40,405 nt of DNA, from positions 1 to 40,405 of the forward strand of contig SYHW01000041.1 of the NCBI GenBank assembly GCA_005799065.1. The letters run 5' to 3'. Both the position numbers and the translations under genes were made by a program. Position 1 is the stretch's first letter. Each line of letters begins with the position of its first letter. Of the stretch, positions 1 to 40,405 are shown piece by piece. The notes under the pieces are model-generated. The model searched no databases and was not told the origin of the DNA. It saw nothing but the letters and a program-made list of their open reading frames with translations. Source of the stretch: Bacteroidota bacterium (GTDB taxonomy: Bacteria; Bacteroidota; Bacteroidia; UBA7662).

Positions 1-339
1 AAATCGACGATGGCCAGGGTCTTTCATTACGGTTGGGTGAAAAACCCGTTGCAACAACAAGATAAACAGGTCAACTTTAACCGATTATGGCATTCCGATG
101 AGTATGTGCAGGAGCATATTGCCGTGCGCGAGACTTATGAATACGGAGGCAATGAACAACTCGACACCTTCACAGGTTCGCATCCCGCCGTTATGGAAAA
201 ACGGATTGCCCGGCAAGACTGGACTTTCGTTTACAAGCCCCGCGCCGTGAAACCTACCCGACGAGAAAAGCTTTTGTTGATTTGGGAACAAATCACCGGT
301 CGTCGGTTGTTTGAATACCGGAACTACACGGAGGTCTAA
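1..339 (+). CDS. Glycosyltransferase family 2, C-terminal part (truncated by window edge)
   Basis: The reading frame is open from base 1 (three codons precede the first ATG at 10), so the gene very likely begins upstream and only its last ~112 residues are here. Seen: an 'FHYGWVKNP' stretch, 'LWHSDEYV', 'GSHPAVMEKRIAR' and a C-terminal 'GRRLFEYRNY'. This series matches, from memory, the C-terminal tail of a Bacteroidota family of GT2 (GT-A fold) glycosyltransferases that act in the cytoplasm on cell-envelope or surface glycans. The catalytic domain is not in the window, so donor and acceptor cannot be inferred. The stop is followed by a 49-base gap to nfeD with no clear terminator. Confidence 0.75.
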   Translation, partial: KSTMARVFHYGWVKNPLQQQDKQVNFNRLWHSDEYVQEHIAVRETYEYGGNEQLDTFTGSHPAVMEKRIARQDWTFVYKPRAVKPTRREKLLLIWEQITGRRLFEYRNYTEV

Positions 340-388
340 GGAGTAGTTCGATCCATTGACGGAACACTAAAAAACAGACCGATAAACT

Positions 389-1897
389 ATGACCAACGCC
401 AAGAAACTTTTATTTTATGGGTTTGTGGTGTTTGGTCTTTGGTTCATGACTGTTCTGGGCAATGCTGCTGGCTTCATGAATGGCCTTGGCAACGCTGCCG
501 GGGTCATGAATGGCCTGGGCAACGCTGCCGGCTTCATGCCTGGCCTGGGCAACGCTGCCGGCTTCATGCCTGGCCTGCATGCCGAGGCCCCAAAAACCTC
601 ATCCGCCGATACCACACGGGTTTACCTCATAGAAATTCTGGAAGAAATTGCCCCAGGAGCTTGGCGAACCGTTCAGAACGGCATTAAAGAAGCCGAAGAT
701 TTGCAGGTAGATTGGGTGGTGCTCAGGATCAATACCTATGGCGGACAAGTAGATGTGGCCGATAGCATTCGTACGCGGCTCCTAAACACCCCCTTGCGCA
801 CCATCGCCTTCATCGACAACAACGCCGCATCTGCCGGAGCGTTAATTTCCATAGCCTGCGACAGCATCTATATGCGCCAGAGCGCCAGCATGGGTGCCGC
901 CACTGTGGTCAACCAAACTGGGGAAGTGGTACCCGACAAATACCAATCCTATATGCGGGCCATCATGCGCGCTACAGCTAGTACCAACGGCCGAAACCCC
1001 CGCATTGCCGAGGCCATGGTTGACCCCTCTGTTTCCATTCCCGGGGTCATCGATTCAGGAAAAGTGCTTACTTTCACCAGCGATGAGGCTATAGCCAATG
1101 GATTTTGCGAGGGCAAAGCCGAGCGTTTGGAGGATGTTCTGCGTTTGGCGGGGATCAACCAACCCTACCGGATAGTGAAGCAAGAAATCACATCCACAGA
1201 CCGAGTGATTTCTTGGCTCATTCACCCAGCAGTGAGCAGCATACTCATCCTGCTGATCTTGGGTGGACTCTACTTCGAATTGCAATCGCCGGGCATTGGT
1301 TTCCCGCTCGCCGTTTCTATTGGGGCCGCGCTTCTCTATTTCGCTCCCTTATACCTCGAAGGATTAGCCGCCAATTGGGAGATTCTGTTGTTTTTGGCCG
1401 GCATTATTCTGCTCGCAGTCGAAGTATTTATATTGCCCGGCTTCGGCGTTACGGGGGCTGTCGGAATTGTATTCATGGTTTTCGCGTTGGTCAGCAGTCT
1501 GGTGGGCAACGTTGGATTCGATTATGAACTTCCCGAAGCGCGGGGTGGCCTCGGACTCATGCAGGCCATGGTGGTGGTGATGCTCCCGGTAGTGCTGGCA
1601 TTCACCGCCTTAGTGGTGTGGGGAGAAAGCCTCCTCAATACCCGGGCTTTCCGGAGACTCGTGCGCACCGATCCTCCCCCATCCACCCAAACAGCACCGG
1701 CTTTGGGCGCTGAATCACCCTTAGCCATAGGGATTGAAGGTGTGGCCCTCACCGACCTCCGCCCGGTGGGTCGCGTCTCTTTTGATGGAATAAATTATGA
1801 GGCCCGAGCCCGCTTCGGTTATATTGAAAAGGGTGAACGCGTTCGCTTGGTAGATCAAGAGCGTCTCACCGCATTGGTCGAAATAATAGTTGCTTAG
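389..1897 (+). CDS. NfeD-family membrane-bound ClpP-class serine protease (long form)
   Basis: 502 residues, the long NfeD type. Order: N-terminal signal/anchor (residues 5-25), a 40-residue repeat insert (23-62), ClpP-like protease domain (~75-270), four or five membrane helices (~275-410), and a C-terminal soluble NfeD/OB-fold domain (~440-502). The expected Ser-Lys dyad is visible as Ser148 in 'AASAG' and Lys184 in 'DKYQSYM'. In the family the protease cleaves hydrophobic peptides of membrane proteins (for example stomatin) and is linked to membrane quality control; that role here is inference. Odd: four 10-residue repeats of LGNAAGF/VMNG or PG type sit at the expected signal-peptide cleavage region, and the last codons plus stop lie in a 25-bp tandem duplication. 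Confidence 0.93.
   Translation: MTNAKKLLFYGFVVFGLWFMTVLGNAAGFMNGLGNAAGVMNGLGNAAGFMPGLGNAAGFMPGLHAEAPKTSSADTTRVYLIEILEEIAPGAWRTVQNGIKEAEDLQVDWVVLRINTYGGQVDVADSIRTRLLNTPLRTIAFIDNNAASAGALISIACDSIYMRQSASMGAATVVNQTGEVVPDKYQSYMRAIMRATASTNGRNPRIAEAMVDPSVSIPGVIDSGKVLTFTSDEAIANGFCEGKAERLEDVLRLAGINQPYRIVKQEITSTDRVISWLIHPAVSSILILLILGGLYFELQSPGIGFPLAVSIGAALLYFAPLYLEGLAANWEILLFLAGIILLAVEVFILPGFGVTGAVGIVFMVFALVSSLVGNVGFDYELPEARGGLGLMQAMVVVMLPVVLAFTALVVWGESLLNTRAFRRLVRTDPPPSTQTAPALGAESPLAIGIEGVALTDLRPVGRVSFDGINYEARARFGYIEKGERVRLVDQERLTALVEIIVA
455..574 (+). repeat. Four 30-bp in-frame tandem repeats in the nfeD signal region
   Basis: Units are 455-484, 485-514, 515-544 and 545-574. The last two are identical, and the first two differ at a few positions. 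Each adds ten residues (LGNAAGFMNG, LGNAAGVMNG, LGNAAGFMPG twice). The reading frame is kept because 30 is a multiple of three. The repeat lengthens the hydrophobic/small-residue end of the signal sequence. Confidence 0.97.
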
Positions 1898-1962
1898 ATT
1901 GGTTGATAAAATAGTTGCTTCGATTGGTCAATAAATTGTTGTTTCAATTTGATAGGCGATAA
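1885..1962 (+). repeat. 25-bp tandem duplication across the nfeD stop codon
   Basis: Unit 1 is 1885-1909 and contains the last codons and the TAG stop (1895-1897). Unit 2 is 1910-1934 and differs at three positions. A third, degenerate copy of about 28 bp covers 1935-1962. The array fills most of the gap before pyrG. Confidence 0.85.
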
Positions 1963-3642
<1,680 letters not shown>

Positions 3643-3670
3643 CCCCACAACAAACCGGGCCCTTTTTTCC

Positions 3671-3678
3671 TATTTTTG
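3671..3678 (+). promoter_or_regulatory. Candidate -7 element for yidC
   Basis: TATTTTTG, an exact TAnnTTTG match, ends seven bases before the yidC ATG at 3686. A transcript from it would be almost leaderless. No good -33 TTTG is seen, so yidC may also be read from pyrG. Confidence 0.4.
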
Positions 3679-3685
3679 CATCCCA

Positions 3686-5557
3686 ATGGACCGTAACTCA
3701 CTGATTGGCTTATTTTTGATTGGACTCATCCTGATGGTGTACAGCTACTATTCAGCTCCACCTCCACAGGATCCCGCAACCAACGGGAAAACCGCTACTG
3801 AATCGATTGCCCCAAGCAACGGGTCAACTTCCAGTATGAATCCTGCGGTTGAACAGCCAACCAACACTTCCGGGGCAAGCGGTCTTCCCGGCGGTGGTGA
3901 TGCCGCAGCTGCAGATACCTCATGGACGGTCGACAGCACATCCACTCTTGGGTTGTTTCGCCCTTTCCGTAGAGGGAGCCCGAAAGAATTCGTTATCGAA
4001 AACCCACAGATTCGAGTGACCCTCAGCAGTTTGGGGGGATCGGTATCGGAAGTTGAACTCAAAGAATACACCACCTATCGCAAAACACCCTTACTCTTGT
4101 TCAAAAAGGGTGATGCGCGCTATAATTTTACCTATTCCGCCGGTGGGCAAACCCTACGCACCGAACAGCTGTATTTTACAGCGTTTGCCCAAACCGACAG
4201 CAGCTTAGCGCTGAGAATTGAACCCAAAAACGGCTCCTATATTGAGCACCGCTATTTGTTACCCAAATCGGGCTATGAGCTAAAGCATGAGGTACTCAGG
4301 GTCAATATGTCGACGCTACTCGAGTCTAACAACCGTTATACCGAACTAGAATGGCAGGTACGAGCGCCTTCACAAGAACGAGACCTCGAAGAAGAGCGCA
4401 AAATACCCGATATCTATTACCGATACCTCAACGATGAGCCCGACTACCTCACCATCAACAAAGAAGAAAGTGAGGATCTACCCAATCAGGTTAAGTGGAT
4501 TTCATTTAGGCAAAAATTCTTCAGCAGCAGCCTGATTGCAGAAGGTCATTTTGATAATGCCAAAATCTCAGGTCGCCCGCTGACCGATAGCTCACATACC
4601 GCCGAATACTACGCCAGTCTGACTATGCCCATGGAGAACCCCGACGATGAACGGTTTTCCATGCGCTTTTATTTTGGCCCAAATCATTTCCAAAAGCTCA
4701 AAGCACTCGACCTGGGGCTCGAAAAGCAAGTGCCCTTGGGCTGGGGAATTTTCGGATGGGTAAACCGCTTCATTGTTATTCCAGTATTCAATTGGCTCGA
4801 CTCTTTTTCATTGAGCTATGGTCTGATCATCCTGATCCTTACCCTCATCATCAAGGTCATTTTATTCCCGCTCACCTATCAATCCTATATATCAGGAGCC
4901 AAAATGAAGGTGCTGAAGCCCGAAATTGACGAGCTCAAGTCGCGCTTCGAATCGGATCCTGCCCGGATGCAGTCGGAGCAGATGAAGCTGTTTCAGCGTG
5001 CCGGTGTGAATCCGCTGGGCGGCTGCATTCCTCTTTTATTGCAGTTTCCCATTTTAATCGCCCTGTTTAACTTTTTCCCTGCTTCCATTGAATTGAGGCA
5101 GCAGGGATTTTTATGGGCCGATGATTTATCATCCTACGACTCCATTTTAGACCTACCCTTCCGCATACCATTTTATGGTGCGCATGTGAGTCTATTTACG
5201 TTGCTCATGACAGCCTCAACATTGTTGTACACCCATTTTAACAACCAAATCAGTGGGGTGACCGGCCAAATGAAAACCTTGGGATACATTATGCCCCTGA
5301 TGTTCTTGCCTGTACTCAACAGCTATTCTTCGGCACTGAGCTACTATTACTTCCTGGCCAACATGATTACCTTTGGTCAACAATGGGCTGTTCGACGTTT
5401 TGTGATCGACGAGGACGCCATCCATCGGAAAATTCAGGAAAACAAAAACAAACCCGTTAAAAAAAGTCGATTTCAGGCCAAACTGGAGGAGATGCAGCGC
5501 ACCGCTCAACAACGTCAATCGGCGCCCCGCTCAGGAAACAAGAGCAAGGGTAAATAA
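3686..5557 (+). CDS. yidC: Membrane protein insertase YidC
   Basis: Inserts and folds inner-membrane proteins, alone or with SecYEG. The ATG at 3686 gives 623 residues beginning MDRNSLIGLFLIG, the usual first membrane helix. A longer frame from a TTG at 3587 would run inside pyrG and is rejected. Seen: N-terminal helix (5-22), a low-complexity Ser/Thr/Pro linker, a large periplasmic beta domain (~100-360), and the conserved five-helix 60-kDa IMP domain (~370-575) with 'NPLGGCIPLLLQFPILIALF'. A Lys-rich tail (~590-623) should contact the ribosome. The stop codon lies in a 16-bp duplication. Confidence 0.97.
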   Translation: MDRNSLIGLFLIGLILMVYSYYSAPPPQDPATNGKTATESIAPSNGSTSSMNPAVEQPTNTSGASGLPGGGDAAAADTSWTVDSTSTLGLFRPFRRGSPKEFVIENPQIRVTLSSLGGSVSEVELKEYTTYRKTPLLLFKKGDARYNFTYSAGGQTLRTEQLYFTAFAQTDSSLALRIEPKNGSYIEHRYLLPKSGYELKHEVLRVNMSTLLESNNRYTELEWQVRAPSQERDLEEERKIPDIYYRYLNDEPDYLTINKEESEDLPNQVKWISFRQKFFSSSLIAEGHFDNAKISGRPLTDSSHTAEYYASLTMPMENPDDERFSMRFYFGPNHFQKLKALDLGLEKQVPLGWGIFGWVNRFIVIPVFNWLDSFSLSYGLIILILTLIIKVILFPLTYQSYISGAKMKVLKPEIDELKSRFESDPARMQSEQMKLFQRAGVNPLGGCIPLLLQFPILIALFNFFPASIELRQQGFLWADDLSSYDSILDLPFRIPFYGAHVSLFTLLMTASTLLYTHFNNQISGVTGQMKTLGYIMPLMFLPVLNSYSSALSYYYFLANMITFGQQWAVRRFVIDEDAIHRKIQENKNKPVKKSRFQAKLEEMQRTAQQRQSAPRSGNKSKGK

Positions 5558-5572
5558 GAGCAAGGGTAAATA
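5541..5572 (+). repeat. 16-bp exact tandem duplication across the yidC stop codon
   Basis: The unit AGAGCAAGGGTAAATA occurs at 5541-5556 and 5557-5572 without mismatch. The first copy carries the last yidC codons and the first bases of the TAA stop (5555-5557), so the second copy is untranslated. Confidence 0.97.
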
Positions 5573-5610
5573 AGCTCGATTATTCTCTCGAGCCGCTCAA
5601 TTATTTTTGA

Positions 5611-5618
5611 TACTTTTG
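5611..5618 (+). promoter_or_regulatory. Candidate -7 element for the 5633-7217 gene set
   Basis: TACTTTTG matches TAnnTTTG exactly and ends 14 bases before the ATG at 5633. No convincing -33 element is visible. Confidence 0.4.
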
Positions 5619-5632
5619 GGTGTATTTTGAAT

Positions 5633-6085
5633 ATGAGACCAACACCTATTTTTTTTGCTCTTTCCGGAATAATTGCTTTCGGTTTCTTTTATGGGTGCAA
5701 ACATGATCCGGTTTATCCTCCCGGATGGGTTCCACCCCTCGACACAACGGGCTTAGGTCGATGTGATCCAGACAGTGTTTATTTTGTGAATGATATTCAA
5801 CCCTTGTTGGCCAGGAGTTGTGCCAATTCATCGGCATGCCACGCCGGCAATCGTCCGGCCGAAGGCATTTCCTTGATTAACTATTCCGGTGTCATGCAAG
5901 GCAACAATGTTCGCCCCGGCCGCCCCGACAACAGCGAAATCTATGAGGTCATAACAGAATCAGATCCCGATAAAATGATGCCACCACCTCCTTATAGTCC
6001 ACTCTCTGCTTCAGAACGCGCTATGATTCGCAGATGGATTGAACAAGGTGCCCTAAACAATGCGTGTAATCCGAATTTGCCCTAA
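5633..6085 (+). CDS. Cytochrome c-like (PSCyt1-type) lipoprotein
   Basis: 150 residues from the ATG at 5633 (a TTG two codons upstream is less likely). The N-terminus is a lipoprotein-type signal ending '...FFYGC', so the protein is probably anchored on the periplasmic side. The core 'VYFVNDIQPLLARSC...ACH' and the late 'DKMMPPPPYSPLSASERAMIRRWIEQGA' match the small cytochrome-like domain common in Bacteroidota and Planctomycetes. The later Met would be the axial ligand. Odd: the haem-type motif is CANSSACH, with five residues between the cysteines instead of two, so covalent haem attachment is uncertain. Redox function is inference. Confidence 0.7.
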   Translation: MRPTPIFFALSGIIAFGFFYGCKHDPVYPPGWVPPLDTTGLGRCDPDSVYFVNDIQPLLARSCANSSACHAGNRPAEGISLINYSGVMQGNNVRPGRPDNSEIYEVITESDPDKMMPPPPYSPLSASERAMIRRWIEQGALNNACNPNLP

Positions 6086-6102
6086 TTACCCTAAAGGACC
6101 TT

Positions 6103-6190
6103 TTCGTACAAAATATTCACCTATTCGGACAAAATATTCACCTATTCGTACAATATATCCACCTATTCGTACTTTAAATGTAACAACCTA
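6103..6190 (+). repeat. Four 21-25-bp tandem repeats between the cytochrome-like and OB-fold genes
   Basis: Units TTCGTACAAAATATTCACCTA-like are 6103-6123, 6124-6144, 6145-6165, and a 25-base variant at 6166-6190. They fill the 113-base gap almost completely and end nine bases before the ATG at 6199. The array is AT-rich, unlike the flanking genes. Confidence 0.92.
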
Positions 6191-6198
6191 TTCCGCTC

Positions 6199-6618
6199 AT
6201 GAAAAAACTGTTCCGATTCATTCTTGTCTTCATGTTGCTTGGAATAATCGGCATTGGCGTTTATCGTTATTTAATGCGGGCCAATGACCCGATGAACGGG
6301 CAAAAGGCCGATTACCAGGTTTTGGCCCATGAATGGGTCGAGGAGTTTAAAATCAACGAACAAGCGGCCAATCAAAAATATTTAGGACGAATCGTGGAGG
6401 TGAAGGGGGTTGTTCGGGAAGTGCTGCGCGATTCGCTGGGCGGGATGAATGTGATTCTCGAATCAGGCGACTCGTTTATGGGGGTCAACTGCTCCATGGA
6501 ATCAGGTGAAGTTGCCCCTCAAGAAGACAGCGACACCATAATGCTTCGGGGTGAGTTTACGGCGCTTTCACTCGATGTATGTATGGCCCGTTGCGTTCGG
6601 ATCTCTTTACCTAAATGA
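6199..6618 (+). CDS. OB-fold (tRNA_anti-like) membrane-anchored protein
   Basis: 139 residues. An N-terminal hydrophobic segment (5-22) is an uncleaved anchor or signal. The rest (~35-139) resembles the tRNA_anti-like OB-fold family of Bacteroidota: 'YLGRIVEVKGVVREV', then 'VNCSM', then 'RGEFTALSLDVCMARCVRI'. The function of that family is not established. Despite the name, a periplasmic location argues against tRNA binding. It lies between a cytochrome-like gene and a YceI gene on the same strand, 17 bases before the latter, so a shared extracytoplasmic role is inferred. Confidence 0.65.
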   Translation: MKKLFRFILVFMLLGIIGIGVYRYLMRANDPMNGQKADYQVLAHEWVEEFKINEQAANQKYLGRIVEVKGVVREVLRDSLGGMNVILESGDSFMGVNCSMESGEVAPQEDSDTIMLRGEFTALSLDVCMARCVRISLPK

Positions 6619-6635
6619 CTTTAATTTAATATACC

Positions 6636-7217
6636 ATGAAACACCCATCTCCTTTTTTTACATTCCTTATGTCGTTCTCGGCATTCGTCCTGCTGTCTAC
6701 AACATGCGTTCTCGCCCAGTCGAAGTACATGACACGCAATGGTTTGGTTCGATTTGAGGCAGAAGGCCCGATCAAAGACGATATAAAAGCTGTGAACAAC
6801 CAAGCCGGTTGTATACTAGACGCTTCAACGGGCGATATTTTGTTTAAAATCCCAATCAAATCCTTTGTCTTCAAAAAAGCTTTGATGCAGGAGCACTTTA
6901 ACGAGAATTATATGGAGTCACACAAATTTCCCACAGCCGAACTGAAAGGCAAAATTGAGGGCTTTAAACCCGCGGTTCTTCAGAAATCGGGTGTTCAACA
7001 AGTTATGGTGAGCGGAAAAATGACATTGCATGGGGTAACGCGCGACATCCGTGAGCCTGGAACCATGGAGGTAAAGGATGGTAAAATTTTACTGCGCGCT
7101 GACTTTGGGGTGGCATTGGCCGATTATGGCATCAGCATACCGAAAATGGTAGAAGATAAACTGGCTAAAGTAGCTCAAGTGAATTTATCCATAGATCTTG
7201 CCCCAACCGGACAATAA
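6636..7217 (+). CDS. YceI-family secreted lipocalin-like protein
   Basis: 193 residues with a clear signal peptide (hydrophobic 8-24, cut near 'VLAQ'). The mature part has YceI-family landmarks: 'GLVRFEAEGP', 'FKIPIKSFVFKKALMQEHFNENYMES', 'FPTAELKG', 'GKMTLHGVTRDI'. The family forms a periplasmic beta-barrel that binds isoprenoid-like lipids. The ligand here is unknown. Last gene of the 5633-7217 set, followed within 40 bases by a 17-bp duplication and a strong terminator. Confidence 0.9.
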   Translation: MKHPSPFFTFLMSFSAFVLLSTTCVLAQSKYMTRNGLVRFEAEGPIKDDIKAVNNQAGCILDASTGDILFKIPIKSFVFKKALMQEHFNENYMESHKFPTAELKGKIEGFKPAVLQKSGVQQVMVSGKMTLHGVTRDIREPGTMEVKDGKILLRADFGVALADYGISIPKMVEDKLAKVAQVNLSIDLAPTGQ

Positions 7218-7226
7218 AGCACCCTT

Positions 7227-7260
7227 CATGGTGTAAAACAAAACATGGTGTAAAACAAAA
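7227..7260 (+). repeat. 17-bp exact tandem duplication before the terminator
   Basis: CATGGTGTAAAACAAAA occurs at 7227-7243 and 7244-7260, starting nine bases after the YceI stop. The second copy supplies part of the A-run of the following terminator. Confidence 0.95.
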
Positions 7261-7289
7261 AATCCTGTCTTTTGACAGGATTTTTTTTG
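7256..7289. terminator. Bidirectional rho-independent terminator
   Basis: A 7-bp GC-containing stem TCCTGTC (7263-7269) / GACAGGA (7274-7280) with a TTTT loop is flanked by an A-run (7257-7262) and eight T's (7281-7288). It can end the YceI transcript on the plus strand and the tRNA transcript on the minus strand. Confidence 0.9.
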
Positions 7290-7373
7290 TGCCCAGGATC
7301 GGAGTCGAACCGATACGAGTGTTATCTCACAGGTGTTTGAGACCAGCGCGTCTACCAATTCCGCCACCTAGGC
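7290..7373 (-). tRNA. tRNA-Leu (anticodon CAA)
   Basis: 84 bases read on the minus strand. Acceptor stem GCCTAGG/CCTGGGC (one G-T pair), a D arm with TTGGTAGA, a long class II variable arm, and the T-loop TTCGACT. The loop CTCAAAC gives anticodon CAA, reading UUG. The CCA end is not encoded. Odd: the anticodon stem CTGGT/ACCTG has a T-T opposition at its second pair. Confidence 0.93.
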
Positions 7374-7384
7374 ATTTTTTGATG

Positions 7385-7455
7385 AGGTCGGAAGCGGATT
7401 CGAACCGCTGTAGGAGCTTTTGCAGAGCTCTGCCTAGCCACTCGGCCATCCGACC
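7385..7455 (-). tRNA. tRNA-Cys (anticodon GCA)
   Basis: 71 bases on the minus strand. Acceptor stem GGTCGGA/TCCGACC with discriminator T (U73), a cysteine identity base. Anticodon stem GAGCT/AGCTC is perfect, with loop CTGCAAA (anticodon GCA). T stem AGCGG/CCGCT. CCA is not encoded. It lies 11 bases upstream of tRNA-Leu in transcription order and is probably cotranscribed with it. Confidence 0.95.
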
Positions 7456-7464
7456 AATCGGCCA

Positions 7465-7495
7465 CAAATATAGGACAAAGGCCGATCATTTCAAA
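7465..7495 (-). promoter_or_regulatory. Bacteroidota-type promoter of the tRNA-Cys/tRNA-Leu unit
   Basis: On the minus strand TTTG (7495-7492), a spacer of exactly 19 bases, then TATATTTG (7472-7465) fit the -33/-7 consensus perfectly. The -7 box ends ten bases before the tRNA-Cys 5' end. It sits in the loop of an inverted repeat, ATCGGCC (7457-7463) / GGCCGAT (7480-7486). Confidence 0.8.
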
Positions 7496-7509
7496 TTGTA
7501 CCTAGACTT

Positions 7510-8745
7510 TTATTCATAACGAAGTGCCTCAATCGGATCGAGTCGTGCCGCTTTGGCCGCTGGATAAAAGCCCGACAATAGGCCTACAGCCAAACAGAGT
7601 ACGATACCGCTGCCCATCCACACCCATGGAATGATAAATCCTACGCCCACCACCACGGCTACTGCGTTACCCACAGCCATACCCAACACGACACCTACCA
7701 CCCCTCCGATCTGCCCAATAAACAAAGCCTCAAGAAGAAACTGCCACCGAATCAGCTTTTGGGTGGCCCCGAGGGCTTTGCGCGTACCAATTTCGCGCGT
7801 GCGTTCGGTTACCGAAACCAACATGATGTTCATGAGGCTTATTGCCGCACCCAAAAGCGTAATGATACCGATTAATCGGGCTGCCAATCCGATAAAGGCA
7901 AGGTTCTCGATCAAATTTGACGCAAAGCTATCGGCCTTTTGGATCTCGAAATTATCTGGAGCCGCCGGACCAAGTCGGCGGATATTCCGAAACAAAACCT
8001 CTGCTTCCGCGATCGCCTCTGTCAATTGCTCGGGTCGGGCAGCAAGCACAGATAAAGTGTGTGACCGATCGCTGTCTGGAAACATACGCCTGGCGAAAGA
8101 CACCGGAATCACCACACTCCGGTCTCCGTTTTGAGAAAATCCTGAACCTTTTTCTTCGAGTACACCCACAACGAGCACACGAACACCCGATATTTTAACT
8201 GATCGACCGATTGCAGCGTTTTGGCCAAATAACTTTTCAGCGACTTCATGACCAAGAAGCACCACGCCAGAAGCGTTTTCCATTTCTGTATGTGTGAAAT
8301 TCCGTCCCTGAGAGAGCGACAATGCCGCCGTAGCTAAATAATTCGGATCGGAGGCAAACAGAGTGATGTTTGGATTGGTCTTGGTGTTTAGATGGGTTAC
8401 AGTTATGGCCATACCCACCATACAGGACACTGATACTCTCGATGGAAATTGGAATTGCTGTTGAAATCGTAACGCTTCGCTATAAGAAATATAGCGACGC
8501 TCGATGCGTTTACGGCGGGCACCAAATCCCATCTGACTGGTTCGATTTCGAATAGTAAAAGTATTCGCCCCCATGCTGGTGAAGGTATCGGTAAGCGACT
8601 TTTCCAAAGCATCGATAGAAGTAAGAATTCCCACAAGGGCCGAAATACCGATGGCGATGATGAGTGCCGTGAGACCTGCACGCAATCGTTGCTGCAGTAC
8701 AGAGGCCAAAGCCATCGCAAAAAGATCCTTAATACCTGGTTTCAC
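7510..8745 (-). CDS. ABC transporter permease, MacB/FtsX type
   Basis: 411 residues. One N-terminal membrane helix (~23-45), a large periplasmic MacB_PCD-like domain (~50-280), and three C-terminal helices (~285-400) with the FtsX signature region '[24 protein letters not shown]' and the ending '[13 protein letters not shown]'. This topology belongs to permeases that move lipoproteins or drugs mechanically from the periplasmic side with a separate ATPase. No ATPase gene is adjacent, so the partner is unknown. The start codon is GTG at 8745, since the first ATG (8715) would cut the amphipathic N-terminus. A TATTTTTA box lies four bases upstream. Confidence 0.9.
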
Positions 8746-8892
8746 CCGGTAAAAATACGCAGTCGCAATCGCTTTTTTGTGGCTTTTGACCTTTTATTTG
8801 CCTATTTTCGTGCTTTGATTCGAAGGGCTATTTTCATCCCAATTCGAACACTATAAAATTGAAAAATCAACCTCATTTTAAAACCTGAATCC
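8746..8892. promoter_or_regulatory. Divergent promoter region between permease and aconitase
   Basis: 147 non-coding bases. Candidate -7 elements: TATTTTTA on the minus strand (8757-8750) for the permease and TATTTTCG on the plus strand (8803-8810) for aconitase, each one base off TAnnTTTG. TTTG sequences occur upstream of the latter but not at 19 bases. No repeat or hairpin stands out. Confidence 0.35.
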
Positions 8893-11154
8893 ATGCTTTT
8901 CGACCTGGAATTAATTGAAGAGACCTATCAGCGCCTATCCACACGCGTTCCCGAAGCCCGAACCTTGCTCAGCCGTCCCCTCACCCTTACCGAGAAGATA
9001 TTATATTCACATTTATGGGGCGGTCAGGAGACGTTGAAAGCCGAGCGGGGCGTTACCTATGTGGATTTTGCGCCGGATCGGGTTGCGATGCAGGATGCAA
9101 CAGCGCAAATGGCGCTCCTGCAATTCATGCAGGCAGGCCGCGCCCGCACGGCTGTTCCTTCTACAGTGCATTGCGATCACCTCATCCAGGCCAAGCTCGG
9201 TGCAGAGACCGATCTCAACCAAGCGCGCGACAAAAACCAGGAGGTCTATGATTTTTTGGCTTCTGTTTCTGAAAAATATGGCATTGGTTTTTGGAAGCCG
9301 GGCGCAGGCATCATCCACCAGGTGGTGCTCGAACACTATGCCTTTCCGGGTGGAATGATGATTGGCACCGACTCCCACACGCCCAACGCGGGTGGATTGG
9401 GCATGATTGCCATTGGGGTTGGTGGGGCCGATGCCTGTGATGTAATGGCCGGTCTGCCCTGGGAGCTGAAATTTCCCCGAATCATCGGGGTTAAGCTGAC
9501 AGGTAAACTCAGTGGATGGGCCTCAGCGAAGGATGTTATCCTAAAAGTAGCGGGAATCCTTACGGTCAAGGGCGGCACAGACCATATTCTGGAATATTTT
9601 GGTGAAGGAGCGCAGTCGCTTTCTGCCACAGGTAAAAGCACCATTTGCAATATGGGAGCGGAGATAGGTGCTACAACCTCCCTGTTCGGGTTCGATGCTG
9701 CCATGGCCGAATACCTGCGTGGTACCCAGCGCGAAAAGGTAGCCGAGGGTGCCGAACGGATCCACGCACACCTGACTGGCGATCCAGAGGTATATGCTTC
9801 GCCTGAAACCTACTTTGACCAAGTCATCGAAATCAACTTAAGTGAACTTGAACCGCATGTCAATGGTCCGTTTACTCCCGATCTGGCCTGGCCATTGAGT
9901 CGATTTGCAGAAGCGGTTGAACAAAACGGATGGCCCGCTCGGTTGGAGGTGGGTCTCATCGGATCCTGTACCAATTCATCCTACGAAGACATCACCCGGG
10001 CTGCATCTGTGGCCCGACAGGCTGCTCAAAAACATCTGAAGGCAAAAAGTGCATTCACCATCACGCCCGGATCCGAAATGGTTCGTTATACGGTCGAACG
10101 CGACGGATATTTAGACGACTTCGGGACCATCGGCGGTGTTGTTCTGGCCAATGCTTGTGGCCCGTGTATTGGTCAGTGGGCACGCGCAGGCTCAGAAGAT
10201 CAGAAGCCCAACAGCATCATTACCTCATTCAATCGAAATTTTGCGAAGCGCAACGATGGAAACCCCAATACCCATGCTTTTGTTGCCTCTCCTGAGGTCG
10301 TAACGGCCTTATCGATTGCTGGTGATTTGCGTTTTAACCCCCTAAAAGACACCCTCATCAATGAACATGGCGAAGCCGTTCGTCTCGACGAACCAACGGG
10401 AATACCGCTTCCGGTTCGCGGATTTGATGTGGAGGATTATGGCTACCAGGCGCCTTCTGCGGATGGCGAATCGGTGGTGGTGAAGGTAGACCCTGCGTCC
10501 GAACGTCTTCAACTACTCGATCCGTTCCCAGCTTGGGAGGGCACCGATCTGCATGATTTGGTGTTGCTTATCAAAGCCAAGGGCAAATGCACGACGGATC
10601 ACATTTCGATGGCGGGCCCTTGGCTGAAGTACCGTGGTCACCTCGACAACATTTCCAATAATTTGTTGATCGGTGCCATCAATTTTGCAAACGGACAAGC
10701 CAATCACGTAAAAAATCAAATCAGTGGCGAATATGGAGAAGTTCCTGCTGTTCAAAGGGCCTATAAAGCGGCCAGTCGGGGTAGTGTCGTTGTGGGTGAT
10801 GAAAATTATGGGGAGGGTTCATCCAGAGAACACGCTGCCATGGAACCACGCCACCTTGGGGTGCGGGTAATTTTGGTTAAATCATTTGCCCGGATTCATG
10901 AAACAAACCTCAAAAAGCAAGGCATGTTGGCGCTCACTTTTGCCAAACCTGGGGATTACGATTTAGTACGGGAGGACGATCGAATCGACATTCTGGGACT
11001 TACAACCTTTCGTCCGGGCGAACCCCTACGCATTGTTCTTAAACACAGTGATGGCAGTCGCGACGAAATACAGGTGAACCATACCTATAACGAGCAGCAA
11101 ATTGATTGGTTCCGTGCCGGTGCTGCCCTCAACTTAATCCGCCAAGGAATATAG
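8893..11154 (+). CDS. Aconitate hydratase
   Basis: Interconverts citrate and isocitrate in the TCA cycle. 753 residues, like the mitochondrial-type single-chain aconitases common in Bacteroidota. The three [4Fe-4S] ligands are visible: Cys359 in 'GSCTNSS' and Cys422/Cys425 in 'ANACGPCIG'. Other landmarks: 'HCDHLI', '[11 protein letters not shown]', and in the C-terminal swivel domain '[15 protein letters not shown]' and '[13 protein letters not shown]'. No regulatory gene is adjacent, and the gene is monocistronic. The 110 bases to the next convergent gene hold only a weak, diverged 20-bp repeat (GCCGACCG at 11170 and 11190) and no hairpin. Confidence 0.97.
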
Positions 11155-11264
11155 TCTTCTGCCCCGATCGCCGACCGTATGCCTTAAGTGCCGACCGCCT
11201 GCTTTGTTGCGCAATCTACTCATACGCTAAGGGAAGAAAATGGCGAAAATTGAGATATTCCGAA

Positions 11265-11777
11265 TCAGAAGGGCAAGTCGTCGGCTCCATTGGCGTCGTC
11301 GCCCATGCTCGAAGACGACATAGGATCATTGGCTCCTGAAGATGAACCTGGGCCCATCGCAGATCCGGAATAGTTGGCCGAACCCATACTGGAGGGCGCG
11401 TAACCACCCGAATCCATACTGGAGGGCGCGTAACCACCCGAACCCATTGACGACGGGTTGTATCCGCCTTGACCATTGGGTGAGCCGTAGGATCCCCCTT
11501 GATCTTGACCGGCCGGTGCAATTTTCCAAGCACGAATGTCGGAATACCATCGACCATTGTATTCTCGGCTCTCGAGATCAACGGACACACGGACGCGATC
11601 GCCTTCACGCAACGGAAACTGATCGATTTTATCGCCCATTAAACTCATAAAGATCTTTTTGGGGTATTGAGCCGAAGTTTCGAGCAAGAACTCCTGTTTG
11701 CGCCATGGGTTGCCGGTTCGGGCCGATTGTCCGCTCACGAGCGGCATAATCTGAATGATTGTTCCCTCTACTTCCAT
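11265..11777 (-). CDS. DUF3127 protein with SSB-like acidic C-terminal tip
   Basis: 170 residues. Residues 1-88 form the DUF3127 domain, an OB-fold-like unit typical of Bacteroidota ('MEVEGTIIQIMPL', 'WRKQEFLLETSAQYPKKI', 'DLESREYNGRWYSDIRAWKI'). A Gly/Ser/Met-rich linker (~89-158) follows with 10-residue repeats. The chain ends in DDANGADDLPF, resembling the D-D-x-P-F tip of single-stranded DNA-binding proteins that recruits repair partners. A role on DNA or as an SSB-like hub is inference; the domain has no proven function that I know of. It overlaps the end of the upstream gene (11768-12445) by ten bases, so the two are translated together. Confidence 0.85.
   Translation of the reverse strand: MEVEGTIIQIMPLVSGQSARTGNPWRKQEFLLETSAQYPKKIFMSLMGDKIDQFPLREGDRVRVSVDLESREYNGRWYSDIRAWKIAPAGQDQGGSYGSPNGQGGYNPSSMGSGGYAPSSMDSGGYAPSSMGSANYSGSAMGPGSSSGANDPMSSSSMGDDANGADDLPF
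11349..11468 (-). repeat. 30-bp coding repeats in the DUF3127 linker
   Basis: Residues 104-113, 114-123 and 124-133 are GGYNPSSMGS, GGYAPSSMDS and GGYAPSSMGS. A degenerate fourth copy, ANYSGSAMGP, is 134-143. At DNA level the second and third units (11409-11438 and 11379-11408) are almost identical, which implies a recent duplication. Confidence 0.93.
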
Positions 11778-12445
11778 AATCTGTTTATTAATTGTTTTTT
11801 TGTGTACAAAAACGAGAAATCAATGCCTTCCGGGGATATACTTAACCACCTTTCCATCAAGGCATGAAAGCTGTATGCCTGACCCAAAGGACCTTTCCAC
11901 ACAATCTCAATACGAGGCGCCTTGCCGCCGCGATGAACGCCACTTAAATAAAGAAATGGGCCTTTTGGGCGCCCATAAATCGCATTCCAACACCGCTGAA
12001 TGATTCCACCATCTGCGCAAAATGTGTAACACTGGTGGTAGTCGCAGCCCAATTCTTCGTCTCTTGAAATCCAGCGTTCAGCTTGAACCAGATCAAATCC
12101 AGCCATGCGATTGATTTGGCCCATCAAACAATCCAAAACCAATGCGTAGGTTTCTGCGGGCATGTAATCATCGATGGTGAATGCAAAACCCGTGGAATCT
12201 TGCGGGGTATTTAAAGGGAAGGCAGTCGGTGCATGCGCATGATCATCTCCAAAAAATGCCTCTTCGTAGGCTTTTCTGACCCGATGAAATGCATATTGCA
12301 TTCCGCCTTGATCCAACCAATGCTTCAATTCGTTGCGCTGGCGATCTGTGCGAACCAAACGACGTCGGTAGAGCGTTAAGGCTTGACCGACTGTCGCTTT
12401 TTCTTGAACACGAGTATGAAGCAGATGACCCACGGTTTGATGCAA
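11768..12445 (-). CDS. Protein of unknown function, non-ATG start
   Basis: 225 residues if it starts at TTG 12445; an in-frame stop immediately precedes that codon. GTG at 12433 is the alternative, and no ATG occurs before residue 49. I do not recognise the family. No signal peptide or membrane segment is seen. The N-terminal ~60 residues are basic and helical. The C-terminal half is rich in Trp, Cys and aromatic residues (for example 'CDYHQCYTFCADGGIIQRCWNAIYG'). It is transcribed with the downstream DUF3127 gene (ten-base overlap). Codon use resembles its neighbours. Confidence 0.75.
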   Translation of the reverse strand: MHQTVGHLLHTRVQEKATVGQALTLYRRRLVRTDRQRNELKHWLDQGGMQYAFHRVRKAYEEAFFGDDHAHAPTAFPLNTPQDSTGFAFTIDDYMPAETYALVLDCLMGQINRMAGFDLVQAERWISRDEELGCDYHQCYTFCADGGIIQRCWNAIYGRPKGPFLYLSGVHRGGKAPRIEIVWKGPLGQAYSFHALMERWLSISPEGIDFSFLYTKKQLINRLWK

Positions 12446-12509
12446 TTAAATCCCACAAATATAGCAAAGGATGCTATTTTTGCCAAAGCAAACCCCTTTC
12501 AATTTCAGC
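12446..12509. promoter_or_regulatory. Overlapping divergent promoters
   Basis: On the minus strand TATATTTG (12463-12456) with TTTG 20 bases upstream is a near-ideal promoter for the 12445 gene, giving a leader of a few bases. On the plus strand TATTTTTG (12475-12482) is a -7 match for the nuclease gene, without a clear -33. The two -7 boxes are 11 bases apart and lie within or beside an inverted repeat, ATAGC (12461-12465) / GCTAT (12473-12477), so the promoters probably interfere. Confidence 0.5.
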
Positions 12510-13937
12510 ATGTTTTTGCAGTTTTTGGGCGCAAGCCGACAGGTCACAGGCAGCATGTTCCTGCTGGAGCTCGACGATGGTTTCCGCGTTTTGGTGGATT
12601 GCGGTCAGGATCTGGAGAAAAACCCCATTACCGCAGAGGACATTGGGTTTGGCCCGTTTCCCTTCGCGCCTTCGGAAATCGACCTGGTATTGCTCACGCA
12701 TGCGCACATCGACCACAGCGGCCGCCTCCCGACCTTATTTCGACACGGCTACACAGGCGAGGTTTTGTGTACGCTTCCCACCTACTACCTGGCATCACTG
12801 CTGTTGGCCGACAGCGCGCAACTGATGCGCAAAAAAGCGGAAGCACAACAAGATCGAAACCGCAAAAGGAAGCAACGCAGACTTGGACGCGGCCGCGATA
12901 ACGAATGGGCAGAATATACCGGACGCGATGTAGACCAAAGCTTGTCGCGTTTCGTACCCGTTGCGTTTGGCGAAACCCATATCGTTCGGCCCAATCTAAC
13001 CGTCACCTTTAACCCTACTGGTCACCTGTTGGGCGCCGCCAATATCATCTTGGAAGCGCAAAAATCCGACGGCTCTGTTTGTTGCATCGCCTTCAGCGGG
13101 GATGTGGGTCGCTATCAATATCCCTTGTTGAATGATCCCATACCCCTTCCGCAGGTCGATTATCTCGTGTGTGAAAGCACCTATGGCGGGCGAACGCACA
13201 GCGACAAAAATAGACCTGGAGAAATTCTCGAAGGCATTATTCGGGAGATCTGTGTAGAGCAACCCGGAAAACTCATCATTCCCTCGTTTAGTGTTGGTCG
13301 AACACAGTCGTTGCTGTTTGTACTGCACCGCCTGCAAATAGAAGGCCGGCTTCCTGAAATTCCCATTTATGTGGACAGTCCACTCGCCATAGAAAGCACC
13401 AAGGCCTACCAGCATCTACATCGTTTTTTATCGGCAGACGCCCGCGAGGTTCAGTCGCGCTTCGATGATTTGTTTGCATTCGACCAATTACACCTGGTTC
13501 AACGATTGAGCGAAAGCAAAGCACTTTCTGAACATTATCGACCTTGCATCATCATTTCGGCCTCAGGCATGCTTGAAGGTGGGCGCATTCAGCATCACCT
13601 CAGGCATCAATTGCAGAACAGCAAGGCATGCATCCTCTTTATCGGTTTTGTGGCGGAAGGCACATTGGGTCGACGGCTTCTGGATGGGGAAAGTATCTGG
13701 CAAAATGATGGCAAAAAGCTGGAGGTACGCGCACAAATACGCCGAACCGACGTGTTTAGTGGTCACGCCGACCACGACGGACTCGTGGAATTTGTTGGCT
13801 CGCAAGCACCCGATCGGCTTAAAAGAGTATTTTTGACGCATGGAGACTACTCCGCTATGTTGGCTTTGGAAGAGTCGCTTTCTGAAAAAGGATACCGCGT
13901 TGAAATCCCCTTCAAGTCGCAAATTTATTCCCTATGA
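12510..13937 (+). CDS. Metallo-beta-lactamase fold beta-CASP ribonuclease-like protein
   Basis: 475 residues from the ATG at 12510; a longer frame from 12471 adds 13 residues absent in the family and overlaps the promoter. Seen: 'FLGASRQVTGS' start, zinc motif HAHIDH at 64-69 (His64, His66, Asp68, His69), 'PTGHLLGAAN', 'FSGDVGR', a beta-CASP domain in the middle (~200-340), 'ASGMLEGGRI', and a C-terminal RMMBL motif 'FSGHADHDGL'. Relatives are CPSF73-like RNA endo/exonucleases acting in RNA processing or decay; the exact substrate is unknown. A Lys/Arg-rich insert (~110-125) may contact nucleic acid. The stop overlaps the next ATG (ATGA). Confidence 0.93.
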   Translation: MFLQFLGASRQVTGSMFLLELDDGFRVLVDCGQDLEKNPITAEDIGFGPFPFAPSEIDLVLLTHAHIDHSGRLPTLFRHGYTGEVLCTLPTYYLASLLLADSAQLMRKKAEAQQDRNRKRKQRRLGRGRDNEWAEYTGRDVDQSLSRFVPVAFGETHIVRPNLTVTFNPTGHLLGAANIILEAQKSDGSVCCIAFSGDVGRYQYPLLNDPIPLPQVDYLVCESTYGGRTHSDKNRPGEILEGIIREICVEQPGKLIIPSFSVGRTQSLLFVLHRLQIEGRLPEIPIYVDSPLAIESTKAYQHLHRFLSADAREVQSRFDDLFAFDQLHLVQRLSESKALSEHYRPCIIISASGMLEGGRIQHHLRHQLQNSKACILFIGFVAEGTLGRRLLDGESIWQNDGKKLEVRAQIRRTDVFSGHADHDGLVEFVGSQAPDRLKRVFLTHGDYSAMLALEESLSEKGYRVEIPFKSQIYSL

Positions 13938-14404
13938 CGCCCATTAAATTACAATTTGATGGATTGCGCATGCTTATGATCGGACTGCTCTTTTTTCTAC
14001 CCTCCTGCGGCGAAGTGGAAGAGAACGATCGAGAAGCACGCCGGTTACGCGACGATGTACTGGTGGATATGAAAGAAGTATACGAAACCAAGTCCATCTT
14101 ACGCTTGCATTTGGCTGCTGTTGATGCCAAAGTAGAGCGTTATATCATGCAGCCCGAACAATCAGATTCTCTGACCTTAGAAGAAGAAAGACTTTATGAA
14201 GAACGCGCTTCGATCCTCAGGTCTTTAGAAGCTCAGGAAGAGCGATTAAGGGATTGGATAGCGGAAGAAGCCGATCAGGAAGGCAAATCAGGATGGTGGC
14301 CCAGTGAATCGGCACGCGCGCAAAGCCGCCTTCGACTGGAACGCATCACCGAGATCAAACAGTCGATCGACACACTATTGAAAAAAAGTAAAACCAGGGG
14401 ATAA
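13934..14404 (+). CDS. Hypothetical coiled-coil lipoprotein
   Basis: 156 residues. The signal sequence ends in 'LLFFLPSCGE', a lipobox, so the mature protein should be lipid-anchored. The rest is almost entirely charged helix (Glu/Arg/Lys/Leu heptads ~30-105 and ~125-150), predicted coiled coil. No named family recognised. Its ATG overlaps the preceding stop by four bases and the next gene starts four bases after its stop, so it is translated with the beta-CASP and SCO genes. The link may be only positional. Confidence 0.8.
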   Translation: MTPIKLQFDGLRMLMIGLLFFLPSCGEVEENDREARRLRDDVLVDMKEVYETKSILRLHLAAVDAKVERYIMQPEQSDSLTLEEERLYEERASILRSLEAQEERLRDWIAEEADQEGKSGWWPSESARAQSRLRLERITEIKQSIDTLLKKSKTRG

Positions 14405-14408
14405 ATCA

Positions 14409-15080
14409 ATGAAATCAGCGTTTTTGAACGGGCTTGTTCTCATAAGCAATTGGGTAGTCAAGCCTTTCACCGTGCTGCTCCTTGCGGTGTCTTGTGGAGA
14501 GAAGTCCCCATCGGACCAATCGTTGCCTGTTTTGGGACCCCCCGCATTGGCATCCAACAAACCGCATGGTGAAGCGAAAGAGGGTTTTCCTCATTTTAGT
14601 TTGGAAGACCAATGGGGCAACATCATCACGCCGGATAGCCTGGCCGGACAATTGATCGTGGGGGATTTCTTCTTTTCAACATGTAAGGGTATCTGCAAGG
14701 ATCAGTTGACCGGACTCAAAAAAGTGTATGCAGCCTATGGTCAGGATCATCGGATTCGGATTGTCTCACACAGCATCGACCCAGACAACGATACCCGGGA
14801 TGTGTTGTTGGCTTATGCCCAAAAGGCAGGGGTTTTGAACCACCATTGGCTTTTTCTGCATGGTGATACCAGTATAGTATACCCCCTGGCCCGGGATTCA
14901 TACCTGGCATTCGCCGAATCGGACAGCCTAGCCATCGGAGGATATACCCACAGCGGCTACCTCAGTCTCTTAGACCCCCAACGCCGCATTCGCGGAATCT
15001 ACGACGCTGCGCAACCGGATGAAATCGACAGACTCCGCACAGACATCCGTATTTTACTGGCCGAAACCCATGAACAATAG
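14409..15080 (+). CDS. SCO1/SenC-family lipoprotein
   Basis: 223 residues with a lipobox (LLLAVSC, Cys29). The mature part is a thioredoxin fold with the SCO metal motif C-x3-C (Cys92, Cys96 in 'STCKGICKDQ') and the partner His181 in 'GYTHSGYLSLLD', the copper-binding set. Family members deliver copper to the CuA site of cytochrome c oxidase or reduce its cysteines. No oxidase genes are in the window. The usual Pro after the second Cys (CxxxCP) is Lys here. The gene sits between two lipoprotein genes and overlaps the next one by 11 bases. Confidence 0.88.
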   Translation: MKSAFLNGLVLISNWVVKPFTVLLLAVSCGEKSPSDQSLPVLGPPALASNKPHGEAKEGFPHFSLEDQWGNIITPDSLAGQLIVGDFFFSTCKGICKDQLTGLKKVYAAYGQDHRIRIVSHSIDPDNDTRDVLLAYAQKAGVLNHHWLFLHGDTSIVYPLARDSYLAFAESDSLAIGGYTHSGYLSLLDPQRRIRGIYDAAQPDEIDRLRTDIRILLAETHEQ

Positions 15081-16638
15081 AGCGTTAATTATTTGGCACT
15101 TCAGGCACTTCCGTTTGGCTGTTATCGGCATGGGCCTCTGGCTCATGTCCGCGTGTCATACACAGGATGGCATCTTAGGTATTCCTAAAGAGAACCGACT
15201 ACCAGATACCTATATGGTGGTAGACACCATCATTCGTTGGGGCGATGACCGTTTCACGAGTACGCTTCAGGTACATTGGTGGGGAACAGACCCCGATGGA
15301 TGGGTTGTAGGCTACGAACTGCGCCTTGCAGGCGTTGCGGATACCGCCTGGACCTTCACCACCGCCCATGACAGCATTTTTTTATTAAACATACCTACGG
15401 GCAGCGACACCTTCGATGCTGTTTTTGAAATCAGGGCAATCGACAACACGGGCGCATTTGATCCGTCGCCGGCACGGCTGAGGTATCCCGTTCGCAACAG
15501 TGTACCCACCCTCGCTTTTGTTTACCCACCCAATGGTTCAAATCCGCTCGCGGGTGCTTTCCCTACCCACAGTTTTCCTGTCCTGCATTTCGCCTGGCAA
15601 GGAAGCGATCCAGATGGGGCAGCTTCGATTGAACGCTATGAGCTGTGTTTGAATGACACGACCCAATCGAGTCGATGGCTCAGCCTACCCCCGACCTACA
15701 CGGAATGTATTCTGCAGGCCGAAACACCGAACGGAACAAGTTCATCATGTCTTGTGTTTCCAGGCGATCGAACCACACCCCTCACGGATCGCCTGCAGGG
15801 ATTAATTTTATCCGATTCCAACCGCTTGTATGTTCGCGTCATTGACCGATCTGGGGCGAAAAGTGATTGGGCTGAAAGTCGTTCTGTATTTGTGCGGACC
15901 CTGTCGCACAACATCCTTTTCGTGAATGCATTCACCCCTTCCGCCATTCCCAACCAGAACGTGGACACTGTTGCTGCGCGCATGGCCACTCAATTGGCGC
16001 TGTCCGGCATCAACCAGTACCATGAGCTGCGTATTTTTGAGCGTTCGGGCAATGCTTTTACCCAATTATCAGCCAACAACGCCACACAATCCCGCATTTT
16101 CGATTTGTTCGACCATATTATTTGGCTGGGTGGTGGCGGATACGATTTCGATCAAAACGCGGCCCTAACTCAGTACACCATGGGTCGGTTCTTGGACGGA
16201 GGAGGGAATCTCCTCATGAGCCTCACTTCATCGGCGGGGTCGCCCGCAACGGGCACCATCTATGAGCTTTTTCCATTCGACTCGCTCTTAGCCCCCCCCG
16301 ATGGGTACGGCTTTCTGCTTACCGACACGGCAACGCTCTCTCCATTGTCCCCCAACTACCCTATTTTGGGGTATGACCGGTTTAATCCAGCGGTTCGCCC
16401 GTTGAAATTGCGCAGTGGCACCACCGGACTGTACAAAGCGAACATTTGGCTACGAAATTTCAGCACACTATCCCTAACACCGAGTAGCGGACCATCAACG
16501 GTGATGGCACTCCGTTACAACCCCATCAACCAAAGCCGTTTTGCTTTCACTACCCTCGAACTGCACTCCCTCAACCGGAATGGAACACTGTCGACCATGC
16601 TGTCGCAACTTCTGCGCAACGAGTTTGGGATCCCATGA
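15070..16638 (+). CDS. Large hypothetical lipoprotein with Ig/FN3-like repeats
   Basis: 522 residues from ATG 15070; an in-frame ATG at 15019 lies deep inside the SCO gene and would spoil the signal sequence. The N-terminus ends in 'LWLMSACHTQDG', a lipobox. Two tandem beta-sandwich-like segments follow (~50-145 and ~150-285), each with a 'G(T/S)DPDG...YEL' motif as in FN3/Ig-like domains. The C-terminal half (~300-520) contains 'HNILFVNAFTPS' and 'FDHIIWLGGGGYDF', suggesting an alpha/beta domain. Surface or periplasmic location is likely; function unknown. Its TGA overlaps the purN ATG. Confidence 0.82.
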   Translation: MNNRALIIWHFRHFRLAVIGMGLWLMSACHTQDGILGIPKENRLPDTYMVVDTIIRWGDDRFTSTLQVHWWGTDPDGWVVGYELRLAGVADTAWTFTTAHDSIFLLNIPTGSDTFDAVFEIRAIDNTGAFDPSPARLRYPVRNSVPTLAFVYPPNGSNPLAGAFPTHSFPVLHFAWQGSDPDGAASIERYELCLNDTTQSSRWLSLPPTYTECILQAETPNGTSSSCLVFPGDRTTPLTDRLQGLILSDSNRLYVRVIDRSGAKSDWAESRSVFVRTLSHNILFVNAFTPSAIPNQNVDTVAARMATQLALSGINQYHELRIFERSGNAFTQLSANNATQSRIFDLFDHIIWLGGGGYDFDQNAALTQYTMGRFLDGGGNLLMSLTSSAGSPATGTIYELFPFDSLLAPPDGYGFLLTDTATLSPLSPNYPILGYDRFNPAVRPLKLRSGTTGLYKANIWLRNFSTLSLTPSSGPSTVMALRYNPINQSRFAFTTLELHSLNRNGTLSTMLSQLLRNEFGIP

Positions 16639-17237
16639 TGCGGGTTGCAGTTTTTGCCAGCGGAACGGGAAGCAATGCTGAACGTCTTATTTTGCACTGG
16701 CAGCAAACTCCTCAACCCCTGGCCCGAGTGGTTTTGCTGGTTTCGGGAAAGCGGGATGCGCCTGTTGTCGCCAAAGCACACCTACTGCGGGTACCGGTTG
16801 TGGTTATCAGCCGACGTTCTTTGAACCATCCTGAGGATCTCATTCGGGTTTTGAAGGCCGAACGGATCGATGCATTAGTCTTACTGGGCTTCCTCTGGTT
16901 GATCCCACCTGATTTAATCCGGGCATTTGACGGCCGAATCCTGAACCTACACCCATCGTTGCTCCCTGATTTTGGGGGTAAGGGCATGTATGGTATGCAT
17001 GTGCATGAAGCCGTGGTGGCAGCAGCTGCTTCAAAGAGTGGAATTACCCTGCATTTGGTAAACGATGAATACGACCGCGGTCCAATTGTGGCTCAATTTT
17101 CCTTGGAGGTGCGCAATGGCGAAACAGCCTTCGAGTTATCGCAACGCATTCATGAACTGGAACAGCAGCATGTGCCTGAAGCCGTGGAACTTTTTTTACG
17201 GCAATCAGTGCTTCGGTCTCCTTTAACCCTTTTTTAG
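16635..17237 (+). CDS. purN: Phosphoribosylglycinamide formyltransferase 1
   Basis: Transfers a formyl group from 10-formyl-THF to GAR, step three of purine synthesis. 200 residues, normal length. Seen: N-terminal 'VAVFASGTGSNAE' phosphate-binding loop, catalytic Asn104 and His106 in 'NLHPSLLPDFGGKGMYG', and Asp144 in 'VNDEYDRGP'. The start may be the first ATG (16635, overlapping the previous stop as ATGA) or the second (16638). Its last 15 bases overlap the convergent exonuclease gene. Confidence 0.96.
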   Translation: MMRVAVFASGTGSNAERLILHWQQTPQPLARVVLLVSGKRDAPVVAKAHLLRVPVVVISRRSLNHPEDLIRVLKAERIDALVLLGFLWLIPPDLIRAFDGRILNLHPSLLPDFGGKGMYGMHVHEAVVAAAASKSGITLHLVNDEYDRGPIVAQFSLEVRNGETAFELSQRIHELEQQHVPEAVELFLRQSVLRSPLTLF

Positions 17238-17753
17238 GGCAGTTGTCCAATCGCCCATCATCGGATAGAGCATTCCAAACAGGCGGGCTGTGAGGTAGGC
17301 ATCACCAGCGGCCCGATGCCGGTTTTCAGTTTCCATACCCAACGACCGACACAACTTTCCGAGAGAATAAGAGGGCTCCTCAGGTAAGAGCTGGCGCGCT
17401 AAACTGAGGGTACACAGGCGATCGGCCTCGAATCGCAAGCCCACAGCGGCGAACTCAGCCTGAAGAAATCGATAATCGAAGGAAACATCATGGGCCACAA
17501 AAACACAACCTGATAGTAGCCGATGCAGTTCAGATGCAATGCTTTTGAATGGAGGGGCCGTATTCACCATTTCTTGGCTAATGCCGGTCATGCGCGCAAC
17601 AAAATCGGGAATGGGTTGACCCGGATTCACCAATCGCTCCCAAGTGCCCAGGATCTCTTGTCCGTCGTAAAACACCACCCCAACCTCCATCAGGCGGAAT
17701 GTTGGGAATTTACTCCCGGTGCATTCGATATCCACTACAGCAAAACGAACCAT
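17223..17753 (-). CDS. DEDDh-family 3'-5' exonuclease (DnaQ-like)
   Basis: 176 residues forming a single RNase T/DnaQ exonuclease domain. The metal-binding acidic residues are visible: Asp8 and Glu10 in 'VVDIECTG', Asp93 in 'AHDVSFDYRF', and His146/Asp151 in 'HRAAGDAYLT'. It removes nucleotides from DNA or RNA 3' ends. Whether it acts as a polymerase proofreader or in repair cannot be told, as it lacks the long C-terminal UvrC-like or helicase modules of related proteins. A TATTTTCG box (minus strand 17768-17761) ends seven bases before the ATG. Confidence 0.93.
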   Translation of the reverse strand: MVRFAVVDIECTGSKFPTFRLMEVGVVFYDGQEILGTWERLVNPGQPIPDFVARMTGISQEMVNTAPPFKSIASELHRLLSGCVFVAHDVSFDYRFLQAEFAAVGLRFEADRLCTLSLARQLLPEEPSYSLGKLCRSLGMETENRHRAAGDAYLTARLFGMLYPMMGDWTTALKKG

Positions 17754-17853
17754 TGGGCGACGAAAATACGCAGCACAGGGTTTCTTCTGATTTTTTATTT
17801 TCCTGCTGACGGATTTATATTTTTTCGTTGGGGTTAACTATATTCAACCGAAT
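17754..17853. promoter_or_regulatory. Divergent promoter region between the exonuclease and pstS
   Basis: 100 non-coding bases. The exonuclease side has TATTTTCG at 17768-17761. The pstS side is AT-rich (around 17815-17845) with no exact TAnnTTTG. I looked for a direct-repeat PHO-box-like element and saw none, so phosphate control of pst is not supported by sequence here. Confidence 0.35.
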
Positions 17854-18795
17854 ATGAACCACAGCACCCTTGTAATAGGCCTCTTATGCGTATGGCTATT
17901 GACAGGCTGTCGCGATCAATCAGAACGTGTACTCCGCATCGATGGTTCGAGTACCCTATTCCCCTTAGCAGAGGCCATCAGCGAATCGTATAGCCGAACC
18001 TATCCTGATCGCAAGGTGGTGGTAGGACTATCGGGCACCGGGGGCGGCTTTCGAAAACTATCGCGCGGTGAAATAGACATCTGTATGGCGTCGCGGCCCT
18101 TGGGTTCGGGCGATCCACAAGAACTAACGGAGGAGCTGCGTTCTGGCCGACTCCGTGAAGTAGCCGTAGCGCGTGATGCAGTGGTGGTAGCCGTGCATCC
18201 CCTAAACCCCTGGGTCGATGCCATCGACTCAGTGTCGCTCGCACGCATTTGGCACAGTGACCGCCAGGGAAAGCCAGCTTATTGGTCAGAATTAAACCCA
18301 GATGCCCCTAGAGTACCCATAAACCTATACGGACCCGGCCCTGGTTCTGGAACATTTGATTTTTTTACCCGTCAGATTCTTGGGCAGGCCGGACATGGAA
18401 GAGGAGATTATTCGGCCAACGAGATCGACGCCATGACCGTGGCCGGAATTGCAGGTGATCGACTCGCACTGGGATACTTTGGATATACCTATTATCTCAA
18501 CAATAGAAATCGTGTTAAAGCACTCGGCATCGAGGTACCAACGGCCCTTGGGGGAGGATTTGCGCTTCCAAGCGCCGAAAATGTCGACAACGGACGCTAC
18601 CAGTTACTTTCGCGATACCAATACCTCTATGTGCGTTCCGATGACCCATCGAAGGCACATATAGATGCCTATGTACGGTTTTTTTTGATGAATCTCTCCA
18701 GCCAAAGATTGGTGGGGTCTTATTTGCCTTTAAAACAGGAGATGCATCGCGATCAACTCCAATATTGGAGCAGAAGTGAATCGAAACAACCATGA
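17854..18795 (+). CDS. pstS: Phosphate ABC transporter substrate-binding lipoprotein
   Basis: 313 residues. Lipobox 'WLLTGCRD' near residue 20, then the phosphate-binding signature 'DGSSTLFPLAEAISE' and 'GLSGTGGGFRKLSRGEIDICMASRP', with 'GPGPGSGTFDFF' in the second lobe. It captures inorganic phosphate outside the inner membrane and hands it to PstCA. First gene of pstSCAB; its TGA overlaps the pstC ATG (ATGA). It resembles the PstS/SphX type of periplasmic binding protein. Confidence 0.94.
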   Translation: MNHSTLVIGLLCVWLLTGCRDQSERVLRIDGSSTLFPLAEAISESYSRTYPDRKVVVGLSGTGGGFRKLSRGEIDICMASRPLGSGDPQELTEELRSGRLREVAVARDAVVVAVHPLNPWVDAIDSVSLARIWHSDRQGKPAYWSELNPDAPRVPINLYGPGPGSGTFDFFTRQILGQAGHGRGDYSANEIDAMTVAGIAGDRLALGYFGYTYYLNNRNRVKALGIEVPTALGGGFALPSAENVDNGRYQLLSRYQYLYVRSDDPSKAHIDAYVRFFLMNLSSQRLVGSYLPLKQEMHRDQLQYWSRSESKQP

Positions 18796-19691
18796 AGAAT
18801 AGAGAACGCGCTGCTGGCTGGTTGATGGGTGCCTTAAGTTGGGCCAGCCTGGGCATCACTTTCATTTTTCTATGGTTGTTCACTCAGCTTTCTCTTCCAT
18901 TCTTTTATCAATTGAACTGGGTTGCGTTTTTTACCTCCACACAATGGACACCGCTCTATGAGGTTAAAGCCTTTGGGATTCTGCCTTTGCTTACGGGCAC
19001 TTTGATGTGTTGTTTGATCGCGCTGTTCGTGGCACTTCCGGTAGGCCTATCGACTGCGGTATTTTTACAAGAATTTGCATCTTCTTGGATAAAGGAACTG
19101 GCCCTTGGGGCGCTGCATGTATTGTCGGTGACCCCTTCGGTGGTTTATGGCTTTCTGGCCTTACACTGGCTCACACCACTGCTTCAGCGGTTCATTCCTC
19201 ACCTTCAAACCTATAATGCCCTGGTGCCCGGAGTGCTTATGGGCATTATGATTTTACCCATCATCACCTCCATCACCCGAGAAGCCATGCAAGCCATGCC
19301 GAGTAGCTTGCGGGATGAAGCGGAGGCTATGGGTGCTTCGCGCTGGCAAATTGTGCGTATGCTGCTTTTGCCTTATTCTCGTAGGGGTATCGCTGCCGCT
19401 GCTATGTTGGCATTGTCGCGTGCCCTTGGCGAAACAATGATTGTGTCTATTGCAGCCGGGCAACATGCTGGCCTCACTTTAAATCCTTTAGAAGCTACCC
19501 AAACAGCGAGCAGTTATATTCTCCAGCTGAGCTTAGGGGATGTAGGCCACGATTCAACCGAATATTCATCTCTTTTCGCCGTAGCATTGAGTTTGTTTGT
19601 TTTTACCTATCTACTCAATTTGATCGGATACCGATTGGGCCGATCCCTCACCCATCTTTCTTATTTGGCTAAAGAACATGCGCCCATTTAG
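18792..19691 (+). CDS. pstC: Phosphate ABC transporter permease PstC
   Basis: 299 residues with six membrane helices. The EAA loop that docks the ATPase is 'REAMQAMPSSLRDEAEAMGASRWQIVRMLLLP', followed by 'ALSRALGETMIV', both characteristic of PstC. Overlaps pstS by four bases and pstA by 14, which supports coupled translation. Forms the membrane channel with PstA. Confidence 0.95.
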   Translation: MKNRERAAGWLMGALSWASLGITFIFLWLFTQLSLPFFYQLNWVAFFTSTQWTPLYEVKAFGILPLLTGTLMCCLIALFVALPVGLSTAVFLQEFASSWIKELALGALHVLSVTPSVVYGFLALHWLTPLLQRFIPHLQTYNALVPGVLMGIMILPIITSITREAMQAMPSSLRDEAEAMGASRWQIVRMLLLPYSRRGIAAAAMLALSRALGETMIVSIAAGQHAGLTLNPLEATQTASSYILQLSLGDVGHDSTEYSSLFAVALSLFVFTYLLNLIGYRLGRSLTHLSYLAKEHAPI

Positions 19692-20568
19692 TCTGTTTGC
19701 TTTCTTTGAAAGAATGGAACATGGGCTGGCACAGCTCGTGCGTGGCGGCTTGGGATTGGCCGTTAGACTTATGACCATGACCATTATTTTACTGGCTTTG
19801 GTTTGGTTGGGCTATCTATTTTGGATCGGCAAGGCGCGCTTGAATACCGAATTTCTGTTTGGTTTCAATTCGGTGGTGGCGGGTAAAGCCGGGGTCTACC
19901 CAGCCCTCATGGGCAGCCTTTGGCTTCTTCTTATGGTGTTTTTGCTGTCTTTTCTGCCGGGCTTGGCCATAGCGGTTCATCTCGAGCGTGGGCACACGGG
20001 CCGGCGGGCCAAGCACTTCATTTCACTGAACCTATCCAATCTGGCTGGGGTGCCCTCGGTGGTGTATGGGTTGGCTGGGCTGGAATTATTTGCGCGGCAA
20101 CTGGACTTGGGCATTTGCTTGCTCAGCGCTTCGCTTACGCTCTCACTCATGGCCCTTCCCACGGTGATCATCACATGCCGCGAAGCCATTAGACGTGTGC
20201 CGGCTGAACTTGAGGATGGAGCAGTCGCACTCGGTGCCACTCCGCTGCAGGCCTTATGGTTCCAGATCCTTCCCGCAGCCTTTCCGGGCATTTTATCGGG
20301 CGTTATGCTCTCGATCAGTCGGATTGTTGGCGAAGCCGCTCCTCTTCTTGTATTGGGTGCTGTGGCTTTTGTTCCTTATGCCCCGAGTTCTGTATGGGAT
20401 TACTTCACCTTACTCCCTGTTCAGATCTTTTTTTGGTCGAATCAATCTCAGCCCGATTTTGCACCCAATGCGGCGGCAGCCGTGGTGATATTACTCGGAA
20501 TAACCCTTATTTTTCATCTTTTGGCCCTATGGATCCGCAACCGCTGGAAAAAACGAATCCTTCTTTAG
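19678..20568 (+). CDS. pstA: Phosphate ABC transporter permease PstA
   Basis: 296 residues, six helices. The PstA-type EAA loop reads 'CREAIRRVPAELEDGAVALGATPLQALWFQILP' and is followed by 'GVMLSISRIVGEAAPLLVLGA'. The ATG at 19678 lies within the last codons of pstC. Its 3' end overlaps pstB by 40 bases, unusually long for an operon junction. Confidence 0.95.
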   Translation: MRPFSLFAFFERMEHGLAQLVRGGLGLAVRLMTMTIILLALVWLGYLFWIGKARLNTEFLFGFNSVVAGKAGVYPALMGSLWLLLMVFLLSFLPGLAIAVHLERGHTGRRAKHFISLNLSNLAGVPSVVYGLAGLELFARQLDLGICLLSASLTLSLMALPTVIITCREAIRRVPAELEDGAVALGATPLQALWFQILPAAFPGILSGVMLSISRIVGEAAPLLVLGAVAFVPYAPSSVWDYFTLLPVQIFFWSNQSQPDFAPNAAAAVVILLGITLIFHLLALWIRNRWKKRILL

Positions 20569-21320
20569 GTGATAAAATCAGCGTTTCGGGCGTAAACGTT
20601 TGGTATGCAGCCCAACAAGTGCTGTTTGATTTGTCTATTGCCATCAGGCCCTGTGCGGTAACGGCCATCATTGGCCCTTCGGGTTGTGGCAAAACCACCC
20701 TTTTGCGTCTGATGAATCGGATGAATGACCGGGTGCCGGGTGCCCGGATGACAGGGCTCATTCGGATGGATGGACGCGATATTTATGGACCCGAAGTGCA
20801 GGTCTCTGAGCTACGCAAGCGTGTTGGCATGGTTTTTCAAAAACCAAACCCATTTCCTGGCTCAATTTTTGACAACATCACTTTTGGCCTAAAAATAAGG
20901 GGCATGGTCCTGCGATCATTTTTGGATGATCGGGTCGAACGTACCTTGAGGCAGGTGCACCTCTGGGATGAGGTAAAAGACAAGTTGAAGACTTCCGCGC
21001 TTAATTTGTCGGGCGGTCAACAACAGCGATTATGCTTGGCCAGGGCATTGGCCGTGGAACCTTCCGTGCTCTTGATGGATGAACCCGCGTCGAGTCTAGA
21101 CCCCATCAATACAGCCCGAATCGAGGAGCTCATCGTTCAGCTGAAGGCCCAGCATACCATTGTAATGGTCACCCATAACATGCAGCAAGCCGGGCGAACG
21201 AGTGATGTTACTGCTTTTCTGCACAAAGGAAGACTGATTGAACTTGCGGATACCGCCACTTTTTTCACCAACCCCAAAAGCCCAAGCACTCAGGACTACA
21301 TCACAGGGCGATTTCGTTAA
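20529..21320 (+). CDS. pstB: Phosphate ABC transporter ATPase PstB
   Basis: 263 residues from ATG 20529, the only ATG giving the family N-terminus; a longer frame from 20256 runs through pstA. Walker A 'GPSGCGKTT', Q-loop 'MVFQKPNPFP' (typical of PstB), signature 'LSGGQQQRLCLARAL', Walker B 'LLMDEPASSLDP', and H-loop 'VTHNMQQA'. Powers phosphate import. No phoU follows: the next gene is convergent, 20 bases away. Confidence 0.97.
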   Translation: MDPQPLEKTNPSLGDKISVSGVNVWYAAQQVLFDLSIAIRPCAVTAIIGPSGCGKTTLLRLMNRMNDRVPGARMTGLIRMDGRDIYGPEVQVSELRKRVGMVFQKPNPFPGSIFDNITFGLKIRGMVLRSFLDDRVERTLRQVHLWDEVKDKLKTSALNLSGGQQQRLCLARALAVEPSVLLMDEPASSLDPINTARIEELIVQLKAQHTIVMVTHNMQQAGRTSDVTAFLHKGRLIELADTATFFTNPKSPSTQDYITGRFR

Positions 21321-21340
21321 TCAGCCGGAGGGGAACGGGT

Positions 21341-21904
21341 TCATTTGGTTTCTTTGTGTTTGACCACCGTCTTCCCTTGAAGCACGTCCAAAATATCTTG
21401 AATTTCTGTGTTTTGATGAAGACTTTGTAAAAATTTTCGTTGCGAATTGAATACGTAAACCGAAGGGATATACATTTCACCAAAATATTGATAAAACCGT
21501 GCCTGCTCATCCCGGCAAAGGTAGACCGATGGATGCGCGGCCAATCCTGTTTCCTGTGCATAAGCCTTGGCCTCATGGGCTGGTGCCCGCGACACAAAAA
21601 CCCATTGAATGGCGTCGATTTCTGATGATGAAGTCGCCAATTCTTTTCCCAATTTCCGGCAATGACCGCAGTCTGGCCCGTAATAAACGACCACAACCGG
21701 CCCATTTCTGAGCAGATCAGCGCTGCATTTACCCTTTCCTTCCAGCAACGGAAATTCGAATTCGGGTAAGCGCAACAGCTTTCCTTGCGTGTCGAATACC
21801 GGCCTCGTTTGCTGCCAGTATATGTAGAGTTGAAACAAAAGGAATACAGCTGCAAAAAACACAGCTATGGGAAGTGCATGGGTGCGTAGCGGTGATCGGG
21901 CCAT
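21341..21904 (-). CDS. Membrane-anchored thioredoxin-like protein
   Basis: 187 residues from ATG 21904; a frame 29 codons longer begins at 21991 but puts a hydrophilic extension before the anchor. One N-terminal helix (~10-30), then a thioredoxin fold facing the periplasm with the active site 'YYGPDCGHCRK' (CGHC, the DsbA/PDI-like pair) and 'YIPSVYVFN' holding the cis-Pro. Likely a disulfide reductase or oxidase or a peroxiredoxin-like redoxin; no partner gene is adjacent. It is divergent from 22006 and convergent with pstB. Confidence 0.83.
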   Translation of the reverse strand: MARSPLRTHALPIAVFFAAVFLLFQLYIYWQQTRPVFDTQGKLLRLPEFEFPLLEGKGKCSADLLRNGPVVVVYYGPDCGHCRKLGKELATSSSEIDAIQWVFVSRAPAHEAKAYAQETGLAAHPSVYLCRDEQARFYQYFGEMYIPSVYVFNSQRKFLQSLHQNTEIQDILDVLQGKTVVKHKETK

Positions 21905-21914
21905 GGGTTGGTAT

Positions 21915-21964
21915 AGACGTAACGGACTCAAAAACTCAAATTTATGCGGATAACACTTACGTCT
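21915..21964. promoter_or_regulatory. Inverted repeat in the 21905-22005 divergent gap
   Basis: AGACGTAA (21915-21922) and TTACGTCT (21957-21964) are a perfect 8-bp inverted repeat with a 34-base spacer. Pairing can extend outward (GTAT / ATAC) past a 3-base bulge. It could be an operator pair or, if transcribed, a stem in the leader of the thioredoxin-like gene. Confidence 0.45.
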
Positions 21965-22005
21965 GCCATACGGATGCAGATTTGTGACCACCCGATTTTT
22001 GCATC

Positions 22006-22806
22006 ATGCGTTCAGGGCTATTGATCTTGGGTTTGGTTTCGTTTGGGTGTTCTGGTCAACCGGCAGTGGTTGGTGGTGGTGAACTCTGGGCAGGGGGGAT
22101 CAGCATTCCTTGGTTTGGGGCGCAGGCTGCACGCGACTTCCCACAAGGTACACCGAAGACTGCTGGCTATGCCCTGGGCATTTCTGCGGGACAAACCTCG
22201 CACGGTCTGGCTCCAGAATTTATGGCATTGGGCATTCATCGTCGATATAAGGTTTTTCACGCGGCTGTGCTCGGTAGTGCATTAGGAGACCCACTCTATT
22301 CGGAGTACGGTTTTGGCGTGAGGAGCGGATTATCTACCCCAAAGTGGGCACTCGGATTGGGACTCGACAGATCCAGGCGAAAAATTGAACATCGCGTTCG
22401 AACAGGGTCCACAATCAGTGCAGGACTCAGTCTGTTCTGGGATCAAAATACCAGCCTTCATCTTCGATCCTCTTTCTTGGCCAGGCAAAGCCTCGACGAC
22501 CCCCTTTTTGCAGATGGTTTTTCGTCGGCCTGGCTCATCAACCATAAAATGGGTCGGACCCTACTTATGGGTTTCCTTCAACAATGGGAAACCAAGGGTT
22601 GGGACGCCGGGATCGCTTGTTTATTCGAATTGGCTCCGAATTGGGAAGCCATGGTATGTGGTTCCTCCTTATGGAAGCGATTTAGTTTAGGCCTGAAAGG
22701 ACATTACAAAAGTTGGCATATTTCTGTTTCAGGCATGATTTCTCCTCTGCCCTCCCCCGGCAGCCTTATTGACCTACAATTTGAACCCGAAAACCGATCG
22801 CCTTAA
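22006..22806 (+). CDS. Hypothetical envelope protein, possible outer-membrane barrel
   Basis: 266 residues. The signal sequence (hydrophobic 3-15) ends in 'SFGCSGQ', a poor lipobox, so it may be a lipoprotein or cut by signal peptidase I. The mature part alternates hydrophobic and polar residues in short strands with many Gly, Trp and Tyr (for example 'ALGLGLDRSRRKI', 'GLSLFWDQNTSLHLR'), as in small barrels of the PorP/SprF kind, but I cannot assign the family. The TAATG overlap with the following gene indicates one transcript and a possible shared complex. Confidence 0.7.
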   Translation: MRSGLLILGLVSFGCSGQPAVVGGGELWAGGISIPWFGAQAARDFPQGTPKTAGYALGISAGQTSHGLAPEFMALGIHRRYKVFHAAVLGSALGDPLYSEYGFGVRSGLSTPKWALGLGLDRSRRKIEHRVRTGSTISAGLSLFWDQNTSLHLRSSFLARQSLDDPLFADGFSSAWLINHKMGRTLLMGFLQQWETKGWDAGIACLFELAPNWEAMVCGSSLWKRFSLGLKGHYKSWHISVSGMISPLPSPGSLIDLQFEPENRSP

Positions 22807-25013
22807 TGAGAAAACCACACGCTTTTCTTTTACTTCTCTTTCATTGGCTGCCAATAATCGGTGTATGGGCCCAAACCCCAACAAGCGGTACGCGACCACA
22901 ACCCGAAACCGCTGACACGTCGCATGTACTTTCGGGTTCCGACGACTTCTCAAGCGAGGAATTACTTGATGTACCCGAAAATCTGGAGTGGATACCCCTC
23001 GAGCAATTCGATGAACGAATGATGCAGATCGATGAGACTAATTTCATCCAAAAAGCAATCAACCTGTGCAGCATATCGTGGGACGAATTGGTTGGCTCTG
23101 GCCTACTGTCAACGCTTCAGGCCAGTGCTTGGGTGGCTTACCGCAAGTTATACGGCTGTCCGTCTGCATGGTATGAGCTTCAGGCCGTTCATGGCTTCGA
23201 CACGGCACTCATTCGAATGCTCAGTAAAAAAACAACCCTCGAACCGGAAATTTCATTTCATTCGCTGGGATACAGCCTTCAACATGGCCGCGCAACCCTT
23301 ATGCTGCGCAGCACACGGAATTTATCTGGCCTCCGAGGGTATGAGCCGGGTGATGGAGACCGTCCAGGTTTCAGTGCGTACAGGGGTGGACCACAAGCCC
23401 ATTTATGGCAAATTCGCCATTCGGGTTACCGCCACCGATTGGTCCTGAGCCTTCCCAAAGTACAGGGTGCATACGGGATGGGCCAATTGGGTGGTGGGAT
23501 GATGATGACCTCCGATCATGGTCTTCCAAGAGCTACTGGCGTGGCGGTGGGCGACTATCATCTACGGATTGGACTTGGTCTGTCTTGGAATACGGGCATG
23601 TCGGGTTCATTGACCTCCGGTATCATGGGATTGCGTTGGATGGGACAATCGATGGGCGTGGCGTCTGGAACAGCAACTTCGGTTCAGCTCAGGGGTATTT
23701 CCTTTCAAAAGGAACTCAAGAAGGGCATCAGTGTTTTGGCTTGGTCGGCGTACCAGCGGCCCGACGTCCGGTTGTTGTATGGTTCAGACAGCAGCCAGGT
23801 CTTGATCGGTAGTTTACCCCTCGGCGGAATGACACGTACACAAACAGAATGGCAAGGTCGAAAGGGCAGCACGTTTCAGTCATACGGAATGAGCGTAATG
23901 AAAGAATACAAACAGTTTAAAATAATGATTTACAGTAGTTTATATAAATATAATCTAGGATTCACTTCGAAGAATCTGCCGTGGCCATCCAGTATTGTAC
24001 CGCCTCAGAAAAACGAATTGACGGGTCTATCATACCACCACTCCGGCAGACGATGGGAGTGGAGTGGCGAATGGTCATTCAGCGGAGTCAACGGATTGTC
24101 GACGCTGCAGCAGCTGATTCTGGCACCGCACGCCCGTTTGCAAACCGCATGGATCGGCCGCCGCTTTGCCCCTGGAGCGGCCCCACCCTTTGCAGGTGCT
24201 CTGGGCCGACAATCATCACCAATCAATGAAGAGGGATTTACTTGGATGACCCAACGGTTGGGTAAAGGCCGCAGTCGTATGCTGTGCGTGGCCGATTTTT
24301 ATCGACACCCCATGCCCCGTTTTGGCACACCGCTTTCGGCGCATGGCCATCGGATCAACTTACAATATGAATGGTGGCCCCATCGGGAACATCAATTATT
24401 GGGCCGTCTGGATGTGCGAAAAGAATGGGGAGGCCAAAATCTTGGACTTAGCCTACCCTCCATATCTGATCAGGAACAAAAATCTTGGGTAATGAGCTGG
24501 ATACATCAGTCGAGGCAATCCCCCATCCGAGAGTGCCGCGTCAGATTAGATGGACGAACGAATACAACGAATCAGACACCATATTTGGTGCGTTCTGTAG
24601 CGTTTTCAACCCGAATTCGATGGGTAGTGGGGCCTTGGCGCTTGAGTGTTCAGCAGGCATGGGTGAACGCACAGGAGGCCACAGGAGCATTCTATTTCTT
24701 TGAACCAGCCCCTCGTTTTGCATCGGGTATGTCGTCTGTGTCGGGCAGGGCAGTCCGACAAGTATTCCTCGCTGAGTACCGAATATCGCCAGCATTACGC
24801 GCCTGGATACGTTTTGACCGCACGCGCTACCACGATCGGGAACATGCGGGCAGTGGCTGGGAAATGACATCGGGTCCGTTTAGAGCAGCCTGTACCCTTC
24901 AGCTTTTATGCAGTCTGTCAGGTCCGCGCACCTTCACTCATGAAAAAATCGCTCATTGGCATGAAAATCCGCTACAGGAACCGAATGATGCCGTTCCAAC
25001 TGATCCGAAATAA
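22806..25013 (+). CDS. Helix-hairpin-helix outer-membrane beta-barrel protein
   Basis: 735 residues. Signal peptide 1-22 (cut near 'VWAQ'). Residues ~80-140 carry a helix-hairpin-helix segment ('SGLLSTLQASAWVAYRKLYG' followed by 'YELQAVHGFD'), of the kind found in ComEA-like DNA-binding proteins. The remaining ~590 residues are barrel-like with alternating strands and Gly/aromatic content. This architecture recurs in Bacteroidota, where it is annotated only as HhH-domain protein. A role in DNA uptake or surface DNA binding is inference. The start overlaps the previous stop (TAATG). Its last 80 bases lie antisense to the end of ppx. Confidence 0.8.
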   Translation: MRKPHAFLLLLFHWLPIIGVWAQTPTSGTRPQPETADTSHVLSGSDDFSSEELLDVPENLEWIPLEQFDERMMQIDETNFIQKAINLCSISWDELVGSGLLSTLQASAWVAYRKLYGCPSAWYELQAVHGFDTALIRMLSKKTTLEPEISFHSLGYSLQHGRATLMLRSTRNLSGLRGYEPGDGDRPGFSAYRGGPQAHLWQIRHSGYRHRLVLSLPKVQGAYGMGQLGGGMMMTSDHGLPRATGVAVGDYHLRIGLGLSWNTGMSGSLTSGIMGLRWMGQSMGVASGTATSVQLRGISFQKELKKGISVLAWSAYQRPDVRLLYGSDSSQVLIGSLPLGGMTRTQTEWQGRKGSTFQSYGMSVMKEYKQFKIMIYSSLYKYNLGFTSKNLPWPSSIVPPQKNELTGLSYHHSGRRWEWSGEWSFSGVNGLSTLQQLILAPHARLQTAWIGRRFAPGAAPPFAGALGRQSSPINEEGFTWMTQRLGKGRSRMLCVADFYRHPMPRFGTPLSAHGHRINLQYEWWPHREHQLLGRLDVRKEWGGQNLGLSLPSISDQEQKSWVMSWIHQSRQSPIRECRVRLDGRTNTTNQTPYLVRSVAFSTRIRWVVGPWRLSVQQAWVNAQEATGAFYFFEPAPRFASGMSSVSGRAVRQVFLAEYRISPALRAWIRFDRTRYHDREHAGSGWEMTSGPFRAACTLQLLCSLSGPRTFTHEKIAHWHENPLQEPNDAVPTDPK

Positions 25014-25860
25014 TTCCGTCCTTCAATCCGAGTCCGGATACCGTAATTTTATTGACCTCAGATGCCTTCATGATTTGAGAATAGAGGGTGCAAGCCGGCA
25101 AGATGATATCCGCCCGGTCTGCATTGAGACCCCAGAGCTCCATCCGCTGTTTCAAGGTTAAAGAGCCCAAAATACCTTGAAGTGCATCGAGTTGTTTCCG
25201 CGTCGCAAACTTTCCTTTTTTCATCTCCAGCAAGTCGAATACCTTATTGATGTTCCCGCCGGTACCCAGAATGTATTTTGGACTGTGAACTCTAATTTGC
25301 GCACGAACCCACTGCTTCATTTCTTGCAGTACAAGCTCAGTTGCTCGCTCCCCTTGCAACAAACGAACGGCGCCCACCTCGAATGACTGACTCAGCCTTA
25401 CGGTATTGCCATTGAGCAAACTAATTTCTGTTGAACCACCCCCAACATCCACCAGCAACACGTTTTTTTCAGACTCCAACAGCGCAAAGTGTGCCGAGTA
25501 GATTAACCGAGCTTCTTCTGCCCCACTGATGACATCAAGCTTGATCCCCGAGGACTTTTCTATGTTGGAACATATTTCACGGGCATTTATGGCCTCTCGT
25601 AAAGCTGATGTAGCACATGCTCTGTAATCCTGAACCCCAAACAGCCGCATCAGCTCAGCGAACACTTTAAAAATCTCTAAGATTCGATCGGCCTTGGCCG
25701 CCTCCACCATTCCCGTTTTAAAAACATCCTCGCCTAGTCTTAGTGGTATTCTAACAAATTCGAGCACTTTAACATCGGTGCGAGCCTGTTTTTGGGGGAA
25801 GAATCGGCAGATATAGAGTCGAGCGGCATTGGAACCGATATCGATGGCGGCAACGATCAT
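24934..25860 (-). CDS. ppx: Exopolyphosphatase, Ppx/GppA family
   Basis: 308 residues, the short form with only the two actin-like ASKHA lobes. Phosphate loops 'AIDIGSNAARLYI' (5-17) and 'VDVGGGSTEISLL' are clear, with 'ILGTGGNINKVFDL' in lobe two. It splits orthophosphate from polyphosphate ends or hydrolyses pppGpp; the short form cannot be assigned to one activity by sequence alone. Last gene of the sixA-ppk1-ppx unit, 36 bases after ppk1. Its last 80 bases overlap the end of the convergent barrel gene. Confidence 0.92.
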   Translation of the reverse strand: MIVAAIDIGSNAARLYICRFFPQKQARTDVKVLEFVRIPLRLGEDVFKTGMVEAAKADRILEIFKVFAELMRLFGVQDYRACATSALREAINAREICSNIEKSSGIKLDVISGAEEARLIYSAHFALLESEKNVLLVDVGGGSTEISLLNGNTVRLSQSFEVGAVRLLQGERATELVLQEMKQWVRAQIRVHSPKYILGTGGNINKVFDLLEMKKGKFATRKQLDALQGILGSLTLKQRMELWGLNADRADIILPACTLYSQIMKASEVNKITVSGLGLKDGIISDQLERHHSVPVADFHANERFFHE

Positions 25861-25896
25861 TCTTTATTTATTTAATTTCAGAACACAACGAACAGA

Positions 25897-28020
25897 TCAA
25901 TGGGCTTCCCGAATTCTGTCGATCATTTCACTTCTGAGCAAGTCGAACATCTCAAATTGTGCCCGCACCAAGGGTCGGTCGTCGAAAGGAGGCTCAACAG
26001 CGTTTAATCGTCTGCTCTTCACATTATCGCTCCACTGAAGCAGCAGCATTTTTTTTAATCGTTGTTTTTGCCGGGGATTGATGATGGGAAAAGCCATTTC
26101 AATTCTGCGGCTTAAATTTCGGTTCATCCAGTCGGCCGACGACAAGTAGATTTGGTCGCGTCCGCCGTGTCCGAACCAATATATCCGCGAATGTTCGAGG
26201 AAGCGATCGACAATGCTGATGACTTCGATGCGTTCGCTCATGCCCGGCACGCCCGGAATCAAACTGCACATACCCCGTATGATCAGTCGGATCTCGACAC
26301 CACTTCGGCTGGCCTCGTAGAGCAACCGGATCATGCGCTCGTCGGTTAAACTGTTCATCTTGAGCATCATGAATCCCACTTTTCCAGACCTGGCTCGCTG
26401 CATTTCATCGAAAATTAAGGCCTCGAACTGCTTGCGCATGTGTACGGGCGCCACGAGCAATCTCCGGAAAATAAACGATTCATTCGGATTCTCTATTAAT
26501 TTAAACAAACGAAATACCTCAGCCGTTAGGCTTTTATTCGCCGTAAGCAGACCGTCATCGGCATAGAGTCGCGCGGTTTGCCGGTTGTAGTTACCCGTAG
26601 CCATATGTGCATAGCGCACCGGTCGTCCATGCTCCACACGCGTAACCAGACAAACTTTGGCATGTATTTTGGTACCCAATTCCCCGAAAATGACTCGGGC
26701 ACCGGCATCTTTGAGTCGTTCTGCCCAATACAAATTGTTTTCCTCATCGAAACGGGCCTGTATTTCTATGACAGCCGTCACTTTTTTGCCATTCATTGCC
26801 GCGGTGATGAGTGAGTTCACGACACTGGATATGCGTGCTACCCGATACAGCGTGATTCTGATGCTGCGCACCTGCGGATCTATGGCCGCCTCCCTCAAAA
26901 ACCTCAGCACATAATCATAGCTTTGGTAGGGGTGATGAAGCAATAGATCAGCTCCACGGATCACATCGAATAAAAGACCTTCTCCATCAAGCTCAGGACA
27001 AGGAACTGATAGAGGGGCTGGATACCTCAAATCGGGACGATTGAGTTCCGGAAAATCGGAGAATTGACTAAAATTATGATAAGTGCCTCCGGGGATGAGG
27101 TTAGATTTACCTACTGATAGATGCCTCACCAGAAATTGAAGCATATCGAGTGGCATGGCTGAATCATAGATAAACCGAACAGGATCGCCCCGCTTGCGGT
27201 TTTTCAGTGATCGGCTCATGCGCTCAGCCAAATCACCCCCTTCTTCACCCTCCAAATCCAATTCTTGATCGCGTGTTAATTTGATGGTATAGGCACCTGT
27301 TACCCTCAAACCCAAAGACGAAAACAAGATGGGCAAGCCTATTCTGATTAAATCATCCAAGAAAAAAATATGATGAGCTGATGCGTCTTCGTTGAATGAA
27401 ATTTCCCAAAAACGAGGCAAAACACGTGTGGGAAGCTCAATCAAGGCATATTCCGGGCTTGCACCCGCTTTATTTACGGACTTCATGCGTATAGCGAGAT
27501 ACAGAAACGCATCCTTCAAAGGCACCGCGTGGTGGGCCTTACTGATCATCAGCGGCGTAAGGAATGGGAGAACCTTCAAGGAAAACAACTCCGTCAACTT
27601 TGGTAGCCAGGCCGCAGGAATCTGCTCTGGATGATGCAAAAAAACCTGTTCAGCGGCCAGATCAGGTTTTATTTCTTTATAAAATACCTGTTCGAGCCGC
27701 GACTGCATGCGGATAACCGACTGCTGAATGCGTTCCAGTACCTCCTCCGGGTCAAATAAGATCGCTCGACGCTCCCGGGGTTTCAGTTCCATCAATCGCT
27801 GTTGCGCTGCCACACGAACCCGAAAAAATTCATCCAGATTGGACGAGCAAATGGCGAGAAATTTAATGCGTTCCAGCAGAGGAACTTCTGGATTTTCAGC
27901 CTCTTGCAATACACGCTCGTTGAACTCAAGCCAGCTGATTTCTCGGTTCAGGATCAGATCCTTGCCCGTAAATGGGGCGTCGAAGTTAAAAACGCCCTTT
28001 GGTTTCCCGATCAAATGCAT
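25897..28020 (-). CDS. ppk1: Polyphosphate kinase 1
   Basis: Makes polyphosphate reversibly from ATP. 707 residues from the ATG at 28020, which overlaps the sixA stop as TAATG; a TTG/GTG-type extension to 28059 is less likely. N domain 'NREISWLEFNERVLQEA', head domain in the middle, and two phospholipase D-like lobes. The autophosphorylated histidine is His453 in 'GTKIHAKVCLVT'. Other landmarks: 'HHPYQSYDYVLRFL', 'ATGNYNRQTARLYADDGLLTA' (split here for reading: ATGNYN, then ARLYADD), and 'LSSADWMNRNLSRRIE'. Full length with no defect seen. Confidence 0.97.
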   Translation of the reverse strand: MHLIGKPKGVFNFDAPFTGKDLILNREISWLEFNERVLQEAENPEVPLLERIKFLAICSSNLDEFFRVRVAAQQRLMELKPRERRAILFDPEEVLERIQQSVIRMQSRLEQVFYKEIKPDLAAEQVFLHHPEQIPAAWLPKLTELFSLKVLPFLTPLMISKAHHAVPLKDAFLYLAIRMKSVNKAGASPEYALIELPTRVLPRFWEISFNEDASAHHIFFLDDLIRIGLPILFSSLGLRVTGAYTIKLTRDQELDLEGEEGGDLAERMSRSLKNRKRGDPVRFIYDSAMPLDMLQFLVRHLSVGKSNLIPGGTYHNFSQFSDFPELNRPDLRYPAPLSVPCPELDGEGLLFDVIRGADLLLHHPYQSYDYVLRFLREAAIDPQVRSIRITLYRVARISSVVNSLITAAMNGKKVTAVIEIQARFDEENNLYWAERLKDAGARVIFGELGTKIHAKVCLVTRVEHGRPVRYAHMATGNYNRQTARLYADDGLLTANKSLTAEVFRLFKLIENPNESFIFRRLLVAPVHMRKQFEALIFDEMQRARSGKVGFMMLKMNSLTDERMIRLLYEASRSGVEIRLIIRGMCSLIPGVPGMSERIEVISIVDRFLEHSRIYWFGHGGRDQIYLSSADWMNRNLSRRIEMAFPIINPRQKQRLKKMLLLQWSDNVKSRRLNAVEPPFDDRPLVRAQFEMFDLLRSEMIDRIREAH

Positions 28021-28526
28021 TAGAGAATGGTGGTATCGCTTTTGGGCGAGTCGAACCAAAGCAGCCGTCCTTTGCTGCCCATCAGTTCACGCCAATTCGA
28101 AACATCGAACTCCAATACCAGTATTCCGCAAGTAGGCAGGTGGTCCCATTGAACATCGGCCGATAAACGATTGGCTATTTGGGTAAGAGCTGGGTTGTGT
28201 CCACAATAGAGACAGGCGTGGAGGTGATTGGGCGCAGATGAAATGATGTTCAACCAGGTCAATTCATCGGCATGATATAATTCATCGACCCACTCGACAT
28301 GCTCGTCGCCCTGACTCAATGGCTCTAGCAGTCTTTGAAGGGTCTGACGGGTACGCAGTGCGGGACTCCCCACATAATGTTGGGGCACCATTCCTCGTCC
28401 CAACATGCGATAACCCAGACGCACAGCATCCTGCTTGCCTGAAGGCGTGAGCATGCGCTCAAAATCCGACCCATCACTGAGTCCAAACTCAGCTTTGGCG
28501 TGTCGAAGAAGGTAGAGGGTTTTCAC
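28020..28526 (-). CDS. sixA: SixA-type histidine phosphatase
   Basis: 168 residues of the phosphoglycerate-mutase-like fold. Catalytic 'LYLLRHAKAE' (His8) at the N-terminus, 'DFERMLTPSGKQDA', 'SPALRTRQTL', and 'CLYCGHNPALTQIANRL' with the second histidine. SixA removes phosphate from phosphohistidine, in Escherichia coli from the phosphotransferase protein PtsN or hybrid kinases. The start codon is GTG (28526). Lying first in an operon with ppk1, whose product is a phosphohistidine enzyme, suggests but does not show a link. Confidence 0.9.
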   Translation of the reverse strand: MKTLYLLRHAKAEFGLSDGSDFERMLTPSGKQDAVRLGYRMLGRGMVPQHYVGSPALRTRQTLQRLLEPLSQGDEHVEWVDELYHADELTWLNIISSAPNHLHACLYCGHNPALTQIANRLSADVQWDHLPTCGILVLEFDVSNWRELMGSKGRLLWFDSPKSDTTIL

Positions 28527-28638
28527 AGGTAAAATATACGAAACCTATGTAAATGAATGCGCATCAAAACCTAAAAACTGATTAATGCGCTAATTTCGCA
28601 CAAAAAAGCACAGCTCAATCATCGTGTATACCAACATT
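28527..28638. promoter_or_regulatory. Divergent gap between sixA and the EEP-family gene
   Basis: 112 bases. TAATTTCG (28591-28598) is a -7 candidate, one base off consensus, for the plus-strand gene. No good -33 box and no hairpin seen. Confidence 0.3.
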
Positions 28639-29685
28639 ATGAAATTTCTCTTATCCACATTCCTTGTGTGTGTTATTTTTTCCGAGGCTGGCGCACAAAC
28701 GAATCGCCTCTACATAGCACACTACAATATAGAAAATCTATTCGACACGATCGACCAGCCTGAAACGGAAGATTCGGATTTCACACCGGCGGGCAAACTC
28801 AATTGGACCCAGGAACGGCTGAATCTGAAAAAGCAAAAGATCGCCCAAGTGGTGTGCGCTATGAATTCAGGTAATGGGCCCGATGTATTGGGGCTCTGCG
28901 AGGTCGAAAACCGAGCAGTGGTTGAAGAACTCCTCAGTCAGTTCCCTCGAACTAAACGCAGATACGGCATCATTCATGAAGAGAGTCCCGACCCCAGGGG
29001 CATTGATGTGGCCCTCCTGTATGACACAAAAAAACTAAAATTGGTCAATTATAGCGCCGAAGCCATAACAAGGAAGGAACAAGCCGACTGGCGTACTCGG
29101 GATGTATTGCGTGTGAGCCTGCGCACAGCCTCTAAGCAGCATATTCATGTTTTAGTTAACCATTGGCCTTCGAGGCGGGGCGGACAAGAACAAACGGACC
29201 CATTGCGGGCCACCGCCGCTCGCGTGGTCAGGCGTTTGGTCGACAGCCTTCATCGGGCGGATCCCGAAGGTCTTGTGGTGGTGATGGGCGATTTTAATGA
29301 CAGACCGGCCGACGTCGCCCCTGCCCAAATACTTCAATCGGGTGCGGCCTGCTTGGGTGAAGCCACGACCGGATTGGAGGAGTCGATGAATCAGTCGGTG
29401 CTGTACAATCCCTTCGCTGCGATTGACCTTGGCCAAATGGGTTCGTACCGCTACAAAGACGAATGGCAGTTTATCGACCACATCAGCATCTCGCACCGCT
29501 CATGCAGTGTATCGAGTAAAATCCGCTATGTAACCGGCTCAGCAGCCGCTGTCTTGTTTCCCTATATGTTGGAGACTGAAGGCAAGTATGCCGGCAATCC
29601 ATTACGCACATACGGGGGTGAAAAATACTTAGGGGGATATTCTGATCATCTTCCAGTAAAGATCGAGATAAATATACATAAATAA
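28639..29685 (+). CDS. Secreted endonuclease/exonuclease/phosphatase-family protein
   Basis: 348 residues from ATG 28639 (a GTG five codons upstream is the alternative). Signal peptide, hydrophobic 3-16, cut near 'AGAQ'. EEP-fold motifs: 'IAHYNIENLFDT', 'DVLGLCEVENRAV' (metal Glu), 'DPRGIDVALLYD', 'VLVNHWPSRRGG', 'VVVMGDFNDRPAD' (catalytic Asp/Asn) and C-terminal 'GYSDHLPVKIEI' (catalytic Asp-His). Secreted EEP proteins in Bacteroidota may act as extracellular nucleases or phosphodiesterases; substrate unknown. Confidence 0.92.
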   Translation: MKFLLSTFLVCVIFSEAGAQTNRLYIAHYNIENLFDTIDQPETEDSDFTPAGKLNWTQERLNLKKQKIAQVVCAMNSGNGPDVLGLCEVENRAVVEELLSQFPRTKRRYGIIHEESPDPRGIDVALLYDTKKLKLVNYSAEAITRKEQADWRTRDVLRVSLRTASKQHIHVLVNHWPSRRGGQEQTDPLRATAARVVRRLVDSLHRADPEGLVVVMGDFNDRPADVAPAQILQSGAACLGEATTGLEESMNQSVLYNPFAAIDLGQMGSYRYKDEWQFIDHISISHRSCSVSSKIRYVTGSAAAVLFPYMLETEGKYAGNPLRTYGGEKYLGGYSDHLPVKIEINIHK

Positions 29686-29702
29686 CTGTTTATTAATAAT
29701 AT

Positions 29703-30440
29703 ATGAATTGGTTTGAGTCGTGGTTCGACTCCCCTTGGTATCCCATACTCTATGCCCAACGCGACGAGCAAGAGGCATCTGAATTCATCGAAAAAATAGT
29801 AGTGAGCCTGAATTTGCCACCGGCTTCATCTGTTCTTGATCTGGCATGCGGACGCGGACGACATGCTCGTTGTATGGCATCCTTGGGGATGAAGGTGACC
29901 GGTGTTGACCTTTCAGAGATGAGCCTAACCTACGCCCGAAGCATTCCATTGCCCAACCTGAGTTATGTGAGACACGACATGCGCCAACCGCTGAACACCC
30001 AAGCATTCGATGCCGTATTTAATCTATTCACGAGCTTTGGCTACTTCGATGATCCGGAAGACGACCTCAAGGTCATTCACGCTGCCCGCTCGTCGCTCCG
30101 CTCGGGCGGCTACTTCGTGATCGATTATCTGAACCCAAGCGTCGTACTGCCCTTTTTACCCACCCAAGAGGATGTGGAACGGTCAGGTGTTCTCTTCCAA
30201 GTCAAACGCTACTGTAAAGCCCCTTGGATCTTTAAAGATATAGTGGTTCACGTTCAAGGAGTGTCTCATCACTACCAAGAAAAAGTTCGTTGCTATTCAG
30301 CCCTTGAATTAGCAGAAATCTTGGGCGCAAGTGGATTGAATATCATCCAACAATGGGGCGACTACCAGCTGAATCCTCCTCATGCGCAATCGCCCAGGAC
30401 CATTTTTATCTGCCAAAATCCCATTTCCACCAGTAATTAG
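29703..30440 (+). CDS. Class I SAM-dependent methyltransferase
   Basis: 245 residues. SAM-binding motif I 'VLDLACGRGRHARCMASLG' (~43-61), motif II 'VTGVDLSEMSLTYAR', and 'FDAVFNLFTSFGYFDD' after strand four. The substrate cannot be read from the sequence. It is 17 bases after the EEP gene in the same direction. The 116 bases downstream contain a diverged 45-bp repeat but no terminator hairpin. Confidence 0.9.
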   Translation: MNWFESWFDSPWYPILYAQRDEQEASEFIEKIVVSLNLPPASSVLDLACGRGRHARCMASLGMKVTGVDLSEMSLTYARSIPLPNLSYVRHDMRQPLNTQAFDAVFNLFTSFGYFDDPEDDLKVIHAARSSLRSGGYFVIDYLNPSVVLPFLPTQEDVERSGVLFQVKRYCKAPWIFKDIVVHVQGVSHHYQEKVRCYSALELAEILGASGLNIIQQWGDYQLNPPHAQSPRTIFICQNPISTSN

Positions 30441-30445
30441 CCAAT

Positions 30446-30540
30446 ACTCCCTTCATTTGAGGTCGTCTTTTCACCAATCATTCAAACAAAGTTTCCATCA
30501 TTTGAGGTGATCGCTCCACCATTTCGCCATAAAACAATGA
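30446..30540 (+). repeat. Diverged ~45-bp tandem duplication in the gap before the PAP2 gene
   Basis: The block around CATTTGAGGT at 30454-30463 is repeated 45 bases later at 30499-30508. Similarity continues for about 40 bases (a shared CACCA and a similar A/C-rich end). It is clearly older than the exact duplications elsewhere in the window. Confidence 0.6.
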
Positions 30541-30556
30541 AAAATTGCCCTGTAAG

Positions 30557-31123
30557 ATGAGTATAACATCGCTTCTGGAAGCGGACCGAACGCTATTTTT
30601 CATCATCAATCAGTTTTTTGTTGGTCCCACCGCCGATCGGTTGTTCATACCCATCCGAAACCCGTGGATTTGGATGCCCTTATATGTTTTTCTGAGCGCT
30701 TGGATATCCCAATATTTGGGAAAGAAAGGCTTGCTGACCTTGTTGATTATTGCCCTGGTGGTGGCCACAGCCGATCAAATCAGCAGCCAGCTCATCAAAC
30801 CCTGGATTGGGCGACCTCGCCCTTGCCAGGAGTTATTTGGGCATGTCAGACTGCTCGTGCCTTGTGGCTCAGGCTTCAGTTTTACCTCATCGCATGCCGC
30901 CAATCACTTCGCCTTCGCCATCTTCGTAGGCAAAATTATTCGCCTCTATAGACCGGCAATAAGCCGTTTGCTGTGGTTTTGGGCCGCTCTAATCTGCTAT
31001 GCACAGGTATATGTGGGCGTGCATTACCCCCTCGATGTACTCTGCGGAGCCATCTTAGGCAGCCTGATCGCCCGGCTGGCCCACAGCATACTTGCCCGGC
31101 ACCTCATCCCTCACGAATCATGA
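30557..31123 (+). CDS. PAP2-family membrane phosphatase
   Basis: 188 residues from ATG 30557 (a TTG four codons upstream is less likely). Five or six membrane helices and the three phosphatase motifs: 'KPWIGRPRP' (K-x6-RP), 'SSHAANH' (usual PSGH, here SSHA), and 'YVGVHYPLDVL' (usual SRx5Hx3D, with Tyr-Val for the first pair). Likely removes phosphate from undecaprenyl pyrophosphate or a phospholipid at the outer face of the inner membrane. The stop overlaps the ZIP start (ATGA). Confidence 0.9.
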   Translation: MSITSLLEADRTLFFIINQFFVGPTADRLFIPIRNPWIWMPLYVFLSAWISQYLGKKGLLTLLIIALVVATADQISSQLIKPWIGRPRPCQELFGHVRLLVPCGSGFSFTSSHAANHFAFAIFVGKIIRLYRPAISRLLWFWAALICYAQVYVGVHYPLDVLCGAILGSLIARLAHSILARHLIPHES

Positions 31124-31875
31124 ATTTCATATCGCTTTTGCTTTTGATGGCCTCACCATTGGCGGGGGGTCTCATCGTTTATCAACTCCACGGCCGATAT
31201 AACGAATTTTTCAAATCCCTTCTCACTTTCTGTGGTGGCTTCCTCTTTGCAACCGCTGTTCTTCACCTACTCCCAGAGGTTTTTTCAACGCGCCACCGCT
31301 ACGAAGGACTCCTGGTGATGGTCGGTTTCTTTCTACAGCTTCTGCTCGAAAAAATGTCTCAAGGGGTGGAACACGGGCACCTCCACCTCGAACAACCCCA
31401 TGGACACGACCATGGGAGCCACCACCACCTAACCCATCCGCATACATCCTGGGGGCTTCTCATCGGGCTTTCCATCCACTCCCTTTTGGAGGGCATGCCG
31501 CTGAACGGTATGTTCAGTCTCGACGAACCGGTGTGGACAAACCCCCTCCTTCTCGGGGTCATTCTCCATAAATTTCCCTCTGCATTTGCCCTTTCAACTG
31601 TGCTGATCCAGTCGAATTATCCCCGAAAAAAGCAATGGATCATGCTGATGTCCTTTGTGTTGATGACACCTGCTGGCGCCCTCCTGGGGAATGCCATTCT
31701 TGAGCAAGGCGGTGGCGGTATGGATGAGTTTTTCCATACCATGCTGGCATTGGCCACAGGCTCATTTCTACAAATTTCCACCACCATCCTTTTCGAAAGC
31801 AGTACGCACCATAAATTCAGCCTTCAACCCATTCTGCTCGCATTTACGGGTGCCTTGCTCGCTTATCTGATGTAA
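31120..31875 (+). CDS. ZIP-family metal transporter
   Basis: 251 residues from ATG 31120, inside the PAP2 stop. Eight predicted helices. A histidine-rich loop (~80-105: 'HGHLHLEQPHGHDHGSHHH') is followed by the ZIP helix IV motif 'GLSIHSLLEGMPL' and helix V 'GVILHKFPSAFAL', which bind the transported divalent metal (usually zinc, or iron or manganese). Imports metal to the cytoplasm. A Fur-family regulator gene lies 1.2 kb downstream but on another transcript. Confidence 0.93.
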   Translation: MNFISLLLLMASPLAGGLIVYQLHGRYNEFFKSLLTFCGGFLFATAVLHLLPEVFSTRHRYEGLLVMVGFFLQLLLEKMSQGVEHGHLHLEQPHGHDHGSHHHLTHPHTSWGLLIGLSIHSLLEGMPLNGMFSLDEPVWTNPLLLGVILHKFPSAFALSTVLIQSNYPRKKQWIMLMSFVLMTPAGALLGNAILEQGGGGMDEFFHTMLALATGSFLQISTTILFESSTHHKFSLQPILLAFTGALLAYLM

Positions 31876-31910
31876 TAGACCATGGCCACGGGCGTCATAG
31901 ACCATGGCCA
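31875..31910 (+). repeat. 14-bp direct repeat after the ZIP gene
   Basis: ATAGACCATGGCCA occurs at 31875-31888 and 31897-31910. The first copy begins on the last base of the TAA stop. The second copy forms the left arm of the terminator. Confidence 0.9.
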
Positions 31911-31923
31911 TGGTCAGTTTTTT
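31900..31923 (+). terminator. Palindromic terminator after the ZIP gene
   Basis: The perfect 16-bp palindrome GACCATGGCCATGGTC (31900-31915) can fold as a 6-bp stem with a GGCC loop, followed by AG and six T's. On the minus strand there is no T-run, so it serves the plus strand only. Confidence 0.7.
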
Positions 31924-31946
31924 CTGGAGCAATCAGCCGCTGTCAA

Positions 31947-32798
31947 CTACTTTTTAGCGGTAGTTGATTTCACCATATCGAAGAAAAACTTGAGTTGCTC
32001 GCGCGGCATCATATTGGCAAAGAGGTTAAACTGACCCGCCATCAGGCGTTCACCCCCATCAATCGTTACACAATGACCATTGATGTAGCCGCTCATATCG
32101 GACATCAGAAACACAGCGAGATGGGCCAACTCTTCGTGTTGACCATAGCGTCCTGCGGGAATACGCTTGAGGTACTGTTCCTCTATGGATGGATCGGGCA
32201 GTAGTCTCGACCATGCCCCTTCTGTAGGGAAAGGCCCTGGAGCAATGGCATTGAGCCGGATGCCGTAAGGCGCCCATTCAACAGCCAACGAATTGGTGAG
32301 GGCATAAACACCCGCTTTGGCACAGGCCGATGGAAGAACAAAGGCAGATCCAGTTTCTGTGTAGGTGGTCACAATGTTCAAAATACAGCTGCCTTTTCGA
32401 CCGGCTGCCATTTGAAGGCGGCCGAACTCACGGGTGCAATGAAAGGTGCCTTTCAGCACAATATCAACCACAGAAGAAAATGCATTCGGACTCAAATCCT
32501 CGGCCAGCGACAGGAAATTGCCTGCGGCATTGTTCACCAATCCGGTTAACCCACCCATTTCCTCTTCCAACGCGATCATCATGGCTGAAACCGCGTCGAA
32601 GTCACGCACATCGCACACTTTATACAGCGTGTTTGGGCCGATTTGTTCAGACGCTGCCTTCAACCGATCCTCTTTGCGTCCACAGATGGCCACCCGTGCA
32701 CCATGCGCATGAAAGGAGCGCGCCATGGCCAATCCCAATCCACTCCCCCCACCGGTTACCAAAATGTTCTGGTTTTTTAAAGTATCTGCTGTAAACAT
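31947..32798 (-). CDS. SDR oxidoreductase, 2,4-dienoyl-CoA reductase-like
   Basis: 283 residues. NAD(P) motif 'VTGGGSGLGLAMARSF' (14-29), 'CDVRD', 'LVNNAAGNFL'. In place of the usual YxxxK there is 'PSACAKAGVYALTNSLAVEWAPYG', followed by 'RLNAIAPGP', which parallels mitochondrial DECR1 ('PSASAKAGV...SLAAEWGKYG'). DECR reduces 2,4-dienoyl-CoA with NADPH during breakdown of unsaturated fatty acids. No other fatty-acid gene is adjacent. Ends beside the ZIP terminator. Confidence 0.88.
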   Translation of the reverse strand: MFTADTLKNQNILVTGGGSGLGLAMARSFHAHGARVAICGRKEDRLKAASEQIGPNTLYKVCDVRDFDAVSAMMIALEEEMGGLTGLVNNAAGNFLSLAEDLSPNAFSSVVDIVLKGTFHCTREFGRLQMAAGRKGSCILNIVTTYTETGSAFVLPSACAKAGVYALTNSLAVEWAPYGIRLNAIAPGPFPTEGAWSRLLPDPSIEEQYLKRIPAGRYGQHEELAHLAVFLMSDMSGYINGHCVTIDGGERLMAGQFNLFANMMPREQLKFFFDMVKSTTAKK

Positions 32799-32831
32799 CT
32801 TTTTTTTGTTTTTTGCAAGATACAGGAAATG

Positions 32832-32839
32832 TATTTTTG
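32832..32839 (+). promoter_or_regulatory. Candidate -7 element for the 32858-34766 genes
   Basis: TATTTTTG, an exact TAnnTTTG, ends 18 bases before the ATG at 32858. TTTG occurs 16 (32812-32815) and 23 bases upstream, either side of the ideal 19. Confidence 0.45.
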
Positions 32840-32857
32840 CAGCATCAATTCAACCCT

Positions 32858-33055
32858 ATGAAACTGATCCTGAGTATTGTGTCTGTGGTTGCCTGTCTGG
32901 GCTTCTTCTCGTATCTTTTTTTCCTTGGTGCTACCCTCCCGGATGCCATACAAGCCCGCGATATGCTGATTTTGTGCGGACTCCTGGCTGTGGTGAGTTA
33001 CTTTATCACCCGTGGCGCATTTGAAGATGTAGACCGCGAGCGTGGCAAAATCTGA
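32858..33055 (+). CDS. Small two-helix membrane protein
   Basis: 65 residues from ATG 32858, after a -7 box; a 15-codon longer frame would cross that box. Two hydrophobic segments (~3-25 and ~36-52) with a short loop, then a charged tail 'GAFEDVDRERGKI'. No family recognised. Its TGA overlaps the fur ATG (TGATG), so the two are translated together. Whether it takes part in metal homeostasis is only positional inference. Confidence 0.65.
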   Translation: MKLILSIVSVVACLGFFSYLFFLGATLPDAIQARDMLILCGLLAVVSYFITRGAFEDVDRERGKI

Positions 33056-33498
33056 TGAATTCTGAATCAGAAGCACTGCTTCGTAACCACGGATTGCGGG
33101 TGACGGCCATAAGATTGAGTGTGTTGAACGCATTGAACCGCCGCAGTTTCGCCCTTTCCCAGTCCGAATTGGAAGTCGACCTTGGTGGCAGCTGCGATCG
33201 GGTAACCCTCTACCGAACGCTCAATACACTTTGCGAACATGGATTGCTTCATCGCATTATGGATGAAAAGGGCACTTCACGTTATGCACCCTGCCGCGAC
33301 GATTGTGGGGCCACCGATTGGCATTTTCACACCCACCTACACTTCTTCTGTCAGCATTGCCAAGAAACCCGATGCCTCAACGAAACAGAAATAGCTATTC
33401 CAGCACTCAAGGATGGTTTTGAGATTCATAACGTTCAATTTTCCGCCTCCGGAATTTGCGGGCTTTGCAAAGCGAAGGACCAGAATCCCCAAACCTGA
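33055..33498 (+). CDS. Fur-family transcriptional regulator
   Basis: 147 residues. N-terminal winged helix ('HGLRVTAIRLSVLNAL', 'CDRVTLYRTLNTLCEHGLLHRI') and a C-terminal dimer/metal domain with 'HFHTHLHFFCQHC' and 'SGICGLCK', giving the two CxxC pairs of the structural zinc site. The sensed metal (iron, zinc, manganese) or peroxide cannot be decided from the residues seen. Target genes are unknown. kynU begins just after its stop. Confidence 0.93.
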   Translation: MNSESEALLRNHGLRVTAIRLSVLNALNRRSFALSQSELEVDLGGSCDRVTLYRTLNTLCEHGLLHRIMDEKGTSRYAPCRDDCGATDWHFHTHLHFFCQHCQETRCLNETEIAIPALKDGFEIHNVQFSASGICGLCKAKDQNPQT

Positions 33499-33503
33499 AG
33501 TCA

Positions 33504-34766
33504 TTGAAGAACCCGCCGCCCCTTCCTTCATTAGCTCAGTACCGATCTGAGTTTCACATACCGCCTTTCGGGTCGGATGAGTTGGCTTATTTCGCTGGGA
33601 ATTCGCTCGGGCTGATGCCGCGCACGGTCCGGGCCATGCTCGAAGTAGAGCTGAACAGCTGGCAGGAACATGCCGTGGAAGGTCATTTTCGCGGACAAAA
33701 CCCTTGGATGCATTATCATCATTTGTGCACCCCTTCGCTGTCCAAGATAACCGGGGCGGAAGAAGATGAGGTGGTGTGCACCAACAGCCTTACCACGAAC
33801 CTACATCTGCTGATGGTGAGTTTTTTCCGCCCGACGGATCAGCGCAACATCATCCTCATGGAGTCGGGTGCTTTCCCCTCCGATCAATATGCTGTTGAAA
33901 CACAGCTGCGCTTTCACGGACTCAACCCCGCCGATTGTTTGGTGGAACTCAAGCCAGCTGCTGGCCGCCGCACTTTATCGTCCGAACAAATCCGCGACGC
34001 CATCCACCAATACGGAAATCGGATCGCGCTTGTTTTGATGCCCGGAGTTCAGTACCAAACCGGACAAGTATTCGATATGGCAGAAATTACCCGCTTGGGG
34101 CACGCGGTGGGCGCTGTAGTTGGCTTTGACCTCGCCCATGCGGTGGGCAACATAAACCTAAAACTGCACGAATGGGGCCCCGACTTTGCCGTTTGGTGCT
34201 CCTACAAATACCTCAACAGTGGACCGGGCGGCCCGGGCGGATTGTTTGTGCACCAAAGACATGCGCAAAACCCCGATCTTCCACGTTTTGCCGGCTGGTG
34301 GGGACATGATGAATCGTCGCGTTTTGAAATGCAGCCGGGCTTCAAACCCATGCATGGGGCCGCCGGATGGCAACTCAGCAACGCCCCTGTTATGGGCATG
34401 GCCGCCCACCGCGCTTCGCTGGAAATATTCGATCGGGCTGGCATTGAGCACCTGCAGGTGCGTGCTGCAGCCCTCAGTGCATACCTCCGTCACAGACTCG
34501 AGGACATTCAACAAAGAAGGGGGCGCCATGCCATCGAGCTCATAACACCACATGAGCATGGTAGTTATGGCTGTCAACAGTCGTTTTCCGTTGGCCATCG
34601 CGGCGAAGAATTGCTTCGATACCTCCAGCAAAATGGCGCCCTGCTCGATTTTCGCAGACCCGACATACTGCGTATGGCGCCTGTTCCCCTCTACAACCAA
34701 GCCAGGGAAATCGACTTGTGTTGCGACTTGATTGACCATTGGCTCGAACAATATTCATGCACATGA
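33504..34766 (+). CDS. kynU: Kynureninase, non-ATG start
   Basis: PLP enzyme cleaving kynurenine or 3-hydroxykynurenine to (3-hydroxy)anthranilate and alanine. Landmarks: 'FAGNSLGLMPRTV', 'GVQYQTGQVFDM', 'GFDLAHAVGN', PLP lysine ~235 in 'WCSYKYLNSGPGGPGG'. No in-frame ATG occurs before 'GNSLGL', so translation must start at a non-ATG codon. TTG 33504, six bases after the fur stop, gives 420 residues; CTG 33495, overlapping that stop as CTGA, is the alternative. The 3' end lies in a 38-bp duplication with the receptor start. No other tryptophan-catabolic gene is adjacent. Confidence 0.93.
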   Translation: MKNPPPLPSLAQYRSEFHIPPFGSDELAYFAGNSLGLMPRTVRAMLEVELNSWQEHAVEGHFRGQNPWMHYHHLCTPSLSKITGAEEDEVVCTNSLTTNLHLLMVSFFRPTDQRNIILMESGAFPSDQYAVETQLRFHGLNPADCLVELKPAAGRRTLSSEQIRDAIHQYGNRIALVLMPGVQYQTGQVFDMAEITRLGHAVGAVVGFDLAHAVGNINLKLHEWGPDFAVWCSYKYLNSGPGGPGGLFVHQRHAQNPDLPRFAGWWGHDESSRFEMQPGFKPMHGAAGWQLSNAPVMGMAAHRASLEIFDRAGIEHLQVRAAALSAYLRHRLEDIQQRRGRHAIELITPHEHGSYGCQQSFSVGHRGEELLRYLQQNGALLDFRRPDILRMAPVPLYNQAREIDLCCDLIDHWLEQYSCT

Positions 34767-34815
34767 AAGCCCTAAAATGGCTCGAACAATATTCAAGCAC
34801 ATGAAAGCCCTAAAA
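34740..34815 (+). repeat. 38-bp tandem duplication at the kynU/receptor junction
   Basis: Units 34740-34777 and 34778-34815 differ at one base. Each contains the kynU tail codons, an ATGA stop/start overlap, and the first receptor codons. The first ATG (34763) opens a 13-codon frame, MKALKWLEQYSST, whose TGA overlaps the real receptor ATG (34801). Confidence 0.97.
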
Positions 34816-37191
34816 CTCGTTTTAACGGGCACTTACTTTGTGTTATATTTGTTTTCACAACTTAGTTTTGCGCAGAATAAGCCGGTTGTACTGAGTGGTT
34901 ACCTGCGTGAGGCGGGAAGCCGCGAGTCGCTGCCAGGAGCCGCTGTCTATATCCCTTCCCTCAAACAAGGCACCACGGCCAATGCCTTCGGATTTTACTC
35001 CCTTTCCTTACCCCCGGGTCAGTACATCGTTCAGTTTTCCTATGTAGGGATGGCGTCCATGATCGACAGCCTCGATCTCACACGATCCACCGTTTATGAT
35101 GTGGAGCTAAAACCGGGAAAGCAATTATCGGAAATAGAGATTGTTGGGGATGAGGCCGACAAATCCGGGGCCGCCACCCTTATGAGCCGTATGGAACTGA
35201 GTGGTCAGCAAATTGGTGCAGTGCCCACCCTTATGGGAGAGAAAGACCTGCTCAAAACCGTGCAACTCCTCCCTGGCGTGCAATCAGGTAATGAAGGTCA
35301 ATCCGGACTCTATGTGCGTGGTGGGGGCCCCGATCAGAATCTGATTTTGCTCGACGGTGCCACAGTTTACAACGCCTCTCATCTATTCGGGTTTTTTTCG
35401 GTTTTTAACGGCGATGCCATCAAGCAGGTGAGCCTCACTAAGGGGGGGTTCCCAGCCCGTTATGGTGGTCGGTTGTCGAGCGTACTCGATGTTACAATGC
35501 GTGATGGCGACAAAAGTCAATTCCGGGGGGAGCTCGGATTGGGCGTCATTAGTTCGCGCTTACTGGTGGAAGGCCCCATTGTTCGCAACAAAATGTCATT
35601 TGTGGCCGCGGGACGGCGTACCTATGCCGATGCCCTCCTTCTGCCCGCCCGCTGGATCACGGGCGAAGACCCCGGGGTGGGCTACTATTTCTACGACCTG
35701 AGTGGACGCATTCACTACGAAATCAACCGCAAAAATCGATTGTTTTTGAGTACCTACACCGGACGCGATGCGTTCGCCAGCAGGCAGGAACGCGACGAGG
35801 GCACACGGAGGGCCAACATCAGCTGGGGTAATGTGTCAGGAACCCTGCGTTGGAATCATTTGGCATCGGAACGCTTGTTTGTGAATACCACATTCATATA
35901 CACCGACTACCAGTTCAATACTTTTCTGCGCGAAAGCAGCGATGCACGAAACATCACTGCGGGATACTCCTCTGGAATCCGTGATTGGGGAATCCGAAGC
36001 GATGCGGAATATTTACCCTCACCTCGGCGAACAGTCCGAACCGGAATCTCCATACTCAGGCATCGTTTTGTGCCCTCGGCCTATGTACTGCTCGACGCAC
36101 TCGTTCCCGGATTAGGTACCCAGCGGGTCGTTCGTTCCTATTCGGTCGAATCGGGCGCTTATTGGGAGGAAGACCGAAAAATTGGCACCCGCTTGGAATC
36201 GAACATTGGTCTGAGGTTGAGTCATTTTACCGCCGACGGCCGCACCTACGGGCGGGCTGAACCCCGAGTAGCACTCCGTGCGCTCTTAGGTGCCGATGCA
36301 TCGATCAAAGCCTCCTGGGCTGTAATGAACCAATACCTCCATCTCCTCAGCAATACCGGAATTGGCCTGCCCACGGACCTATGGGTGCCGGCAAATGCCG
36401 CTGTTGGTCCGCAGCGCTCTCAGCAATGGGCAGCAGGTTATGAACAGATTTTGCGTGAAGGAAGATGGGTTTTCTCTGTTGAAGGATTCTATAAACAATC
36501 ACGTGATGTCATCGGCTACCGACCCGGCGCCAGCTTTCTACTCATCGACCCCGATGAACTCGATTCTGGCGAACCCCGAAGCATCAATTGGGAGCGCCAG
36601 GTTACGCAAGGCCAGCAGGAATCTTATGGTGCCGAATTCTTCTTACAAAAGAAGAAAGGGATGATCAAAGGATGGCTGGGTTATACGTTGTCTCGCACGT
36701 GGTTGCAGTTCGACGAACTTAATTTGGGCGAACGCTTCCCGGCACGCTACGACCGCCGCCACGACCTTAGTCTTTTCGCCTACCACGAGCGGCCTCGGTC
36801 TGAGGCGGAGGGCCGCACACGAAGAATCAGCGGCGCCTTTGTTTTCGGTACAGGTAATACCGTTACCATCCCTTCTGGCTTGTTTCAAGCCCCTTATCCT
36901 GTTGCCCCGGGCAACCCCAATCCAAACCCCTGGTTTCCCGTCTATGCCACCGACTTTGGTCGACTCAATCAATACCGCCTGGCACCCTACCACCGCTTGG
37001 ACCTGTCCATTCAATGGAGTAAAAAGAAAAAATGGGGCACGCGCAGCTGGGAGATCAGTGTCTACAACCTCTACAACCGAGCAAACCCGTGGTTCATCGA
37101 TGCCGTTCAGCGCCCCAACGGCACCGAACTGGTTCAGTACAGCCTGTTCGGGATCGTCCCTGCCCTTAATTATCATTTTCGTTTCCGATGA
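34801..37191 (+). CDS. TonB-dependent receptor with carboxypeptidase-like N-domain
   Basis: 796 residues from ATG 34801; ATG 34777 adds eight residues and is possible. Signal peptide ending 'LSFAQ'. CarboxypepD_reg-like beta-sandwich (~30-115), plug domain ('VQLLPGVQSGNEGQSGLYVRGGG', 'LDGATVYNASHLFG', 'GGFPARYGGRLSSVLDV'), and a C-terminal 22-strand barrel ending 'LNYHFRFR'. Such receptors import large or scarce substrates using TonB energy. Substrate unknown. The next gene is the DUF4249 partner with ATGA overlap, a pairing usual in Bacteroidota. Confidence 0.95.
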   Translation: MKALKLVLTGTYFVLYLFSQLSFAQNKPVVLSGYLREAGSRESLPGAAVYIPSLKQGTTANAFGFYSLSLPPGQYIVQFSYVGMASMIDSLDLTRSTVYDVELKPGKQLSEIEIVGDEADKSGAATLMSRMELSGQQIGAVPTLMGEKDLLKTVQLLPGVQSGNEGQSGLYVRGGGPDQNLILLDGATVYNASHLFGFFSVFNGDAIKQVSLTKGGFPARYGGRLSSVLDVTMRDGDKSQFRGELGLGVISSRLLVEGPIVRNKMSFVAAGRRTYADALLLPARWITGEDPGVGYYFYDLSGRIHYEINRKNRLFLSTYTGRDAFASRQERDEGTRRANISWGNVSGTLRWNHLASERLFVNTTFIYTDYQFNTFLRESSDARNITAGYSSGIRDWGIRSDAEYLPSPRRTVRTGISILRHRFVPSAYVLLDALVPGLGTQRVVRSYSVESGAYWEEDRKIGTRLESNIGLRLSHFTADGRTYGRAEPRVALRALLGADASIKASWAVMNQYLHLLSNTGIGLPTDLWVPANAAVGPQRSQQWAAGYEQILREGRWVFSVEGFYKQSRDVIGYRPGASFLLIDPDELDSGEPRSINWERQVTQGQQESYGAEFFLQKKKGMIKGWLGYTLSRTWLQFDELNLGERFPARYDRRHDLSLFAYHERPRSEAEGRTRRISGAFVFGTGNTVTIPSGLFQAPYPVAPGNPNPNPWFPVYATDFGRLNQYRLAPYHRLDLSIQWSKKKKWGTRSWEISVYNLYNRANPWFIDAVQRPNGTELVQYSLFGIVPALNYHFRFR

Positions 37192-38072
37192 ATCTGCGGA
37201 TTTCATACCTATGGCTGTTGATGTCTGCGTTTGCCTTATCAAGCTGCCGAGAAACCCTTATTGGCGTTCCCGATATCGATTTTCCACCGCGCATCGTGGT
37301 GGGTTGCTTCATCGACCCCTCCTACGACACCCTCACAGCCACCCTCAGCTTATCCATGCCCCTCTATCAAGAAGGCAATGAAGAGGATTTTCGGGGCATC
37401 ACCGATGGAATTATTGTTCTGGAAGGGGCAGGAATGGTGGATACGTTTCGATACGATACCGTTCGGCGGCACTACCGCTTGCCTTCGTCGGCAGTACCGA
37501 TCCTTCCCGATTCGAGCTATACCCTGAGGGTGTACCGTTTGCGTTCCGACACTGTTCTGCTTGGATCTGCTCGTTGCACTGTTCCGCCACGCCGAAGTCC
37601 CATGGTCGAAGTAACAGCAGAGCGCGACAGCAGCGCCCCTACTCCATTCTACCGCGAATTTGTGAACCTTGTTGTGCGGTGGCCCGCACAAGCATCACCC
37701 GAACGCTATTACCGAATGTTGTACGGACTCAAACAACGTTCGGCAACCGATTCGGCCATCAGTTGGATCAATGATGCGCCTGGCAAACCCCAGGTGTTTA
37801 CGGGTACCGACGCAACCGATGGTTTTATACGGGTGAGCGACCGTTTCGTATTTTGGGGATGGGGTTCGCCCACAGTTGGGCGCACAAACGCCATCGTATG
37901 CCTTCAGGAAACCGATGTTCATGCCTTCCGCTACCTGAATGCACTGAATGCACAGATCAACCAGCCCCCAGGGCCCTTTCAGGAAGGGGTCTTGCTGTAC
38001 AGCAACATTGAAGGCGGATTAGGCTGTTTTGGCGCTTCTAACACCTATTTTATTGAAAGTCAAGACCTATAA
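37188..38072 (+). CDS. DUF4249-family lipoprotein
   Basis: 294 residues. Lipobox 'AFALSSCRE' near residue 20. The mature part shows DUF4249 features: 'IVVGCFIDPSYDTLTATLSLSMPL', 'GIIVLEGAGMVDTFRYD', 'LPDSSYTLRVY'. The family always accompanies TonB receptors and is thought to be a surface-exposed accessory lipoprotein; ligand unknown. Overlaps the receptor stop by four bases. Confidence 0.9.
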   Translation: MNLRISYLWLLMSAFALSSCRETLIGVPDIDFPPRIVVGCFIDPSYDTLTATLSLSMPLYQEGNEEDFRGITDGIIVLEGAGMVDTFRYDTVRRHYRLPSSAVPILPDSSYTLRVYRLRSDTVLLGSARCTVPPRRSPMVEVTAERDSSAPTPFYREFVNLVVRWPAQASPERYYRMLYGLKQRSATDSAISWINDAPGKPQVFTGTDATDGFIRVSDRFVFWGWGSPTVGRTNAIVCLQETDVHAFRYLNALNAQINQPPGPFQEGVLLYSNIEGGLGCFGASNTYFIESQDL

Positions 38073-38110
38073 ACCCCGTTTTAAGGCACCCGCACATTAC
38101 ATTAATTGCC

Positions 38111-38118
38111 TATTTTTA
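38111..38118 (+). promoter_or_regulatory. Candidate -7 element for serC
   Basis: TATTTTTA, one base off TAnnTTTG, ends 17 bases before the serC ATG. No clear -33 box. Confidence 0.35.
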
Positions 38119-38135
38119 CCACTCATTAAAACGAC

Positions 38136-39212
38136 ATGAACACTGCACTCCACAACTTTTCGGCTGGCCCTGGTATTCTACCCCCATCTGTTATTGAAGC
38201 CTCTGCACAAGATCTCGTGAACTTCAGTGGCACTGGTCTTTCGGTCATTGAAGTATCGCACCGCGGCAAGGAGTTTGTGGCTGTGATGGACGAGGCCCGT
38301 GCTCGTGTGCGCCAACTGCTGCAATTGGGCGGCGACTACGAAGTGCTGTTTTTACAAGGTGGGGCGAGCCTTCAATTTTGCATGGTTCCCTACAATTTGT
38401 TACCCGAACAGGGGATGGCCGCCTACCTCAATACCGGGGTTTGGGCTACCAAAGCCATCCAAGACGCGCGTCTATTGGGGCGGGTGGAGGTCGTGGGCAC
38501 CTCAGAAGACCGGAATTTTTGTTATATCCCTCGCAACTATTCCATCCCATCCGATGCTGCCTACCTTCATATTACATCCAACAACACGATTTTTGGCACC
38601 GAAATGCATGCATTTCCCGAAAGTCCTGTGCCATTGGTTTGCGATATGTCGTCCGATATTTTTAGTCGACCGATCGATGCATCAGGTTTCGGGTTGATCT
38701 ATGCCGGCGCCCAGAAAAACATGGGGCCAGCGGGCACGACCCTCGTGGTCGTGAAGCGCGAACTTTTGGGCCGCTCCGGGCGACGACTCCCAGCCATGCT
38801 CGACTACGCGGTGCACAGTAAGGGCGACAGCATGCACAATACACCCCCTGTTTTCGCGGTATTGGTATGCATGCATACCCTTCGCTGGATTGAGGATATG
38901 GGTGGGTTATCGGCCATGCAACAGCGCAATCAGGACAAAGCGCAACTTTTATATTCCGAAATTGATCGAAATCCACTCTTCCGGGGCACGGCGGATCTTG
39001 CCGATCGTTCGCTGATGAACGCGACCTTTGTGCTGATCGATGAGCAACATAAGTCGGCCTTCGATGCGCTGCTCAAAGAAGCCGGAGTCAGCGGATTAGA
39101 AGGTCATCGGTCGGTCGGTGGATACCGCGCCAGCATGTACAACGCCTTACCCCAAAGCAGTGTTCAGGTGTTGGTGGATGTGATGCAAGATCTGGAACGG
39201 AAAAATGGTTGA
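38136..39212 (+). CDS. serC: Phosphoserine aminotransferase
   Basis: 358 residues, standard length. Converts 3-phosphohydroxypyruvate and glutamate to phosphoserine (and acts in pyridoxal phosphate synthesis). Landmarks: 'NFSAGPGILP', 'GTGLSVIEVSHRGKEF', 'FLQGGASLQF', PLP lysine in 'YAGAQKNMGPAG', and C-terminal 'GLEGHRSVGGYRASMYNALP'. Followed by serA, 100 bases away, separated by a 15-bp repeat array that starts in the last serC codons. Confidence 0.97.
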   Translation: MNTALHNFSAGPGILPPSVIEASAQDLVNFSGTGLSVIEVSHRGKEFVAVMDEARARVRQLLQLGGDYEVLFLQGGASLQFCMVPYNLLPEQGMAAYLNTGVWATKAIQDARLLGRVEVVGTSEDRNFCYIPRNYSIPSDAAYLHITSNNTIFGTEMHAFPESPVPLVCDMSSDIFSRPIDASGFGLIYAGAQKNMGPAGTTLVVVKRELLGRSGRRLPAMLDYAVHSKGDSMHNTPPVFAVLVCMHTLRWIEDMGGLSAMQQRNQDKAQLLYSEIDRNPLFRGTADLADRSLMNATFVLIDEQHKSAFDALLKEAGVSGLEGHRSVGGYRASMYNALPQSSVQVLVDVMQDLERKNG

Positions 39213-39285
39213 CGGAGAAATAGATGACGGAGAAATAGTTGATGGAAAAATAGATGACGGAGAAATAGTTGATGGAAAAATAGAT
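39196..39285 (+). repeat. 15-bp tandem repeats across the serC stop codon
   Basis: Units 39211-39225, 39226-39240, 39241-39255, 39256-39270 and 39271-39285 are of type GACGGAGAAATAGAT/GTT or GATGGAAAAATAGAT. A diverged zero copy (39196-39210) is still coding. Because 15 is a multiple of three, the serC frame meets a TGA in most units, giving several stops in series. Confidence 0.95.
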
Positions 39286-39312
39286 ACCAACTGATTATCA
39301 ATAAACACTGAA

Positions 39313-40254
39313 ATGAACATACTGGCCAACGACGGAATAGACCCTGCCGGAAAAGAGATTCTGGAACAAGCGGGATTCAAAGTGGACACCAATAAAATCG
39401 CCCAAGAGGATTTGCCAGAAAAACTCAAGTTTTATAACGGCATTATTGTACGAAGTGCTACTACCGTTCGTGAGTCTCTAATGGATGCATGTGGCGATCG
39501 CCTCAAATTTATCGGTCGAGCGGGTGTAGGCCTCGACAACATCGACGTAAAGGCGGCGAAAGACCGCAATATTTTGGTGCTCAATACCCCAGCGGCATCA
39601 TCCTTATCTGTAGCTGAACTCGTCTTTTCGCATTTATTCGGATTGAGTCGCTTGATGCATCGGTCGAATCGTGAACTAAACGATGGTTCGGCCGCGCAAT
39701 TCAACCGCCTCAAAAAGGAATTTGCTGGTGGATGGGAGTTGTTCGGCAAGACACTGGGCATCATAGGTTTCGGAAGAATTGGCCAAGAAGTCGGGCGAAT
39801 TGCCCGCGGAATCGGTATGCAAGTCATGGTTTTCGATGTGATGTTTGAGACATCCGATTCCTTAGCGCGAGAAATGGAACACAAGCACGGTGTTGTTGTG
39901 GCCTCCTTAGATGATGTGCTTGGCAAAGCCGACTGCATCAGTCTGCACACGCCTGGGCTCGGCAAGCCACTCATTGATGCATTCGCCATTAATAAGATGA
40001 AAAAGGGAGCGGTGCTCATCAACTGTTCGCGTGGCGGCATTGTCGATGAACAAGCTTTATTAGACGCACTCGATTCAGGTCATCTCTTGGCAGCTGGCTT
40101 GGATGTTTTTTCCAATGAACCCACACCCGATCCTCGGCTCCTAAACCATCCCCAAATTTCGGTGAGTCCACATATTGGCGCTTCTACAGCTGAGGCACAA
40201 GAACGGGTGGGGATCGAAATGGCCCAGCGGATCATCGCAGCATTCAACCCATAA
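39313..40254 (+). CDS. serA: D-3-phosphoglycerate dehydrogenase, short form
   Basis: 313 residues. Oxidises 3-phosphoglycerate with NAD, the first step of serine synthesis. Substrate-binding N part (1-~95) with 'IIVRSATTVRE' and 'IGRAGVGLDNIDV', Rossmann motif 'GIIGFGRIGQEVGRIA' (~150), 'NCSRGGIVDEQAL', and catalytic His in 'ISVSPHIGASTAEAQ'. It lacks the C-terminal ACT regulatory domain, as in the type III enzymes, so serine feedback by ACT is not expected. Ends one base before the ATG of the next frame. Confidence 0.93.
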   Translation: MNILANDGIDPAGKEILEQAGFKVDTNKIAQEDLPEKLKFYNGIIVRSATTVRESLMDACGDRLKFIGRAGVGLDNIDVKAAKDRNILVLNTPAASSLSVAELVFSHLFGLSRLMHRSNRELNDGSAAQFNRLKKEFAGGWELFGKTLGIIGFGRIGQEVGRIARGIGMQVMVFDVMFETSDSLAREMEHKHGVVVASLDDVLGKADCISLHTPGLGKPLIDAFAINKMKKGAVLINCSRGGIVDEQALLDALDSGHLLAAGLDVFSNEPTPDPRLLNHPQISVSPHIGASTAEAQERVGIEMAQRIIAAFNP

Positions 40255-40255
40255 A

Positions 40256-40405
40256 ATGCCTGAATTTCGGCCATTTCGTCCGTTTCTTCCCAAGCAGGAG
40301 GCTATGCCTCGCTTATTTAGAATAGAAAAGCCACTAACGAAGGAGGGGCACCAAACGAAGGAGGGGCACCAAACGAAGGAGGGGCACCAAACGAAGGAGG
40401 GGCAC
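40256..40405 (+). CDS. Start of a probable DUF1015 protein (truncated by window edge)
   Basis: Open from ATG 40256 to the window end (50 codons, no stop), with one base between the serA stop and this ATG. It begins MPEFRPFRPFLPKQEAMPRL, similar in pattern to the 'PFRxxRP' N-terminus of DUF1015 proteins, and serC-serA-DUF1015 is a usual order in Bacteroidota (from memory). After residue ~27 it runs into a 6-residue repeat, TKEGHQ, of at least 3.8 copies, not expected at that site. Confidence 0.5.
   Translation, partial: MPEFRPFRPFLPKQEAMPRLFRIEKPLTKEGHQTKEGHQTKEGHQTKEGH
40337..40405 (+). repeat. 18-bp exact tandem repeats at the window end
   Basis: ACGAAGGAGGGGCACCAA is at 40337-40354, 40355-40372 and 40373-40390, and the first 15 bases of a fourth copy end the window. 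All are identical. In the open frame they encode TKEGHQ. Confidence 0.95.

Follow-up and report, generated by a model that had tools for sequence, protein, structure and literature searches.

The stretch of DNA analysed here, called the window in what follows, comprises 40,405 nucleotides of a Bacteroidota draft genome (G000; 69 contigs, 1.86 Mb, 85% complete) and carries, all on the forward strand, a row of four closely packed genes. A Fur-family regulator gene (33055–33498; Pfam FUR, 3.6e-08) is followed by kynU, coding for kynureninase (33507–34766; TIGR01814, score 400.8 bits, cut-off 246.4), which likely starts at a TTG codon, as judged from its relatives, and ends with a TGA at 34764–34766. 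Downstream lie a gene for a TonB-dependent receptor of 796 amino acids (34801–37191; Pfam Plug 1e-10, CarbopepD_reg_2 3e-12) and a gene for its DUF4249 partner protein (37188–38072; Pfam DUF4249, 4.2e-20), which overlaps the receptor stop by 4 nt. The names kynureninase and TonB-dependent receptor, the latter with carboxypeptidase-regulatory and plug domains, are sound.

The junction between kynU and the receptor gene was found to be duplicated. Two repeat searches, one of them with Tandem Repeats Finder (TRF), returned two tandem copies of 38 nt at 34740–34777 and 34778–34815 as the sole direct repeat within 34400–35200. They are identical at 37 of 38 positions (97%), a match far beyond what chance could account for. 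Copy 1 contains the genuine kynU C-terminus and stop together with a first ATG (ATG1), copy 2 the receptor start (ATG2), and both carry the 4-nt ATGA overlap of kynureninase stop and receptor start (34763–34766 and 34801–34804). The kynU TGA thus overlaps ATG1 (34763–34765), which opens a mini frame of 13 codons, MKALKWLEQYSST (34763–34804), whose own TGA (34802–34804) overlaps ATG2 (34801–34803). The first-pass annotation had described this duplication and the chain leading from the kynU stop over a short frame to the receptor start, and had read the frame as a chimera of the receptor N-terminus and the kynU C-terminus; in all three respects the present coordinates bear it out.

Two further features had been overlooked. 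The only mismatch between the copies, T34758 in copy 1 against A34796 in copy 2, creates an additional ATG upstream, at 34757, which reads in the mini frame and lengthens it to 15 codons, MHMKALKWLEQYSST (34757–34804). The joint between the copies (AAAA/TGGC) creates another ATG at 34777, this time in the receptor frame and 10 nt past the kynU stop. Starting there, the receptor would comprise 804 amino acids beginning with MARTIFKHMKALKLVL, that is with eight extra residues, MARTIFKH (34777–34800), ahead of the regular MKALKLVL. No microhomology was seen at this joint, and simple slippage is therefore not an obvious source of the duplication.

The age of the duplication was addressed by comparison with three other species of the genus (G001, G002 and G003), each represented by one genome. 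After correction for orientation, the alignment showed one copy and a single plain ATGA overlap in each of them. The stretch matching 801 bases of the window measured 763 bases in G001, 764 in G002 and 763 in G003, the missing 38 bases corresponding to one copy. The two-copy junction shared by all relatives, which the first-pass annotation had seen as the case against its reading, was thus not what these three species carried. Head-to-tail, near-identical local copies absent from close relatives are the mark of a tandem duplication from the general repeat process of the genome; the conservation expected of a regulatory intercistronic small ORF was not seen, the mini frame being absent from all three congeners. 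Neither did any of these aligned relatives have the eight-residue receptor extension. At the mismatch site G001 has an A, which indicates that copy 2 kept the older base and that copy 1 changed, altering the end of kynureninase from Ser to Cys. Judging from these alignments, the duplication is most simply younger than the split from G001, and it is specific to the G000 lineage. The neighbourhood itself predates it: several family members outside the genus also have the receptor gene behind kynU on the same strand. There, however, the receptor match begins 45–145 nt past the kynU match and without overlap, so that tight coupling is not an old requirement.

The existence of the mini frame, striking as it looks, follows from arithmetic. 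We argue here from the sequence itself and not from the output of a tool. In an ATGA overlap the start precedes the upstream stop by one base. When such an overlap is duplicated with a tandem period p, ATG1 enters the C-terminal kynU frame of copy 2 if and only if p = 2 mod 3, that is when p+1 is divisible by 3, and this frame is by definition free of stops before its own TGA. A period of 3n+2 suffices, and an exact chain is therefore the by-product of one in three tandem duplications of any ATGA overlap. Duplications in the other phases yield either an N-terminal extension in frame or some unrelated short frame, and every phase restores both real genes. Selection is thus not needed to explain the mini frame. 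Copy 2 also carries, along with the receptor start, the 23 nt of its upstream context; given this preserved context and the alternative ATG at 34777, neither coupling nor initiation would depend on the mini frame.

Tandem duplications are common in this genome. TRF, run on 1.54 of the 1.86 Mb with periods of at least 10, found 216 arrays. Intergenic spacers held 109 of them and gene interiors 63; a stop was covered by 33, a start by 8 and a stop/start junction by 3. These class counts are approximate, since genes were called by a simple hexamer method that missed small ones such as Fur. Periods divisible by 3 were found for 59 of the 63 arrays inside genes against 39 of the 109 between genes, which indicates that duplications arise in all frames and that selection removes the harmful ones. 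G000 and its nearest relative G001 have 13.8 and 13.7 arrays per 100 kb, respectively, G002 has 4.6, and other Bacteroidota, sampled at 79 kynU loci, have 3.7; short tandem arrays are thus about three times denser in the first two genomes. An enrichment of duplications on tight same-strand junctions was considered and discarded: three were observed against 0.4–2.5 expected, depending on the rate used, which is not clearly above background. Other arrays in the window include one at 39197–39285, where the last codons and the stop of serC are copied in tandem into the following spacer, and one at 1873–1949, where the same has happened to a gene ending at 1897. The contig end itself lies within a perfect 18-bp array of 3.9 copies (40336–40405), which probably caused the assembly break.

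Duplicated junctions were also found elsewhere in the clade. Between two genes that we take to be glpK and glpD, named by sequence recognition rather than by a family search, G000 has an array with an 18-bp unit (contig C17, L136:6712–6831, minus strand). Each unit copy forms a whole frame of five codons (MKRIL, MNCTL or MNRTL) and ends in a TAA that abuts the next ATG. Five such frames intervene in G000 and four, of the type M[K/N]RIL, in G001 (L249); in G003 the junction is single, and G002 carries a degenerate repeat of 55 bp that is unrelated. Six of the 18 unit positions vary, none of them within the ATG or the TAA; a hand calculation that ignored the relatedness of the units put the chance of this without selection at about 5%. 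That the mini frames stay intact in both genomes despite internal substitutions is only a hint that some chains may be maintained. The second case is the junction ahead of a cdsA-like gene, with a TGATG overlap, present in five to six copies of a 25-bp unit in G000 (contig C16, L135:4346–4487); this array is out of phase and results in overlapping frames of 12 codons. In G001 the same junction (L255) holds two copies of a 23-bp unit in phase, encoding MKLNDRA followed by a stop, with the TGATG kept, and in G002 it is one ATGA overlap. Finally, at the fur-kynU junction of G001, TRF and inspection by eye revealed an 18-bp array (L228:1568–1612) whose mini frames end 10 nt before the TTG start of kynU. 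Exact in-phase chains were hence present in three of five junction arrays, not significantly more than the expected one in three. The sampled parts of G001 and G002, with 146 and 171 same-strand pairs, respectively, contained no further junction arrays among the genes called, the caller missing small ones.

As to translation, the contexts of ATG1 and ATG2 were nearly the same and scored at the 77th and 81st percentile of G000 gene starts, whereas ATG 34777 reached the 25th. Shine-Dalgarno control of ATG1 or ATG2 was rejected: no motif was visible before either, and of 712 confidently called starts in the genome just 22 had one. Bacteroidetes are reported to use such motifs for neither kind of initiation (PMC6728339). 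RNA structure does not seem to be a controlling feature either, accessibility being ordinary at all starts; at the receptor start the mean unpaired probability was 0.46 in G000, 0.52 in G001, 0.43 in G003 and 0.38 in G002, with a genome median of 0.47. The ATGA overlap is the commonest spacing in G000 (63 of 775 same-strand pairs). If the mini frame were not there, 34 nt would separate kynU from the receptor gene. In Haloferax volcanii and E. coli, overlaps of −4 couple tightly, and hardly any coupling is left once about 20 nt lie between the genes (PMC10666635).

The reading we favour, and hold to be probable, is that of a recent junction duplication, ordinary in a repeat-prone lineage, with the mini frame as a forced by-product that is most likely translated as a side effect. 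A tandem duplication, one of many in the lineage, copied the overlap of kynU and receptor gene; it probably survived, nearly neutral, because a unit spanning stop and start leaves both genes whole, copy 1 ending kynU and copy 2 beginning the receptor. Ribosomes terminating on kynU would restart at ATG1, as they presumably did formerly at the ancestral receptor start, stop again after 13 codons, and a fraction of them would restart at ATG2. The receptor would additionally be fed by fresh initiation at the preserved start at 34801, and restarts at ATG 34777 might perhaps add to its synthesis. If anything, a smaller fraction of receptor synthesis would be coupled with two serial reinitiation steps than with one. 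A function of the mini frame is possible.

The alternative that comes next makes the mini frame a functional relay: the receptor would have to be strictly coupled to kynU, and the duplication would have been tolerated only since its period kept both overlaps. The overlaps are indeed exact at both ends of the mini frame, similarly exact chains exist at glpK-glpD in G000 and G001, where TAA abuts ATG, and at cdsA in G001, and the variation within the glpK-glpD units spares start and stop codons. However, the wrong phase was tolerated at cdsA in G000 (period 25) and at fur-kynU in G001 (period 18), the proportion of exact chains did not differ significantly from expectation, and the separation of the two genes outside the genus speaks against an old need for tight coupling. 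We therefore regard such a relay as unlikely. This also qualifies the earlier suggestion that termination-reinitiation could be kept despite the insertion: a stop/start overlap is available at both steps, but the frame that provides it is a one-in-three outcome in a genome with 216 arrays. The companion idea, that the copy number could tune translation of the receptor, found no support, the species being represented by one genome with one copy-number state.

Alternatively, ribosomes leaving kynU may restart 10 nt on at ATG 34777, so that the receptor gains MARTIFKH ahead of its likely signal peptide, and the mini frame is a bystander. This ATG is in the receptor frame and preceded by AAA, including an A at −3, a base favoured at this position in Flavobacterium johnsoniae (PMC6847099), and its distance of +10 from the stop belongs to a class known in E. 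coli (PMC10666635). Its upstream context as a whole nevertheless ranks only at the 25th percentile of gene starts, the extension occurs in no relative, and we consider its use quite unlikely. That copy 2 arose through an assembly error, as a fragmented draft and the sole genome of its species in the comparison might suggest, is highly improbable given that the copies differ at one base, that the sister genome G001, which was assembled separately, also has arrays at glpK-glpD and cdsA and that G000 holds many other arrays.

The favoured reading of an ordinary duplication can be set beside known systems. As in the ATGA and TGATG pairs described for termination-reinitiation (PMC6728339, PMC10666635), the ancestral kynU-receptor junction was a plain ATGA overlap; here, however, the overlap is duplicated, so that ribosomes would have to reinitiate twice, with a mini frame in between, to pass from one gene to the other. 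The papers found on coupled overlapping genes do not describe such a duplicated overlap with an intervening mini frame. Salmonella mgtQ, situated between mgtC and mgtB (PMC8092293), is likewise a short frame inside an operon that might affect translation of a downstream transporter. In contrast to the kynU-receptor frame, a recent chimera of neighbouring gene ends, mgtQ acts via acidic codons and alternative stem-loops. The TAACTGA repeats of Beggiatoaceae and some Bacteroidetes, for which a role in translation was proposed (PMC4679880), are also short direct repeats, many per genome and near start codons, but they consist of one heptamer genome-wide, whereas the G000 arrays each copy their own local sequence.

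A broader and quite speculative proposal, to which we would give little credence at present, would be that in G000 and G001 the duplication of overlaps repeatedly builds relay chains (kynU-receptor, glpK-glpD, cdsA), of which the in-phase ones are kept since they carry ribosomes between genes, the repeat number determining how much downstream protein is made relative to the upstream one. The glpK-glpD chains and the cdsA chain of G001 constitute a natural test of relay reinitiation. The value of the present case lies in this small natural series of duplicated junctions within one clade, in which the lineage supplies junctions with no mini frame, with one and with five, in phase as well as out of phase. 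If the chains are not translated, they would illustrate how doubling a gene junction can leave both genes unharmed and how a short chimeric ORF with an appearance of design can arise with a chance of one in three. If they are translated, they would offer natural constructs for serial ribosome reinitiation and for the loss at each step.
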